A model generated the notes under the pieces. That model was given only the letters and a program-made list of their open reading frames with translations, ran no database searches and was not told where the DNA came from. Source: Cryomorphaceae bacterium 1068 (GTDB lineage: Bacteria; Bacteroidota; Bacteroidia; Flavobacteriales_D; Cryomorphaceae). Taken from it: a stretch of DNA of 64,000 bases. Where the stretch lies: the NCBI GenBank assembly GCA_027214385.1, contig JAPVXR010000006.1, forward strand, positions 62,001-126,000, given 5' to 3'. Positions 1-64,000 of the stretch are shown piece after piece (the stretch's first letter is position 1; the number at the start of each line of letters is the position of its first letter). The position numbers and the translations under genes were made by a program.

Positions 1-1015
1 AGAGATTCACGGATTTAAAACTCCACAACAGTTCGATCTCAACTTCTTTAAATACTTACATAGCGATCATGGCGTAAGCACTTATATAGCCGAGCTCGTC
101 TTTGTTCAGGCTGAACTTATGAACGGATATATGGAGTCGGGAAGCGAAGATGAACTCTACCGATTTCTCGAAAACTGGGCTGTGGTTCAGGGGCAGAGAA
201 ACATAGACTATTACGATAAGTACCGGAAGCTTTAGGAGTACTACCAGTCGCTCCCTCCTGACGAGCGCTTCCAATTTATCGGTATCGATCAAATTCAGGA
301 TGAAGCGCTTTTTGCTGATTTTGTAAATAACTTAGTCCCCGATAGCCTTCTTCCTGAGTTTTCGACCATCAGTGATGCGACCCTTTCGGGGAAATTGAAC
401 CTGCTCAAAACAGCTTTTGCCAATAGCGCTGATACCTTAACCATGCTTGATCACCTTCAAGCAAACTTGGAATATGAAAAGATCGGCAGGGAAGAAATCC
501 TCTTTCGAAATTTTCATGCGCTGTACGAGCAACATAATCTTAGAGCCGAAAAAGTATACGGATATTTCGAGCTGTTTCATGTATTCCAATACCGCGTCAA
601 TGGCAAACATCCATTGGCTTCGAAAATTAGAGAATCTGATTTAGGACTTTTAGAGAAAATTCTCTCCGTCAACTTTATGATGAATGAAAGCTATATGGTT
701 ATGCCTAGCCGAGGTTTGCCTGAGTTTATGCGCACGGGGTCGGTCAATAGCAAGATGCCTATTTCTGCGGACAACATGCTCTTCATGCACATCTATGGTG
801 TGAAGGACTTTAAGCGCACGACTCCCGAAAACCACAAGTCGCTTATCAAGCTCGACGTTGAAGCTAGCCCCTACGAATGTTCGAGTCGGATGAATAGCAC
901 GATTCAAATACTTCCTGTGGCAGATAAAATGGAAATGACCGACGAGGGGGAGCCTTATGTTCAGTACACTGTATTCATTAGGAACTCAGATTGAGCAGAG
1001 CCGATGGATCAATAG
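1..1015 (+). pseudogene. EreA/ChaN-like hydrolase, 5'-truncated by window, two nonsense codons
   Basis: Reading from base 2, this encodes a protein closely similar, codon for codon, to the intact gene at 9453-10685 (it starts inside the GEIHGF-like motif). The frame is broken by TAG at 233-235, where the paralogue has CAG, and again by TGA at 992-994, where the paralogue has TGG. The old stop would be TAG at 1013-1015. No frameshift is visible, so an open stretch without nonsense codons runs from 236 to 991. The family is the erythromycin-esterase / ChaN-TraB-like (Tiki) group of hydrolases. Two independent nonsense changes suggest a decayed duplicate; sequencing error at both sites is the alternative. 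The N-terminus lies outside the window. Confidence 0.85.
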
Positions 1016-1035
1016 ATTTTTGGCTTAGAACCAAA

Positions 1036-2160
1036 TTAAAAATCCAACGTCAACTGCCCTCCTTTACTTGGAGGCTCCGTATCGAGATTGCTCACCGAGA
1101 TGCCAAAGAGTCGAAAGGACTGCTCACGTGGATGGGCTTCTAGTAGCTCCAAGGCGATGCTGTATATCTCCTCCTCGCGATCAGTAAAATGATCGATGGA
1201 ACGGCTCCGCGTATGTGTGGTAAAATCGCTGTAGCGCAATTTGAGGGTGATCGTTTTGCCTCTGTACTTACCTTGTTTCATGCGTTGGCTTACCTCTTCG
1301 GATATGGGTTGTAACGCCGCTATTTGCTCCGTCAAATCTGAAATATCTTCGCTGTAAGTGCGCTCCGCTCCCACCGATTTGCGGATGCGATCGGGCCGCA
1401 CGGGTCGCTCATCTAGTCCCCGGCAAATGTGAAAATAGTAGCTACCACTCTTACCAAAGAGCTGAACCAATTCAGGGCGAGTGTACTTCCGCAAGTCTGC
1501 ACCGGTGTGAATACCCATCCCATTCAGTTTTTCGGCTGTGACCTTCCCGATACCGAAGAAGCGCTTGATCTCCAAATTGGCGGTAAACTCATCGATCTGT
1601 GTGGGATGAATCAATTTTTGCCCGTTGGGCTTGTTGATGTCCGAGGCTACTTTAGCCAGAAATTTATTGACCGAGATACCGGCACTGGCGGTAAGTTGGG
1701 TTTCATCCAAAATGCGTTGACGTATCTCGCGGGCTATTTCGGTAGCGCGGTTCATCCCGCGCTTGTTTTCGGTTACATCCAGAAAGGCCTCATCGAGCGA
1801 AAGTGGTTCCACCAAGTCGGTGTAGTCGTGAAAAATTTCGCGAATCTGTTGCGACACTTCTTTGTAGACTTCGAATCGCGATCTGGTAAATATCAACTCG
1901 GGACACTTTCGGGCGGCGATGGAGGAAGGCATCGCAGACCTAACGCCAAACTTTCGCGCTTCGTAACTTGCCGCAGCTACTACACCGCGTTCGCGGGAGC
2001 CGCCAACAGCTACGGGCTTCCCTCGCAATTCGGGATTATCGCGTTGCTCAACGGATGCAAAGAAGGCATCCATATCGATGTGCAGGATTTTGCGCAGTGT
2101 ACTGGTTTTTCTAATTGCTAACTGCAAAAGTAGCAGACTTAGGGGTTGAAATACAATCAA
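1036..2160 (-). CDS. dinB: DNA polymerase IV (Y-family translesion polymerase)
   Basis: Y-family DNA polymerase for error-prone bypass of template lesions. The catalytic carboxylates sit in HIDMDAFF near the N-terminus and SLDEAFLDV about 90 residues later; SAGISVNKFLAKVASD and the helix-hairpin-helix FFGIGKVTAEKLNGMGI follow, and then the little-finger domain. The last residues, QLTLDF, match the beta-clamp-binding motif. Family members normally begin a few residues before HIDMD, but no ATG lies there. The ATG at 2160 adds a 26-residue hydrophobic-looking extension, so a non-ATG start just upstream of LRKILHIDMD is possible. The gene is convergent with the pseudogene at 1-1015. Confidence 0.93.
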   Translation of the reverse strand: MIVFQPLSLLLLQLAIRKTSTLRKILHIDMDAFFASVEQRDNPELRGKPVAVGGSRERGVVAAASYEARKFGVRSAMPSSIAARKCPELIFTRSRFEVYKEVSQQIREIFHDYTDLVEPLSLDEAFLDVTENKRGMNRATEIAREIRQRILDETQLTASAGISVNKFLAKVASDINKPNGQKLIHPTQIDEFTANLEIKRFFGIGKVTAEKLNGMGIHTGADLRKYTRPELVQLFGKSGSYYFHICRGLDERPVRPDRIRKSVGAERTYSEDISDLTEQIAALQPISEEVSQRMKQGKYRGKTITLKLRYSDFTTHTRSRSIDHFTDREEEIYSIALELLEAHPREQSFRLFGISVSNLDTEPPSKGGQLTLDF

Positions 2161-2473
2161 AGCCCTCCTCCGTCATGCCTCTACTGCGTCGTGGCCTGCC
2201 AGCTCCTCCGAAGGAGCATAAAATCACGCCAATCAATTTTAACTGTTCTTACTCTACACTCTGTGCTGACCAAATAAAAAAAGGATAGCTCTGAAAACGT
2301 GTCCTCCGCTAGCGGAGTTGGATTGCGCAATCTGGCGGTACCACAAACCCGTTTTCTCATCGATCTCTTTCACCTTTTACCTCATCGAACTATATTCGCT
2401 TGAGCATTCTCCTTTAGAGAAAACTTACTGAATACATCGTCAAGTTACACGGTGCAAAACATGGAGGCATTAA
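2161..2473. other. Intergenic with two adjacent perfect palindromes
   Basis: No gene seen. It holds CTCCGCTAGCGGAG (2304-2317) and GATTGCGCAATC (2321-2332), two perfect palindromes three bases apart, upstream of the hybrid sensor gene. They could form hairpins or be protein-binding sites. There is no T-run directly after them, so an intrinsic terminator is not supported. Confidence 0.5.
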
Positions 2474-5400
2474 TTGAACTTAAAGGGAAGATACAAGCCG
2501 TCAGTACTATGGAGTAAGGCAAAGGCCTTTGCTACGCTTGCTTGTTTGGTCTTTGGTCTATCCGGTTTCGCCCAATCTCAAGCAATCGATCTCACCCTGC
2601 GTGAAGTCTCTACTTATGACTTGTCATCGGGGTTTTCAACCAACTGTTTCGAGAAATCATTCCAAGACCCGACTGGTCTTCTCTGGTTAAAATCTTGTCC
2701 ATTCGTAGGATGGGAATACAACCACCATTTCACAACATTTGATGGGCACACACCCAGAATCCCTGATTTTGAAGGCGATGAATTCCCAAACGGGCTAATT
2801 GTTCAAGCTTTGGACATGACCCCTGAGGGCATAATATATGGCACCTATTCTGATGAAGTCCGAAAAAAAAATGGTCTCTTCTTCCTGAATACAATCGATA
2901 GAACGCTTCGGATTCGAGAAAGCAAAGTATTGGGCTCGGAAAGTCTCCCATTGGTTTCTTGTCAGCTAGACGGTGAATCGCTCATCCTTCTCTTTGCTGA
3001 TACTACGGGATTTGACATTCGTAGGATGAACATGGCCGATGAAGTCACTGAATTGGTCCTGCGTAAGCGCTATGATTTCAACCCTAGACTGCGCCCTGAG
3101 AATAGACACAATCCCTTCATCGGTCGATTTGTTGACGCCTCGTACATTTATCACTATCAAGACAATTATTGGGTCCTTACCGGCGGTTTGCCCTTTTTCC
3201 GGTACGACGCACTCAAAGATTCATTGACTACCATTGGCGCAGAGCATTTGGGCAATGCCTATGAAGAATATCTCAGCAATCTCGACCAGCCTCCCATCTT
3301 CATACCACAAACAGATGGCCGTTTTATTTTGGCCCTGCCGAATACAGAAGCCGGGGTATTCCAATACGATGTTGAAAAAGATACTTACACCCCCTTCCCC
3401 GCACTTTTTGGAATGACGCAAAACGATCGTGCGGGAATTACTAAAAGTGCCAGCGCCCAACCGAACAAAGCAATCAGGTATCTGAAGAACGATCCCATTG
3501 AATATGAGAACGTGCTATTGAATAGCGATGGATCGGTGACCAAAGTTTTACTGCCCTCGGCTGTGCGCGAAGTGTTCTATTACCAGAAATCATCTTCGGG
3601 CCATATTCTGGTATGTACGGATGCAGGATTAATGGTCACGCAGAGCAAGGACAATACTCCGGCGCAGGCATTTTTAAACGAATTTCCTATGCGGAGCTTA
3701 TTGCCCTTAAACGACTCCGTGGTTTTGATCAATGCGCGCGCCATAGGCAAACCTATCAGCACCTTCAATGTTTTGAATCCAAATGCGGAACTCAAGCCAT
3801 TTTCCGACTATTTCCAAGGAAACGACGGCGGTCAATTGGTGCAAAGAACCGATGGAAAAATCTGGGTGCCTTCAGGAATTGAGGTTGCACTTATCGATGT
3901 CACGGCAAATCGCGTTTCTACATTCCCGAACCGTTTTGCAAATTTTGAACGATTCGACCTGATTGATGACACGACTTTGGCCGTTTTTTACGAAGGTGAG
4001 CTCTTTGAATGGAATCCCGTTACAGATGCTTACAAACTGCTGTTCAGCCATCCTGAGCTGATCGAACAATCCGGTTATTTACATGCCTTGCACATCCATT
4101 CCGATGGCGACTTCTATATTGCTATGAACAATGGCTTAATTCGCATTTCCAAGGATTTCAACAAACACGAAATTTTTGGAATTTCTTCTAAAGATCAACT
4201 ATTGAAAATCCTTTCTATTACGGAAGATTCTGAAGGTCGGCTCTGGCTGGGCACTTATGCCCATGGCATTCAGGTTTTCAATCCGGAAGATGAATCTTTT
4301 CAACCCATTGACATTTCGAATGGATTGCTGAGCAATACGGTAGCCTCCATTGAGGCGGGTATCGATGGTATTATGTGGGCGGGGACGTTTAATGGTGTGT
4401 CCATTATCGATGCAAATACTTTCGAAGTAGTGACTACCCTCACCGAAGATGATGGCTTGGCAAACAATGAATCCAACCGATTTTCGTCAGGGAAGTTCTC
4501 AGATGGGCGCATCCTGATCGGTTCCATCACCGGGTTTTCGGTGATATCACCACATACTGTGGCTAAGGCGATGGAGCACCATACATTGCCGGAGATTTTT
4601 CTATCTGCTGCATCCTGGAAAGATGCCGATACGGGCGAAGAAAGGATAGCTTATACAAGCAGCGATGAAATCATTGAACTTCCGGCCAATAAACGCGACC
4701 TCACATTGGAACTTGCTTTGAATGTATATGGAGAGCCAAACACGCATAAATTCAAATACAAAATTGGAGAAGGCGCATGGCAATTCGCAGGTTCCAGTCA
4801 AAGGTTGTACCTAAATAGCTTGCCGACAGGCTCCTACTCCATTCAGGTAAAAGGTATCGATCATCTCGGTAACGAATCAGTCAATACTGCTGTGATCCCA
4901 ATCAATGTATTGCCCTTTTTCTACCAGCAATGGTGGTTCTATTTGCTCTGTGCATTGCCTTTCTTGGTTTTTGGATTTGCGTGGGTACGTCGTCAGAAAA
5001 AAATCAAAAAGGAATTGATTACTGAGGTAGACTTGGCCACATCTAAGCTAAAAGAGGACAAGGTATTGATCGAAAGTCAAGCCAGGAAACTTCAAGAATT
5101 GGATGAACTTAAATCGCGGTTTTTCACCAATATCTCTCACGAGTTCCGAACGCCCCTTTCTGTGATATTGGGCATTGCCAATAGGCTGGAAAAGCATCCG
5201 GATGAAGGGGTAAACACAAATGTGGGGCTCATTCAGAAGAACACAAACATTCTGCTCAACCTCATCAATCAAATTCTAGACCTGGTAAAACTCGAAGCGG
5301 GTGAGCTGCAGATAGATTATGTGCAAGCCAATATGATTGCCTTCATTCATCGGATAGTAGATGGTATAAAACCACTTGCCGATAGTAAAGGTGTGAGTGT

Positions 5401-6634
5401 GCAATTGCACTGCACTCCCGAAGAATTGGTGATGGATCTTGACCAAAACAAAACCTTTAGGATTCTGGCAAACTTGCTGAGCAATGCGATTAAGTTCACT
5501 CCGGAAAATGGTGAAGTCAAGATCAATACCTTGGTTGAAAATGGAAAGCTCAAACTAACCGTTTCCGATACGGGGCGTGGTATACCTGCCGATAATCTGC
5601 CGTTGATATTCGACCGTTTTTACCAAGTAGATTCCTCAACCATTCGTGAAGGTGAGGGAACGGGTATCGGTCTGAACTTCACCAAAGAGCTGATAGAACT
5701 CCTTTCGGGAACCATCGAAGTACAAAGTACTGTGGGCCGAGGAACTACTTTTACCGTTTGGCTTCCCATAAAGCACAATGCTGCACTCACGAAGATCCAA
5801 GATTTGGAATCGACCGAGAGCATAATGATGCTGCCCGCGAGCGAGGAAATGACTGCAACGGAATTACCTCCTGATGATTTTCCCCTCCTATTGATCATTG
5901 AGGACAATGCCGACGTGGCAAAAGTGCTAAGGCTCATCTTGCAACCGACTTATCGTTTGAGCATAGCGGAGAATGGGCAAATTGGGATTGATCAGGCCAA
6001 AGCGCTGGTGCCCGATATGGTGCTCTCGGACGTGATGATGCCTGTGAAAGATGGTGTGCAAGTATTGAATGAATTGAAAAACGACCCCATTACTTCGCAT
6101 ATCCCGGTCATATTGCTCACTGCCAAAGCAGATATGAAATCGCGCCTGGAAGGGCTGCGCAGAGGTGCCGACGATTATTTGAGCAAGCCTTTTCACGAGG
6201 AAGAGCTCAAACTCAGAATTAAAAACAATCTGGAAGCCAAGCAACGCTTGCAGGCGCGCTACCAAAATGGAGCACCAACCAATCCGAGTAACCATCCGGA
6301 GGTTGAGCTGGAAGATGCGTTCATTCTGAGTTTACAAAAAATCCTCGAAGCGCATTTGGACAACAGTGAATTTGGTATCAAAGATTTTTGTGCCGAACTA
6401 GGCGTGAGCCGCATGCAACTCCACAACAAACTCAAAGCCCTTACAGGACTTTCTACTTCCAATTACATTCGATCCTTGCGCCTGAAAAAGGCCAAAGAAT
6501 TGATGAAAAATGCTGAGTTAACCGTTTCAGAAATCGGATACATGGTAGGATTTGCATCCCATGCTTATTTCAGCAGAAGTTTCAGCGAACAATTTGGCCA
6601 ATCGCCTTCCGAATACAGGGAAAAGCTGTCTTAG
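2474..6634 (+). CDS. Hybrid two-component sensor/regulator (HTCS) with AraC output
   Basis: One-protein signalling system of the Bacteroidota HTCS class, 1386 residues if started at TTG 2474. An ATG at 2461 is out of frame. A signal peptide (about residues 1-34) is followed by periplasmic two-component propeller repeats (GLLWLKS, RLWLGTYAHGIQ, IMWAGTFNGVS), a Y_Y_Y domain (about 732-805) and one membrane segment (about 815-840). Next come HisKA with phospho-His889 in ISHEFRTP, HATPase_c with DTGRGIP and GTGIGLNF, a receiver with phospho-Asp1186 in LSDVMMP, and an AraC-type HTH (about 1280-1386). HTCSs usually sense an extracellular ligand and activate neighbouring transport or degradation genes. 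The T9SS protein at 6801 is the obvious candidate target, but that is inference. Confidence 0.93.
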   Translation: MNLKGRYKPSVLWSKAKAFATLACLVFGLSGFAQSQAIDLTLREVSTYDLSSGFSTNCFEKSFQDPTGLLWLKSCPFVGWEYNHHFTTFDGHTPRIPDFEGDEFPNGLIVQALDMTPEGIIYGTYSDEVRKKNGLFFLNTIDRTLRIRESKVLGSESLPLVSCQLDGESLILLFADTTGFDIRRMNMADEVTELVLRKRYDFNPRLRPENRHNPFIGRFVDASYIYHYQDNYWVLTGGLPFFRYDALKDSLTTIGAEHLGNAYEEYLSNLDQPPIFIPQTDGRFILALPNTEAGVFQYDVEKDTYTPFPALFGMTQNDRAGITKSASAQPNKAIRYLKNDPIEYENVLLNSDGSVTKVLLPSAVREVFYYQKSSSGHILVCTDAGLMVTQSKDNTPAQAFLNEFPMRSLLPLNDSVVLINARAIGKPISTFNVLNPNAELKPFSDYFQGNDGGQLVQRTDGKIWVPSGIEVALIDVTANRVSTFPNRFANFERFDLIDDTTLAVFYEGELFEWNPVTDAYKLLFSHPELIEQSGYLHALHIHSDGDFYIAMNNGLIRISKDFNKHEIFGISSKDQLLKILSITEDSEGRLWLGTYAHGIQVFNPEDESFQPIDISNGLLSNTVASIEAGIDGIMWAGTFNGVSIIDANTFEVVTTLTEDDGLANNESNRFSSGKFSDGRILIGSITGFSVISPHTVAKAMEHHTLPEIFLSAASWKDADTGEERIAYTSSDEIIELPANKRDLTLELALNVYGEPNTHKFKYKIGEGAWQFAGSSQRLYLNSLPTGSYSIQVKGIDHLGNESVNTAVIPINVLPFFYQQWWFYLLCALPFLVFGFAWVRRQKKIKKELITEVDLATSKLKEDKVLIESQARKLQELDELKSRFFTNISHEFRTPLSVILGIANRLEKHPDEGVNTNVGLIQKNTNILLNLINQILDLVKLEAGELQIDYVQANMIAFIHRIVDGIKPLADSKGVSVQLHCTPEELVMDLDQNKTFRILANLLSNAIKFTPENGEVKINTLVENGKLKLTVSDTGRGIPADNLPLIFDRFYQVDSSTIREGEGTGIGLNFTKELIELLSGTIEVQSTVGRGTTFTVWLPIKHNAALTKIQDLESTESIMMLPASEEMTATELPPDDFPLLLIIEDNADVAKVLRLILQPTYRLSIAENGQIGIDQAKALVPDMVLSDVMMPVKDGVQVLNELKNDPITSHIPVILLTAKADMKSRLEGLRRGADDYLSKPFHEEELKLRIKNNLEAKQRLQARYQNGAPTNPSNHPEVELEDAFILSLQKILEAHLDNSEFGIKDFCAELGVSRMQLHNKLKALTGLSTSNYIRSLRLKKAKELMKNAELTVSEIGYMVGFASHAYFSRSFSEQFGQSPSEYREKLS

Positions 6635-6800
6635 GCACCGCAGCTAAGCATGCGATAAGGAGCAAAAAACAGCTCCGTAAACCACTGTTTAACAGGATGA
6701 TTTACAATAGTGCATAATGCAAATACAATGTTGCAAAGCGATGCTTGCATTGTGTCTCATATTTGGATTGAACAAAATGTGAACTGATAACACAAACACC

Positions 6801-9071
6801 ATGAAACACTTCTACAAGTTTCTTTTTTTAGCGGCCATTTTACAAGCTCAATTTGTACATGCCCAAGATTTCACCACAACTTTTTTCGCTCCGAACATTG
6901 CAGACTGGAATGAAGTTGCACCAGAATCCGTCTCCGTTACATTCTCGTCTAATAATGTAGCATTGGGATGCACACCCGAAATGGTCATGGGTCAATCAAT
7001 CCCTTTTTCTTGGTATCAAAACATACTAAACCAAGAGTACAAATGGAATACTGTAGCTCCCAATACGGCGGTCGAAATCACCATTGAATTTGAATTTGAA
7101 ACTGGCGAAATATTTGAACCAGCTCTCTTTCCTTTTCACAACGAAATAAGTGTCGATTACAACGGAATTTCCCAAACAATTGCGCTAGAGGTAGACGATA
7201 ATTTCGTGTCACCTTCCATGTCCTGTACCTTCACAATCGATACCGGCGACCCTATCTTTGAAGAACCATACAGCCGTGGGCTAGACATCGTATTCTGGGA
7301 TCGCAACAATATTTTTGACGATGCCTTTACGATGGCTACTCAGTTTTTTATTCCGGGTGACCGAATGATAAACAATCCGCTATGGACGACTACTGCTCCA
7401 TCTACCCCACAGCTCATTTTGCGCGACCCGCCCGGTGATGGTAGTTTTACAGAAATCATTCAAGGCGATGAGACCTGTCACGGACACGCCGTGTCGGTGG
7501 CGACTGATGAATCTACCGAAGTCTGGGCATCTGTTAAACTCGGTGTGAGTGGCGAAGTGGGACTCCTTTATTCATCAACTGTGGACACTTATTTGGAAGT
7601 ATCCGGGGGGCTTGAAATGGGCTTGGTTCACACGACCGTGGACGAATCAAAAATGTGTATTAGTGTTGAAAATAATTATTCTACAAGTATCGAAGACCCA
7701 ATTTTCGAAGCAAACAGTGGCGATCTGTACATCGGTTCGGCCATCACATACGCCTACGGGGTATTTGAATCAGTGTATCTCGAAAGCTGCAATTTATACC
7801 AGGATAGACAACTCGCTTTTCTACCCGTCAGTTCAAGCGATTTTTTCATCTACCCGGAGAGTTATATTCTCAATACCATCATTCCAGATTTAGAAGCAAA
7901 CTTGGCTACCCTTACGCCGGATACGGATCCTTACATTCAGTCAGAAGACAATTTGGAAGTTTGGGAACAATACATCCAACTCAACGCAGAAATAAAAGCG
8001 GAAGCCTTTGCCAACCAAACACCCGTACCCAAATCTTGGACAGCACAATCTGCCGAAACAGAAACAGTGAGTACCCTGACATCTGAAATGCGGGAAGTGG
8101 AATATAATATGTACATCGACCAAAATGTGGCAATTGAGGTAGGAATATACGCCGGAAACAATGGCGGAAGTGCAGGTGCCCGCATTCGCTCCAAAACGAG
8201 TAAAGGCAGTACGAACTCCTCTTCAAACCAGCACGAAACAACCATCAGCTATACCTTTGCAGATGACGATGTGATTTCATCAGAAAATCTAGATTCCGAT
8301 GTATTCTCGGTAGACATCTATAAAGATCCCACTTTTGGCACGCCCATTTTCAAACTCAATGAAGAAAACACTGCCACTAGCTGTCCTTACGAAGGCGGTT
8401 ACCAAATGCACAATCCGGAAATCACCTTCGAATCCAACAATTCAGATGACTTGACCATCTCAGATATTCCCAATGGAGATTCGTATACATTCGAGGTAGA
8501 TATTTGCAATGACAGTGATTTTGCTCGAGAGTACTTCATCAAGGTACCATTGGAGAGTAATTTGAATGGATTACAAGTATCACTTGCCGGTACTCCGATT
8601 AATGTAAGCGATGGGATTACGACCAATATAATTCCAGCAAATACCTGCCTGGAAGATGCAGATGTGACAATAACACAAACCAATGGCAGTGAAGTATTGG
8701 ACTATGAAGACATTCAAATTGTGATGTTTACGCCATGTCAACCGAGCTTTACCCCTACCACTTCTATCGTCACATTTGATGCTTATTTCACTAACAATAC
8801 TACCGGACTCAATGAGTTGGAAGACAAGAACAATCTGCTCTCAGTATTTCCAAATCCAAACAAGGGGCAGTTCTCAGTAAAAGCGGAAGATCTTAAAGAA
8901 GTTAGCACTTTAGAAGTGAGAGACATTACGGGTAGAATGATCTATGAAACTCAAGTACTGCCAAATACCGAAAATCTCAACATCAACTTAGATAATGCTT
9001 CGAAAGGAATCTATATTCTCACCGTTTTCAATAGCGAAGTGCGTATGACGCAGAAAGTGGTCGTTGACTAA
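6801..9071 (+). CDS. Secreted protein with T9SS type A sorting domain
   Basis: 756-residue exported protein of unrecognised function. The signal peptide ends near residue 21 (QFVHAQ). The body is rich in Thr, Ser, Asn and acidic residues and shows no catalytic motif I can name. About residues 675-756 form a T9SS C-terminal domain: SVFPNPNKGQFSV, then a central VRDITGRMIYE strand and the closing KGIYILTVF...KVVVD pattern, which directs export and surface attachment or release. It lies 166 bp downstream of the HTCS gene in the same direction and ends at a terminator-like hairpin (9096-9134), so it may be the regulator's target or ligand-binding partner. Confidence 0.85.
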   Translation: MKHFYKFLFLAAILQAQFVHAQDFTTTFFAPNIADWNEVAPESVSVTFSSNNVALGCTPEMVMGQSIPFSWYQNILNQEYKWNTVAPNTAVEITIEFEFETGEIFEPALFPFHNEISVDYNGISQTIALEVDDNFVSPSMSCTFTIDTGDPIFEEPYSRGLDIVFWDRNNIFDDAFTMATQFFIPGDRMINNPLWTTTAPSTPQLILRDPPGDGSFTEIIQGDETCHGHAVSVATDESTEVWASVKLGVSGEVGLLYSSTVDTYLEVSGGLEMGLVHTTVDESKMCISVENNYSTSIEDPIFEANSGDLYIGSAITYAYGVFESVYLESCNLYQDRQLAFLPVSSSDFFIYPESYILNTIIPDLEANLATLTPDTDPYIQSEDNLEVWEQYIQLNAEIKAEAFANQTPVPKSWTAQSAETETVSTLTSEMREVEYNMYIDQNVAIEVGIYAGNNGGSAGARIRSKTSKGSTNSSSNQHETTISYTFADDDVISSENLDSDVFSVDIYKDPTFGTPIFKLNEENTATSCPYEGGYQMHNPEITFESNNSDDLTISDIPNGDSYTFEVDICNDSDFAREYFIKVPLESNLNGLQVSLAGTPINVSDGITTNIIPANTCLEDADVTITQTNGSEVLDYEDIQIVMFTPCQPSFTPTTSIVTFDAYFTNNTTGLNELEDKNNLLSVFPNPNKGQFSVKAEDLKEVSTLEVRDITGRMIYETQVLPNTENLNINLDNASKGIYILTVFNSEVRMTQKVVVD

Positions 9072-9095
9072 GCTTTGTATGAATCAGTTCGCGAG

Positions 9096-9134
9096 AAACC
9101 CTATTCCGATTGTCTTTCGGGATGGGGGTTTTTT
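9096..9134 (+). terminator. Intrinsic terminator after T9SS gene
   Basis: AAACCCTATTCCGA pairs, with a few wobbles, with TTTCGGGATGGGGGTT, and is followed by a run of T. It starts 25 bp after the stop codon at 9071. Confidence 0.7.
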
Positions 9135-9452
9135 GATTGTGGGAAAAGGTTGATACACTGTCTACAACTCCTCTTGCAATCTCAAAAACAATAGATTGGA
9201 AAGTCTAAGGTTTTAATAATGACATGCTCATCAAAACGAAATCTATGAAAAACTTCAGTCATTCGCGGATTCAGAGATATACCCAGCTGACACCTATTTG
9301 TGGACTCTAAAGCGTGGCTTCACAAATTGGAGGTCCTGATATTTCCTCGCGGTAAGAGAAGAAGGCATGGCCGAGAAGGCAAACCAATCTCGATTGATAT
9401 ATTTACCTCTTTAAGAAAATCATTTAACACACGGATATTCCAACCAAAAGCC
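9135..9452. other. Intergenic, no recognised feature
   Basis: The reading frame of the next gene stays open back to a GTG at 9300. That extension is basic, low in hydrophobic residues and lies before a clear membrane anchor, so it is not taken as coding. A 21-codon ATG frame at about 9245 looks random. No promoter of the TAnnTTTG type was convincing. Confidence 0.4.
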
Positions 9453-10685
9453 ATGATAAAACGATTTTTTAAGTGGACAGCTAAAATTATTCTTGGATTG
9501 ATCTTGCTCATCGCCTTGGCCTACGGAGGCTTTCACCTAATAGAATACGCTACTGGTGGAAAATACGTGGAGTACCTTTCGGCAAATAGCGAGACCATTG
9601 GCACAGAAGAGGCTTTCACATTTGACCTTATGAGTGCTGATATCGAGAACAGTAAACTCATCCTTGCGGGAGAAATTCACGGCTTTAAAACGCCGCAACA
9701 GTTCGATCTCAACTTCTTTAAATACCTACACCGAGATCACGGAGTGCGCACATATGTGGCCGAGCTCGACTTTGTTCAGGCCGAGCTTATGAATCGATAC
9801 ATGAAATCAGGTAGCGAAGAAGAACTCTACCGAATTCTCGAAAACTGGACCGTGGTGCAAGGACGCAGAAACATGGACTACTACGATAAGTACCGCAAGC
9901 TTCAGGTTTATTACGACTCCCTTCCGTCAGAAGAGCGTTTCCAATTTATCGGCATTGATCAAATTCAGGATGAAACACTCTTTGCCGAATTTGTCAATGA
10001 CCTGGTACCCGATAGCCTTCTTTCTGAAGTCTCGACCATCAGTGACACCACACTTTCGGGGAAGATCAATTGGCTTGAAACGGCTTTCGCCAATAGCGCT
10101 GACACCTTGGCCATGCTGGCTCATATTCAAGCAAACTTGGACTACGGAAAGATCGGAAGGGAAGAAATCCTCTTTCAAAATTTTCACGCATTGTACCAAC
10201 AGCATAATCTTGGCGAAGAAAAAGTATATGGATATTTTGGTCTGTTTCATGTATTTCAATACCGCGTCAATGGCAATCATCCACTGGCGTCAAAAATCAG
10301 AGAATCCGATTTGGGACTGGAAGGAAACATTCTCTCCATCAATTTTATGATGAACGAAAGCTATATGGTAATGCCCAGCAATGGCCTGCCTGAGTTTATG
10401 CGCACCGGGCCCGTGAATAGTAAGATGCCCATTTCGGCGGACAACATGCTCTTCATGTACATCTACGGCGTAAAGGATTTTAAGCGCATGACTCCCGAAA
10501 ACAGCAAATCGTTGATCAAGCTAGATGGAGAAGGAAGTCCTTACGAAAACTCATCGCGAATGAACACGACCATTCAGATACTTCCTGTGGCAGATAAAAT
10601 GGAAATGACCGACGAGGGTAAGCCTTATGTTCAATACACGGTATTCGTGAGAAACTCTGATTGGGCAGAGCCAATGGAAGAATAG
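9453..10685 (+). CDS. Membrane-anchored erythromycin-esterase/ChaN-like hydrolase
   Basis: 410 residues from ATG 9453, chosen because MIKRFFKW followed by a hydrophobic helix (about residues 8-28) makes a typical N-terminal anchor. The soluble part begins with LAGEIHGFKTPQQF (GE-x-HG, about residues 73-77) and VAELDFVQAELMNRYM, and later YGYFGLFHVFQ. This GE..H / E / H arrangement is that of the EreA and ChaN/TraB (Tiki) superfamily, whose members hydrolyse esters or amides or bind haem. The substrate cannot be read from the sequence. It is the intact paralogue of the broken gene at 1-1015, and the next gene starts 5 bp after its stop, suggesting an operon. Confidence 0.75.
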   Translation: MIKRFFKWTAKIILGLILLIALAYGGFHLIEYATGGKYVEYLSANSETIGTEEAFTFDLMSADIENSKLILAGEIHGFKTPQQFDLNFFKYLHRDHGVRTYVAELDFVQAELMNRYMKSGSEEELYRILENWTVVQGRRNMDYYDKYRKLQVYYDSLPSEERFQFIGIDQIQDETLFAEFVNDLVPDSLLSEVSTISDTTLSGKINWLETAFANSADTLAMLAHIQANLDYGKIGREEILFQNFHALYQQHNLGEEKVYGYFGLFHVFQYRVNGNHPLASKIRESDLGLEGNILSINFMMNESYMVMPSNGLPEFMRTGPVNSKMPISADNMLFMYIYGVKDFKRMTPENSKSLIKLDGEGSPYENSSRMNTTIQILPVADKMEMTDEGKPYVQYTVFVRNSDWAEPMEE

Positions 10686-10690
10686 AGAAC

Positions 10691-11548
10691 ATGAGAATCC
10701 CTTGGCCTATTTGTTTCCTCCTCTTCGTTTGTTTTGGCTGTACGGCCAATAAGCAACTAACAAAAGGAAGCGTCGAACCAAAGGAGTTTAATGCTAAAGT
10801 ATCCTTTACCACAGCCAAGTCATTGGTCCTGATCCCTTGCGAAATAGAAGGAAATACCAAGAATTTTATTTTCGATACAGGCGCGCAAGTCACCACTATC
10901 CAACGGGATTCAATCTTTGGCGAGATCATTACGGTTAGAGGTGGCTCAAATCGAACCGTGGAAAATGGCAGCGAAACGGTAGCCTCCTTAAAAATTGGAG
11001 AAGTAGATTTCATCAACACTTTCGCCACCAATGAAAATGAGGTGGAGTTGAGCAAAAGAATCCCTAATTATGGCGGCATCCTTGGAAGAACGGTGATTGA
11101 CAAAGCCAATTGGCTGATCAACTACCCTGAGAAAACAATCGAGCTATCGAATGAGAACATCTGCACGGATGGCTTTACGGACATTCCTCTGCTCGAATCA
11201 TCGACCACCCCTTACACCTTCGTGGAAATAGATGGCGTGTCTTATCAAGCCATTCTCGATTTGGGATCGACTTCCGTTTTCAACGTACCGGAAGACACCG
11301 AGCTCGCCAAATTACTCTTGAGTAAATACAATTTTGAGAAAAACACCAGAGAAAGGTATACTGTGGGTGGCACACAGAATGTGACGGAACTCATCGGTTC
11401 CGTTCCTGCCATGTCTATTGGCGACCTCACGTTTACGGACGTGCGCGTCAACATCAACCAATCCAGTCAGATCAGGCTCGGGATGCCATTCTTCGCAGCC
11501 TACGAGATTTGCATTGACAATGAAAACCATCGGTACCGCATTCGGTAA
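10691..11548 (+). CDS. Retropepsin-like aspartic protease lipoprotein
   Basis: 285 residues from ATG 10691, five bases after the preceding stop. The signal sequence ends in the lipobox-like FVCFGC, with Cys17 as the likely lipidated residue. Two half-sites of a pepsin/retropepsin fold are visible: FIFDTGAQVTT (Asp62) with the later GGILGRTVID flap and strand pattern, and AILDLGSTSVF (Asp190), followed by IRLGMPFF. The second site has DLG instead of DTG/DSG, still compatible with an aspartyl protease. Family members are single- or double-domain envelope proteases of largely unknown substrate. It is probably co-transcribed with the EreA/ChaN-like gene. Confidence 0.8.
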   Translation: MRIPWPICFLLFVCFGCTANKQLTKGSVEPKEFNAKVSFTTAKSLVLIPCEIEGNTKNFIFDTGAQVTTIQRDSIFGEIITVRGGSNRTVENGSETVASLKIGEVDFINTFATNENEVELSKRIPNYGGILGRTVIDKANWLINYPEKTIELSNENICTDGFTDIPLLESSTTPYTFVEIDGVSYQAILDLGSTSVFNVPEDTELAKLLLSKYNFEKNTRERYTVGGTQNVTELIGSVPAMSIGDLTFTDVRVNINQSSQIRLGMPFFAAYEICIDNENHRYRIR

Positions 11549-11656
11549 GGTTTGGCTCGAACCTCCTATCATTTGAAACTTTAACACCTCGCCTTGAGTC
11601 TCCTATATGATAGGTTCCATATCTTGGCATATAGCACGCGAAGCTTGCGACAAATC

Positions 11657-12508
11657 ATGAAACTCGATATGAAAAACATTTGTCCTCTCATCTTCATACT
11701 TCTTTTTAACTCTTGCGACTGGAACAGATCAAGTGAGATAAGCGAAACTACCGCAATCCCGCCACAAGAAATCCTTGTCCCCGCCTTTCAAGCACTGATT
11801 GATTCAGCGGATGTAGAAGGAGCCATTCTGATCTACGATTTGGAGAAAGATCAATACCATTCCAATGACTTTGGATGGTCGCGAAAAGGTCAATTGCCCG
11901 CCTCCACATTCAAAATCACCAATTCAATGATTGCGCTGGAAACCGGTGTAATCGAAGACGACAGTACCCTTATCAAATGGGACGGAGAAGACAGGAGAAT
12001 GAAAGTTTGGGAACAGGATCTGGTTTTTAGAGATGCCTTCCACTTTTCTTGCGTTCCGTGCTATCAGGAAATCGCTAGAGAAATCGGAGTGGAAAGAATG
12101 AACGGTTTTTTAAGTAAACTCAACTATGGCTCCATGGTGGTCGACTCAGCATCGATCGATCTCTTTTGGCTAGTGGGTGATTCCAAGATCACTCCTTTTG
12201 AACAGATCCATTTCCTAGAGCGGTTTTACCACTCCGAAATGCCCATCTCCGAACAAACGGAAACGACCATGAAAAGACTCATGATTATTGAGGAGACGGA
12301 AGCTTATACAATCAGTGGGAAGACCGGGTGGTCTATTCGAAACGGAAAAGACAATGGATGGTTTGTCGGATATCTCGAAGTACCCGAAAACACCTATTTC
12401 TTTGCCACAAATGTAGAACCTAAGGCAAATTTTGAAATGGATAGATTTCAGATGATCAGAAAGGACCTCTCGTATAAAGCTTTCAAAGAAATGAGGCTTA
12501 TTGAATGA
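11657..12508 (+). CDS. Class D (OXA-type) beta-lactamase-like lipoprotein
   Basis: 283 residues from ATG 11657. The frame extends upstream to 11594, but the signal sequence starts at MKLDMKNICPL or its internal ATG. The lipobox LFNSC predicts lipidation. Serine-beta-lactamase motifs are in order: STFK (Ser83, the acylated serine, with Lys86), SCV (Ser131; class D has SxV), LNYGS in place of the usual YGN, and SGKTGWS (Lys222). GWFVGY follows, as in OXA enzymes. It should acylate and probably hydrolyse beta-lactams, or act on a related substrate. It lies 108 bp after the protease gene in the same direction. Confidence 0.85.
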   Translation: MKLDMKNICPLIFILLFNSCDWNRSSEISETTAIPPQEILVPAFQALIDSADVEGAILIYDLEKDQYHSNDFGWSRKGQLPASTFKITNSMIALETGVIEDDSTLIKWDGEDRRMKVWEQDLVFRDAFHFSCVPCYQEIAREIGVERMNGFLSKLNYGSMVVDSASIDLFWLVGDSKITPFEQIHFLERFYHSEMPISEQTETTMKRLMIIEETEAYTISGKTGWSIRNGKDNGWFVGYLEVPENTYFFATNVEPKANFEMDRFQMIRKDLSYKAFKEMRLIE

Positions 12509-12612
12509 GCCTGAGTTTCGTCTCATCACATCACTATATTCAGTGATAGAGCACAATAAGCAACTGCATCTTGCTGTTTACTAATTACCTGCTCATTAAA
12601 AAATTGAAATGA

Positions 12613-13539
12613 ATGAAATCAATCTTGCTCGGACTACTGGTCTTGACTATGGCTGCGTGCAGTCATAAACCTACCGTAAAGGAACTTAAAGCATTTGCCG
12701 CAATCGAATCCTACCCCTTCGACACTTACTTGGATACCGTTTCCAATAAAAAAGCATTAATTATAGTAGCACACGATGACGATGACTGTGCTATGTCGGG
12801 AACGATAGCCGGCTTAACACAAAAAGGATGGACCATCAAACAATTGAGTTTGGTGAGCCACATCAACCCCGAAACAAGTACGAATTCAGCCCACATCATC
12901 TGTGATGGCAATGAATTGATCTTAGACGATGGCCTCTATCGCTTGGGGCTGGACACCTCGACTAGCCCATATGTGCCGATACCACACGAAGCATTTGATC
13001 GTTTATTTCTTCGAGAAAAAGTTGCCGCGGCTTTGGTCGAAAAGATCAATGCTTTCAATCCCTCGGTGCTCTTTACATTGGACAATGAAAAAGGTGGATA
13101 CGGCCACCCCGACCATGTCTTCATCAGTCAGTTGGTAGTTGATTTATTAAGCGAGAATAAAATAAATGCGCAAAGAATTTATCAATCCGTCTACACCGAT
13201 CACATGGAAGAAGTAATCGTAGATACCTGGCTCAAGGCCAAAATGGAAGAATGGGGATATCCACATGCGAGCACTATAGCCAATGAAATGTATGGAATCG
13301 ACGGAATGCCAGAACCCGACGTGCAAGTCGACATATTCCCTTATGCCGAAACGAAAATGAACTACCTGCGAGACTATCCTGAAAGTGCGAAAAGAAATCT
13401 ACGGAAGTTCATCCCGTACTACGAAGAGTTTGACGCCAAGACGTACTTTGCCATTTTTAATCGAGAGTTTTTTAGAGTGGTTGGAAGTGAATCCTTTTCC
13501 CTCTCGCCCGTCAGGAAAGCGCAAGTGCACACGAACTAG
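12613..13539 (+). CDS. LmbE/PIG-L family deacetylase-like lipoprotein
   Basis: 308 residues. The signal sequence ends in LTMAACS, a lipobox with Cys16 as the likely anchor. The LmbE/PIG-L zinc-site motif AHxDD appears as IIVAHDDDD (about residues 51-57; the family has AHPDD), and the second metal ligand motif is GGYGHPDH (164-168). The family removes N-acetyl groups from sugars (GlcNAc-PI, GlcNAc-inositol, GlcNAc-malate, chitobiose). The lipoprotein signal places this one outside the cytoplasm, unlike thiol-pathway members. The substrate is unknown. It is the fourth gene of the co-directional envelope-enzyme run. Confidence 0.82.
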   Translation: MKSILLGLLVLTMAACSHKPTVKELKAFAAIESYPFDTYLDTVSNKKALIIVAHDDDDCAMSGTIAGLTQKGWTIKQLSLVSHINPETSTNSAHIICDGNELILDDGLYRLGLDTSTSPYVPIPHEAFDRLFLREKVAAALVEKINAFNPSVLFTLDNEKGGYGHPDHVFISQLVVDLLSENKINAQRIYQSVYTDHMEEVIVDTWLKAKMEEWGYPHASTIANEMYGIDGMPEPDVQVDIFPYAETKMNYLRDYPESAKRNLRKFIPYYEEFDAKTYFAIFNREFFRVVGSESFSLSPVRKAQVHTN

Positions 13540-13572
13540 AATCCTCACATGCGAAATAAATAAAGGCAACAA

Positions 13573-13725
13573 ATGGACCATATTGAAGAAGTATTTATCC
13601 GATCGAAATTCACCTTGAAGTATCCCGAATGTTGGACTCCGCTTGACTGGAACGACGAGATCAAATACCTCTCCATGGTGGAAATTGAAAGCAAGGTGAT
13701 TTTTCATGAGCCCGAGCGTCAATAA
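13573..13725 (+). CDS. Possible 50-residue small protein
   Basis: An ATG frame 33 bp after the LmbE-like gene encodes 50 residues with aromatic and charged composition (MDHIEEVFIRSKF at the start, EIESKVIFHEPERQ at the end) and ends at TAA 13723. No signal peptide, motif or homology was recognised. Position and direction fit the operon, but it could be a chance frame or the remnant of a longer gene. Confidence 0.35.
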   Translation: MDHIEEVFIRSKFTLKYPECWTPLDWNDEIKYLSMVEIESKVIFHEPERQ

Positions 13726-13882
13726 GTGGCACTTATTCCATTTCATTTAATTAAATATAGAACTGTATCTTTCAGGGCAATTCCTTTGGGTAAGTGATTT
13801 TACCATCCCAAACCCAAAGGTCCAAAACAATTACACACTGCCAGCTTCAAGTAACGAGCTACTAGCGACCAAAAACAAGAAA

Positions 13883-14536
13883 ATGGAAATCGACCGTAAA
13901 GGCTTTATTAAAAAATCTTCACTTTTAACCTTAGGCGCAGGAAGCCTAATTGCCATGCCCATTACCACAGTAGCGGCTCCCCATCTGATGCAAAAAGAAG
14001 AGGGTATCAACATCATTGGTCCCAAAAAGGGATACTCATCGCAAATCGGTACACTTGTATCGATGATGGATTGGATGAGAATGATCATTCTCAATCCCGT
14101 AAAAGATATGAGCGTTGAAGATCTTGATTACCTCGTAGATGAAAATGCCAACTCCATCGGCGCTATGCTTTGGCACTTGGCGGCTACAGAACGCTTTTAC
14201 CAGCTCCACACCTTTGAAGGCTACAAGTGGGGCGAGTGGCCTGAATCAGAAAACGAGGAATGGGGTACAGCCTCCGGACTGGGTGATGAAGCCCGCGAGA
14301 AAATAAAAGGAAACGATCTCGATTTCTATTTAGAAAAACTCGAAGATGTGCGCAGCGCTACTTTGAAAGAATTCAAAAAACGGGACGACGATTGGCTCAT
14401 GTCGGTTGACGAAGATTGGTTCTGGGGCCCCACTAATAATTACTGCAAATGGTTCCACGTGTGCGAGCACGAATCCAACCACAACGGTCAGTTTAAGTTT
14501 ATCAAAAGTCGACTGCCTTCGGCGAAGAAGGACTAG
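13883..14536 (+). CDS. Exported DinB-fold metal-binding protein (DUF664/DinB superfamily)
   Basis: 217 residues. The N-terminus carries DRKGFIKKSSLLTLGAGSL, a signal resembling twin-arginine leaders but with an RK pair. The mature part is a DinB-like four-helix bundle with MLWHLAATERFY (His98) and HVCEHESNHNGQ (His192, His196, His200), the three-histidine metal site typical of the superfamily. DinB-fold proteins include thiol-S-transferases (BstA type) and isomerases; this one has no assigned reaction. It is not the polymerase DinB. It is last in the co-directional run after the LmbE-like gene. Confidence 0.75.
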   Translation: MEIDRKGFIKKSSLLTLGAGSLIAMPITTVAAPHLMQKEEGINIIGPKKGYSSQIGTLVSMMDWMRMIILNPVKDMSVEDLDYLVDENANSIGAMLWHLAATERFYQLHTFEGYKWGEWPESENEEWGTASGLGDEAREKIKGNDLDFYLEKLEDVRSATLKEFKKRDDDWLMSVDEDWFWGPTNNYCKWFHVCEHESNHNGQFKFIKSRLPSAKKD

Positions 14537-14652
14537 CTGCAGTCAGAGTAGTTCCGGGCTGTTATAAGAATGATCGTCGAGCAGACTCCTTCTGATCAAC
14601 ATACATCTCATTAACAGAAAAATACTTTCATCTCATCTTCGTATTTTTGCGC

Positions 14653-16815
14653 ATGACCGAGACAAACAGGCTCTGCATCTTATTCAGCTTACTCTTTGCT
14701 TGCTTTGGTTCCTATGGTCAAACTGAAATTGACCATTGGGAGACCGCCGTATATTCTGATGATGTTTGGTCATTTCGCTTGGGTACTTCGGCGCCGCCAC
14801 AGGATTGGATGATGCCCGACTTTGACGACAGTTCTTGGCTATCGGGACAAGGAGGAATTGGTTATGGCGATGGCGATGACAATACCGAAATTGACCCCGT
14901 CCATTCACTCTTTTTAAGAATAGACTTCGATCTGATCGATACTTCCTTGATCACCATGGCTATCTTTCATGCCGATTACGACGATGCCTTCGTAGCTTAT
15001 CTCAACGGAACCGAAATAGGGAGGGGAAACATCGGCGACCCAACCGCAATTTTGGAATACAACGAATCACCTCCAACAGATCAAGAGGCAGTTTTATACA
15101 CGGGAGGCCTGCCCGAAGCGTTTCCACTTTATCCATTTACATTTGATCAACTCGTTCAGGAAGGGCAAAATACCTTGGCCATTCAAGTCAATAATTTCCT
15201 GATCACCTCTTCTGATCTTTCAGGCAATTTCTTCTTTTCCCTGGGAATAACCGATTCCTCTTTTAATTATGGCCCCACTCCCGAATGGTTTTTTGAACCC
15301 TTCTTAGCGACAGAGCTACCGCTGATTCAAATCTTGACTAATGGACAGGAAATTCTAAACGATCCCAGAATCGTGGCCCAAATGAAAATAATCGATAACG
15401 GACCTGGCGAATTGAATTACATCGATAATCATCCAACTGACTACGACGGGCAAGTCGCAATTGAAATAAGAGGCGAATCTTCTCAATTTTTTGAGAAGAA
15501 GAATTACGCCTTTGAAACTCAAACAGAAGACGGTGAGAACAGCAATGTTTCCCTATTGGGAATGCCCTCAGAAAACGACTGGATTCTTCACGGACCCTAT
15601 TCTGACAAGAGCTTGATCAGAAATGCGCTCACTTTCGAAATGGGGAATGACATCATGGAGTATGCCTCCAGAACCCGCTTTTGCGAACTGATCATCAACG
15701 ATGATTACCGCGGAGTTTACCTGCTTATGGAGAAGATCAAGCAGGACGATTCGAGGGTGGATATCGCTACCCTCCTACCCGAAGACATCGAAGGTGATGA
15801 GCTGACAGGCGGATATATTTTGGAGATCGACAGGGACAATTTCGAAATAGAAGAGGACGGCTTTTACTCCTCCTTTCCATTGTATGCCTTTTATACTTTT
15901 CACGATCCTGACTTCGATCAATTAATGCCCGAGCAGAAAGCATACATCCAAGAATGGATTTACGATTTCGAATTGGCCTTGTACCTATCCGGTTACGAAT
16001 CGACTTATCAAAACTACCTCGATATTGAATCGTTCATAGACTACTTTCTGATCAATGAATTGACAAAGCAGATTGATGCGTTCAAGCTTAGCTTTTACAT
16101 GTATAAGCAAAAAGACAGCAATGGAGGGAAGCTTCACATGGGGCCTATTTGGGATTTCAATCTAGGGTATAGCAATTTCGATTTTGCCTGCGACCCCAAT
16201 CCCGAAGGTTGGATTTACCCCTGCACGGCGTGGCCGTTTTGGGTAGAGAGGTTAATGACTATTGACGAGGTGCAGGATCAAATGTATTGCCGCTGGCAGC
16301 AATTGAGAGAAGATAAATTGGAAACTGCATTTTTGATGAATCGAATTGATTCGCTGGTCAATCACATTGGCCCTGCCGCCGATCGAAATTTCGAGCGATA
16401 CGATGTGCTCGGAAACTATGTTTGGCCCAATGTCTTTATCGGTGAGACCTATGATGAAGAGGTAGAGTATATGCGCGATTGGCTCCTCCAAAGACTCCTT
16501 TGGATGGATCAAAACATGTTTGGTAGTACGAGCGCAAACTGCAGCGAAATTCTCAGCTTGAATGTGGAACAATCCAATACACCTTTGAAGGTTTACCCCA
16601 ATCCTTTTACCGACAAGGTGACATTCTCTTTCAGTGATGAAGCGAATACGAGAGGTGAAGTCTTGATCTATACGGTCACGGGAGAAGTAGTCTTAAGGTT
16701 CAGTCCTTCAGAAGGTCTATCCGACGGATTCTCTCAACTCAACAGTGGCATCTATTTTTTTGAATATCGAATAGAAAATCAACCCGTTCAACAGGGTAAA
16801 CTTGTGAAACAATAG
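14653..16815 (+). CDS. CotH kinase-like secreted protein with T9SS sorting domain
   Basis: 720 residues from ATG 14653; an in-frame TTG two codons upstream is less likely. The signal peptide ends at SYGQ. An N-terminal jelly-roll-like region (about 25-200) is followed by a CotH domain (about 225-600): IEIRGESSQFF, KNYAFET, YRGVYLLMEKIKQD, GGYILEIDRDN and MGPIWDFNLGYSNFD. CotH proteins are spore-coat or cell-surface protein kinases of atypical fold. The C-terminal 80 residues (VYPNPFTDKVTFSF...GKLVKQ) are a T9SS type A domain. Bacteroidota often encode such CotH-T9SS proteins; their target is not known. Confidence 0.88.
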   Translation: MTETNRLCILFSLLFACFGSYGQTEIDHWETAVYSDDVWSFRLGTSAPPQDWMMPDFDDSSWLSGQGGIGYGDGDDNTEIDPVHSLFLRIDFDLIDTSLITMAIFHADYDDAFVAYLNGTEIGRGNIGDPTAILEYNESPPTDQEAVLYTGGLPEAFPLYPFTFDQLVQEGQNTLAIQVNNFLITSSDLSGNFFFSLGITDSSFNYGPTPEWFFEPFLATELPLIQILTNGQEILNDPRIVAQMKIIDNGPGELNYIDNHPTDYDGQVAIEIRGESSQFFEKKNYAFETQTEDGENSNVSLLGMPSENDWILHGPYSDKSLIRNALTFEMGNDIMEYASRTRFCELIINDDYRGVYLLMEKIKQDDSRVDIATLLPEDIEGDELTGGYILEIDRDNFEIEEDGFYSSFPLYAFYTFHDPDFDQLMPEQKAYIQEWIYDFELALYLSGYESTYQNYLDIESFIDYFLINELTKQIDAFKLSFYMYKQKDSNGGKLHMGPIWDFNLGYSNFDFACDPNPEGWIYPCTAWPFWVERLMTIDEVQDQMYCRWQQLREDKLETAFLMNRIDSLVNHIGPAADRNFERYDVLGNYVWPNVFIGETYDEEVEYMRDWLLQRLLWMDQNMFGSTSANCSEILSLNVEQSNTPLKVYPNPFTDKVTFSFSDEANTRGEVLIYTVTGEVVLRFSPSEGLSDGFSQLNSGIYFFEYRIENQPVQQGKLVKQ

Positions 16816-16845
16816 TGCTTAGAGCCAACACTTGACTTAATTCCC

Positions 16846-17382
16846 TTGAAAATCATCGCAGAAACCAAGCGTTTAACCTTACGCGAACTGACCGTCGAAG
16901 ATGCCGCGGACTTTTACCGTCTCAATGAGAGTCTCGAAGTCTTGAAATACACTGGCGATTCTCCTTTCGCCTCTCTTAGGGAGGCAGAAAGTTTTCTTGA
17001 AAACTACTCCGACTACGAGCAAAATGGTTTTGGTCGCTGGGCAGTGCTCGAAAAGGACAGCGGCAGATTCTTAGGCTGGTGCGGCTTGAAGATCAACGAG
17101 GAAAACCAAGTCGATTTGGGCTTTCGATTTTTTGAAGAATATTGGGGAAAGGGCTATGCCACCGAAGCAGCCCGGGCTTGCTTGAAGGTAGGCTTTGAGC
17201 GCTTCAATCTTGAAGAAATCATCGGAAGAGCCAACAAGGAGAATACCGCTTCCATCCGAGTTCTTGAGAAAATTGGTATGCATTTTTGGAAAGTTGCCGA
17301 GGCCCATGGGATCGACTGTGCGTTTTACTATCGGTTGAATCAGGAGAGCTGGAGTCACCTTAAGAGGTCACCTTCACTATAG
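16846..17382 (+). CDS. GNAT N-acetyltransferase (RimJ/RimL-like)
   Basis: 178 residues from TTG 16846; TTG is the only start giving the full fold (TKRLTLRELTVEDAADFY). Acetyl-CoA-binding motif A appears as EYWGKGYATEAARACL, followed by IIGRANKENTASIRVLEKIGM. This is the Acetyltransf_3 pattern of RimJ/RimL-type enzymes that acetylate protein N-termini or small amines. The substrate cannot be told. The gene begins 30 bp after the CotH gene in the same direction. Confidence 0.9.
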   Translation: MKIIAETKRLTLRELTVEDAADFYRLNESLEVLKYTGDSPFASLREAESFLENYSDYEQNGFGRWAVLEKDSGRFLGWCGLKINEENQVDLGFRFFEEYWGKGYATEAARACLKVGFERFNLEEIIGRANKENTASIRVLEKIGMHFWKVAEAHGIDCAFYYRLNQESWSHLKRSPSL

Positions 17383-17535
17383 TCCTTCAGCCATTCATAA
17401 ATAAAAAGCTCAAATCCGAACCTAAATCCAGCCTTTGGATTGACTAATGTATATTGCACCACTTTCACGGATATAGCCCTCTCCTGTACAAATAATAAAC
17501 TGAGAATTACCTATCCAACAAATCAATCTTAAACC

Positions 17536-18654
17536 ATGAAAAAGCCAATTTTCGCAGTAGCATTGCTTATTGCAATAGCCAGCTGTAACTCACCCAATCC
17601 TGAAGAAACAAAAACAGAGGAATCAGGAACAGCAGAACAGGCCGTTACCAAAGCCGTTTCTACAGAAGCCGACTTCTTTGCTGCCGACGGAATTATTGTG
17701 ACCCCCGAAATGTATCCCACTTTTGAAACATCACGCCAAATTTTGAAAAGCCAAGACTTGGTGGGAGTGAACAAGTTTAACCACAAGCCACAGCTCACGC
17801 CTACAGATCAACAACCGGTAGTGCGTATGAATAGAGATACCTACTATTCAATGGCAGTTGTTGATGTTTCTGAAGGCGCGACAATTACGATGCCCGAAAT
17901 CCCCGAGGGGAAATACATGTCGATTCAGCCGGTTACCCAAGATCACCGAATTCAAGCCATGCAATATGGTCCCGGCACGTATGATTTAACGACTCATTTT
18001 GGCACGCACCTTTACGTTGTTGTTCGTCTTGATGCCACTTTCACCGAAGCTGAGGCGAAAGAAATTCACGATAAAATGAGCATCGATGCAAAATCAGCCA
18101 ACACTTTTACCGCAATGCCGGTGAACGAGGAGTCATTCACGGAAGTTGAAGACGCCTTAAAAGCTAAAATGCCTTCTGTCATACGACGTGATGGTGTCGA
18201 TGCCTTAAAGGGAATGTTCACCGACCCGCGCGATGATTCGAATCAATTGTTCACCGAAGAGAAATACGAATTAGGTGCAGCGCTCGGCTGGGGTGGAGCC
18301 CAAATGGTAGATAATATTTATGAATTATCAGGCAATTACTCCACGGACAGTTGCTACCAAATGACTTTTGAAGATCCCATGAACCTGGCTTTCTGGTCTA
18401 TTACCGTTTACAACAAGAAGGGTTTTATGTTTAACGACCTGGCCAATTACAGTTCCAACACAGCCACGGCCAATGAAGATGGAACGTACACGGTAAGTTT
18501 TGGCTGCGGAATGGATGCCCCTAACAATATGGAGATTGACAACCCGTCAGGCGTATTTAACATTGCCGTGCGTCACTACCAACCGTCCAAAAGAGTCCTT
18601 GAGGATGATTACCGTTTGGTACCGTTGATGAAAACAGTCTCTGTCGCAAAGTGA
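17536..18654 (+). CDS. DUF1254/DUF1214 domain lipoprotein
   Basis: 372 residues. The signal ends in AIASC (Cys17), followed by a Glu/Thr-rich linker. The N-terminal half matches DUF1254 (VRMNRDTYYSMAVVDV, TMPEIPEGKYMSIQP) and the C-terminal half DUF1214 (LAFWSITVYNKKGFMF, then FNIAVRHYQPSKRVLEDDY). Proteins with both domains are common periplasmic or surface proteins in marine and soil bacteria, with no confirmed reaction. A strong intrinsic terminator follows at 18702-18732. Confidence 0.88.
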   Translation: MKKPIFAVALLIAIASCNSPNPEETKTEESGTAEQAVTKAVSTEADFFAADGIIVTPEMYPTFETSRQILKSQDLVGVNKFNHKPQLTPTDQQPVVRMNRDTYYSMAVVDVSEGATITMPEIPEGKYMSIQPVTQDHRIQAMQYGPGTYDLTTHFGTHLYVVVRLDATFTEAEAKEIHDKMSIDAKSANTFTAMPVNEESFTEVEDALKAKMPSVIRRDGVDALKGMFTDPRDDSNQLFTEEKYELGAALGWGGAQMVDNIYELSGNYSTDSCYQMTFEDPMNLAFWSITVYNKKGFMFNDLANYSSNTATANEDGTYTVSFGCGMDAPNNMEIDNPSGVFNIAVRHYQPSKRVLEDDYRLVPLMKTVSVAK

Positions 18655-18701
18655 GAGCTGACTTCATCAGTTGACAGCGGAAAAGTCAAATCGATTAAAA
18701 G

Positions 18702-18732
18702 AAAGACGCTCCCTTTGAGGGTGCGTCTTTTT
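18702..18732 (+). terminator. Strong intrinsic terminator
   Basis: AAAGACGC and CCC pair with GGG and GCGTCTTT around a TTTGA loop, and a T-run follows, 48 bp after the DUF1254/1214 gene. Confidence 0.85.
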
Positions 18733-18921
18733 ATTGACGCCAAGCGACTCATAGCGAGGAAATGCAGCCATTCCCCTCATGGACTTTTCAACAATTCTCC
18801 ACAACCGCTTTTACCCAAGGCGGCTTCTTATTTTGACGATCGATTGGCGAGAGTAGGATGTGTCTAGATAAGTCTTAGAAATGACTTGAGCAAGGTGGAT
18901 AGAATTGCCTAATTTCAGAAC

Positions 18922-19809
18922 ATGAAAAAACTAAAGAAAGAAGACATTAATCAGGAGGTTTTCGACTTATACGATGATTACGCTCACAACAAAATCGATA
19001 GAAAAGTATTCGTCGAAAAACTGGGACTGTATGCAGTAGGTGGTATAACCGTTTCATCGCTACTCAGCTTCATCGTACCTGATTACATTAATTCAGTTTT
19101 GATCAAGCAGGATGACCCAAGACTAGATTCTACCTCTATTACCTACTCCTCTCTAAAAGGAGGTGGAGATATTCGTGGTCTGCTTTCGAAACCAAAAAAG
19201 GAAAAGAAGAAGTTGCCGGGTATTATCGTTGTTCATGAAAACCGAGGTCTCAATCCCTATATTGAAGATGTAGGACGAAGAGCTGCACTGGCAGGGTTTA
19301 TCACTTTAGCGCCCGATGCGCTTACACCGCTTGGTGGCTATCCGGGCAATGACGATGACGGAAGAGCTTTGCAAAAACAGCGCGACCGCAATGATATGCT
19401 CGAAGACTTTATTGCAGCCTATGAGTACCTTAAGGCTCATAATGATTGCAACGGTAAAGTAGGTGTAGTTGGTTTTTGTTTTGGAGGCTGGGCATCTAAC
19501 ATGATGGCGGTTAAAGTTCCTACCCTATCGGCTGCTGTGCCTTATTACGGAGGTCAACCCTCTGACGAAGAAGCGGCCCAGATCAATGCGCCGCTGATGC
19601 TTCACTTTGCAGGATTGGACACAAGAGTCAATGAAGGTTGGCCCGATTATGAAAAAGCGCTAAAGGCGAACGACAAAGATTACGAAGCGTTTATGTATCC
19701 CGAAGTCAACCACGGATTTCACAACAACACTACCCCCCGATACGACGAAGAAGCTGCCTTGCTATCGTGGAACCGCACCCTCGCTTTTTTCAAAGACAAG
19801 CTGGTTTAG
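18922..19809 (+). CDS. Dienelactone hydrolase family protein
   Basis: 295 residues. An N-terminal segment (about 1-60) carries a basic stretch and a hydrophobic helix (LYAVGGITVSSLLSFIV) that looks like a signal or anchor. The alpha/beta-hydrolase core follows with IVVHENRGL. Its catalytic triad is Cys186 in GFCFGGWA, Asp233 in GLDTRV and His264 in VNHGFH, the Cys-Asp-His set of dienelactone hydrolases. These open lactone rings in aromatic degradation; many family members have other ester substrates. No aromatic-catabolism genes are nearby, so the role is open. Confidence 0.88.
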   Translation: MKKLKKEDINQEVFDLYDDYAHNKIDRKVFVEKLGLYAVGGITVSSLLSFIVPDYINSVLIKQDDPRLDSTSITYSSLKGGGDIRGLLSKPKKEKKKLPGIIVVHENRGLNPYIEDVGRRAALAGFITLAPDALTPLGGYPGNDDDGRALQKQRDRNDMLEDFIAAYEYLKAHNDCNGKVGVVGFCFGGWASNMMAVKVPTLSAAVPYYGGQPSDEEAAQINAPLMLHFAGLDTRVNEGWPDYEKALKANDKDYEAFMYPEVNHGFHNNTTPRYDEEAALLSWNRTLAFFKDKLV

Positions 19810-19962
19810 GACAATCTATTCCGGGACATAGCGCAAAGCGGAATGGAATGAGAAAGGGGTAAAAACTTTCTTAAAATGATGTTGAGTTATTGAACCGCTG
19901 AGGCTATGCGAATAATCACTCCGAGCTTTACTAGCATATGTAGCCATTTCATTTCCAGCCTA

Positions 19963-20517
19963 TCAGTCCATGATCTTTCTTAATTCCAATGTATCAGAAT
20001 TCAGTCTCACGGTCAGCACTACTTCTACTGGAGCATACCCCTCTTCTTTCTTATAAGACTCCCGAACAAAAGTTCCATCAAACGCATAGTTCCATATTAT
20101 CTTTTCGCTGAATCGTCTACCCATAAGATCTGATAAAATCCTTAACTCATCAACCTTCTTGAAGTTATCCGAAGCTTGGATGTCATTGATAATCCTTTCT
20201 ATGTCCTCAGAAGATAAGAGAAAGCGCGTTGTTTGGTGGTAATCTGCTACCCCTACGATGTCATTTTCCAGAATCTCAAAATCATCTGCCAACTCAAATC
20301 CCAAAGTGGCCAGATCCTCTTTGGCATCTAATTTCATATATAGTTGAGACTCAAAAAGCAATGAAAATGAGGGTAATAGAACCACCATGTATAATATTGC
20401 GGCCACTACGATTCCCGACTTTTTGTATCCCGCTTTATTAAGCAGATAGTATGCAAAAGGTGCCAGAATGAGCAGAATCAAACCAATCAAGCATAAGACA
20501 ATAATGCCAACTCCCAT
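19963..20517 (-). CDS. Hypothetical membrane protein
   Basis: 184 residues, no recognised family. Two hydrophobic helices near the N-terminus (about 3-24 and 34-56), separated by NKAGYKKSG, are followed by a 125-residue soluble domain rich in charged residues (ISDLMGRRFSEKIIW and the final SDTLELRK). No signal-peptidase site is obvious. It is convergent with the dienelactone hydrolase gene and is probably monocistronic. Confidence 0.6.
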   Translation of the reverse strand: MGVGIIVLCLIGLILLILAPFAYYLLNKAGYKKSGIVVAAILYMVVLLPSFSLLFESQLYMKLDAKEDLATLGFELADDFEILENDIVGVADYHQTTRFLLSSEDIERIINDIQASDNFKKVDELRILSDLMGRRFSEKIIWNYAFDGTFVRESYKKEEGYAPVEVVLTVRLNSDTLELRKIMD

Positions 20518-20691
20518 CTTCTAATAGTTAATAAATAGTCATGAAAGTACGCCATCTCTTCAAGCATTTAAAAAATGATCCTTTGCCCTGATTTCTTCTC
20601 TCACTGGTTGAGCCTTTCTTATTCGGCAAGTTAAAATCATTCTTTTTGAAAAATACTTTCCGATAAAAACGGATATAAAAAAGAGCTTATG

Positions 20692-20727
20692 CAAAAAGCG
20701 GGGAGTTAGAAATCTAAATCCCCGCTT
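20692..20727 (-). terminator. Terminator of the minus-strand T9SS gene
   Basis: A perfect 9-bp stem (AAGCGGGGA with TCCCCGCTT) lies 43 bp beyond the stop at 20770. Read on the minus strand, it is followed by TTTT. Confidence 0.8.
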
Positions 20728-20769
20728 CTATTCACTAATAGTAAAGAAGCTAACTTACTGATATTTCGA

Positions 20770-22335
20770 CTACAACTTTATCAGCTTTCCGCTGGCCCTA
20801 TAAACGTTGCCATTTGGCTGACCTTTTCCAAGTACTTCAATGATGTACGTTCCTGAATCCAGGTAGTCAAGATTCATCTGGATTTGACTCTTTCCTGCAG
20901 CACCCTGAATATTTTTATTCATTATCATTTTTCCTTGCAAAGTGAATACTCTTATATCCAATTCTCCGGGTGAACGAAGTGTGTAGCTAACCGTCACCAT
21001 ACTAGTAAAAGGGTTGGGATAAAAAGATAGATCATCCGTAAAGCCTTCCGTGTCGGTGACACTCAATGTACCGGTATTGATCTGTTCCACATGAACGTAG
21101 AAAAGCGAATCCGGCCCATACGGTTCAACACCGGACACACGCGAAACTCGAATAAACTCAAGGTCCACTCCTTGATCAGAAAATTGATCCGTGACGGGTA
21201 AAACGCCCGGAGCCTCGCTTCTATCCATGTATATCGGTTCGCCCCATGTAGAGCCATAGTCCTCGCTAGCGTAGAGCACGACCGTATCCGTATTCACCGG
21301 ATAAACCAATAGATCGAGAATACCATCATCGGTGATGTGAATCTTTGCAGATTGAATGGTGTCTACCACACTTAAATCAGCACCTACTTCGAATGATTCT
21401 TCGAAATCGGTGTACATGTTTATATGAGGAGTCGGTTCATTGCTGTAATGGATCAGATACATCTCCTCATCAGAGCTGATGGAGATATCCCACGATGCAT
21501 GATTGATCATATCCATAGTTAATACTGCAGGAGCAGACCAAACACCTTCCGAGTAACTCATGTAAGCCAATTCGGTCATTCCACTTGAATTATACGGACG
21601 CGTATAAATCAAGTCGCGTTCGCCGGAGTCTTTTAATAAGACTCTGCTCACTTCGGTAGCATGATCTACAGGCGTATCACTGAAAGTGTGAATTATGGAA
21701 GCTTCAGACCATCCTCCAGCGACATCTCGGGTATACTCCAAAAACTCCCCTCCATAGGTGTACCAACCGTAACGCGAAGCGATCAATACCATTTGACCCT
21801 CCATATCTTGATACAGTTCATTCACTCGGTAACCATAATTACCTTGGAATCCTGTAGTTAAGGTACTGTTGAATACCTCTTCTTCTACCCAATTACCTTG
21901 ATCTTTGTAGTAATAGTAGACACTGTACCGAAATTCATCTCCATAACTAACCCCGGTCGGATTTCCAAAATCAAAGTAGGGATTCACCGTTACGGCGATG
22001 TATGGATCCCCATTAGCATCTGCATAGATTACAGCTTCTTTAAAATCGCCATCGTAGAGGCTCGATATCTGTTCGGTAGTCCAATTCAAACCATCATCAG
22101 AATAGCAGTAATAAAGCTGATAATTTGACAAAAACGCCACGTGTAAGCCTCCGTTTTCATCTTTAAAGAAACTTCGGTTGGTATACACAGAGTACCATGT
22201 AAAATAGTCGGTATACCAAGTATCTCCCAGCGTGACAAACGTACTGGTAACGTTTACGGAATCTATTCCTTGCGCTTCTACTTTATGCGTCGAAACGAAT
22301 AGAAAAACGAAAATTATAAATGCAAGTTTTCTCAT
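20770..22335 (-). CDS. Secreted exo-propeller (BNR-like) protein with T9SS sorting domain
   Basis: 521 residues. The signal peptide ends at THKVEAQG. The body has short repeats resembling BNR/Asp-box or sialidase-type propeller blades (YYCYSDDGLNWTTEQ, LYASEDYGSTWGEPI, MSYSEGVWSAPAVL) but no visible sialidase catalytic set, so a binding role is as likely as an enzyme. About residues 435-521 form a T9SS type A domain (SFYPNPFTSMVTVSY ... SGTYIIEVLGKG ... GKLIKL). It stands alone, with its own terminator downstream. Confidence 0.82.
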   Translation of the reverse strand: MRKLAFIIFVFLFVSTHKVEAQGIDSVNVTSTFVTLGDTWYTDYFTWYSVYTNRSFFKDENGGLHVAFLSNYQLYYCYSDDGLNWTTEQISSLYDGDFKEAVIYADANGDPYIAVTVNPYFDFGNPTGVSYGDEFRYSVYYYYKDQGNWVEEEVFNSTLTTGFQGNYGYRVNELYQDMEGQMVLIASRYGWYTYGGEFLEYTRDVAGGWSEASIIHTFSDTPVDHATEVSRVLLKDSGERDLIYTRPYNSSGMTELAYMSYSEGVWSAPAVLTMDMINHASWDISISSDEEMYLIHYSNEPTPHINMYTDFEESFEVGADLSVVDTIQSAKIHITDDGILDLLVYPVNTDTVVLYASEDYGSTWGEPIYMDRSEAPGVLPVTDQFSDQGVDLEFIRVSRVSGVEPYGPDSLFYVHVEQINTGTLSVTDTEGFTDDLSFYPNPFTSMVTVSYTLRSPGELDIRVFTLQGKMIMNKNIQGAAGKSQIQMNLDYLDSGTYIIEVLGKGQPNGNVYRASGKLIKL

Positions 22336-22652
22336 GTTTATAGGTTTAGAGTGGTTGTTAAATCTTCACTAAAAAGGTACGAATCACAAGACCTAAAATC
22401 AGTGACTTTCGTCACGTCGAGACTGACTAAATCAAGAAAAATTCTACTTATCTTCGGATGAACAGATCACTCCGTTTTACGAGCTTTCAACTGCACGTCA
22501 AAAGGTACTGACAGGAGGAATATATTGACATTACTGAATCACCGACCCGACTCTATAAAAGTTCAAATCAGATCTGCTTAATTGGAATAAACGAGGCCTC
22601 GGGAAGGTGGGCTGTCTCCTGCGCTTGTTTCGGGATTAATTTGGCCTTTATC
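22336..22652. other. Intergenic, one short hairpin
   Basis: No gene seen between the alanine dehydrogenase stop and the start of the T9SS gene. A short hairpin, GTGAC-TTTC-GTCAC, lies at 22402-22415, in the upstream region of the T9SS gene (minus strand). Nothing else was recognised. Confidence 0.4.
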
Positions 22653-23783
22653 TTAAACCAAAACCCCTTCAGACAAAATCTCTTCTACAGGAGTAAACGG
22701 AAGGTCAAATGCATTTGAAACACCTGCGTAAACAACTTTCCCATGTACCACATTCAGTCCTTTCTTCAACTCTTCGCTATGGGCGCAAGCCTTCTTCCAG
22801 CCCTTGTCGGCCAGTTGAAGCGCATAGGGCAAGGTAGAGTTGGTAAGTGCAATGGTAGATGTACACGGAACTGCGCCCGGCATATTGGCTACGCAGTAGT
22901 GCACCACATCATCTACAATGAAAGCGGGGTTTTCGTGTGAGGTCGGCTTACAGGTCTCCACACATCCTCCTTGGTCTACTGCTACATCTACGATTACCGT
23001 TCCGGGCCGCATCAGCTTTAGCATATCTCGGGTGATCAACTTGGGGGCTTTTGCTCCGGGGATAAGAATGGCACCGATGATCAAATCGTGGGTTTGAATG
23101 AGTTTACGGATGTTGTACTCACTGCTGAATTCCGTGACTACATGATGGGGCATAATGTCATTGATGTAGCGCAGTCGCTGAAGATTTACATCCAGTATAG
23201 TGACATGCGCACCAAGCCCTGCAGCCATCTTAGCCGCCTGAACTCCTACTATTCCACCTCCCAAGATCAACACTTTACCAGGTGCTACGCCCGGCACTCC
23301 ACCAAGCAGTACACCTCTCCCCTTGTCGGGTTTTTGGAGGTATCGCGCCCCTTCTTGAACAGCCATTCTTCCCGCCACTTCAGACATCGGCACCAAAAGT
23401 GGCAGCGAACGATCTACTTGCTCCACCGTTTCGTAGGCCAAGCATACGGCTCCACTTTGGATCATGGCATGAGTCAGAGGTTCGCTCGAGGCAAAATGAA
23501 AATAGGTAAAGACCAATTGTCCTTCGCGGCATCTGGAATACTCTTCTTGAACAGGCTCCTTCACCTTCATGATCATTTCGGCTGTAGCCCAAACTTCTTC
23601 GGCTGTAGCCAAAACAGTAGCACCGATGGCTCGATAATCTTCATCAGGGAAACCGCTTCCGTCACCTGCCATGGTTTCAATAACCACTTCATGGCCCCTT
23701 CTGATAAATTCGTGCGCACCCGAAGGTGTCAAAGCCACTCGACTTTCGTTATTCTTTATTTCTCTTGGGACCCCTATTATCAT
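22653..23783 (-). CDS. ald: Alanine dehydrogenase
   Basis: 376 residues, full length for NAD-dependent L-alanine dehydrogenase, which interconverts alanine with pyruvate and ammonium in the cytoplasm. It starts MIIGVPREIKNNESRVAL (family signature). Catalytic Lys75 lies in IMKVKEP and His96 in FTYFHFASS. The Rossmann segment VLILGGGIVGVQAAKMA binds NAD, and VDVAVDQGGCVE is the second family signature. It is divergent from the PAS kinase at 24155, and the 371-bp space between them carries two matching inverted repeats (23825-23896). Confidence 0.96.
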   Translation of the reverse strand: MIIGVPREIKNNESRVALTPSGAHEFIRRGHEVVIETMAGDGSGFPDEDYRAIGATVLATAEEVWATAEMIMKVKEPVQEEYSRCREGQLVFTYFHFASSEPLTHAMIQSGAVCLAYETVEQVDRSLPLLVPMSEVAGRMAVQEGARYLQKPDKGRGVLLGGVPGVAPGKVLILGGGIVGVQAAKMAAGLGAHVTILDVNLQRLRYINDIMPHHVVTEFSSEYNIRKLIQTHDLIIGAILIPGAKAPKLITRDMLKLMRPGTVIVDVAVDQGGCVETCKPTSHENPAFIVDDVVHYCVANMPGAVPCTSTIALTNSTLPYALQLADKGWKKACAHSEELKKGLNVVHGKVVYAGVSNAFDLPFTPVEEILSEGVLV

Positions 23784-23824
23784 TCTGACCTAATCTAGTT
23801 ATTTTCTCTTTTATTTAACCTAAC

Positions 23825-23896
23825 ACCCCCATTTTCATAGGGGTCATATACAAATAAAGCAATTTTTTATATGAACCACCCCAATTTTTTAGGGGT
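23825..23896. promoter_or_regulatory. Twin ACCCC-N9/10-GGGGT inverted repeats upstream of ald
   Basis: Two near-identical inverted repeats, ACCCCCATTTTCATAGGGGT (23825-23844) and ACCCCAATTTTTTAGGGGT (23878-23896). Their centres are about 52.5 bp apart, five helical turns. The nearer one is 42 bp upstream of the ald start. Paired, phased sites like this suit binding of a dimeric regulator, possibly with looping. No T-run follows the first, and the position between divergent genes argues against terminators. The regulator is unknown. Confidence 0.55.
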
Positions 23897-24154
23897 ATTT
23901 CTTTTTTTTATCTTTTCACCATGTTCGCATCAATAGATCTTCGAGAAACCTTCCGGAACATTGACATTTGTTCAAATCAGTGTCTGTAGACATGATTTCA
24001 TTGATCTATCTGTAGGTTAACCTATCAATCCATTTTAGGCAGCGCTTAATCAAAATCGAATGCGAAAAAATCCTATATTGTAATAGGGCTCTGCTAATCT
24101 CAAAAAGAGGCAACGGAGAAGCAGACATACCGTGAATAGAAGAAGTGAATCGAC

Positions 24155-26551
24155 ATGGAAAAGGAAGGGGATACTCGGTCAGATTTTTTGAAGAATGCCT
24201 TTGACTCTATTGGTGCCCCTCTATTTGTCAAAGACCAACAAAGCCGATTGATTTATATCAATGACGCATTTTGTGATCTTTTCGCGCTCTCGCGTGAAGA
24301 AATAATCGGTAAGACCCTAGCCGAAGATGTATCACCAAAAGAAATGGAAATCTTCCTCAAAATAGATCAGCAAGTACTGACTACGGGGGTAGAAAACATT
24401 AATGAGGAAACACTAACCGTTCGCGGAGGAGAAGTGCTTCACATTTCCACCCGGAAAACACGGCTCACAGATGCGGATGGAAATCGATTTCTGGTAGGAC
24501 TCATTCATGACATTACCAAGCGATTCAAAGCAGAACAAGAGCTGAAAAAGGCCTATGAACAGTCAGAAGGTTATCAAGAGCGATTTAGGTTACTGACACT
24601 CAACATGGATGCGGGCGTGGTTATCCACTCACCGGATACTTCGATTGTCCAAAACAATTTGAGAGCCTCGGAAATACTTGGCTTGAGCGACGACCAGATG
24701 AGGGGAAAGACAGCCATCGATCCCGATTGGAAATTTGTATACCCTGATAAGTCACCTCTCCCTTTTGAAGACTACCCTGTAAATCAAATTGTAGCGGGAA
24801 AGACTTCAATAAAGGATCTACAAGTAGGGATATACAAGCCTGGTCAAGATGATATTTCATGGCTCACCGTGAATGGATTTGCCGTGCTAAACGGTACAGG
24901 AGATCTAACGGAGATAGTAACTGTTTTCGTAGATATAACAGAGCAGAAAAAGCAGGAAGAAGAAAAGCTTGCCAACCAATTGAAGTTGGAAAAAACAAAA
25001 AAAGAACTGAACCAAGCGCAGAAGCTGGCACATGTGGGAAATTGGATTTTCAATCCGGGCATGGCCAAACCTGATTGGTCTGAAGAAATGTTTCGCATTT
25101 GGGGCTTTGACCCAAAAGAAGCTGCTCCTGATTATGACCCTGATATAATCAGTCGAGTCCACCCCGATGACCAACAACTATTTAATAGTGCATTTAGGAA
25201 GGCTGTAAACCCCGGTACTCCTTACGACATAGAATTCAGGATATGTATTCCCGGTAAGGAGGAAAAAATAGTACGCTCCATTTTTGAACCGGCTCAAGAC
25301 GAAAATGGAGAGAAGATAATATCCGGCACGAATCAAGACATCACCGAGCAGAAAAAGTTTGAAAAGGATCAAGTGAGGCACCAAAGGCTTAAAGCCATTG
25401 GTGAGATGTCTTCTTCCATTGCACACGATTTCAACAATGCCTTGCAAGAAATGATGGGCAATCTGGAAGTGATCAATTTGGAAAGCGGCTTATCCAAAAA
25501 TGCCCTCGAGCGATTGAATACTGTTAAGGCCATCATTAATGACACTGCAGGCAGGGTAAGTGCACTTCAAAAATTTGGTGATCCGAAAAGTGATGAGAAC
25601 AATTCCAGACACATCAATCTCAACACACTCATCCAAGAAAGCTTAAATCAGTCCCGACCACTTTGGAAAGACGAAATGGAGAAAAAAGGACAACGGATAA
25701 AAGTGAAAACAAATTTTCAAGAAATTCCAAAAATCTACTGCCCCGAAGGAGAGTTAAAGACAGTGGTTTTTAACTTGATTAAAAATGGAATAGAGGCTAT
25801 GCCCGATGGTGGTGAAATAATTATTGAAACCGGCACGAGAAATGATTTGGTCTACACCACGTTTACAGATACGGGCGTGGGTATGGATGCTGAGGCTAAA
25901 ATGAAATTGTTTGAGCCGTTCTTTACCACCAAAGGTTTCAACCCGGGGAGAGGTTTGGGAATGAGCGGTGCTTACAGTATAGTTAAGAATTGCAATGGTG
26001 ATATAGAGGTTAGTCACTCTGAGATAGGCAAAGGAACAACTATTGAGATGACCATACCCATAAGCCAACAGGCTGAGCTAAAAGTATTAAAAGAAAAAGT
26101 GTCGAAAGAAAAAGTGTCGAAAGAAAAAGTATCGAAAGAAAAAATATCGAAAGCTCATGAATCCTATCGCGCATTATGGGTAGATGATGATTTTATTATC
26201 ACGAAATCTTCAAGTAAAATGCTGGAGTCGCTCGGTCATACTTGCGCTACGGCAAATAGCGGAAAGAAGGCCTTAAACTACATGGAGCAAAACCCTTGTG
26301 ACATTGTATTTACCGACATTGGAATGCCAAAAATGAATGGTTGGGAATTGGCAGAAGCCATTCGAGAAAGGTACGGAGACAACATAAAGATCATCGCCGT
26401 GACCGGATGGAATATGAGAGAAAAAGTGGAAGAAGAAAGTACCATTGATCACTTTCTACAAAAACCATTTACCCTCAACGACCTCAAAATAATGCTTGGA
26501 AAAATTGTGCAGGATTTTGAAGCCACAAAAACCTCCCTGAGGCAAATTTAA
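24155..26551 (+). CDS. PAS-domain hybrid sensor histidine kinase with C-terminal receiver
   Basis: 798 residues, no membrane segment, so cytoplasmic. Three PAS domains (about 10-135, 140-265, 289-398; the last has the HVGNWIF and RVHPDDQQLF pattern) precede a HisKA domain with phospho-His424 in SSIAHDFNNAL. An HATPase_c (about 528-638; LIKNGIEAMPDGG, DTGVGMDAEAKMKLFEPFFTT, GLGMSGAYSIV) follows. A linker of four SKEKV/SKEKI units comes next, then a receiver with phospho-Asp721 in FTDIGMP and VDDDF at its start. There is no output domain, so it presumably passes phosphate to a separate protein. It is divergent from ald. Confidence 0.93.
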   Translation: MEKEGDTRSDFLKNAFDSIGAPLFVKDQQSRLIYINDAFCDLFALSREEIIGKTLAEDVSPKEMEIFLKIDQQVLTTGVENINEETLTVRGGEVLHISTRKTRLTDADGNRFLVGLIHDITKRFKAEQELKKAYEQSEGYQERFRLLTLNMDAGVVIHSPDTSIVQNNLRASEILGLSDDQMRGKTAIDPDWKFVYPDKSPLPFEDYPVNQIVAGKTSIKDLQVGIYKPGQDDISWLTVNGFAVLNGTGDLTEIVTVFVDITEQKKQEEEKLANQLKLEKTKKELNQAQKLAHVGNWIFNPGMAKPDWSEEMFRIWGFDPKEAAPDYDPDIISRVHPDDQQLFNSAFRKAVNPGTPYDIEFRICIPGKEEKIVRSIFEPAQDENGEKIISGTNQDITEQKKFEKDQVRHQRLKAIGEMSSSIAHDFNNALQEMMGNLEVINLESGLSKNALERLNTVKAIINDTAGRVSALQKFGDPKSDENNSRHINLNTLIQESLNQSRPLWKDEMEKKGQRIKVKTNFQEIPKIYCPEGELKTVVFNLIKNGIEAMPDGGEIIIETGTRNDLVYTTFTDTGVGMDAEAKMKLFEPFFTTKGFNPGRGLGMSGAYSIVKNCNGDIEVSHSEIGKGTTIEMTIPISQQAELKVLKEKVSKEKVSKEKVSKEKISKAHESYRALWVDDDFIITKSSSKMLESLGHTCATANSGKKALNYMEQNPCDIVFTDIGMPKMNGWELAEAIRERYGDNIKIIAVTGWNMREKVEEESTIDHFLQKPFTLNDLKIMLGKIVQDFEATKTSLRQI
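26090..26149 (+). repeat. 15-bp tandem repeat x4 inside the kinase gene
   Basis: Four exact-length units of AAAGAAAAAGTGTCG (the last two with 1-2 changes) encode the K-E-K-V/I-S repeats of the linker between the ATPase and receiver domains. Units 1 and 2 are identical, pointing to recent slippage. The unit is a multiple of three, so copy-number change keeps the frame. Confidence 0.9.
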
Positions 26552-26623
26552 TTGAGAAGCTCCCTAAAGTTGCAGTTACGATTCTGCAATTTTAATAGAA
26601 TAGGCTAATTCGAACTCCCTACT

Positions 26624-26631
26624 TATATTTG
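26624..26631 (+). promoter_or_regulatory. Possible -7 element (TATATTTG) for the DUF2130 gene
   Basis: TATATTTG fits the Bacteroidota TAnnTTTG -7 box and lies about 97 bp upstream of the ATG at 26728. No TTG is found at the expected 19-21 bp upstream, so this is weak. Confidence 0.35.
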
Positions 26632-26727
26632 AAGAAGACCAAAACCACCGTGACCGTATCACCAATATTTAGAGAGAGTACTCCGGAACATTCTTAGGCT
26701 ACCATTACCAATTAAAACAGAAGAACC

Positions 26728-27999
26728 ATGAACGAGATCATTTGTCCCAATTGCAAAAAAGCCTTCAAAGTGGATGAGGCGGGCTTTGCCGACATCCTAA
26801 AGCAAGTCAGAGACCACCAATTCGAGGAGGAATTGCAAAACCGATTGGATCTGGCTGAACGAGAAAAAGTCAATGCAGTACAACTGGCTGAGGCCAATCT
26901 AAAAAATGCCTTGAAAGACGACCTCGCTAAAAAAGACAGTGAGATCAGTGAACTCCGCGCGAAGAATGATCGCGCTATGGCAGATTTATTGGCACAGAAG
27001 GAAGCTGAGATTGCCAAGATGCAAGCGGAAATTCAAAATGCCGAAATGAAAGAAAAACTCACCGTTTCGGAGGCCATCAAAGCCATCGAAAAGGAGCGCG
27101 ACACACTGGCGAGTGACTTGAGACAAAAAGAAACCGAAAAAGAATTGCTCGAAAAATCACTGAAGGAAGAGTTTTCTACCAAGCTCAAAACCAAGGATGA
27201 TTTCATTAAGATAAAAGACGAGGAGATTGCCTTCTACAAAGACATGAAGCAAAAACTATCTACCAAGATGTTGGGAGAAACGCTGGAACAGCATTGTGAA
27301 GCTGAATTCAACAAGCTGCGGGCAACGGGATTTCAGAATGCCTATTTCGAAAAGGACAACGATTCTCGAGGAGGTAGTAAAGGCGACTTCATCTACCGCG
27401 AGACCGATGAAGCGGGAAATGAAGTCATCTCCATCATGTTTGAAATGAAGAATGAAGGCGATGAAACGGCCACTAAAAAGAAAAATGAGGATTTCTTTAA
27501 GGAATTGGACAAGGACCGCAACGAGAAGAAATGTGAATACGCCGTTCTGGTAACCTTACTAGAAGCTGACAGCGAACTATATAACGCGGGAATAGTCGAC
27601 GTCTCTCACAAGTATTCCAAAATGTACGTTGTTCGCCCACAGTTTTTTATTCCCATTATTACACTGCTGCGAAATGCGGCTTTGAACTCGATGAAATACA
27701 AAGCAGAGCTCAGTCTAATGAGAAACCAAAACGTGGACATCACCAATTTTGAGGAGAAAATAAATAAATTCAGGGAAGGCTTTGCTTACAATTACGACCT
27801 CGCCAGCCGCAAATTCAAGACTGCTATTGACGAAATTGACAAGACCATCAGCCACCTTCAAAAAACCAAAGCTGCTCTGTTGTCATCAGAGAACAATCTG
27901 CGCTTGGCTAACAACAAAGCCGATGACCTTACCATCAAAAAACTAACGCATGGAAATCCTACGATGAAGGCGAAGTTTGATGAGCTGAGGGAGGATTAG
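26728..27999 (+). CDS. DUF2130 protein (coiled coil plus PD-(D/E)XK-like domain)
   Basis: 423 residues. It begins with a small Cys pair ([10 protein letters not shown]), a likely zinc-ribbon half. A long, highly charged coiled coil (about 25-185) follows, then a globular domain with [30 protein letters not shown] and [11 protein letters not shown]. Asp-x(n)-Glu-x-Lys in the first two segments fits a PD-(D/E)XK nuclease-type core, which has been proposed for DUF2130. A second coiled coil follows. The cellular role is unknown; a DNA-repair or DNA-processing function is plausible by domain only. Confidence 0.85.
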
Positions 28000-28049
28000 A
28001 GCGTATTTCAGAGAAAAAGTCGAGAGAGAAGAAGGGTCTTAGAATTCCT

Positions 28050-28547
28050 TTAGCCATTGGGCTTATGCCTGATCATCTTCTGTATAAACACATTATTAGG
28101 GACAGAGACCTTTTCTCCATTCTCTGTTTTTAAAATCACGAAAAAGAGGCCGATATCACTTACCCGTCCTTCTACATTGAAATCCTTATCGATGATGGCA
28201 ATGGTATCATCCAGCTTAACGGAATGATTAAAAAAGAGGATGATGCCCGCAGTGATATTTGACAAGATCGACCATTGAGCGAATAGTGCTATCCCGATTA
28301 CCGTGAGAACCGAGCCGATAAAGATCGCCAATTCGCCCTGATCAACCCCCCAGAGGATAGAAACAATGGTAAATAAAAGGAGGAGCAAGACCAGATTGAC
28401 AGCCTTCTTCACTATTTTTCCTCTGGTCTTTTGCATTGACCCTGTGGCTACCGTTTTATCGATAAACTTAGCAGCTACAGCGCGCAGTATGACATAGACC
28501 ACTAAGGTAACTACAGTTCCAATGATTTGTATTTCGGGTAGATCCAT
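28050..28547 (-). CDS. Minimal MscS-family mechanosensitive channel
   Basis: 165 residues with three membrane helices (about 6-25, 47-66, 72-105). The third is followed by the MscS beta-domain: LSNITAGIILFFNHSVKLDDTI, then GRVSDIGLFFVILKTENG and VSVPNNVFIQK. MscS of E. coli has about 286 residues; the alpha/beta C-terminal cage domain is missing here, leaving a short form that ends right after the beta domain. It should still form a pore that opens under membrane tension, but the gating filter provided by the cage would be absent. Confidence 0.85.
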   Translation of the reverse strand: MDLPEIQIIGTVVTLVVYVILRAVAAKFIDKTVATGSMQKTRGKIVKKAVNLVLLLLLFTIVSILWGVDQGELAIFIGSVLTVIGIALFAQWSILSNITAGIILFFNHSVKLDDTIAIIDKDFNVEGRVSDIGLFFVILKTENGEKVSVPNNVFIQKMIRHKPNG

Positions 28548-28651
28548 TTATATCCAATAATCATTGCAAGGTACGTTTTCCGCCAGTTGCAATACGAAAA
28601 GTACTAAGATTTGAAATGGTTACGGAAGGATACAAGCAGTTAAAGCCGCCA

Positions 28652-28681
28652 TTGAAGAATTAAAACAGATGGCTATATTTG
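28652..28681 (+). promoter_or_regulatory. Promoter TTG-N19-TATATTTG
   Basis: TTG at 28652-28654, a 19-bp spacer and TATATTTG at 28674-28681 match the Bacteroidota sigma-factor promoter. It stands 58 bp before the start of the gene at 28740. Confidence 0.65.
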
Positions 28682-28739
28682 GAGGAGGTCGTATTATGAA
28701 AAGACTGATCGTTTTTCAAAAACTAAAAACACTTTACCT

Positions 28740-29411
28740 ATGAAACATCTGATTCTATTGTTTTCTTTTTGCCTGACACTTTCAAGCTTTGCACAAGAAG
28801 CTCCTTATGACTTCTTCTCAAAGACTGCTGAGGGATCCAATGTAAAGACCATAACTCAATTTCAGCATTCAGAGGAATCCTCAGAAAAAGTAAAGACTTC
28901 CGAATTGAAGTTAAACGAAGAGGGACAATTGGTTTCTGTAGAAGATTACCAATACCCTGTAGGGTCTGACAAACCGATCATATTAAGACAAGAAATGAAG
29001 TACGATCAAGAAGGAAGAAGGGTAGCTACTTATGTTGAAGTGGTAAACTTGGGAACATTCATTGACTCTATGATCTACAATGACCAAAACGAATTGATCA
29101 AAAAACAAATCATTGAAGATGGAGAAGTTCTACAAACTCTGGACTATAGCGAGAAACTTGAGAAAAAAGAATTTGACGAAAACGGCAATCTGGTAAAATT
29201 CACCAATAAAAATAGGGACTACACCACTTATACCTACAACTCGGATGACCAACTTACCGAGGAGTTTCATTTCAAAGACGGTAAAGAGTTGATGAAACAC
29301 AGTTATCGTTACGATGAAAAGGGATTTTTGGCTAGCATGGAGACTCTTCTCTATAATGAAAAAGCGACGAAGGACCTCTTCACTTATTCTTTCGCGTATG
29401 AGGAGTTTTAA
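28740..29411 (+). CDS. Secreted YD-repeat-like protein
   Basis: 223 residues. The signal peptide ends at SSFAQE. The mature part is a run of beta-hairpin repeats of the type 'Y-D-x-x-G-x': LKLNEEGQLVSVEDY, KYDQEGRRVATYVE, EFDENGNLVKFTNK, TYNSDDQLTEEFHF, RYDEKGFLASMETL. They resemble RHS/YD units but are far too short for an RHS toxin shell. There is no T9SS domain, so it probably stays in the periplasm. The function is unknown. Confidence 0.7.
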   Translation: MKHLILLFSFCLTLSSFAQEAPYDFFSKTAEGSNVKTITQFQHSEESSEKVKTSELKLNEEGQLVSVEDYQYPVGSDKPIILRQEMKYDQEGRRVATYVEVVNLGTFIDSMIYNDQNELIKKQIIEDGEVLQTLDYSEKLEKKEFDENGNLVKFTNKNRDYTTYTYNSDDQLTEEFHFKDGKELMKHSYRYDEKGFLASMETLLYNEKATKDLFTYSFAYEEF

Positions 29412-29468
29412 TAGCAGAACGTTGTGGTTCGAGATTCTCAGTTAGTCCGTGATCATAGTCATTACATT

Positions 29469-29586
29469 TGTGGCTGAGCTAGAGAGTCCATTAGCAAGGC
29501 GCAGGCAGTTTTAAAAACCAAGGAATTGACCAATGTCAATGACTGTTTTTAAAACAAGTGTAACGCAGATAATAGGCTATTTAGAC
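29469..29586. repeat. Structured intergenic repeat, copy 1
   Basis: A 118-bp unit repeated 147 bp downstream at 29616-29733 with only about six differences. It folds on itself: GTTTTAAAAAC pairs perfectly with GTTTTTAAAAC, around an inner hairpin ATTGAC-CAAT-GTCAAT. No coding frame is evident. Confidence 0.8.
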
Positions 29587-29612
29587 TGATCATATTCAGA
29601 GTCAGTAAATTT

Positions 29613-29743
29613 GTCTGTGGCTGAGCTAAAGAGTCCATTAGCAAGGCGCAGGCAGTTTTAGAAACCAAGGAATTGACCAATGTCAATGACTGCTTTTAAA
29701 ACAAGTGTAACGCAGATAATGGGCTATATAGACAGCCACAGAC
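29613..29743. repeat. Structured intergenic repeat, copy 2, with 10-bp terminal inverted repeats
   Basis: The second copy is framed by GTCTGTGGCT (29613-29622) and AGCCACAGAC (29734-29743), a perfect 10-bp inverted repeat; copy 1 has only part of this. The whole unit is an imperfect palindrome centred on ATTGAC-CAAT-GTCAAT. It ends two bases before the ATG of the DUF2721 gene, so it would form that gene's 5' leader or span its promoter. It looks like a MITE-type element or an RNA-structured repeat. Confidence 0.75.
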
Positions 29744-29744
29744 A

Positions 29745-30152
29745 ATGGAAGAACTCACACTAACAACCCCGGCCCTACTCTTCTCCGCCATCTCCCTGAT
29801 CATGTTGGCTTACACCAATCGATTTTTGGCCTACGCTGCCGTGATCAGAAACTTGCACGATAAGTACCTGGACAATAAGGACAAGAACCTCATCGAACAG
29901 ATCAAAAACTTAAAGTTGCGACTCAACCTCACGCGGTACATGCAAATCTTTGGCATTACCAGTCTACTACTTTGCGTGCTTACGATGTTCTTAATCTATA
30001 TCGACTACCACGTCTTAGCGGTGTGGGTATTTGGAACAGCCTTGCTTTTACTCATCCTTTCCTTGGCACTTTTGATTCGCGAAATCCAAATATCCATTTA
30101 CGCCTTGAGCCTTCACATAAGCGATATTGAGGAGCACTTGAAGAAAAAGTAA
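29745..30152 (+). CDS. DUF2721 membrane protein
   Basis: 135 residues with three hydrophobic segments: near the N-terminus (LLFSAISLIMLAYTNRF), and two more at about 66-88 and 91-112. A charged loop, LHDKYLDNKDKNLIEQIKNL, lies between the first two. This is the DUF2721 pattern: small inner-membrane protein of unknown role. Its start codon directly follows a palindromic repeat. The next gene begins 43 bp downstream in the same direction. Confidence 0.8.
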   Translation: MEELTLTTPALLFSAISLIMLAYTNRFLAYAAVIRNLHDKYLDNKDKNLIEQIKNLKLRLNLTRYMQIFGITSLLLCVLTMFLIYIDYHVLAVWVFGTALLLLILSLALLIREIQISIYALSLHISDIEEHLKKK

Positions 30153-30195
30153 CAAAACCATTGGCCAATCGTCGTTTCGGTAATAAGGAAAAGAC

Positions 30196-30909
30196 ATGAT
30201 TACCACCACCAACCCCAGCAAAGCCAAAACTATTTTCATTTTTTGTGCTACCATCATTCTGGGATATGCACTCTTTATAATTCCAGATGTTTTTTTCGGT
30301 GTTACCAAAAACAACGGCGGGAAGGCAGGAATTAACCTGCTCTTTATCGGCTTGTTTCAGTTCTTCTCCATTACCGCTCTGCTTTATGGCTCGCTCAAAA
30401 TCCTGAAGAAGGACTTTGCCTTTATCGGATTGCGTTTTGAGCACCTTAAAGGAGATGTACTGTTGGGCATTCTTTTCGGAGCAATTTGGACATTACTGCA
30501 ATTCTTAGTTCTCATTCCCAACACAGGCGGATTAAACCGCCTCGACATACAAGGTATGGTTGAGCTCTACGACGGCACTTTTATAGGGACAATTTCTTTT
30601 ATTGCACTGGGCGTAATAGGAGGAGGAATAACTGAAGAGCTCTTCAATCGAGGCTACTTTATCAATGTGCTTACAGACGTATTCAAAAATCCAAAAATAG
30701 GTCTATGGTTTTCCGTTGTATTGTCCATTCTGCTCTTCGCACTCGGTCATATGCCTAGTACAGCTCTTGACTGGTTCGATATCTTAGTACCCACCTTAAT
30801 GTACACTATTCTATTTATCGGAACGAAACGATTGACTGCTTCCATCGTGGCGCACGGAATCTACAATATGTCGGCAATCATCTGGGTGTACATGCTCTAC
30901 TACCAATAG
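30196..30909 (+). CDS. CPBP-family intramembrane metalloprotease
   Basis: 237 residues, about seven hydrophobic segments. The CPBP (CAAX protease / bacteriocin-processing) motifs are present: TEELFNRGYF (EE-x3-R), FALGHMPS and IVAHGIYNM, giving the Glu/His zinc site inside the membrane. Family roles include prenyl-protein processing and bacteriocin self-immunity; no bacteriocin gene is visible here. It follows the DUF2721 gene closely and is likely co-transcribed. A bidirectional terminator follows at 30918-30951. Confidence 0.88.
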   Translation: MITTTNPSKAKTIFIFCATIILGYALFIIPDVFFGVTKNNGGKAGINLLFIGLFQFFSITALLYGSLKILKKDFAFIGLRFEHLKGDVLLGILFGAIWTLLQFLVLIPNTGGLNRLDIQGMVELYDGTFIGTISFIALGVIGGGITEELFNRGYFINVLTDVFKNPKIGLWFSVVLSILLFALGHMPSTALDWFDILVPTLMYTILFIGTKRLTASIVAHGIYNMSAIIWVYMLYYQ

Positions 30910-30917
30910 AATGAACC

Positions 30918-30951
30918 AAAAAAGCCGCCCGCATATCGCAGACGGCTTTTT
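30918..30951. terminator. Bidirectional terminator
   Basis: AAAAAGCCG...CGGCTTTTT around an ATATC loop region, with A- and T-runs on the two sides. It sits between the convergent CPBP gene and the giant T9SS gene and can serve both. Confidence 0.8.
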
Positions 30952-30979
30952 AAGATTTGATTATTCGAAAATTAACACC

Positions 30980-33900
30980 TTACCGCGCTATCATAAATTT
31001 CTCATTTATTATTTCGCGTGGTGTCGACAAACGGTAAATGTAAATTCCATTTGGAAGTGCCGAACCATCGAAAGTGAAACGGTAATCGCTGTTAGCTTGT
31101 GCAACTCCATTGAAGAGGGCATCTACCATTCGACCACTCAGATCGAAGACCTCAAGCGTGGTGAGTCCTTCTTCTGCCACAGTGAAAGTAACATTGGACT
31201 GACCTTCCGTAGGATTAGGACTGGAAGCCAAAGCTGCACCACCTGGTGTAGAGAACGGTTGCCAAGAACTAAATGGCCCTGCAATAAGTGGAGTTTGCGA
31301 ACAACCGCAACGAACTCGCCACTCATAGTCAGTTCCCGGTTGCAAAGCACCGAATGGAATATTGAACGTATAGGCATCATCTCCACCTATAATTTTTGCA
31401 CCCAAAATGGAGCCTCCTGCTTCCCTAACCTGAATCTGACATCCGATTTGACCGGGAACGGGATCCCAAAGGGTGGTGAAAACGTTACTATATTGAATAG
31501 TCAAGAGACTCTCTTCATCAACAGCTGGAAACGGATTCTCGCATGGCTCAGGGGCAGAACAACCGAAGTATGATACTGCTTTGGCAAAAGCATCTTGACC
31601 GATTATGATACCATTCTTCCTCCCGGGAATGTCATCACATGGTGGGTGAATACCTCCCCAGATTCGCGATAAACCCGATTCATCTGCAGCATCCTGATAA
31701 GTGGCCCATTGTAGTTCAATGGTTACACTAGGTCCATCTTCGAATACCAAGAATTCGTCTTGCTCGGCAGTAAATGTTCCTATCCCTCCGGGGAAATAGG
31801 CATCTCCCGTCAATGACGTCATAACTTCTGCAGCTGCTCTGGAGAATGTCGAGTGCCCTGAAATATACCCGGCAAAAGGAGGCGTAACAAAGGAAGGTCT
31901 TTGGTATGGTTCCCACTCTGATGCATGAATCCAACCTACTCCGGCTTCATCCACATCTACATTGTTTATGGCGCTATGCCCTTTCCAAGCTTTTACTTTT
32001 ATATCTCCAACAAATTCATCACTGTCACCTGCAAGAGGATCTCCTACTTCTATCACTTCTATATAGTCCGGAATCAACGGAACACCCGCAGGGTGATACG
32101 AAGGACCTCCGGGGTTGGTGCTCTGACCCTTGCCTGCCATTGCTCTGATCGCAGAAATCGGTCTCAAGTAATCATGCCACCCTTTTATTCCCCAAGTAGA
32201 TACAGCAGCATCATGCATTGCTCCACCCATCATGAGGTAAGACTTTACATCCCATTCAAGATCATCAAGTTCCGGACCTTCTCCCATGAATTTCTTTTCT
32301 AACTCAGGATGGTCAGATACATAATTGAGCAAAGTGAACCAATGACCCGGAGGTGTTTCGCTATCAGGACCATCTGCCCAGAATTCTGCCAGCACACGCG
32401 CATAATCAGCTCTTGGGACCATGTTAGGGGCGTACGGCAATCCTGTAGCAGGATTGATGGCATGACCGGGACTTGTCGTTCCACCATCCATTTGATTGTA
32501 GAAACCAGGATAGTCGGCAACTGTGGCCGGCAGCACATCTCTTTTACCAATTGAAGCCGGTGAAATATCCCACATCACCCCATCGGTTGGATCCAGATGT
32601 GAACTCCATAGCATCGTGGTCATAAATCCCCAACGGTAATCTTCCGAATCGAGCACTCCCGTAGTGTCCATCAAAGGTGGTGTTCCCGGATCGTGATAAA
32701 TTTCATAATCAAAGTCATCTCGATTGAAGGTCACTTTATCTGCATCATCCAAGGCAAATGGACTTACTTGGCCCCACTCCGGGCTCAAGAATTCAGGCGT
32801 ACTTCCCGGTATTTGATTACCACTCTGGTCAATAAAAAGATCCAAGGACAGCGGCTGCCATCTGTTCCAGTCCGCGAGCTGACTATTGCCGGGCACCTTC
32901 ACAATCATCGGAGGATTTACGGGTTCATACCTCTGATTCACATATCCATTCTGCTCATTGGATCCATCTTGGAGTCCAAAGTTGATAATACATTGAGCTA
33001 TATAATTACCCATAGCAGCCGGGTCTCCGTTGCTATAATCTTGAGAGGTCATATTGATGTCATAGCCGAGTGTGACCATATGTGCGTCATAGGCCATTTG
33101 CAGTAGTGCGCTATTGGTCGAAGCGGCAAATCTATGAGAGAGTAATCTGTAGGCCATATAGCTAAGTGCCTCATCACGTGCCGCAGGAATATCGGTTGGC
33201 AAGGGGACAATAGGATCATAAGCACACGAAAATCCATCTACTGTTTTTCCTAGTAAATACGTGCAAGCATCTTGATCATACACAGCCCAGGCATCCCACA
33301 TTCCTACTGATGTGTGGAAGAGGTTTCTTGCGTGAACGGTAGGTCGAGCAAAATCCTTTCGAATGGACTCAAGCAGGAGCTCATTCCACTGTCTGGCAAC
33401 AGAACCATCTGTGCTAACGGTAGGAAAATCCACATCAGGCTCACAATTGGGATCAGGATTCGTAGGACAGGCATCACATGCATCCGCTAATCCGTCCAAG
33501 TCGAAATCTGCTGAACTCGTCACGAGGGCGCAGTTATCACTCATGAAAACATTGTATCCCGCGCAGCCTCCTGTTATGATGTCTTGAAGGCCGTCACCAT
33601 TGATATCGGCAAATCCAAGATCATAGCTGTTCACTTCCCATTCCAATACATCCATTGTATGATGATCCACAAAGATGCCACCCTGATTTTCTAAAAGCGC
33701 GAGTTTGCGCTCTGAATCACATGGAGGGACATCTACCACAACATCTGATACAGCGATATCTAAATCACCATCTAAATCTAAATCCACAGCGTGTACATTT
33801 CCTCCGAAACCGGAGAGCCCGTTCACCACATTCGTAGTCGTGAAATTGAGACTGTTGTCAGCTACAACCGAGTTGACGGTCACCAAATAGTCTGCTCCAT

Positions 33901-36900
33901 CATCTACTACGAAAACATCTAAGAGTCCATCCGCATTGAAGTCAGCAACCTCGAAAGTATATGGTGCTCCCGGTGCTAGATTCTGCCAATTTGCAAATGT
34001 ACCCGCACCCTCATTGAAGAGTACGAAGAGCCCCACATCTCCCCATGGAAGTATGGGGAATAATGTCGATACTTTCAGAATATCCTCATCGCCATCATTG
34101 TCCATATCATGAATCTGAACAGTTGTACCAAAGGCCGAATTTCTGAGATTACCCAATCGGGAATCACTTTGATCCGTGAATACTCCGTTTCCATCATTTA
34201 TGAGAAGATAGTCTTGAGCGACTCCCTGACCGGAAGTCTGCTTATAGCTGACAAAGTAGATGTCTTGATCGTTATCCCCATCAATGTCTCCTCCGGTTAC
34301 TCCACAAATCCTGAGAATGTCTGCTCCCGTAAGGGTTGGGAATCTTGTGGAACTTTCGTCAATCAGCCCTAACCATGTTCCGTTTCCATCATCTCCTTGG
34401 TTGGCATAGTAGCGGGGTTGTTGACCAAACGTATTTGCTACGATAACATCTTTCCAGCCATCGCCATCAAAGTCACCTATGTACAGGTCTCTCGCGAATG
34501 TTTCAGAAGTAATAAATTCAGGTGCATAGAGTGTAGTTCTATCGGTAAGTACCCCATCTTCATTCATCAAGAGCAGATCGGATTTAGCTCCTTCTGAAGT
34601 AAGAGAGAATGGCTCTTTACGACAAACAATCACGTCATCAAAGCCGTCATTATCAAGGTCAGCTACAGCAATATCTTTTTCTTCATCATCACTATTGGCT
34701 ACCGAAGTAAGGGCCAGTCTTGATGGAGTTGCATCACTAAACTCAAGCCATAAATTACCGGGGTATGAAGTGATGAGTGTCACCTCGAGGGGACCAACCC
34801 ATGCACTAAATCCTCCCAATCCACAATCTGATCTTACATATATATCAAATGACTCGCCTGCTGAACCTGTCAATGCGAAAGAAGCAGCGCTAACCGAATT
34901 CGTTGGTACTCCTGAAGGTGTGAATCCCGCACTTCCAATCTCCAGATCCCAGTTCGAAGCCGTTCCATTTTCGGTCCAAGTGATGTCAGCACCAGTACTT
35001 GTATAGTTCGAACCTTGCAGCTCGCTCGGCTCTGCACAGATGAAGGCCGGTGTAAATGTCACGGTAAAATCGGAAGCGTTTGGAGTCCATCCATCCCCCC
35101 ACATAATGTAGTAATCGGTGCCGGCGGTAACTTCGAATTCAACTTCAGATTCGTATGGAGAAGAACCGGTGAAATCATCGTCACAAGCTATTTCCGTCAG
35201 GGACCCACAGGTTCCGACCCCAACTGATACTTCCGTATCTACTCCACCTATGCCTACTGATGAAATATTTAAGGTTCCCGGCACAGTAGCCGAATAAACA
35301 AACCAGTTCGCATTCTGAGGATTGCTACCCATACACGACTCAAAGTCTTCATAAATTCCATCAATAAAGCCGGTATTGAAAGTCCCTCCTACACTTACAT
35401 CTATGGCTACATCGCAAAAGCTTACCGGTAAAGGAATGGTGAATCTGAACGGTCCTGCCCAGTCGCTTTCGCCTATTCCTCCGGAAGCAGCGCAATTTGA
35501 CCGGACAAAAAAGTCATAAACCGTTCCCTGAGTACCCGAAAAAGCATAAGGAATGGTAACGCCCGCGTTAGTCGGAGTTCCTGTAGGTGTAAAGTCAGCC
35601 AATCCAATTTCCAAGTCCCAGCTCGTTGCCGAGCCATTTTCGGTCCATGAAAGATCAGCGCCCGTTATGGACAAATTAGAAGCTATCCCATCCGTTGGAA
35701 TCGGACAGAACTCTGATTCTTGCCAGTAGGATACACCATCCTGAAATCCTGATCCCGTATAAGCATATTCGAAACCAAGCGGCACGAAATCTCCCGTACC
35801 CCAGATGCCTTTGGCTACCGCCACAAACTCACTTCCATTTCCTCCGCTGCCCCATTGGGTAAAGTCTAACATGACGGCAGGATTACCCAAATTACCTGTC
35901 GGTAGAAAAAGACTCATGTCAGCACCGGCAATCGTAAATCCTGAACCGGTAGTCCAAGCTACGGTAACCTGCTCACCTGTTCCCAGGTTAAAGTCACCAT
36001 TTACAATGGTCAAGTCGCTAAGGTTGCTTGTGCACGAAAACTCTGAGCAGAGTCTGTAGGCACTAATATCTGCAGGCTCTCCACCAAAATTTTTGATGGT
36101 TACCTCTTGAGAATAAGGGTTGACCTCGGTCAATCTGATCACCGCAGGCAGAAGGCCTTCTAAAATGCTAATGCGCGTATTTATAGCTGGTGAGACAACC
36201 ACGTCTACCTGACCCGAAGGCCACCGAACGATAACGCTGTCTACCTCAGTATCGGTTCCTAATCCAAAGAACAAATCAAGAGAACTCATGGGCTTGAAGT
36301 TTTCTCCTGAACGGCTCTCTCGGATTTGCATTCCTAAATCACTGTAGCACTCTACTCTGGCACCTATTCCGTCAAGATTGGAATTCGTACCCGTTAGATC
36401 TACCTTCAAGTAATTATTGCTTCCTCCGTCGTTCATCCAGAGAGTACCACCGGTAAATACATCGATATAACCGTCGTTGTTGAGGTCTCCAAGGCCTCCC
36501 TTGTCAAAGGGAAGAGAACCACCGGTGAAGGTAAAATCACCATCGTTGTGCCAGTATTCCAAGTCCGCGGCAGAAGAAGCCTCCATTAGCATATCTACAT
36601 ACCCGTCGTTATCGAAATCCGCTCCAATTAATGCCCATGCACCAATATCAGAGAGATCCAGACCACTACCTGAACTTACATCGGTATAATTTCCTGTACC
36701 GTCATTCGCTCTCAAGTAATTTTGATTGGTATGGTTCACCGTGTAGGTATCCATATCCCCGTCATTGTCAAAATCTTCGAATATGGTCACCCATGATTGC
36801 TCATTGTCAAAGAGGCCGTAGTCTGCTATGACATTTCCAGAGTAGTTGTTGTTCCCGTCATTCACATACAAAGCATTCTCTCTTTCCACGTCTCCGGGAG

Positions 36901-37519
36901 AAGAGCCCAGTCTGCATTTTGCAATGTACAGATCTATGTCTCCGTCATTATCAAAGTCCGTCCATACACTGGCGTAGTTTCCGGCAAGTGGAACCGTAGC
37001 AATCAAACTCTGGTCTTCCGTCATGAAGCCTGTACCATCATTGCGGTAAGGATGACTCAGATCAACATCGTGACAAGCAAAGGCATCCAGATCACCATCA
37101 TTGTCGATATCTACGATGTTGGTTCGCTGACTGAAAATGTAATCATCAATGAACTGCTCAGTAAATGCTGTGCCCGTGGAATTGGAAAGATAAAAGGACA
37201 CTCTCGAGCCTCCCCCGAACATAAGGTCCAAATAACCATCTGAATTAAGGTCTCCCGCCGCGATGCTCCATGAAGGACTGTTTTGGGCGTTCACGTCGTA
37301 AATCACTTGGTCAAACGTGCCGTCAGCCTGTTGGTAGTCTATAGAAATATCATTACCTGATAAGGTGACTACATCGTCAAGGCCATCACCATCCATATCG
37401 GCTACACACGGAGAACCGCCTCCCGTGTTATTCAATAGGCTGGTCATATTTGTGAAAGACTGTCCGATGAGACAGTTCGAGAGTAGGATCGTGCAGAGCA
37501 CGAGAAATCTGGTTTTCAT
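30980..37519 (-). CDS. Giant FG-GAP / vanadium-haloperoxidase-type T9SS protein
   Basis: 2179 residues. In order: signal peptide (to about 20); FG-GAP/VCBS repeats with DxDxDG Ca sites (about 25-370; DFDNDGDIDLYIAK); an ASPIC/UnbV domain (GIGARVECY, VRWPSGQ; about 375-450); a lamin-tail-like part; FN3 and PPC-like modules; a second FG-GAP block (about 915-1330); and a thrombospondin-3-like DFDLDGLADACDACP. A vanadium-haloperoxidase domain (about 1363-2000) follows, then an FN3-like part and a T9SS C-terminus. The vanadate-site residues of haloperoxidases are all present: Lys1779 and Arg1786 (KGWHDYLRP), His1889 (SGHSTF), and Arg1952 and His1958 (RIWGGIH). It is predicted to be exported and to oxidise halides with H2O2, or to act as a related phosphatase. 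Confidence 0.9.
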   Translation of the reverse strand: MKTRFLVLCTILLSNCLIGQSFTNMTSLLNNTGGGSPCVADMDGDGLDDVVTLSGNDISIDYQQADGTFDQVIYDVNAQNSPSWSIAAGDLNSDGYLDLMFGGGSRVSFYLSNSTGTAFTEQFIDDYIFSQRTNIVDIDNDGDLDAFACHDVDLSHPYRNDGTGFMTEDQSLIATVPLAGNYASVWTDFDNDGDIDLYIAKCRLGSSPGDVERENALYVNDGNNNYSGNVIADYGLFDNEQSWVTIFEDFDNDGDMDTYTVNHTNQNYLRANDGTGNYTDVSSGSGLDLSDIGAWALIGADFDNDGYVDMLMEASSAADLEYWHNDGDFTFTGGSLPFDKGGLGDLNNDGYIDVFTGGTLWMNDGGSNNYLKVDLTGTNSNLDGIGARVECYSDLGMQIRESRSGENFKPMSSLDLFFGLGTDTEVDSVIVRWPSGQVDVVVSPAINTRISILEGLLPAVIRLTEVNPYSQEVTIKNFGGEPADISAYRLCSEFSCTSNLSDLTIVNGDFNLGTGEQVTVAWTTGSGFTIAGADMSLFLPTGNLGNPAVMLDFTQWGSGGNGSEFVAVAKGIWGTGDFVPLGFEYAYTGSGFQDGVSYWQESEFCPIPTDGIASNLSITGADLSWTENGSATSWDLEIGLADFTPTGTPTNAGVTIPYAFSGTQGTVYDFFVRSNCAASGGIGESDWAGPFRFTIPLPVSFCDVAIDVSVGGTFNTGFIDGIYEDFESCMGSNPQNANWFVYSATVPGTLNISSVGIGGVDTEVSVGVGTCGSLTEIACDDDFTGSSPYESEVEFEVTAGTDYYIMWGDGWTPNASDFTVTFTPAFICAEPSELQGSNYTSTGADITWTENGTASNWDLEIGSAGFTPSGVPTNSVSAASFALTGSAGESFDIYVRSDCGLGGFSAWVGPLEVTLITSYPGNLWLEFSDATPSRLALTSVANSDDEEKDIAVADLDNDGFDDVIVCRKEPFSLTSEGAKSDLLLMNEDGVLTDRTTLYAPEFITSETFARDLYIGDFDGDGWKDVIVANTFGQQPRYYANQGDDGNGTWLGLIDESSTRFPTLTGADILRICGVTGGDIDGDNDQDIYFVSYKQTSGQGVAQDYLLINDGNGVFTDQSDSRLGNLRNSAFGTTVQIHDMDNDGDEDILKVSTLFPILPWGDVGLFVLFNEGAGTFANWQNLAPGAPYTFEVADFNADGLLDVFVVDDGADYLVTVNSVVADNSLNFTTTNVVNGLSGFGGNVHAVDLDLDGDLDIAVSDVVVDVPPCDSERKLALLENQGGIFVDHHTMDVLEWEVNSYDLGFADINGDGLQDIITGGCAGYNVFMSDNCALVTSSADFDLDGLADACDACPTNPDPNCEPDVDFPTVSTDGSVARQWNELLLESIRKDFARPTVHARNLFHTSVGMWDAWAVYDQDACTYLLGKTVDGFSCAYDPIVPLPTDIPAARDEALSYMAYRLLSHRFAASTNSALLQMAYDAHMVTLGYDINMTSQDYSNGDPAAMGNYIAQCIINFGLQDGSNEQNGYVNQRYEPVNPPMIVKVPGNSQLADWNRWQPLSLDLFIDQSGNQIPGSTPEFLSPEWGQVSPFALDDADKVTFNRDDFDYEIYHDPGTPPLMDTTGVLDSEDYRWGFMTTMLWSSHLDPTDGVMWDISPASIGKRDVLPATVADYPGFYNQMDGGTTSPGHAINPATGLPYAPNMVPRADYARVLAEFWADGPDSETPPGHWFTLLNYVSDHPELEKKFMGEGPELDDLEWDVKSYLMMGGAMHDAAVSTWGIKGWHDYLRPISAIRAMAGKGQSTNPGGPSYHPAGVPLIPDYIEVIEVGDPLAGDSDEFVGDIKVKAWKGHSAINNVDVDEAGVGWIHASEWEPYQRPSFVTPPFAGYISGHSTFSRAAAEVMTSLTGDAYFPGGIGTFTAEQDEFLVFEDGPSVTIELQWATYQDAADESGLSRIWGGIHPPCDDIPGRKNGIIIGQDAFAKAVSYFGCSAPEPCENPFPAVDEESLLTIQYSNVFTTLWDPVPGQIGCQIQVREAGGSILGAKIIGGDDAYTFNIPFGALQPGTDYEWRVRCGCSQTPLIAGPFSSWQPFSTPGGAALASSPNPTEGQSNVTFTVAEEGLTTLEVFDLSGRMVDALFNGVAQANSDYRFTFDGSALPNGIYIYRLSTPREIINEKFMIAR

Positions 37520-37711
37520 ATGATTGGGTTAGTGTTCCTGCGCGAAGCACGGAAAGTAGTAAGCAAGTTGGAAAAGTAGGTAATTAATTGAATAGAATCA
37601 ATTTAACTTAAGCAGTAAATTGATTTCCAGGGGATCATGTTTTAAACAAAAAACAAATCGTCTCACATCATTGAGCGGAAGCTTGTCTGGAAGCATGCGT
37701 CTCGTTCAACT

Positions 37712-37743
37712 AAAAAAAGCCGTCGCGCAGGGCGCGACGGCTT
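37712..37743 (-). terminator. Terminator of the VCBS-repeat T9SS gene
   Basis: A perfect 11-bp stem (AAGCCGTCGCG with CGCGACGGCTT) lies 32 bp beyond the stop; read on the minus strand, a T-run follows. Confidence 0.88.
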
Positions 37744-37774
37744 CTCGTCAATTGGTTATTCAAAACTTGACAGC

Positions 37775-39550
37775 TTATCGCGCTATCATGAATTTCTCAT
37801 TTATGATTTCTCTTTCTGTTGTTAAGCGATAAATGTAGACGCCATTAGGAAGTGAAGAGCCATCAAACATGAAACGGTAATCGTTATTTGGCATGGCAAT
37901 CCCATTGAAGAGACCATCGATCAGGCGTCCGCTCAAATCAAAGACCTCTAGAGTGGTGGTTCCTTCTTCTACCACGGTGAAAGTAACGTTTGATGGACCC
38001 GCTGTTGGGTTGGGACTAGAAGCAATAGCTGCTCCAGCTGGAGTCGTAAAAACCTGCCAAGTGCTAAATGGACCAGCAATGAGTGGATCAACAGAACAAC
38101 CGCAACGAACCCTCCACGCGTAGGTGGTACCATACTCCAAGAGAGAACCTGGTATAACTGCACTGCTCACACTGTTTTCAAAAAAAGTAATTATTTTGAT
38201 CTGCTCTCCGTTAATATTTAACAACTGTCCTTGGCAAGCAATTTGACCTGGTACAGGATCCCATTCGACCAAGTAAGAATTGCCTTGAAAGGTAGTGCTC
38301 AAGCTAGACTCGTAAACTGCAGGGAAGAGGGAGTCACATTGACCAGTGATATTTAGGTAGAGCTTAGCAGTGCGGTAACCGTTATATACAAATCCCGTAA
38401 TCAGCACATCCTCATCACCGTCTTCATCCACATCGGAAAAGGCGATGGAGCCGCTATATACGCCTGAAAAAGGCGTGTCTTCCACCAAAGTGAAATTGCC
38501 TCCACCATCATTGGCGTAGAGATTGGAAATAACGGAGGGATTGGAAATAATACCTGCTGTACTGTTCCCTGTAATGAGCACATCTTCATCTCCGTCTCCG
38601 TCTACATCGGAGAAGGCAATAGAACTCCAAAATACTCCGATAAAAGGCGTGTCTTCCAATAAGGTGAAATTGCCTCCACCATCATTGGCGTAGAGATTTG
38701 AAGTAGGTTGAGCCAATGTATTCACCCCCGTAATCAACACATCTTCATCACCGTCTCCATCCACATCAGAAAAAGCAATGGAGCTCTCCACAACATCTTC
38801 GAATGGCGTATCTTCCACTAAGGTGAAATTTCCCCCATCATTGGTGTAGAGATTTGAAATACGGTCTAATGACGAATTTTGCCCCGTAATCAGAACATCT
38901 TCATCGCCATCTCCATCTACATCGGAGAAGGCAATGGAACTATTCCGAACTTCATCAAAAGGAGTGTCTTCCACTAAGGTGAAAGTGCCGCCATCATTGG
39001 TGTAGAGATTAGCACTCGGGTCTAAAAACGCATTTTGCCCCGTAATCAGCACATCTTCATCCCCATCTCCATCCACATCCGAGAAGGCAGTGGAACTGTA
39101 GCGTACACCTTCGAAAGGCGTATCTTCTACCAAAGTAAAGTTGCCCCCGTCATTGGCGTAGAGATTGGAATAAATGAAAAATGGGTTACCACTATTCCGC
39201 CCTGTAATCAGCACATCCTCATCCCCGTCACCATCCACATCCGAGAAGGCAATAGAGCCAACATTTACTCCTGTAAAAGGGGTATCTTCAACCAAGGTGA
39301 AATTGCCTCCATCATTGGTGTAGAGATTAGAAATAGGGGTGCCGGACGAATTTAGCCCTGTAATCAGGACATCTTCATCCCCATCTCCGTCCACATCGGA
39401 GAAAGCAATGGAGCTAGCACCCACTCCTTCATAATTAGCGTCTAGTACTTCTATAAATGAAATTTGGCTGTTGGCATTGAGCCCGAGGCCTACTATCAAG
39501 ATTCCGCTTAACAGAAAGCGGCGGATTGCAATTGTTTTTAAGGGTTTCAT
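37775..39550 (-). CDS. VCBS/FG-GAP tandem-repeat T9SS protein
   Basis: 591 residues from the ATG at 39550. The frame runs further upstream, but MKPLKTIAIRRFLLSG with cleavage at NANSQ is the clear signal peptide. Seven near-identical repeats of about 51 residues follow, each with SSIAFSDVDGDGDEDVLITG and (in all but the last) NLY-(T/A)-NDGG-NFTLVEDTPF, with a variable 8-15-residue loop between them. The Asp-rich segment is a Ca-binding FG-GAP loop. The C-terminal 180 residues (FN3-like part plus T9SS domain SSPNPTAGPSNVTFTV ... INEKFMIAR) are shared with the two neighbouring T9SS genes. Probably a surface adhesin or propeller. Confidence 0.88.
   Translation of the reverse strand: MKPLKTIAIRRFLLSGILIVGLGLNANSQISFIEVLDANYEGVGASSIAFSDVDGDGDEDVLITGLNSSGTPISNLYTNDGGNFTLVEDTPFTGVNVGSIAFSDVDGDGDEDVLITGRNSGNPFFIYSNLYANDGGNFTLVEDTPFEGVRYSSTAFSDVDGDGDEDVLITGQNAFLDPSANLYTNDGGTFTLVEDTPFDEVRNSSIAFSDVDGDGDEDVLITGQNSSLDRISNLYTNDGGNFTLVEDTPFEDVVESSIAFSDVDGDGDEDVLITGVNTLAQPTSNLYANDGGGNFTLLEDTPFIGVFWSSIAFSDVDGDGDEDVLITGNSTAGIISNPSVISNLYANDGGGNFTLVEDTPFSGVYSGSIAFSDVDEDGDEDVLITGFVYNGYRTAKLYLNITGQCDSLFPAVYESSLSTTFQGNSYLVEWDPVPGQIACQGQLLNINGEQIKIITFFENSVSSAVIPGSLLEYGTTYAWRVRCGCSVDPLIAGPFSTWQVFTTPAGAAIASSPNPTAGPSNVTFTVVEEGTTTLEVFDLSGRLIDGLFNGIAMPNNDYRFMFDGSSLPNGVYIYRLTTEREIINEKFMIAR
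38360..39450 (-). repeat. Tandem coding repeats, seven units of about 150-170 bp
   Basis: DNA repeat units matching the protein repeats of the T9SS gene. The core encoding SDVDGDGDEDVLITG is almost unchanged between units, while the loop between core and NLY differs in each. The last unit has one core change (VDEDGDED). Confidence 0.85.
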
Positions 39551-39812
39551 ACGGTTGTTTTTAATTGAGTGAGTAGATCGTTTGCGGCAGTCAGCCATAG
39601 GGGTGCCATCACCAAAAAAGAACCAGGTTGGAACTACACCTCTAAGCCGGAAAGCCAGCACTCTGAAGTTAACCATTCTAAGAACAAGAATGGCCATTTT
39701 AAAGACATATTTTGAGGGTTGTTCTTTGGCCCATTCACCTGATAAGGATGAGCTGCCGGCAGATGGGCTCGTGACAAATAAGTAGCATCACTATCGAAGT
39801 CGTCGCAATAGC

Positions 39813-39844
39813 AAAAAAAGCCGTCTACAAAATGCAGATGGCTT
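39813..39844 (-). terminator. Terminator of the 39875-41080 T9SS gene
   Basis: AAGCCGTCT pairs with AGATGGCTT (one wobble); read on the minus strand, the stem is followed by a T-run, 31 bp past the stop. Confidence 0.75.
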
Positions 39845-39874
39845 CTTATCAATTCTTATTCAAAACCCGATAGT

Positions 39875-41080
39875 TTATCGCGCAATCATAAACTTCTCAT
39901 TGATAATCTCGCTTTCCGTCGTTAGGCGATAAATGTACACTCCATTAGGAAGTGAAGAGCCATCAAACATGAAACGGTAATCGCTATTTGGCATGGCAAT
40001 CCCATTGAAGAGACCATCGATCAGGCGTCCGCTCAAATCAAAGACCTCAAGGGTGGTGTAGCTTTCCTCTGCCAGAGTGAACGTCACATTCGACTGTCCC
40101 GATGTAGGGTTGGGGTTGGAAGCCAAAGCTGCACTGCTCGGAGTGGAGAATGGCTGCCAAGAACTAAAGGATCCGGCTACCAATGGGGATTGCGAACAAC
40201 CACATCTTACCCTCCACTCGTAGTCCGTGCCGGGTTGAAGAACATTCAAAGGAATGTTGAAGCCATCAGCGCTCGCACCACCAACGATCTGAGCTCCAAG
40301 GATAGACCCTCCCGCAAATCTAACCTGGACCTGACATCCGATTTGACCAGAAACGGGTGCCCATCCCGTAGCAAAGGCATTGCCAAGTTGGGTTGTAGAA
40401 AGACTGGCTTCACTTACGGCAGGAAAGGGGTTTTCGCAACCACCTGAACAAGTCAAGCTGACTACAAATGGCGACTCAGCAAAATAGCTGATCACCCTCA
40501 CGTAGTAAAAACCTGCCGCAGCGGCATCAAGCGTGATGGACTCTCCTGTAAAAGTTGGGCCGAAGTTTTCGTCCGCACAAGCTACTTCTGTCAAATTTCC
40601 ACAAGTACCCGAATAGATAAAGAGCACCGCGTCCATCAGCGAGGCGGAAGTCGCCGAATTGGTATCGATGGTTATCGTGTAATCTGTGGCTCCATCAGCT
40701 TGGAAGAAATACCAAACATCGTTGGGTGAGGCAGAATTGAATGTAGCGCACTCGGCGCTTAGTCCTGCAGTCTGCGTAGCACTAACCGTGGTGCCTTCAA
40801 TCTCTGAACCACATTCCAGAAAGTAGTCTGCCGACTCAGCTGAGATGGGCAAACAGTTATCGTTTGCAGGCGTTTCGCCAAAGTACTCAAAAGGTATTTG
40901 AACACCTTGGATAAGATTTTCTCCGCCGACGTCTTCGACGGCGGTATAGCTCACCTGTCCTACGGAGAAACTAGCCGAGCCTTGGCCCGTAGCCTCTCCG
41001 CCGGCGGTGTTGATCGATTGCTGGGCAAAAGAGCCGAGCGATGCGATCAGAGCCGATAATAGAAAGATTAGGTTTTTCAT
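39875..41080 (-). CDS. Secreted T9SS protein of the same C-terminal family
   Basis: 401 residues. The signal peptide ends at GSFAQQ. A short N-terminal repeat-like part (SINTAGGEATGQGSASFSVG, a common start of Bacteroidota exoproteins) is followed by a PPC-like domain (about 95-205; CGNLTEVACADENF). The 180-residue C-terminal module is shared with the genes at 30980 and 37775 (VSGQIGCQVQVRFAGGS, YEWRVRCGCSQSPL, then the T9SS domain ending INEKFMIAR). It is the third member of a local paralogue set. No catalytic motif was seen; a surface-binding role is likely. Confidence 0.85.
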   Translation of the reverse strand: MKNLIFLLSALIASLGSFAQQSINTAGGEATGQGSASFSVGQVSYTAVEDVGGENLIQGVQIPFEYFGETPANDNCLPISAESADYFLECGSEIEGTTVSATQTAGLSAECATFNSASPNDVWYFFQADGATDYTITIDTNSATSASLMDAVLFIYSGTCGNLTEVACADENFGPTFTGESITLDAAAAGFYYVRVISYFAESPFVVSLTCSGGCENPFPAVSEASLSTTQLGNAFATGWAPVSGQIGCQVQVRFAGGSILGAQIVGGASADGFNIPLNVLQPGTDYEWRVRCGCSQSPLVAGSFSSWQPFSTPSSAALASNPNPTSGQSNVTFTLAEESYTTLEVFDLSGRLIDGLFNGIAMPNSDYRFMFDGSSLPNGVYIYRLTTESEIINEKFMIAR

Positions 41081-41189
41081 AATCTGTGAGATTTATCTGT
41101 GAGAAAAATTGTTGATTTCACCATATCCATATCGCCGTGCGTAATCATTCGGTGGCTGAGGCCAAGATGGAATCGATAATAGCAAACAA

Positions 41190-43541
41190 TCATTCTTCAG
41201 GTGCTACTATTTTCTCCTGAGCTACATATGGAGCATTAGAATTACGAAGGCATTCCATGAAATAGTCTGCCTGAAAATGTTTTGCTATAAGTGGATCATT
41301 CACGTCCATACCTCGGTCAATACATATCGCTCTCGCTTGGTCCAATATTTCTAATAAGAAGTCCTGATTATTTAAAACAACTTTCTCTATTTCAAGGAAA
41401 TCAATTTTCTGAGAAGACTCCTTAACCATCTTTCGCGGAGCGGTACTCACACTCCAGTCCGTTCTAACGTTATTGGGTTCTCCCACAATTGAAGTTGACA
41501 TCTCAAAACTCGGGTCTTGTTGTGAGATATACCTTTCGATCTTGGAAACTGACGCTTTCAACGCTGCTATTTCTTCTTGCTGTGCTTTCAAGCTTGCCAC
41601 CAGGTCATTGGTACTTAAACCTACGGCAGTATTAATCAGGCTAACTCCTGTCTCCCTTATACTTGATGACCATGCTACTCCAACCACATTATCATAATCA
41701 TCCAAGGTCATTTGATCCCTTGATTTTGCTATAGCCATACCATCATTCAATCCAGTCGCCAAAATAAAATCTCCCTCTAGTACTTTCCCTATTACCTTTA
41801 CAGGAACTTGCCCCATAAATGCAATTTTCTCGAACAAATGCTCCTTGCCTTCTTCGGGCATGTTACCCAAAACCAGAGGAGCCATCGACACAACCATCAC
41901 TTCACGCGCATCCGCAGTATTTAGGGATACTTTCCCTCCTGCTACACCAACAACAGTTCCCGGTGCCAAATCTTGAACCCCCGATTCACGCTCCAACCAT
42001 TCTGCATAATCAGCTGATCCAGACTGAAAGACTACTCCAGCACTCGTTTGCATATAATTCGTCCATTCAGCCCACTCAGCAACAGCAGTAGCTCCTGCTG
42101 CAGCCATGACTGCGACTTCTCCTAAATCAAGTTGAGGACCACACGCAATTCCTTCAGCAACAGCCCAAGCCGTATTGAGCGTATTCATTGATACGTACCA
42201 CTCAAATCGAAAACTGCTCGTTACATCATCTAAGGTCTGGGCTCCAATGCTGCCGCGAGTTCCGCCATTGTCTCTGAAATACATATAGTTGCTTTCTCCT
42301 TCTTCAGCCTCGGTTTCATCAAGTCTGATGGCGATTCCTTGTGCTGCACCCGTTACATACAAAGGATATGACAGAGCGCTGTTTTGTGCTCCACCACTTG
42401 CAGGACCGGTAATCCTTACATTTCCTGTACCGACATCGAAACGAGCATCTCCATCAACATGTAACTTTGTCAGGGGGTCAGAAGTGCCTACACCTAAACT
42501 TCCATTGCCACTTATGCGTAGCGTTTCATCAAAGTCAGTTCCGTCCCAAGTTCCAAATTGCAAAGCACTTCCCGGCTGATATGCTATATCTTCTGATCCA
42601 CCTTCCATGAAAATGGTAGGAAGTACACCGGCTGGTGCTTTCAAATGAAGCAATCCTTCAGGGGCTTCTTCTCCAATACCTATTCGGCCGTTATCAGCCA
42701 TAGTTATTCGAGTCACTCCGTCGTCTGTTCTAAACTTGATGCCTTCTCCATCAAAAGCCCTAATAGTATTCCGAACTCTAAGCGCCCCATCCACATTCAA
42801 TTTGGCTAATGAACTTGTTGGTCCACCGATCCCTACTCTTCGATTAAAAATAGTAATGTCAGGATCTTCAGAAGTTACATCCGAAATAGTCAAGCTTCCG
42901 TTGCTTTCAAGTGATAATTTATATTCAGTATTCTCGTGTTTTATATCAATCGAAGCCGGATAAGGCTTCGGTGATCCCGGACCGCTGCCAAACGGCGTCA
43001 AACCAGTAGTCTCAACCTTTAGCGAAACTTCTTCATCATCAGCTTTAACGTGCAAGGCTGAATTCGGTGAATCGGTGCCTATTCCCACCCATTTATCGGT
43101 AGAAAGGGTATCGGCAGAAATAGTCCAACTTCCATCTCCACCAGCATTGGCCGCATACAGCGCATATGGAACCGACAGCAACTCCGTGGTTCCGGATAAG
43201 GTATAATTTGTACCACCGGAAGGGTCGGTTTCACTTGTTATGTAGTAAGGACCGTTGCCCCAATCAACTCCATCTAAAGTTCCGTTGATCGGAATTCCTC
43301 CGCCGATTTCCAAAGAAGCCAATCCGTTAGTATTGGTTGTAGGTGCGTGGGTTTCTACAAATACGGCCGTTCCCGCGGGAGAGCCTTGTAAAATCGATAT
43401 TTGAATTCCTACTGCTGTTTCGGTTACGAGTTCATTTGATGCATCTCGAATAACGGATTGATAGCTCATCTTCTGGGGAGCTTGGGCTAAAGAGATTTGT
43501 ACAATGGCAAGGCCAAGTATAAGTCCGAATAACTTTTTCAT
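41190..43541 (-). CDS. Tail-fibre-like exported protein with possible G2/IMC-type chaperone domain
   Basis: 783 residues. The signal peptide ends at ISLAQA. The N-terminal segment (PQKMSYQSVIRDASNELV, LLSVPYALYA) is typical of Bacteroidota exported proteins. Then come phage-tail-like repeats with GIGTDSPNSALHV, RVGIGGPTSSLAKLNV and LGVGTSDPLTKLHV, the 'G-I-G-T-x-x-P-x-x-x-L-H-V' beta-prism motif of tail fibres. The C-terminal part (DYAEWLERESGVQDLAPG, GNMPEEGKEHLF) resembles the peptidase G2 / intramolecular-chaperone domain. A coiled coil (LKAQQEEIAALKASVSKIE) follows. There is no T9SS sorting domain. It could form a trimeric fibre; where it is anchored is unclear. Confidence 0.7.
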   Translation of the reverse strand: MKKLFGLILGLAIVQISLAQAPQKMSYQSVIRDASNELVTETAVGIQISILQGSPAGTAVFVETHAPTTNTNGLASLEIGGGIPINGTLDGVDWGNGPYYITSETDPSGGTNYTLSGTTELLSVPYALYAANAGGDGSWTISADTLSTDKWVGIGTDSPNSALHVKADDEEVSLKVETTGLTPFGSGPGSPKPYPASIDIKHENTEYKLSLESNGSLTISDVTSEDPDITIFNRRVGIGGPTSSLAKLNVDGALRVRNTIRAFDGEGIKFRTDDGVTRITMADNGRIGIGEEAPEGLLHLKAPAGVLPTIFMEGGSEDIAYQPGSALQFGTWDGTDFDETLRISGNGSLGVGTSDPLTKLHVDGDARFDVGTGNVRITGPASGGAQNSALSYPLYVTGAAQGIAIRLDETEAEEGESNYMYFRDNGGTRGSIGAQTLDDVTSSFRFEWYVSMNTLNTAWAVAEGIACGPQLDLGEVAVMAAAGATAVAEWAEWTNYMQTSAGVVFQSGSADYAEWLERESGVQDLAPGTVVGVAGGKVSLNTADAREVMVVSMAPLVLGNMPEEGKEHLFEKIAFMGQVPVKVIGKVLEGDFILATGLNDGMAIAKSRDQMTLDDYDNVVGVAWSSSIRETGVSLINTAVGLSTNDLVASLKAQQEEIAALKASVSKIERYISQQDPSFEMSTSIVGEPNNVRTDWSVSTAPRKMVKESSQKIDFLEIEKVVLNNQDFLLEILDQARAICIDRGMDVNDPLIAKHFQADYFMECLRNSNAPYVAQEKIVAPEE

Positions 43542-43609
43542 GGGTTTTAAAAATTTGGTTAGAGTTTGTTTTCGTTATAGAGCACTTCCTTTTGAGTGAT
43601 CTATGCCAC

Positions 43610-43617
43610 CAAAACTA
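43610..43617 (-). promoter_or_regulatory. Possible -7 element for the tail-fibre-like gene
   Basis: TAGTTTTG on the minus strand fits TAnnTTTG, 69 bp upstream of the start codon. No matching TTG is found 19-21 bp further upstream. Confidence 0.3.
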
Positions 43618-43701
43618 TTCTACCCTCTAACATTTGACTTGGACTCTACTTGCAAATCCTAGGACTCAGCTTGCAATGCTTCTGAACACTCTAAAAAACA
43701 A

Positions 43702-46700
43702 CTATTTATACTGACTCGGAGCAACATCAAATTTTTCCTTGAAGGCTCGTGTGAAGTAGCTGGGGTCGCTAAATCCTACCGTGTAGGCCAACTCAGAAAT
43801 GATGAGTTCCCCCTTGCGAATAAGCTTGGATGCTTCTGTAAGGCGAAGGTCGCGCACCACCAAAGTCGGACTCATTCCCGTAAGGGCCTTTAGCTTTCGG
43901 TAGAGCTGCATCTTGCTCAACTTCATAGCTTTTTCGAGGTCTTCTACCTTGAATTCTGAATTGTCTAAATTCTCCAAAACGGCTTGCTTCACCTCAAACA
44001 AAAATCTGTTTTCCAGCTCATCCCCTTTTTCATCGGACTCTTCCAGACCCTTGAATTTGCTAATCAGCAAATTCCTCAACTCAATCAGTTTTCGCAGTCT
44101 GATCTGCAATTCCCCTTTGTCGAAAGGCTTGTGCAGATAAGCGTCGGCACCTTTCTCGAGACCGATATTGCGATCTTCTTGGGTCGATTTAGCCGTAAGT
44201 AAAATGATGGGAATATGGCTGGTGCGGATGTCGTTCTTGAGTGTCTCGGTTACTTCGTAGCCATTCTTCATCGGCATCATCACATCGCTGATGATGATAT
44301 CGGGAATATTCGAAACGGCCACTTCGATTCCTATCGCTCCATTCTCGGCATGTACAATACTATAACTGTCGTCAAGGAGCAATTCTATAAATCTGACAAT
44401 CTCATAATTGTCTTCGATCAGCAGCAGAAGTGGCTTCTCGGCAGTTTCCTTTTCCTTCGAGTTATTGGGGATCTCCCTGTCAGCGGGTTCGGGAATGGTT
44501 TGTAGAAATGGCTCGTAATCGCCCTGTGCATGCTCGGTGTGAATGGGAAGAGAGAAACTAAAAGTGCTGCCTACACCTTCTTCTGATTCTACTCCCATTT
44601 GCCCATCGAGCAGCTTTACCAGCTCGTAGCAAAGCGAAAGCCCGATGCCCGTTCCTTCAGCGGCTCTGGTCGATGAATCATCGGCCTGATAGAAGCGGTT
44701 GAAAATATGAGGAAGCTTACCCTTAGCGATACCGATCCCTGTGTCGCGGATCGTCACATAGAGTTTTTGGTCATCTGTCTGGCGAAGCGAAATATCAATC
44801 CGATCTCCCGCATTGGTGAATTTTAAGGCATTGGAAAGTAAGTTGTAAATAATGTGACGGATTTTGGCCTCATCGTAATCCATATTGATCTCCTCGGGAT
44901 CTGAATGGAACACCAGCTTTTTCTCTTGTTGAATGGCAGTGCCACTGAGCGATTCGGTTAAGTACCTGATATACTCGACCAGGTTTCCGTACTTGTAACG
45001 TATCTCCAACTTATTGGCCTCAAGCTTCGACAAGTCGAGGATTTGATTGACCATCTGCAAGAGGTTGTCCGCATTCTTTCGGATGGTTTGGGTATACTCA
45101 GGCTGATCTTCAATCATGCTAGCCATGCCTGAAATCACGGTGATGGGCGTGCGAAACTCATGGGTAATGTTGGTGAAGAGTCTGGACTTAAACGTATCGA
45201 GTTCCAGCAGTCGTTGTGCTTCGCGTCTTTCGTTTGCGCTCTTTAGCTGAAAAAGATAGATGAAAACGACTATCGCAATTAGAAGAATGACGTAGAGCGA
45301 ATAAGCCCACCACGTTTGCCACCAGGGTGCCAGAACAAACAGCCGAAGCTCCCTGACCTTATCACTCCATTTGCCCGATCGATTGGTCGATCTTATTTTA
45401 AGGGTATAATCTCCGTATGGAAGACTCGTAAAAGTGATGGTACGTTCGTTACCTATCGTATTCCAAGATTCATCGAAGTTGGCAAGTTGGTATTGGTAGT
45501 TTGTTCTTTCGGGAAAACTCATGTCCATTCCTGAAACGGAAAAGGAGACCATCTTCACATCGGGACCGAGGGTGATCTCTTGAGCTGATTCAATGGGTTC
45601 GGTGAGAAAGTCAGAATCGGGATCGAAACGAACCGGTTCGTTGTTGATTTTTACTGCCGTGATAGCTGTGGCCGGATGGTACTCCGACTCAAAAAGTCTA
45701 TCGGGATAGAATCGATTGATTCCATAAATGCCGCCAAATAGCAGCTCGCCGTCGGGAGCTTGGTAAAATGATCGAGTATTGAACTCATTGTCTTGCAAGC
45801 CATCACTCGTGGTGAAAGTTTGGAAGGTTTCATCGTCAAGATCAAAAGAGCAGAGCCCCTTGTTGGTGCTTATCCATAGTTCATTATCTCCATTTGTAAG
45901 GATGCCGTATACCGTTTCGTCGGGAAGACCATCCTCTGTGGTATAATGAAAAAACTCTCCCGTTTTCGTGTCAAACCTATCGAGGCCATCTCCGAATGTC
46001 CCGACCCAGATCACACTTCCTTCAGAAGGATCAGGTGTTAAGCACTTGATGCTACTTGATGACAGGGAATTGCTATCGTCGGGATCGTGGTAGAAATACT
46101 CAAAGCTTCCCGTGGCATCGTCATAGCGAATCAATCCATTGATGGTTCCAATCCAAAAGGTGTTTGTGTCAGTTTGGATGACTCGGTTGGTTACTCGATT
46201 ATCATCGTAGGTTTTGAAATCGACCTCGAAAGGTTTGCCCTCAAAAATCCCCGTTTCGGGATGGAACTTGCCAAACTCGCCCGCGGTGACAATCCATATT
46301 TGTCCGGAGGAATCGGCAATAAGATCGTAAACTCCCAACAGAAAATCGTTGTCGCCGTTTCGGCTCTTTTGGTCGATCTTATAAAACTCATGCTTCACCA
46401 GGTTGAGGCCATCTTTCCGAATTCGATGGAGTCCGTCGTAGTTCCCCAACCACATACCGCCTTCGCCATCACCTTTGATAAACTTCGCCGAGAAATTGAA
46501 GTTTTTGGGATCATTCCTTTTAAAATTATAGCCCGCAAGAGAAAAACTAAGTTGCTGCGAAGCATTCATACCATTGGGTATCAATTCAATATCGGTCAAG
46601 TCACTAAACCAGACATTCCCTTCTTCATCTTTGTATATCGGGTAGACGGTTCTTGTAGGTATTCTCTGGGATACAGGCGGACTATTAAATATTTGCTCGT

Positions 46701-47778
46701 GAGGAATAGCTTTATAAAGCCCGTTTCCGTTGGTGCCTAGCCACATCACGCCGTTTTCGGCTTGGGTTACCCGCATTACCCCAGCGGTGATAATATCAAA
46801 TATGGACTTATTGCCATCCAGTACCGTGCACTTATTTAAGTCAATAGCCATATGAGCTCCGGCTGCCGAAGTGTGCATCCATAGCACATTTGACTTATCA
46901 ACAAACCCCTTGTATCTAGTCTTGGCGTTATCGAATTGATCACCGTTTTTTAAGGTGCGGATGTCCATCGAGGTTACCTTATCTCCTGCTACAATGGTAA
47001 GGAACCACTCATCGTATATAAAAACACGGCCACCATCGTCCATAAACATTCCCTGAGCCAGACGGTCGCCGCTGAACAGTTCGGGGCGTAGGGCATCTGC
47101 CAACGAAAGAGTCTCTTTTTGTTTAAAAAGATCCCATTCTACAAATTGCACTAGCGGACTGCCTGATTCAAAACTCACCAAGGCCATGAAAATACCCGCA
47201 TTCACCCATAATCGATCCTGAGCGTCCACAGCAATGGAGCGAACGATATCGTCTTTCTTGTTATTGTTTGGAAGCAGATCGCGGTATGACTTAACGTCAA
47301 AAGCAGAGCCTTCGCCGTAAGTGATGCGGTGGATCGTTCGCTTTCCATCCACCACCCATACCTCGTTGCCATTTCCATGAACCAAGTTCCGCACCGATGC
47401 TTCATACCCGAGCGGGACAGGAATAAAATGATTGGATTGAATATCGTAAACCTGCAACCCCTTAGCATGACCTACCCAAAGCGCTCCCCTTTTGTCTATG
47501 ATCAACTTATGCGTGCTGTCATCTCCGAGGCTTAACGAATCCTTGGGATCGTTTTTGAACACCCTGTAGCCGTATCCGTCAAAGCGATTTAATCCACTTG
47601 GCGTAGCCACCCAGATGAAACCCGTAGAATCTTCTGCAATATCGCTGATAAAGTTTTGCGATAAGCCGAGTTCGGTAGGAACAGATTCAAACTTCAGGTT
47701 TTGGCCGTAAACGCAAAAGATGCACGAAAGAAAATAAAGGCATAGAAGAAGCGACCTTGACGCCTGCCATTTGGCCAT
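43702..47778 (-). CDS. Hybrid two-component sensor/regulator (HTCS) with AraC output
   Basis: 1358 residues from ATG 47778. The frame extends to an ATG at 47811, but MAKWQASRSLLLCLYFL ending VYGQ is the better signal peptide. Propeller repeats begin at GLSQNFISDIAED and include GFIWVATPSGLNRFDGY, VIWVGTFGDGLDRF and ELWISTNKGLCSF. A Y_Y_Y domain (SYQYQL-like NYQYQLANFDESW), one membrane helix (about 816-842) and HisKA with His873 in ITHEFRTPITV follow. HATPase_c (DTGIGIAKG, GTGIGLSLC), a receiver with Asp1165 in ISDVMMP, and an AraC HTH at the C-terminus complete it. It is the second HTCS in the window and lies directly upstream of the tail-fibre-like and T9SS genes, its likely targets. Confidence 0.93.
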   Translation of the reverse strand: MAKWQASRSLLLCLYFLSCIFCVYGQNLKFESVPTELGLSQNFISDIAEDSTGFIWVATPSGLNRFDGYGYRVFKNDPKDSLSLGDDSTHKLIIDKRGALWVGHAKGLQVYDIQSNHFIPVPLGYEASVRNLVHGNGNEVWVVDGKRTIHRITYGEGSAFDVKSYRDLLPNNNKKDDIVRSIAVDAQDRLWVNAGIFMALVSFESGSPLVQFVEWDLFKQKETLSLADALRPELFSGDRLAQGMFMDDGGRVFIYDEWFLTIVAGDKVTSMDIRTLKNGDQFDNAKTRYKGFVDKSNVLWMHTSAAGAHMAIDLNKCTVLDGNKSIFDIITAGVMRVTQAENGVMWLGTNGNGLYKAIPHEQIFNSPPVSQRIPTRTVYPIYKDEEGNVWFSDLTDIELIPNGMNASQQLSFSLAGYNFKRNDPKNFNFSAKFIKGDGEGGMWLGNYDGLHRIRKDGLNLVKHEFYKIDQKSRNGDNDFLLGVYDLIADSSGQIWIVTAGEFGKFHPETGIFEGKPFEVDFKTYDDNRVTNRVIQTDTNTFWIGTINGLIRYDDATGSFEYFYHDPDDSNSLSSSSIKCLTPDPSEGSVIWVGTFGDGLDRFDTKTGEFFHYTTEDGLPDETVYGILTNGDNELWISTNKGLCSFDLDDETFQTFTTSDGLQDNEFNTRSFYQAPDGELLFGGIYGINRFYPDRLFESEYHPATAITAVKINNEPVRFDPDSDFLTEPIESAQEITLGPDVKMVSFSVSGMDMSFPERTNYQYQLANFDESWNTIGNERTITFTSLPYGDYTLKIRSTNRSGKWSDKVRELRLFVLAPWWQTWWAYSLYVILLIAIVVFIYLFQLKSANERREAQRLLELDTFKSRLFTNITHEFRTPITVISGMASMIEDQPEYTQTIRKNADNLLQMVNQILDLSKLEANKLEIRYKYGNLVEYIRYLTESLSGTAIQQEKKLVFHSDPEEINMDYDEAKIRHIIYNLLSNALKFTNAGDRIDISLRQTDDQKLYVTIRDTGIGIAKGKLPHIFNRFYQADDSSTRAAEGTGIGLSLCYELVKLLDGQMGVESEEGVGSTFSFSLPIHTEHAQGDYEPFLQTIPEPADREIPNNSKEKETAEKPLLLLIEDNYEIVRFIELLLDDSYSIVHAENGAIGIEVAVSNIPDIIISDVMMPMKNGYEVTETLKNDIRTSHIPIILLTAKSTQEDRNIGLEKGADAYLHKPFDKGELQIRLRKLIELRNLLISKFKGLEESDEKGDELENRFLFEVKQAVLENLDNSEFKVEDLEKAMKLSKMQLYRKLKALTGMSPTLVVRDLRLTEASKLIRKGELIISELAYTVGFSDPSYFTRAFKEKFDVAPSQYK

Positions 47779-48058
47779 GATTTTGCTCAAATCGCAATGA
47801 GGAACTCCCATACTTTTCTATGCAGCGAGGTTGTCGACTGTTTGGTTTTGTGATAGCCGTACGGTAAGTATATTGAATAAATCTCAGAGAGTAAAGGGAA
47901 TAGATAGATTGGGTAGTGGGTATTGGTTATTCAGAGTGTGGTTTTACGACAATGGGTCAGAGCAACGACAATGGGATACCGGCTCTTTCCGGTACACCAA
48001 CTTTTCTCATTAATAATGCCCACCTTTAGAAGAAATATTTCAATCTAAAACTATAACA

Positions 48059-48946
48059 ATGAAGAAAATATTAATTACCGGCTGCAGTTCCGGTTTCGGA
48101 CTCAATGCGGCCAAATACCTGTCTCAGCAAGGTCACCATGTGTATGCGTCGATGCGAAATGCCTCGGGAAAAAACGCCGACAAAGCAGCGGAGCTGAACG
48201 ACTTTGCCAAATCCAATGATTTGCACATTGATGTGGTCGAGCTGGACGTGACTTCCGACGAGAGCGTAAAGACGGCAGCGTCAAAATTGCCTGCCATCGA
48301 TGTCTTGATAAACAATGCGGGCAGTGGATACGGCGGAGCCGTGGAGGCTTATACCGCAGACGAATGTTTGTCGCAGTTGGACTTAAACATCGTGGGACCT
48401 TTGCGGGTAGCCAAAGCCGTCTTGCCCGGTATGCGAAAGCAGAAATCGGGATTAATCATTCAAGTGAGTTCAACGGCAGGCAGAGCCGCCTTCCCTGGCT
48501 TTGGTATTTATCACGCCAGCAAGTGGGGTCTCGAAGGCATGAGCGAAGCCATGCGCTACGAATTAGCGCCCCTGGGCATTGATGTGGTATTGGTTGAGCC
48601 CGGTCCCTTTGCTACCAACTTCTTTGGAAATATGGTGAATCCGAAAGATCCTGAAATAGCCGCCGACTACAGCCACGTTGGTGAATTCTTCGAAGGATTT
48701 GAAAACCAAGTAAAAGGTCTCTTTGAAGACGAAAATGCACCGACCGATCCCATGGTGGTGGTGCATATTTTTGATAAACTGATCAATACTCCTCCGGGCC
48801 AGCGCCCGTTGCGCACCATCGCCGGGCTGGACTTTGGCTTCCAAGCCCTCAACGATGCTACCGAGCCCATCCGCAAGGCAGGCCTCGAAGGAATGGGAAT
48901 CGGCGAATGGGACGGACCAAAACCAAAAGAACCGGCAATGAACTAG
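48059..48946 (+). CDS. Short-chain dehydrogenase/reductase
   Basis: 295 residues, classical SDR: cofactor loop ITGCSSGFGLNAA, DVLINNAGSGYGG, catalytic Ser in IQVSSTAG, and Tyr/Lys in IYHASKWG. EPGPFATNFF follows as usual. MR at the end of beta-2 (YASMRN) suggests NADP preference. The substrate cannot be read from the sequence. A strong terminator follows at 48972-48993. It is divergent from the HTCS gene. Confidence 0.92.
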   Translation: MKKILITGCSSGFGLNAAKYLSQQGHHVYASMRNASGKNADKAAELNDFAKSNDLHIDVVELDVTSDESVKTAASKLPAIDVLINNAGSGYGGAVEAYTADECLSQLDLNIVGPLRVAKAVLPGMRKQKSGLIIQVSSTAGRAAFPGFGIYHASKWGLEGMSEAMRYELAPLGIDVVLVEPGPFATNFFGNMVNPKDPEIAADYSHVGEFFEGFENQVKGLFEDENAPTDPMVVVHIFDKLINTPPGQRPLRTIAGLDFGFQALNDATEPIRKAGLEGMGIGEWDGPKPKEPAMN

Positions 48947-48971
48947 TGAATCGCTTGGTCATGATATTACA

Positions 48972-49000
48972 AAAGCCCGCAATTGCGGGCTTTATTTTTT
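48972..49000 (+). terminator. Perfect-palindrome terminator
   Basis: AAAGCCCGC-AATT-GCGGGCTTT followed by ATTTTTT, 26 bp past the SDR stop. Confidence 0.9.
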
Positions 49001-49274
49001 AAATCGGTCTTCGCTCTACTCGCTCGCTTTATGTCTGATTGTGCTCGCGCTACAGATCATCAAAACTTCCATTTCAACCACCTTATTCTTACTATGAAGA
49101 AAATGCTAAAAGCCGGCAGCAGCGGCTGGCCGCCGACAGCTCACATTTTTCCCCTCAAAAAACAACAAAACCTCACCACTCGAGCCCCATTATTTCGTAC
49201 CTTACAGTGGCGACCTAACAAGCCAAATAACTCTACTCAAAAGTGGGTCAACTCAACTTTTTAAACCACAACTC
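49001..49274. other. Intergenic, no gene accepted
   Basis: A 93-codon frame (48983-49264) crosses the terminator and has no credible composition or motif, so it is not called. Nothing else was recognised before the CBS gene. Confidence 0.5.
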
Positions 49275-49694
49275 ATGAATATCAAAGTCAAAGATCTGAT
49301 GGTAGAATCCGTCGTAACCACCATGCCGCACAAATCAATCGGACATGTGCAATCCATCATGACGAAAAACAAGATCAAATCCGTTCCCGTCGTGAACGGC
49401 GACATGGAAATCAAAGGAATCGTCACCTCAACCGACCTTTTGGACGACCACTCTGAAGCCTCTCCCGTCAGCACGGTTATGAGCACCCGGGTCTACACCA
49501 TCCCTTCTTATTCTGACGTTACGATTGCCGCGCGAATGATGCGCAATCACGGGATCAATCACCTCGTGGTTTCCGACGAGCACAAAATCGTTGGCGTATT
49601 GAGCGCACACGATCTCCTCAAACTGGTAGAAGATCACCGCTTTGTGATGAAGAATCCGCCTACGCCTTCGAAGAAGGCGAATAAGCGGGATTGA
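49275..49694 (+). CDS. CBS-domain pair protein
   Basis: 139 residues made of two CBS motifs: VKDLMVESVVTTMPHKSIGH with SVPVVNGDMEIKGIVTSTDL, and VSTVMSTRVYTIPSYSDVTI with HLVVSDEHKIVGVLSAHDL. A stand-alone CBS pair binds adenosyl nucleotides (AMP, ATP, SAM) and usually regulates a partner. There is no other domain. The last 15 residues are basic and proline-rich. No partner gene is adjacent. Confidence 0.9.
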   Translation: MNIKVKDLMVESVVTTMPHKSIGHVQSIMTKNKIKSVPVVNGDMEIKGIVTSTDLLDDHSEASPVSTVMSTRVYTIPSYSDVTIAARMMRNHGINHLVVSDEHKIVGVLSAHDLLKLVEDHRFVMKNPPTPSKKANKRD

Positions 49695-49739
49695 TTTGAA
49701 AACAAATTTCGATCTCAACTGATCTGTCAAAAAGAAACG

Positions 49740-49773
49740 GATCCCTGTCCTCCGCCTCAGGCGGAAGGGGGTG
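49740..49773. repeat. Palindromic dispersed repeat, copy A
   Basis: A 34-bp element, GATCCCTGTCCTCCGCC continuing through the palindrome TCCGCCTCAGGCGGA to GGGGGTG. It is repeated with one difference at 51283-51316, on the other side of the PagL-like gene. Confidence 0.75.
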
Positions 49774-49953
49774 GATTCTGTGAGGAATGAGCAGAAGACG
49801 GGGGTGGGCTTCCGCGAAAAAGTTCAAACTCCTGGCTTCCTCTTCTTCGTAGAAAAGAAATGACCATATGGGATGTAATCTGTAATGAATCGGGAAGTGT
49901 ATTTTTCTTTGAATCGACTATCGTTCAGCATCCTTTTTGATGGTGCGGATGAC

Positions 49954-51120
49954 CTACCTCAAGCTCATCGCGTTGGGATTTCTCCCAAACGTGTAGCCCA
50001 AAGTCCATTCAAAGATATCAGCCGCTCCTCCATGAGCCTTAATGGTTCCCCCGAAAAAGATATTGTTGTCAAAACGGTAGCGCATTCCCGCTCGGAGGTA
50101 ATACGGAGCTTTATCGCCATTCGCTTCGTTGCGGTGCAAATAGACGCCCACCGCAAGGGGAACATAGAGATTCTTGTTCAGCATCCACTCCCATGATCCG
50201 TTTACGGCAAAGGCGGTAGACTTCGATAAAGCCGAGGCATCGGAAGAATCTCGGGCTTCATACCCATCGGCATAATAAATGTCGATACCTGCACCCAAGC
50301 GGTATTTATAATGAACCTCATACAAGTAATTGATCCCGACTCCTCCTTTGAAATAGTTTCTTCCGCCGATATCGTAGTTCTTCGAACCCATAATAAAGCC
50401 AACGTTCAAAATGCCGAATTTCTGATGTTGAGGAATCTCCAGTTTCCTATTGTAAACCTCTTCATCCTTATCGCCTAGTTTGTATTGTAAACCAACGGTA
50501 ACAGGCGTTAGATTAATTCCTGCATTGGGTAAACTAAAAGCCCCGTTCGAAAAATGCTTGAAACCAACACCTCCTTCGAGCAAAAACCGCTTGCTTAAAT
50601 GAAACTGCGCCGTGAATTCCGCATGGAAGTAAAAATTGCGGTAAGAACCAATGAAAATATTGGTTGGGTTATCCACCTCATCAAAGGGACTGAAATTGTA
50701 CGAAAATCCGAAGGCTCCGCCATAGGTGAAGTTCCATCTGCTATTTTCTCGAAATGAGTAAGGCATCTTGAAAAAATAATAGAGAGCATTTGGGTTTCCT
50801 ACATCCTCATTATGAAAAGTAGAAGCATACCAACCCAGACCCATAATCGGTCTTCTGTATAAATTGCTGTATACGGAATAAGCATTTGTATTCTGAAATC
50901 CCAATCTTACATCTACCGCATTGTAGTAACTGCTGTTCACAATCTCATCCCCAAAATCAGTTCCGTTGCTGAGCATTGCTCCGTTTTCGAGCCGCAATTC
51001 CAAATACTTGATGTACTTCTTGGACGGAACAGGAATATCGAGGCTTTCCTGAGCAAAGCTTGGTGAAGAGATGCAACAACAAATGATCAAAACCAAAATC
51101 CAACGAGAACGCATGGCCAC
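49954..51120 (-). CDS. PagL-like acyloxyacyl hydrolase (lipid A deacylase family)
   Basis: 388 residues. The signal peptide ends at SPSFAQE. The rest is predicted outer-membrane beta-barrel with alternating aromatic strands and a terminal LGYTFGRNPN. The PagL-type catalytic pair is present in GFKHFSNGAF (His189, Ser191), followed by LPNAGINL, as in lipid A 3-O-deacylases. It should sit in the outer membrane and trim acyl chains from lipid A. The protein is longer than PagL (about 170 residues), with a second barrel-like half whose role is unclear. It is flanked by two copies of a palindromic repeat. Confidence 0.75.
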   Translation of the reverse strand: MAMRSRWILVLIICCCISSPSFAQESLDIPVPSKKYIKYLELRLENGAMLSNGTDFGDEIVNSSYYNAVDVRLGFQNTNAYSVYSNLYRRPIMGLGWYASTFHNEDVGNPNALYYFFKMPYSFRENSRWNFTYGGAFGFSYNFSPFDEVDNPTNIFIGSYRNFYFHAEFTAQFHLSKRFLLEGGVGFKHFSNGAFSLPNAGINLTPVTVGLQYKLGDKDEEVYNRKLEIPQHQKFGILNVGFIMGSKNYDIGGRNYFKGGVGINYLYEVHYKYRLGAGIDIYYADGYEARDSSDASALSKSTAFAVNGSWEWMLNKNLYVPLAVGVYLHRNEANGDKAPYYLRAGMRYRFDNNIFFGGTIKAHGGAADIFEWTLGYTFGRNPNAMSLR

Positions 51121-51282
51121 ACTTTTTTGGGCGTCTAAACTAACGAATCATCAAATAAGTATTTTCATAAAATCCGAGATTCTATTTGCTGATTTCTCCC
51201 TGTTCTATGCAGCGGAGGGTATCCAACCAACTCAATTTTGGTGTAGAGTAGACTGTACAAACAGTGAATAATAAATGAACGC

Positions 51283-51366
51283 GATCCCTGTCCTCCGCCT
51301 TAGGCGGAAGGGGGTGCCGACGAAGGAGGCGGGGGTGGAATTTCGTGCAACGCTTCCACCTCCGCC
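51283..51366. repeat. Palindromic dispersed repeat, copy B, plus hairpin
   Basis: Bases 51283-51316 match copy A at 33 of 34 positions. An adjoining hairpin (51323-51366) pairs GGCGGGGGTGGAA with TTCCACCTCCGCC around TTTCGTGCAACGC. It lies just after the stop of the gene at 51392 (minus strand). Confidence 0.7.
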
Positions 51367-51391
51367 TTTTTCTCATCTCTGCGAAATCCTT

Positions 51392-52297
51392 CTATTCTCC
51401 TTTGATCACTTTTACGGTGTGAGTCTCACTTCCTTTCTCCAAGTGCAATATGTACAATCCCGTACTTAACTGATCGGTATGAAATCCTCCCAAACCTTCA
51501 TCGTAAGTCACGTCGACCACTTTACCGTACAAATCCGTCAAGTAATAACGATCGAATTCGGCTGCGTCAAAAATCAATTGATCCTTAAACGGATTGGGGT
51601 ACACGGTCACCGCATCCCTTTCTGCAGCATCGTTTACACCCGTCGGTCCACCATAGTAGATTTTCAAATAAGGTCTGAAGGTTTCCTCAGCTTCATCAGA
51701 ACTGTATACGCTGAAGGTCACAGCGGCATTGTTGCAGCCCACCGTGGGCGAATAGGTCACAAAACCAAAGTTGTTTCCCTCGGGCGACTTCCAGTAGTTG
51801 TACGCATCGGTAATGTTGTATTCCCTGTTTCCAAAGTCATTTGGAAAAGTGATATTAATCGGTCCGTAAAACGGTGTCGGATCTTCCGATGGCAAGTTGG
51901 ATTGAATCAAGGCCATCTCATCCCAAGGCTCGGTGAGATGATAGAAGTAAAAGTCGGCGTCGCAGTTGGCGTAGCAATACGTGGTATGTGGTAAATGCGT
52001 AACTCCGAAAAACACAGAATCCACCTCATCAGGTAAACTGAAAACATCAAAGCGGAAGTACGACTTGTAGTCCGATGTATTGCAATTGCTTCTTGGCGAA
52101 GACGCTGAGGCGTAAGAATCTCCGTAATTGTCTCCCGGTGCAAATCGGTTTACCCATGTGTCCTTACCGGCATCGGGTGTACCATTGTCCGTTCCATCAT
52201 TCAAGCCGGGACCCGGTTGTATAATTAATACATTTTGCTGGCCGTTTGATAGTTGGAATGCAAAGAATAAGGCGAGTAATAATGTGAGCTTCTTCAT
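51392..52297 (-). CDS. DNRLRE-domain secreted protein with T9SS sorting domain
   Basis: 301 residues. The signal peptide ends at QLSNGQQ. Residues 20-215 match the DNRLRE pattern (DTWVNRFAPGDNYGDS, SYFRFDVFSLP, FYFYHLTEPWDE, YNITDAYNYW, PYLKIYYGG), a carbohydrate-binding-like beta-sandwich of surface proteins. The C-terminal 75 residues (VYPNPFKDQLIFDAAEFD ... LYILHLEKGSETHTVKVI) form the T9SS domain. The gene is alone on this strand segment. Confidence 0.85.
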   Translation of the reverse strand: MKKLTLLLALFFAFQLSNGQQNVLIIQPGPGLNDGTDNGTPDAGKDTWVNRFAPGDNYGDSYASASSPRSNCNTSDYKSYFRFDVFSLPDEVDSVFFGVTHLPHTTYCYANCDADFYFYHLTEPWDEMALIQSNLPSEDPTPFYGPINITFPNDFGNREYNITDAYNYWKSPEGNNFGFVTYSPTVGCNNAAVTFSVYSSDEAEETFRPYLKIYYGGPTGVNDAAERDAVTVYPNPFKDQLIFDAAEFDRYYLTDLYGKVVDVTYDEGLGGFHTDQLSTGLYILHLEKGSETHTVKVIKGE

Positions 52298-52773
52298 GGT
52301 TTTTTTCTTAAAATTAGTGCCGTCCTCGGACGAGTTCCATGACTTCAGTCACACTAAAAAAGGCTACTTCGGATTAACTTTAGAAGTTCTTTTGTGCCAT
52401 CATTTCAGCCTTACCCGCCGTAGGCAGGGGGTGTACTTTCGTGTACAACCTCCACCTCTAAGGGAAGAATATTCCTCGCATCCCTTGTTCCCAATCTCAT
52501 CAAGATTCAAAAGTGTGTGGGCCCGAATCGAAAAGCTGGCCAGCGAAGGCCGTAATTGAAAGATTTGGTAAAAATCCATTGAAGGGGCTTGTCCTGTTGA
52601 CTCCACTTTTTATCAACCGAGGGCCCGCAGGGAACGAGCTCACGAATTCCGCTGAGAGTTAACATAGGATGATTAACAGAAAGTGGAATATTATTCTCTC
52701 CTCACCGAAAGGTGCCGCCAACTTGCCACACCCATAAAAAACCCTGAAATTCGCTTCCTTCTAAAAAAATCGA
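52298..52773. other. Intergenic with a diverged palindromic repeat
   Basis: No gene seen. Bases 52411-52471 resemble the palindromic repeat at 51283-51366: CCGCCGTAGGCAGGGGGTG, then TACTTTCGTGTAC and CCTCCACCTC. It is a more diverged third family member. Confidence 0.5.
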
Positions 52774-53451
52774 ATGACGCACCTCGACCCTTCCGTTTTT
52801 GCCTTCCTCAAGAAGCTGGAGAAAAACAACAACCGTGACTGGTTTGCCGAAAACAAGTCAGAATATGTCGCCGCTCACGAAAACTTCAAGGCCTTTGCCG
52901 AAACACTCAATCAGGCCATGCAGAAGCAAGACCACATCGAGAAGATGAAGCTCTTCCGCATTTACCGCGACGTGCGCTTCTCCAAAAACAAGGCTCCTTA
53001 CAAGAATAGTTTCTCGGGAGGCTTTAGCCGGGCTACGAAGGCACTACGCGGAGGATATTACTTTCATTTGGAACCCGGTGGACGATCAATGGTGGGCGCT
53101 GGATTTTGGCAACCCGAGTCGGCCGACCTCAAGCGCATTCGCGAAGAGATAGCAGCCGATGCCACCCCCTTGCGCAAAATCATCAATTCCGCCTCGTTTA
53201 AAAAACACTTCGGAACCTTAGAAGGTGCCCAAGTCAAGACCGCCCCAAAAGGATACCCCAAAGACCATCCCGATATTGACCTTTTGCGGTACAAGTCTTT
53301 TATCGTCTCCCACCACTTCACCGACAAGGAAGTTACTACGCCCGGCTTTGCCAACGAAATCTTGAAATACTTCAAAGCCACTCGCCCCTTCTTCGACTAT
53401 ATGAGCGAAGTATTGACAACGGATGTCAATGGAGTGTCGCTAATAGACTAA
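52774..53451 (+). CDS. DUF2461 family protein (TIGR02453)
   Basis: 225 residues. Full DUF2461 pattern: FLKKLEKNNNRDWFAENKSEY, then LFRIYRDVRFSKNKAPYKN, GGYYFHLEPGGRSMVGAGFW and ADLKRIREEIA. It is a widespread cytoplasmic family with no confirmed activity. Start ATG 52774 fits the family's usual N-terminus. Confidence 0.9.
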   Translation: MTHLDPSVFAFLKKLEKNNNRDWFAENKSEYVAAHENFKAFAETLNQAMQKQDHIEKMKLFRIYRDVRFSKNKAPYKNSFSGGFSRATKALRGGYYFHLEPGGRSMVGAGFWQPESADLKRIREEIAADATPLRKIINSASFKKHFGTLEGAQVKTAPKGYPKDHPDIDLLRYKSFIVSHHFTDKEVTTPGFANEILKYFKATRPFFDYMSEVLTTDVNGVSLID

Positions 53452-53512
53452 TTTTTCCATCCCAAGCCTCAGAAAAACGAACAACGGCTGCAGCGAGTGA
53501 AGCGCCATAAGC

Positions 53513-53950
53513 TCAGGCCGAAATTCGTTCTCGGATTGGATCACAGTCGGAGTGCTCTTCCAATGGAGCTCGTGCTTCCAGGTATACCTGATTGATCTCT
53601 TCCCACAATTCCAGAAGCTCGGTGACGAATACAGCGCGCTCAGCAGTACTCAACCGGGTAATCCCGTAAGCCATGGCGATCGAATCGTCTGTGGAAAGCC
53701 GCAAGGTAGTATCGCCCGATAGGTCGGTATATTTTGTTGAAGCCACATACCAATCAAAACTAAAGTCCTCCGGACAACCTATCCCAAACTGAACATAGTC
53801 GATGGTACTCTCAATAGCGTCCTGCACAGCTTCCAGGGCACTGTGCCAATACAGCAAGTTTTCAAAAGCCATGCCTTTCGGTAAATCAACAGCCTCAGGT
53901 TCCTTTAAGATGTCTTTGATCAGCAATGCTAAACCTTTATGATTTTCCAT
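53513..53950 (-). CDS. Hypothetical protein
   Basis: 145 residues, no recognised family, acidic, with no signal or membrane segment. Helical stretches (ALEAVQDAIESTIDYVQF and RLSTAERAVFVTELLELWE) suggest a small alpha-rich fold. A possible -7 box, TAATTTTG (53980-53973 on the minus strand), lies 23 bp before the start codon. It is convergent with the DUF2461 gene. Confidence 0.6.
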   Translation of the reverse strand: MENHKGLALLIKDILKEPEAVDLPKGMAFENLLYWHSALEAVQDAIESTIDYVQFGIGCPEDFSFDWYVASTKYTDLSGDTTLRLSTDDSIAMAYGITRLSTAERAVFVTELLELWEEINQVYLEARAPLEEHSDCDPIRERISA

Positions 53951-54071
53951 ACTGGTTTCGTTTGATTTGATTCAAAATTAAGGAGTATGTGTGTTGTGTA
54001 TCCTACGCAGGAGTTATGGTTCCATTAGGGGATGGTTGGCCTGTATTAATACGACAATCGGTAAGGGGTAA

Positions 54072-54190
54072 AAACAAACAAACCCGTTCTCGTTTGAAAG
54101 GGTTTGTTTCCATTTTAACCAATATTCTTATAAAGATGCCTTCAATGAAAGATGTCAGAGCAACAATGCATCCTATTCCTACCTTGATTG
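54072..54190 (-). ncRNA. Candidate short non-coding RNA (about 115 nt)
   Basis: On the minus strand a promoter-like TTG (54225-54223), 19-bp spacer and TACTTTTG (54203-54196) is followed after about 115 bases by an intrinsic terminator. Its perfect 10-bp stem (AAACAAACCC with GGGTTTGTTT, 54076-54109) is followed on this strand by GTTTGTTTTT. No good open frame lies between. The region is not preceded by a gene on this strand, so it reads as an independent unit. The prediction rests on promoter plus terminator only. Confidence 0.45.
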
Positions 54191-54195
54191 CAATG

Positions 54196-54225
54196 CAAAA
54201 GTAGAACGATACATGCGGCCTCCAA
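54196..54225 (-). promoter_or_regulatory. Promoter TTG-N19-TACTTTTG for the candidate RNA
   Basis: Matches the Bacteroidota promoter; read on the minus strand it points toward the hairpin at 54076-54109. Confidence 0.5.
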
Positions 54226-54364
54226 CGCTGCAGGAGAACCTTAACTTAATGATAGCCATAAGGACTGACTGACCTAAGAATAAGGAAACACAGTGGAAAC
54301 ATACGTTTCTTCATGCCCTATCTCATCAAGCTCCAAGAGTGAGTAACAGACACCCCACTGATTG

Positions 54365-54547
54365 CCCTCAAGCCAAACTGAAGATGCTCGTCGCCTCGCC
54401 ACACCCTTTATCCCTAAAGGGAGCTACCCACACAAAAGACGAAAATCTACCTTTAAGAAAACACAGCTAACAGCTAACAGCTAGCGACTAGTAGCTAAAC
54501 CCCCTTAATCTGTACCTTGCGACCCTCAAGCCAAACTGAAGATGCTC
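54365..54547 (+). repeat. 25-bp direct repeat spanning the start of the EEP gene
   Basis: The same 25 bases (CCCTCAAGCCAAACTGAAGA and on to TGCTC) occur at 54365-54389 and 54523-54547, 158 bp apart. The second copy contains the ATG at 54542; the sequence after the first copy does not continue the gene. A 7-bp tandem repeat (54465-54499) lies between the copies. Confidence 0.8.
54465..54499 (+). repeat. 7-bp tandem repeat (AGCTAAC type), five units
   Basis: Units AGCTAAC, AGCTAAC, AGCTAGC, GACTAGT, AGCTAAA. The same heptamer occurs as an eight-unit array at 60860-60915. Confidence 0.8.
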
Positions 54548-55624
54548 ACCGCTATCATCATCTGCACCTCCTTACTACTCCTGGCGACGGTTTTACCACT
54601 ATCGCGGCACCCCCACTGGGTGGTCCGCGCTATGGACTTCCCGCGCTTCCAAATCTTGTTTTTTGCAGCCATCCTACTCGTGGTCACCGCCATTTTTCTC
54701 GACCTCGAGTCGATTCTATCGATTCTCTTGCTCGGTCTTACGGTTCTTTGCCTGCTCTATCAGCTCTGGTGGATTATACCGTATACCCCTCTTTGGCCGC
54801 GAGAAGTAAAGCCCAGCACCGACCGTGCGATCGACCGAAAGCTCAGCATTCTAACCTCAAACGTCCTCGCTCCCAATAGAAACGCAGCCGCGCTGATCGA
54901 TCTGGTAAACGAGTACCAACCCGATATTCTCGTCACCTTGGAATCGGACCAATGGTGGCAAGACCAGCTCAAAGTGCTTGAAGATGAGATGCCCCACACC
55001 ATCCAATGTCCGCTGGACAATCTCTACGGGATGCACCTCTACTCCCGATTGCCCTTGCACGACGGAGAGATCTCCTTTTTGGTAGAAGAAGGCGTCCCGT
55101 CTATCCACGTGTCGGTAGAATTGCGATCAGGCGATCGAGTGCGGGCGCATTTTTTGCACCCCGCTCCTCCCAGTCCCACAGAAAACGAAGAATCGACCGA
55201 GCGCGACGCTGAGCTCATCATTGTAGCCCGCAGCATCTCAGACAGCTCGCAGCCCGTCGTGATCGCAGGCGATTTGAACGATGTAGCCTGGTCATTCACC
55301 ACCCGACTGTTTCGCAAGATCAGCGGATTACTCGACCCGCGCATTGGCCGAGGCATGTTCAATACCTTCCACGCGGGCTACCCCCTTATGCGGTGGCCGC
55401 TCGATCACCTCTTCCACAGCCATCACTTTACCGTGCGAACCATTAAGCGCTTGCCATCCATTGGCTCCGACCACTTCCCGCTTTTTGCTTCGCTCACCTT
55501 CACTCCCGACCAAAAAAGCCACGAGGAAGGCCTCACTGCTGAAACGGAAGACAAGGAGCGCGCCGTGGAAATAACCCGAAAGAAACAGGTGAGTAAGGAA
55601 GATGTACCCGAGCCGGGTGAGTGA
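54542..55624 (+). CDS. Endonuclease/exonuclease/phosphatase (EEP) family membrane protein
   Basis: 360 residues. Three N-terminal membrane helices (about 1-20, 36-54, 57-80) are followed by an EEP domain: ILTSNVLAPNRNA, LVTLESDQWWQ (metal-binding Glu), VIAGDLNDVAWS (catalytic Asp/Asn), WPLDHLFHSHHF and IGSDHFPLFA. EEP proteins include DNases, sphingomyelinases and inositol phosphatases; with the anchor, the active site probably faces the periplasm. The charged C-terminal tail (ETEDKERAVEIT...) has a duplicated remnant at 60756-60833. Confidence 0.88.
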   Translation: MLTAIIICTSLLLLATVLPLSRHPHWVVRAMDFPRFQILFFAAILLVVTAIFLDLESILSILLLGLTVLCLLYQLWWIIPYTPLWPREVKPSTDRAIDRKLSILTSNVLAPNRNAAALIDLVNEYQPDILVTLESDQWWQDQLKVLEDEMPHTIQCPLDNLYGMHLYSRLPLHDGEISFLVEEGVPSIHVSVELRSGDRVRAHFLHPAPPSPTENEESTERDAELIIVARSISDSSQPVVIAGDLNDVAWSFTTRLFRKISGLLDPRIGRGMFNTFHAGYPLMRWPLDHLFHSHHFTVRTIKRLPSIGSDHFPLFASLTFTPDQKSHEEGLTAETEDKERAVEITRKKQVSKEDVPEPGE

Positions 55625-55679
55625 AAGTTCTTTCATTTTAACTTGATACACTTTCCTGAGTAGTCTCAACTAAAACGAT

Positions 55680-57170
55680 TCATCGCGCGACTACAACCTT
55701 CTTCTCATTTAAACAGTCACCATGTGCCACACGTACAATGTATGTGCCTGAGGCCAAGTGTTGCATTTCGTCTATTCGAACCTCAGCACTATGGTAAGTC
55801 GTCTCCGGCATCACAACCCTGCCGGTAATATCATAGACCTCTACGAATGAAATTTCATCTCCAAAAGATTCCAGAATTAATGCTCCCTTGGTTGGGTTAG
55901 GTTTTGCTAGAAGGGCTTCACAATCATATTCCGGTTCTACCTCAATCGGAGGTTCATCCGTTTCCGGGTCGTCCAAAATATATGCCGGAGTTTGGTCGTA
56001 AAATAGGTTACCGAAGTTTGGCAAACCACCTTCACAGCTCCCTGTACCCTCTAGCGATACCGCATCTTGGACGTAATCGCAATTCGTACCCAAGGCGTTG
56101 GGCTCATTTATAACCGCCAACCAATTGGTTTCGTATCGGGCCAAATAAATTTTACCATTCGGGGCGAGTTGCAGGGCTGCAGCTGATCCTAGGTAATCGA
56201 TAAAGGGGGTGGACGTGATCTGAACACGCGAAGCTTGAATTAAATCAGGTTCTCTCTGGCTCAGGTCGAATTGATAAAGATGATTCGGAGAACCTGACGT
56301 AACATAGAGCTTAGAATTATCGGGCGAAAAACAAATCCCGTAAGGCCTATTGGGCATTTGCAGTACAAATGATTCCGAAATATTTCCTTCCGTTGGATCA
56401 AACCGCGAAATCTCAACAAAACCATCCGAGTGAAAACCCGTCCGTACTGCCGCCGCCAGCATAGAACCGTCAGGGCTAGGCTGCAAATAACCGTATCTCT
56501 CTGTATGAATGATACCCGTCGCGTAGGTTGTACACTCACCGATGCCTGATTCTGAAATCGGAAATACGATGTACTCATCAGCGTTAAAGTCGTGAACGAT
56601 CAACCAAACATTGGGACTATCGGTCTGTTGGACAAAAGTCATCTTTTCTGTAATCCCGTCGCGTAGAAAATTTCCTCGCTGGATCACCTCGCCTCGATTA
56701 AAGTCACGTATCATATCTACGATGGCGTAGTCCAGGCCATACATTTCACCAATGTATCGCATCGAAAATACGTAGTACTTATCAGGATCACCGGGCATCG
56801 GTGCGATTCCCGTTCCTTGGGTTGCATTTCGGCTATAGCCGTGCAGATTACCATTTAGCATTTCATCGTGATTTCGATTGAATACCTTATTGCCTTGGGA
56901 GTAGAACAGCAAATTCCCCTCGCTATCGGAGATCGATGCGCAAGCTTCAATAGAATTTATGGAACTCTCGGCTATGACCTCAGGAGTGCCAGAAGAGAAA
57001 TTGAGACCCGCCTGAATTCCAAAAAACCAATTGTCCATCTCGCCCTGTGCCATACTGCGACCTGATACTAGCAAGAGTATAAAGAAGAAAACACTCCTCA
57101 ACTGAATGTGGCTTATATATTTTACTATTTGAGTCACGTTTGCTTCACCATTGGAGCTTACAGAAATCAA
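55680..57170 (-). CDS. Secreted beta-propeller T9SS protein
   Basis: 496 residues from ATG 57170. The signal helix SVFFFILLLVSG ends near MAQG, about 40 residues in, so a later non-ATG start is possible. The mature part begins with DNWFFGIQAGLNFSSG, a form common in Bacteroidota surface proteins, and shows WD/YVTN-like blades (GYLQPSPDGSMLAAAV, YGICFSPDNSKLYVTSG, LQLAPNGKIYLARYETNW). The T9SS domain is at the end (AKPNPTKGALILESF ... GTYIVRVAHG ... KKVVVAR). No catalytic site was seen. Confidence 0.82.
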   Translation of the reverse strand: MISVSSNGEANVTQIVKYISHIQLRSVFFFILLLVSGRSMAQGEMDNWFFGIQAGLNFSSGTPEVIAESSINSIEACASISDSEGNLLFYSQGNKVFNRNHDEMLNGNLHGYSRNATQGTGIAPMPGDPDKYYVFSMRYIGEMYGLDYAIVDMIRDFNRGEVIQRGNFLRDGITEKMTFVQQTDSPNVWLIVHDFNADEYIVFPISESGIGECTTYATGIIHTERYGYLQPSPDGSMLAAAVRTGFHSDGFVEISRFDPTEGNISESFVLQMPNRPYGICFSPDNSKLYVTSGSPNHLYQFDLSQREPDLIQASRVQITSTPFIDYLGSAAALQLAPNGKIYLARYETNWLAVINEPNALGTNCDYVQDAVSLEGTGSCEGGLPNFGNLFYDQTPAYILDDPETDEPPIEVEPEYDCEALLAKPNPTKGALILESFGDEISFVEVYDITGRVVMPETTYHSAEVRIDEMQHLASGTYIVRVAHGDCLNEKKVVVAR

Positions 57171-57386
57171 TTTTTATACCACACTGTTTTTTTAGCCGCA
57201 CGATGGACACACAGCGGTTTAGCACGGGTCTACAGTCCTGCAGTTTGCACTAAATAGTGAATCCTCTGTGGGTTTGTTTGGGTATTAGAACAATAAGTGG
57301 CCGAAGGTTGACATAACCAGCGGAATGGATAGCAAATAGTTTTCATTCCAATAATTGTGACGAAACCGATCTGCCTAACCAAATCC

Positions 57387-57417
57387 AAAGAAAGGACACT
57401 TCGTTGTGTGATGTCCT
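57387..57417 (-). terminator. Possible terminator of the 57465-60485 gene
   Basis: On the minus strand AGGACATCAC pairs with GTGTGTCCT-like bases (AGGACA with TGTCCT perfect) and is followed by TTCTTT, 48 bp past the stop. Confidence 0.5.
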
Positions 57418-57464
57418 CCGTGAAAACATCTCCACTCTATTTTATCACGTAGACATCGCTTGCT

Positions 57465-60400
57465 CTATTCCTTTAAGAAGTGCCCTACTGAGAGTCCGTT
57501 CTTTCCGATTGTTTTGATCGTATAAACACCCGACACCAGCGATGAAACATCAACAGTTTTAGACAAATCGGAGCCACCATTCTGAACTTCTAAAACCAGG
57601 CGACCTTGCAGATCGTATATTTCGATGACGGAAGTTCCCGAAAGATTATCGACGATGGTAATTCTATCGTTTGCCGGATTTGGATAAATCAATGACTCAG
57701 TCACCCCACCTTGCAATTCCACTATACTTGAGCATCCCTCATCTTCAGGAGATAGTACTTCATAGATTCGAGGCGTCTCGGTCTGAGCACAAATCGAACC
57801 CAAAGGATCATTCGGATCGCTGAACACAAAACCATAAACCAGATATGTTCCTTCTATTCCCGGATTTGCGATCCCGTTCAGGGTATTGTCAAATTTGTAA
57901 ACGCGTTGATTAATTATTGTGAAGTAGTCCGGATCCAATGGATTGGTTGGGAAAAATCGCAAGGCATATCCACCCCCCGGAGGGATAACAACCGTATTGG
58001 GGAATCTTATAAGAACGGCCGTCGTGTCTCCGGGACAAACCGGATCCTGAAGCCACAAGGTATCGAGGGTTAAAACGTTAATAATAGAGGCATTACAGCA
58101 ATTACCACCTAGAACAATAACCTGTTGAGTTTGGGTGGTTTCATTCCCGGACTCGTCTTGATACGACCACACGATCTCGTATTCGCCTTCTTCAAAGAAA
58201 ACTGTTTCATTCTCCGTTTGACCTTGAATAACGCCGGAACAGTTATCGACCGCTGAAGGTATGTTTAAGACTGCTTCACCACAACCAAGAGTTAAGGTCT
58301 CCAAACTATCTGCGTCAGGTAGAGGTGGAGATAAATCTACCACCACATAATCCAATGCCACAAATCCCGAATTACCCAATCCATCGAATACATCCAATGT
58401 TATCGTTCCTTCCAACTCAGCTACAGAGCCGGGCACCGGGTTTTGGAAAGTGGTAAATCCACTTGATGAAATCGGACAATTGTCTGTTGCGATAACAATA
58501 CCATCGTCAATCAAATTGGGTATCAAACCATTTTCACAGTTCAATCCTGATTCAAAAACCAATGGAATGTCAGCAGTTACGGTAAGTTGTGGAGCTATAT
58601 TGTCCAAGGAAAGCGCTGCCGGCTCTGTGAATTCCGTGCTAAATCCATTGCTCACTCTGCAGCGGTAGAACGTCCCACTGTCAAAGAAATCTACCGATGC
58701 AATGGTATAGGAGGGCTCATTTGCTTCAAAAAGGTCAAACCACTCTCCATCGAGATTGCTTGATCGTTGCCATTGATATTCTTCAATATTCTCCCCTTCT
58801 ACACTGAAGGTCACAGAAGAGTTGATGCAGGCATTTTCTTCCGACTCCGGTTGCGAAGTGATGACTATAGGGGCGTTAAAAGCAGGATCAAAACCACACC
58901 TGATGGCGGGATTGTCATCACCGAAAACGAACCATCCTTGAGGCCCTCCGGAGAACTCATCAAAATCGAAGAAGGTACCCGAGGTGAATTCAGCATTGCG
59001 AACAAGCGGAATAGTGCCGTTTGTCAAAGGTTCAAAAGGAACCAAAACCTCAACTTGATGCAGACCCGAACTCAATTGAACCGAATTGGGCAAATAAACG
59101 CGAATCAAATTCAAACTATCTTCAGTAAGATCAGCCTCCTGAACGATGTAATTCACTTCTTCCAAGCCAAAATAGAGTGAGTCAGTTTCACTTGGATCAC
59201 CGAGCACGTTCGCCCTGCGGATATTTAAGAAAACCTCATTCTCGTTGAATAGTATGTTCACATTTCCATAGGCAAACTCAATATAATTGACCGAATCCGG
59301 ATTCACTAAATAAAACACCGACCCGTATATTTGATCATCACTGAAGAAGGCCGAAGAGAGATAGGATAAATCGCTGGCTGTGGCCTGATCAAAAAAATTC
59401 CCTAAAAACTCATCATTCACTTGAAATTGTTTGGTCTCTGACTGATTATCGACAAGGATTACCTCGTCTTGATCGCAGCTCACCTCGGCGACAACTGAAT
59501 AGCTTCCGATCAACCCACCTGAGAGAAAAGCCTCGGGTAATACATCTTCTATTTGAAGTGTATCTTCTGCAAGCGTAGGTAAAACAGCTATCGGATCTGA
59601 CGTAAATTCTTCGATACCGGCAGGAGTGGTTAGGGTGACTGTCATTACAACATTCGTGAGAGGCTCCGCCCCAACATTTTCAATGAAACCCAGGAATGTG
59701 AGTGGTCTCACCTGGCTCGTTTTATAATCGGTGTACTCATAATTCTCAGCGGCCAATTCTCCATCATCTCCGGTAACAAAGTCTTCGAAAAGGAGATATG
59801 AATCATAGTAGAAATCATTGATGGCCAAATTGAAATCTGCCGTCTCAGTAACTACCAAATCATCTAACATCCAAGCATAGTCGCATGCGCCGTCATATCT
59901 GAATCGGAAAAGTACTTCATCAAAACCTCCGGGTAGCGCATTTGGAATCGTCAGGAACAATGGATTCGGCGTTGCTACATTCACATCCAAATCGGTAAAC
60001 AAAAAGGTCGTTGTCCAGTTTTGGCCGCCATTCGTAGAGTACTGAAAACTGCAGGTACCCTGAAACTGCCTGTAATATGTTTGCACCGTAATATCTGCAA
60101 ATTCTACATCTGAAAGATCAAGTGGCTGGGCATACTGAATGGTTGCAGTGACATCAAAATCAGCACAGATGGTGTTGGAATCATAAAGTGCAAAACCATT
60201 GTCAGCTGTAGTAGATTCTATAGGCCCAATGCTAAACTGGCCCTGAGGCCCATCAAAAGACTGAACCCAAGTTCCTCCGAAGTCGCTGTCCACTATCCAT
60301 TCAGATACATCCGAAAAGTCAGATTCGAGAAGGACATTCGCCTCGGACTTAGGAATAGCCTGTGATTTAATTTTTTCTGAAACAGCAGGTAAGCTGTTCT

Positions 60401-60485
60401 TCTCAGGATTTGTTGATGAAATAGTAGTTTGGGCGGAAAGGTCGCTCAGCATTAACGCCATAGCGAAGAAAAGTAAAGATCTCAT
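57465..60485 (-). CDS. Large secreted multidomain T9SS protein
   Basis: 1006 residues. The signal peptide ends at SDLSAQT. An MAM/laminin-G-like N-terminal part (FDGPQGQFSIG, YYRQFQGTCSFQYSTNGGQNW) is followed by CARDB-like segments, an Ig-like domain (SVTFSVEGENIEEYQWQRSS, GTFYRCRVSNGF), an HYR-like domain (VFDGLGNSGFVALDYVV, TEIVWSYQDESG-type) and the T9SS domain (IYPNPANDRITIVDNLSG ... SGVYTIKTIG). No catalytic motif was seen; it is probably a large adhesin or matrix protein. It is downstream of the EEP/propeller genes on the opposite strand. Confidence 0.8.
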   Translation of the reverse strand: MRSLLFFAMALMLSDLSAQTTISSTNPEKNSLPAVSEKIKSQAIPKSEANVLLESDFSDVSEWIVDSDFGGTWVQSFDGPQGQFSIGPIESTTADNGFALYDSNTICADFDVTATIQYAQPLDLSDVEFADITVQTYYRQFQGTCSFQYSTNGGQNWTTTFLFTDLDVNVATPNPLFLTIPNALPGGFDEVLFRFRYDGACDYAWMLDDLVVTETADFNLAINDFYYDSYLLFEDFVTGDDGELAAENYEYTDYKTSQVRPLTFLGFIENVGAEPLTNVVMTVTLTTPAGIEEFTSDPIAVLPTLAEDTLQIEDVLPEAFLSGGLIGSYSVVAEVSCDQDEVILVDNQSETKQFQVNDEFLGNFFDQATASDLSYLSSAFFSDDQIYGSVFYLVNPDSVNYIEFAYGNVNILFNENEVFLNIRRANVLGDPSETDSLYFGLEEVNYIVQEADLTEDSLNLIRVYLPNSVQLSSGLHQVEVLVPFEPLTNGTIPLVRNAEFTSGTFFDFDEFSGGPQGWFVFGDDNPAIRCGFDPAFNAPIVITSQPESEENACINSSVTFSVEGENIEEYQWQRSSNLDGEWFDLFEANEPSYTIASVDFFDSGTFYRCRVSNGFSTEFTEPAALSLDNIAPQLTVTADIPLVFESGLNCENGLIPNLIDDGIVIATDNCPISSSGFTTFQNPVPGSVAELEGTITLDVFDGLGNSGFVALDYVVVDLSPPLPDADSLETLTLGCGEAVLNIPSAVDNCSGVIQGQTENETVFFEEGEYEIVWSYQDESGNETTQTQQVIVLGGNCCNASIINVLTLDTLWLQDPVCPGDTTAVLIRFPNTVVIPPGGGYALRFFPTNPLDPDYFTIINQRVYKFDNTLNGIANPGIEGTYLVYGFVFSDPNDPLGSICAQTETPRIYEVLSPEDEGCSSIVELQGGVTESLIYPNPANDRITIVDNLSGTSVIEIYDLQGRLVLEVQNGGSDLSKTVDVSSLVSGVYTIKTIGKNGLSVGHFLKE

Positions 60486-60755
60486 AGTTGGTTAAATTGA
60501 TCGTCTGTTAACACTCGAATAACTGAAGGGGAAAGACATTGAAATAGGCTATACCAATCAAATAATAGGCTCACATATTGAAACGGATTTACTCGAAAAT
60601 ACTTTTCTTTTTTCACCTTTCATTTCCATTTTCCTCGCCTTATTCCAATTTTACCTTCGCGTAAGAAACCAGCAGATTTATTCCATCTATGTATCCTGAG
60701 ACGTTCTGAATAAAATACCCTTTGCCTTATTCAAACTCAGTCTTTCCGACTTTAA

Positions 60756-60833
60756 GCTGAAACGGAAGACAAGGAGCGCGCCTTGGAGATAGCCCGAGAA
60801 AAAGAGGTGAGTAAGGCGGATGTGCCGATGTGA
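60756..60833 (+). pseudogene. C-terminal remnant of an EEP-family gene
   Basis: 26 codons (AETEDKERALEIAREKEV, then SKADVPM) match the end of the EEP gene at 54542-55624. The first 27 bases are identical, with conservative substitutions after that, and a stop (TGA 60831) closes the same frame. Nothing upstream matches the rest of the gene, so it is a decayed or partially duplicated copy. Confidence 0.75.
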
Positions 60834-60859
60834 CGGTTGTCTACCTAATAGCAGGACCG

Positions 60860-60915
60860 AGCTAAAAGCTAGTAGCTAAAGGCTAACAGCTAATAGCTAA
60901 TAGCTAAAGGCTAAA
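60860..60915 (+). repeat. 7-bp tandem repeat, eight units, inside an 8-bp inverted repeat
   Basis: Eight heptamers (AGCTAAA, AGCTAGT, AGCTAAA, GGCTAAC, AGCTAAT, AGCTAAT, AGCTAAA, GGCTAAA) with no spacer. They lie between GCAGGACC (60851-60858) and GGTCCTGC (60920-60927). The same heptamer type occurs at 54465-54499. Confidence 0.85.
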
Positions 60916-61085
60916 AAAAGGTCCTGCCCTCCAACCAAATGCAATAAACCCAAACACAATTGTCAATTAAACCGCCCTATCCCTCATTAGAGGATCAAGC
61001 CGATAGCTCTAACAAAAAGAAGAATGCCCCATACGAAGGAAATGAAGGTTTTCGCGATGGGTGGTTTTTTTGATGATTGAATGGA

Positions 61086-61694
61086 TTAATGGACCTGAAT
61101 GCTGTTTCCGATTTGATGTATATGCCCCTCTTTTTCCAGTTTGCGCATCAGTCGGCTGATCACTTCGCGCACCGTTCCCAGATCGGAGGCAATCTCCCGA
61201 TGGCTTATCTTCAGCGGATTCTCATTTTTTAGTTCCACTTCTTTTTTCAGGTAACTGAGCAGACGGGCGTCCAAATTTCTGAACACGTATTGATGCAGCG
61301 TGTCGATCAATTCCGTATAGCGCAAGCTGTATTGATCGAGAAACAGCCGATTCATTTCGGGATAGCGCAAAGCCCATTTTGTCACCTTATCGGCGGGCAT
61401 CAAGAGCAGTTTTGAATCCTCCTCGGCCACGGCCGTTCCGAAAGCCACCTCATCCTTAATGACACAGGTGAAGGACATAACACAACTTTCGGCGGGCCTG
61501 ATGTAATAGAGCAAGAGGTCTCGCTCTTCAAAATGTGAGGACACTTTGAGCATGCCCGATAGCACCAAAGGAATGAGCTTGACGTATTGCCCGTCGCGGA
61601 GAAGTTCCGTGCCTGCCGGTACCTCTTTCTCTATGGAATGCATCAGCACTTCCTTTTTGAGCTCAGGATGAAACGGAAGGTGTATGTCGTTCAT
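61086..61694 (-). CDS. Crp/Fnr-family transcriptional regulator
   Basis: 202 residues from ATG 61694; the frame also opens at an ATG 18 bases upstream. The N-terminal cyclic-nucleotide-binding-type barrel (EKEVPAGTELLRDGQYVKL, VLSGMLKVSS, YYIRPAESC) is followed by a dimer helix (RLFLDQYSLRYTELID) and a Crp-type HTH (ISHREIASDLGTVREVISRLM). Cys residues are few, so no Fnr iron-sulphur cluster is evident. It is 109 bp downstream of the DUF2892 gene in the same direction and is the natural candidate to bind the palindrome at 62074. Confidence 0.88.
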   Translation of the reverse strand: MNDIHLPFHPELKKEVLMHSIEKEVPAGTELLRDGQYVKLIPLVLSGMLKVSSHFEERDLLLYYIRPAESCVMSFTCVIKDEVAFGTAVAEEDSKLLLMPADKVTKWALRYPEMNRLFLDQYSLRYTELIDTLHQYVFRNLDARLLSYLKKEVELKNENPLKISHREIASDLGTVREVISRLMRKLEKEGHIHQIGNSIQVH

Positions 61695-61803
61695 AATTGC
61701 CTCGAATTTCAAGCAAGATAAATTTCTTCCAGTTAAAATTCAGAACAATCCTTACGGGCCAGGCCCTCTTCCTGCCAAGCCCGGAAAGCATCCCTCAAGA
61801 TCG

Positions 61804-62019
61804 TCAGGCCTTACGGCTCTTTACCGAGCAAGTGCTAATGCCAAAAGGCGCATAAAGCGGGCAAAAGCTCACGAGGCTGGTCAGCACAAAGACTGCTCCT
61901 AAGATCAATAAGACGAGCCCCACTGTTCCACTGATTACATTGGTAAAATAGAGGGTGGCGATAATGGCTGCAATCGCGATGCGGATCACTTTGTCTGCGG
62001 TTCCCATATTCTTTTTCAT
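61804..62019 (-). CDS. DUF2892 (YgaP-type) inner-membrane protein
   Basis: 71 residues. It begins MKKNMGTADKVIRIAIAAI, then two hydrophobic helices with FTNVISGTVGLVLLILGAV, and CPLYAPFGISTC near the end. This is the DUF2892 domain found in the membrane part of the rhodanese YgaP, often next to Crp/Fnr regulators and linked to sulphide or nitrosative stress. The next gene downstream is such a regulator, matching that pattern. Confidence 0.88.
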   Translation of the reverse strand: MKKNMGTADKVIRIAIAAIIATLYFTNVISGTVGLVLLILGAVFVLTSLVSFCPLYAPFGISTCSVKSRKA

Positions 62020-62043
62020 GACGTTTGGTTTTTAAATTCAATT

Positions 62044-62087
62044 CAAAGCTAAAGGAGTCCCTTTTGCTATGCAGTAACAATTGTTAC
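62044..62087 (-). promoter_or_regulatory. Crp-type palindrome and -7 box upstream of DUF2892
   Basis: GTAACAATTGTTAC (62074-62087) is a perfect 14-bp palindrome. TAGCTTTG (62051-62044 on the minus strand) fits the -7 box. If transcription starts near 62039, the palindrome is centred at about -41.5, the class II activator position of Crp-type regulators. No TTG is found at -33, as expected for an activator-dependent promoter. The start site is estimated, not measured. Confidence 0.6.
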
Positions 62088-62101
62088 CACTCGAAAAATT
62101 A

Positions 62102-62284
62102 ATGGCTAACCAGCCCTCAAGAGCCTGTACCGAGCTCGACGAGGTAGGCGGCAATTATTCAGCTTGGAGTGCCGATGAAAACGGGATGTAAAAGAGTGTA
62201 TAGGGGTGGTGAGGTTTGAGCGAGCTGCTATGGTGGGGTTTGGTTGAGCGCAGAATGGTGTTTGAGTTTATCACGAAATGTGAG
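62102..62284. other. Intergenic, G-rich on the plus strand
   Basis: No gene seen between the palindrome and the promoter of the helicase gene. The plus strand is unusually G-rich and T-rich with few C from about 62190. Nothing else was recognised. Confidence 0.35.
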
Positions 62285-62315
62285 TTGGATTTTTGAGGGG
62301 GGAAGTCTATATTTG
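62285..62315 (+). promoter_or_regulatory. Promoter TTG-N20-TATATTTG for the PLD-helicase gene
   Basis: TTG at 62285-62287, 20-bp spacer and TATATTTG at 62308-62315 match the Bacteroidota promoter. It would give a leader of about 115 nt before the start at 62437. Confidence 0.6.
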
Positions 62316-62436
62316 GAGGGAACCAAAACTGATTAAGAAGTGAGATTCGAAATAAAGTTCAGGAATGAAATGAGAAAGGGGTGTTTGACGCCACGTCTTT
62401 CAAATATCCTCGCGAGTAACTTATCTGCTAGCAGAG

Positions 62437-64000
62437 TTGAATAATTTATTCACGGACATAGAATTTCCCGATACACTTAAGTATAGCTCCGACTCGGACA
62501 ATATCCCATTGGCTTTTTATGAGGAAGCTTTCCCAAAGGCAAAACACATCGATTTACTACTGGGATATTTTAGCACCAACGCGTTTAAAACATTAGCATC
62601 CTCATTTGCCGAGTTTATCTACAATGGTGGCACTATGAGAATAGTGACCAACCACTACTTTGCTTTACGCGACAAGGAAGAGCTTTTCGAAAGAGTGGAT
62701 CTCGAATTTGAAGATCGAGTAATTCCATTGAACGACATAGAGCACCTTCAGCGCACCTTCAGTAAAATTGACCAGCATTTTTTTGACTGCTTACGGTACC
62801 TTCAAAAAAAGAACAGGCTTCAAATCAAACCTGTAAAGTTCAACAACGTTGATTTAGCTCACGCCAAGGAAATGATTCTTTCAGATGGCAAAAACTGGAT
62901 ATCAACGGATGGAAGCATAAACTTCACTACCGCTGCCATTTTGAGAAATTCCGAAAGCTTTGAAGTCAATGTATCATGGACGGGAAATACAACTTTCAAT
63001 GCGCGTATTGATGAAGCTAAACAAAAGTTTGAAGACATCTTCAACGGTAAGCATGGGCAATACAGGCATTTAAGTTCCGATGAACTGGAAGTTGTCATTC
63101 AAAAAACAGGTCAGAATAAAGAGTTGGACGAGTTACTTGAGGATTCGATCGAGCTCAATCAGAACTCAAGTTACGGAGCAAAGGTGGCCGCTCTTGTTGA
63201 AAAGAAGAAAAAACGGTTTGACTACTATGTGGCGGATATCAAAGGTTTACCCCGCTTTCCTTTTAAAGATGGCCCCCGAGATTATCAGGCTGAAGCTTAT
63301 GAAGCTTGGAAAAAGAACGGCTACTCCGGTGTCTTTGCTATGGCCACGGGTACTGGAAAGACGATTACTTCGCTGAATTGTTTGTTGGAAGAATATCAAA
63401 AAACGAAAGTATATAGGGCAATTATAACGGTCCCGACAACTGCATTAGTTGAACAGTGGAAACAAGAATGTGCGAAGTTTAACTTCAAAAACGTAATTTC
63501 AGTTAGTTCGAAAGTGAAATGGGATAACAATCTTGCCTTTTTTAACACTGCTTCAAAGCTAATTGAACCCTCATATATTGTAATTGTAACCTATGCGTCA
63601 TTAACACGGCGCAAATTTCAAAGCTTCTTTAAGAAACTTCCAAATGACACTATTCTAATTGCGGATGAAACTCATAATCTCGGGTCAAAAGGAATCTTGA
63701 AAATTCTGCCAAAAATCCATCTTAAGAAACGTATAGGGTTATCCGCCACCCCACACAGGAAGTTTGATGAAACAGGAAATAAGGCCATTGAAGAATTCTT
63801 CAGTGATGAGCCTCCGTACATTTTATCGTATTCTATGGAAGAAGCGCTCAATATTGGATGGCTCTGTAGGTACACATATCATCCGCATATAGTTAGGCTT
63901 ACAGTTCAAGAAATGAAGAAGTACAAGGATTTATCTCTACAGTTACTCAGGATGGGCATGTTTGACAAATCAACAGGTGCTTTCAGAAGTACTCCCGAGA
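62437..64000 (+). CDS. PLD-nuclease / SF2 DEAD-DEAH helicase (3' end beyond window)
   Basis: At least 521 residues; the frame is still open at 64000. The start is taken as TTG 62437 (an in-frame stop lies at 62386 and no ATG between). Residues 1-210 form a phospholipase D-type nuclease domain: AHAKEMILSDG (His142, Lys144) and GSINFT (Gly159-Asn162), the HxK...GSxN half. A linker is followed by an SF2 core: Walker A ATGTGKT (Lys308), TVPTTALVEQW, ADETH (Asp410) and GLSATPH (Ser436). The combination points to a DNA-acting restriction or defence-type enzyme; no partner gene is inside the window. Confidence 0.85.
   Translation, partial: MNNLFTDIEFPDTLKYSSDSDNIPLAFYEEAFPKAKHIDLLLGYFSTNAFKTLASSFAEFIYNGGTMRIVTNHYFALRDKEELFERVDLEFEDRVIPLNDIEHLQRTFSKIDQHFFDCLRYLQKKNRLQIKPVKFNNVDLAHAKEMILSDGKNWISTDGSINFTTAAILRNSESFEVNVSWTGNTTFNARIDEAKQKFEDIFNGKHGQYRHLSSDELEVVIQKTGQNKELDELLEDSIELNQNSSYGAKVAALVEKKKKRFDYYVADIKGLPRFPFKDGPRDYQAEAYEAWKKNGYSGVFAMATGTGKTITSLNCLLEEYQKTKVYRAIITVPTTALVEQWKQECAKFNFKNVISVSSKVKWDNNLAFFNTASKLIEPSYIVIVTYASLTRRKFQSFFKKLPNDTILIADETHNLGSKGILKILPKIHLKKRIGLSATPHRKFDETGNKAIEEFFSDEPPYILSYSMEEALNIGWLCRYTYHPHIVRLTVQEMKKYKDLSLQLLRMGMFDKSTGAFRSTPE

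Follow-up and report, generated by a model that had tools for sequence, protein, structure and literature searches.

A PbeABCD cassette beside the SspBCD marking module in Cryomorphaceae bacterium 1068: a probable phosphorothioate-based defence locus

Introduction

Among the closest described systems is DndCDEA-PbeABCD (Xiong et al., 2019, PMC6459918), which has since been re-read as a CxC ABC-ATPase system (Rakesh et al., 2024, PMC10853773). It protects haloarchaea; the protection requires all four pbe genes and depends on phosphorothioation (PT), and virus carrying the PT mark is spared (PMC6459918). The pbe cassette is also known without dnd, and 320 of 553 pbeAC are not accompanied by dndCD (PMC6459918).

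The SspABCD-SspE and SspABCD-SspFGH systems are built around SspBCD, which places PT in one DNA strand (PMC8092258). The desulfurase of Ssp loci is usually supplied from elsewhere, a role in which IscS can serve (PMC8092258). In a survey of 2,678 sspBCD loci, only about 16% possessed SspE and/or SspFGH, and Pbe was unmentioned (PMC8092258). The lack of restriction genes has been read by others as an indication that PT serves purposes other than defence. Two further systems bear comparison. SauUSI works without partners and uses its own recognition domain to cut methylated targets; it forms a dimer via its nuclease domains, translocates along DNA and shreds it (PMC7913695). BREX type 4 consists of BrxP-BrxC-PglZ-BrxL, and its BrxP, BrxC and DUF4007 proteins are homologous to parts of Ssp.

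Organization of the locus

The window, which is the whole stretch of 64,000 nucleotides analysed from Cryomorphaceae bacterium 1068, ends within an open reading frame on the plus strand (62437..64000+), of which it holds residues 1-521. On the contig beyond the right edge the gene is complete, ending at 64656 with no internal stops. Coordinates past the edge are window-equivalent, that is, the coordinate in L002, the locus of this organism, plus 58000 (pbeA, L002:4437-6656). The features are:

62437-64656, plus strand: pbeA, 739 aa; PADLOC PbeA (PDLC02706), E=4e-292 over residues 15-732
about aa 30-200 of PbeA: predicted PLD/HKD nuclease domain
62860..62922, plus strand: PLD/HKD half-site HxK(x)4-6D ... 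GSxN, aa 142-162; residues near-invariant in 50 full-length homologues
about aa 280-720 of PbeA: SF2 helicase
63343..63363, plus strand: helicase motif I (Walker A) ATGTGKT, aa 303-309; K308 invariant
63664..63675, plus strand: helicase motif II DETH (DExH), aa 410-413; D410, E411 and H413 invariant
63742..63750, plus strand: helicase motif III SAT, aa 436-438; S436 and T438 invariant
64664-64894, plus strand: pbeB, 76-aa open reading frame between pbeA and pbeC
64891-67062, plus strand: pbeC, 723-aa Zn-hook ABC ATPase
67064-67585, plus strand: pbeD, 173 aa, predicted DndE fold
67826-68425, minus strand: 199-aa gene with a hydrophobic N-terminus
68382-68777, minus strand: nucleoside deoxyribosyltransferase-like gene
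68781-69920, minus strand: sspD (PADLOC, 4e-93)
69925-73080, minus strand: sspC (PADLOC, E=0)
73070-73945, minus strand: sspB (PADLOC, 1e-91)

The first four genes are tightly spaced, with 7 nt between pbeA and pbeB, a 4-nt overlap of pbeB and pbeC and 1 nt between pbeC and pbeD, and they constitute a PbeABCD cassette as defined by Xiong et al. (PMC6459918) and Rakesh et al. (PMC10853773). About 4 kb past pbeA, the contiguous sspB, sspC and sspD form one operon on the minus strand that converges on the pbe operon. SspBCD is therefore the neighbouring module here, and DndCDEA is absent from that slot.

A preliminary description, made from the window alone, proposed that a defence locus may begin at pbeA, and the genes to the right bear this out. 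The possibility that pbeA is a lone remnant in housekeeping surroundings is ruled out by the downstream pbe and ssp genes, and the restriction or defence reading stands. Methylase, ATPase or toxin partners had been anticipated on that side; an ABC ATPase was found, but there is no methyltransferase among the genes of the pbe/ssp locus, which rules out a methylase-based system, and the modification predicted from SspBCD is phosphorothioation. A tRNA-anchored island was also rejected, as the 40 kb examined contains no tRNA.

The locus resembles DndCDEA-PbeABCD in having four genes in the same order, encoding an HKD-SF2 helicase, a small protein, a Zn-hook ABC ATPase and a DndE-type protein. However, the marking partner is SspBCD, with the AAA+ ATPase SspC and the DUF4007 protein SspB, instead of DndCDE; the host belongs to the Bacteroidota and not to the haloarchaea; and the hook is CxxC where that of DndCDEA-PbeABCD is CxC. 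With SspABCD-SspE and SspABCD-SspFGH it shares the SspBCD marking module and a desulfurase encoded elsewhere (the cysteine desulfurase homologues of this genome are on other contigs), but its restriction part is PbeABCD. SspE (PDLC02783) had no match in the genome, which rules it out as a hidden partner, nor was it found beside the surveyed Bacteroidota ssp loci, and hence the restriction slot is open. Although BREX type 4 has homologous parts, the effector here is PbeABCD, and neither PglZ nor BrxL was matched in the pbe/ssp locus.

PbeA, a predicted HKD nuclease fused to an SF2 helicase

Judged from its sequence, the 739-aa product of the frame at 62437 is PbeA, an HKD nuclease fused to an SF2 helicase. 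Pfam detects the helicase half (ResIII, 1e-23; Helicase_C, 6e-12), and PLDc_2 appears only below threshold. The NCBIfam domain of DNA phosphorothioation system restriction enzymes, TIGR04095, scores 4e-118, which is under its cut-off. When both domains were compared by Foldseek, SauUSI (PLD plus SF2; PDB 7clg) ranked first. Because PLDc_2 is sub-threshold, the grounds for the PLD assignment are the conserved motifs, the match to the PbeA profile and the SauUSI fold match.

The preliminary description had already recognized a PLD nuclease joined to an SF2 helicase at the window edge, and the residues that it named proved exact and conserved in 50 full-length homologues. In the half-site, HxK corresponds to H142 and K144, and GSxN to G159, S160 and N162. 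Conservation of the PLD motif was scored by alignment columns, as a strict regular expression overlooked many true sites. By this measure K144, N162 and E173 are kept in all 50 homologues, as are K308, D410, E411 and H413 of the helicase; H142 is kept in 49 (the remaining one has X), S160 in 49 and D150 in 45. A complete helicase core had also been described. It is intact in the whole gene, with motif VI (Q661-RRGR) just past the edge, but no more than its first half lies inside the window.

PbeA resembles SauUSI in the fusion of an N-terminal PLD nuclease to an SF2 motor. In contrast, PbeA is shorter, has separate partners, and its chain stops after the helicase, without the C-terminal modified-base recognition domain of the SauUSI type. 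A SauUSI-like stand-alone type IV enzyme is ruled out by the operon partners of pbeA.

The PLD half is missing from cyanobacterial homologues of PbeA, which are about 490-505 aa long (L038, L039, L041, L043, L045, L047, L048, L050, L054, L055). No PLD gene was found near them by the strict motif pattern, which overlooks many true sites.

PbeB, PbeC and PbeD

PbeB is small and fast-evolving, and its homologues occupy the same slot in relatives. In PbeC, a hook (CKVC at 361) lies in the middle of the coiled-coil region. The Zn-hook criterion defines the CxC clade of ABC ATPases (Rakesh et al., PMC10853773), and a C-x(1-2)-C hook was present in 53/53 near-full-length PbeC proteins adjoining PbeA and in 0/8 DndD controls. 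The PADLOC PbeC profile gives a weak match (4e-15), and the LmuB profile scores higher. From these sequence features, PbeC is assigned to the CxC-clade ABC ATPases, distinct from DndD.

For PbeD, the sequence match is only marginal (TIGR04062), profile-profile comparison with one DndE is weak (E=0.03), and the protein has no match among PDB sequences. The structure considered was a model of the Hyunsoonleella orthologue (L024; pLDDT 85). Foldseek alone returned no significant match for this model, whereas structural re-alignment with the DndE structures 4lrv, 7x4e and 5wtu gave Z scores of 7.7-8.1, the next entry scoring 2.8. On the strength of the modelled fold, PbeD is taken to be the DndE cognate.

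Recurrence of the PbeABCD-Ssp pairing

The linkage between the two modules was examined in two sets. Among 395 Bacteroidota genomes, PbeA was present in 10, spanning 7 genera, and SspC in 22. Seven of the 10 PbeA-carrying genomes also possess SspC, in every case at the same locus (7/7). The hypergeometric P for this co-occurrence is 6.5e-8, or 8e-7 without Cryomorphaceae bacterium 1068, values that kinship among the genomes makes optimistic. Three of the 10 Bacteroidota loci lack Ssp; two of these have DndCDE beside pbe, and one has neither. The second set combined a wider scan with the Bacteroidota loci and comprised 66 PbeA loci. Ssp genes adjoin PbeA in 28 and Dnd genes in 14; neither was found in the other 24, many of which are on short contigs or are cyanobacterial.

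The distribution of the Ssp label over the PbeA tree requires 4 changes, 3 of them forced by well-supported branches, compared with 21.6 for shuffled labels. The labelled proteins fall into three groups: Bacteroidota; Acidobacteriota and Rhodobacteraceae together with two additional genomes of Bacteroidota; and Bacillota plus one Fusobacteriaceae and one Methanobrevibacter member, in which the reductase is BrxP-like (profile-checked in one locus). PbeABCD and Ssp are paired repeatedly, in several phyla and on two or more branches of the PbeA tree. Moreover, in four loci of the Bacteroides/Prevotella type (L028, L030, L031, L032), pbeA and sspD share a strand, and the pbeA start lies at -12 to +11 nt relative to the sspD end. 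This near-zero spacing would be hard to explain otherwise and points to joint action of the two modules.

The pbe cassette was found in none of 39 relatives from the same genus, family and order, yet it is 62-64% identical to the copies in Flavobacteriaceae and Weeksellaceae. It was therefore probably gained by transfer, as expected of a defence module.

Both modules are already known, and their combination is new as far as the literature searched extends, the coverage being partial. Within that coverage no name for an SspBCD-PbeABCD combination was found, and Pbe is absent from the discussion in a 2026 BREX survey that covers Ssp. The recurrent pairing offers a partner for some of the orphan copies of both modules.

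Other loci show variations on these parts. In Bacillota and Methanobrevibacter, seven loci (L042, L051, L057, L058, L067, L068, L073) contain a DndC/BrxP-like PAPS reductase, SspB, SspC and PbeACD, combining parts of BREX type 4 with parts of Ssp; PADLOC confirmed the BrxP-like reductase in L042 only. Ssp loci without pbe often encode an SF2 helicase as a protein of its own, about 540 aa long and related to the helicase half of PbeA (L130:2596-7108, L136:16845-18473, L137:3767-5311, L139:18146-19762, L142:14188-15804, L143:12469-14106). L130 also has an MzaB-like gene and, apart from the helicase gene, a DrmC-like PLD gene; it looks as though the functions of PbeA had been divided among several genes. 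In L132 and L134, two different SspB/SspC-like sets lie side by side.

Proposed mechanism and rival explanations

The best explanation of the gene content, gene order, intact catalytic motifs, fold matches and recurrent linkage, all of which are observed, is that the locus is probably a phosphorothioate-based, restriction-modification-like phage defence in which SspBCD marks and PbeABCD restricts. The biochemical steps are inferred throughout. SspD, supplied by a housekeeping cysteine desulfurase, would act with SspB and SspC to place sulfur at a short motif in host DNA, on only one of the two strands, and this host PT would be the self mark. PbeC and PbeD would scan DNA and read the presence of the mark. 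On unmarked DNA, such as that of a phage, their complex would engage PbeA, whose SF2 motor would translocate along the DNA. The PLD half-sites would then pair in a dimer and cut in the manner of SauUSI, and phage replication would stop. PbeB may tune or gate the complex.

Whether PbeA cuts at all is one point of dispute. Xiong et al. saw no viral DNA cleavage by PbeABCD, and viral DNA remained intact on Southern blots in haloarchaea (PMC6459918), an observation at odds with a marking and restricting pair. PbeABCD might instead stop phage replication without cutting, PbeA acting as a translocase or as a roadblock, with an HKD site that is regulatory or is active only in particular cases. The cyanobacterial and some other homologues, which at about 460-505 aa are helicases only with no nearby PLD-motif gene by the strict pattern, are consistent with this. 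However, the HKD residues are near-invariant in 50 full-length homologues from many phyla, and for this reason cutting is favoured; in addition, SauUSI, the top-ranked fold match when both domains are compared, is an enzyme that cuts, and Rakesh et al. argue for cleavage (PMC10853773). A non-cutting PbeA is rather unlikely. The direction in which the mark acts is also disputed. SspE requires PT (PMC8092258), and in haloarchaea Pbe activity was lost upon inactivation of DndA (C344S) and is therefore PT-dependent (PMC6459918), so that PbeABCD could be activated by the mark, like SspE, and not inhibited by it. Nevertheless, PT-modified virus escaped DndCDEA-PbeABCD (PMC6459918), so the mark of the invader protects the invader, and activation by PT seems unlikely. 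Dependence on PT and escape by PT can be compatible if host PT licenses the system while PT on the target exempts it.

It is also conceivable, but distinctly improbable, that SspBCD and PbeABCD simply lie side by side in a defence island, with SspBCD acting with another partner, for instance the deoxyribosyltransferase-like and 199-aa pair, and PbeABCD acting with another mark or alone. Solitary pbeAC are common (the 320 of 553 noted above), and the same pair also follows sspD in L131, a locus without pbe. The modules are convergent in Cryomorphaceae bacterium 1068, not on one transcript, which together with the three Bacteroidota PbeA loci that lack Ssp counts against a marking and restricting pair. 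Against mere proximity are the repeated adjacency of the modules, which is seen on two or more branches of the PbeA tree, the fused operons with zero spacing, the strong co-occurrence of PbeA with SspC and the lack of SspE. A further difficulty for SspBCD marking and PbeABCD restriction is that the known setting of DndE-type proteins is Dnd marking of both strands. The Ssp mark lies on a single strand, and PbeCD would not obviously be able to read it. The occurrence of PbeABCD beside double-strand and single-strand marking in related bacteria provides a clean test of what PbeCD reads. The wider proposal, which is about as likely as not, is that SspBCD-PbeABCD represents a distinct and widespread type of phosphorothioate defence: PbeCD, as a DndE-type reader, and a translocating nuclease of the HKD kind would together police the single-strand marks made by Ssp. 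This type would account for some of the SspBCD loci called 'orphan' and some of the PbeABCD loci called 'solitary'.

Flanking sequence and accessory genes

Upstream of pbeA, the G-rich intergenic stretch reported in the preliminary description is real and forms a local peak of GC skew (0.39-0.49, G over C, at 62075-62449). The promoter that it assigned to the gene found no support. Two sigma-70-like sites were observed against 0.8 expected by shuffling, for a consensus that is not the Bacteroidota one, and the only such site on the plus strand overlaps the pbeA start codon. TTG is the sole usual start codon in the pbeA frame ahead of the start of the domain.

On the other side, the deoxyribosyltransferase-like and 199-aa genes come after sspD in several Ssp loci, whether or not pbe is present (L002:9826-10777, L014:13268-14294, L131:6303-7320) and are an Ssp-linked accessory pair; L033:17385-17771 has the deoxyribosyltransferase-like gene alone, without the 199-aa gene. 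Farther on, the segment at 75331-75984 (L002:17331-17984) is repetitive, with overlapping frames on both strands that read as LTK/LVK-rich repeats, and is probably non-coding.
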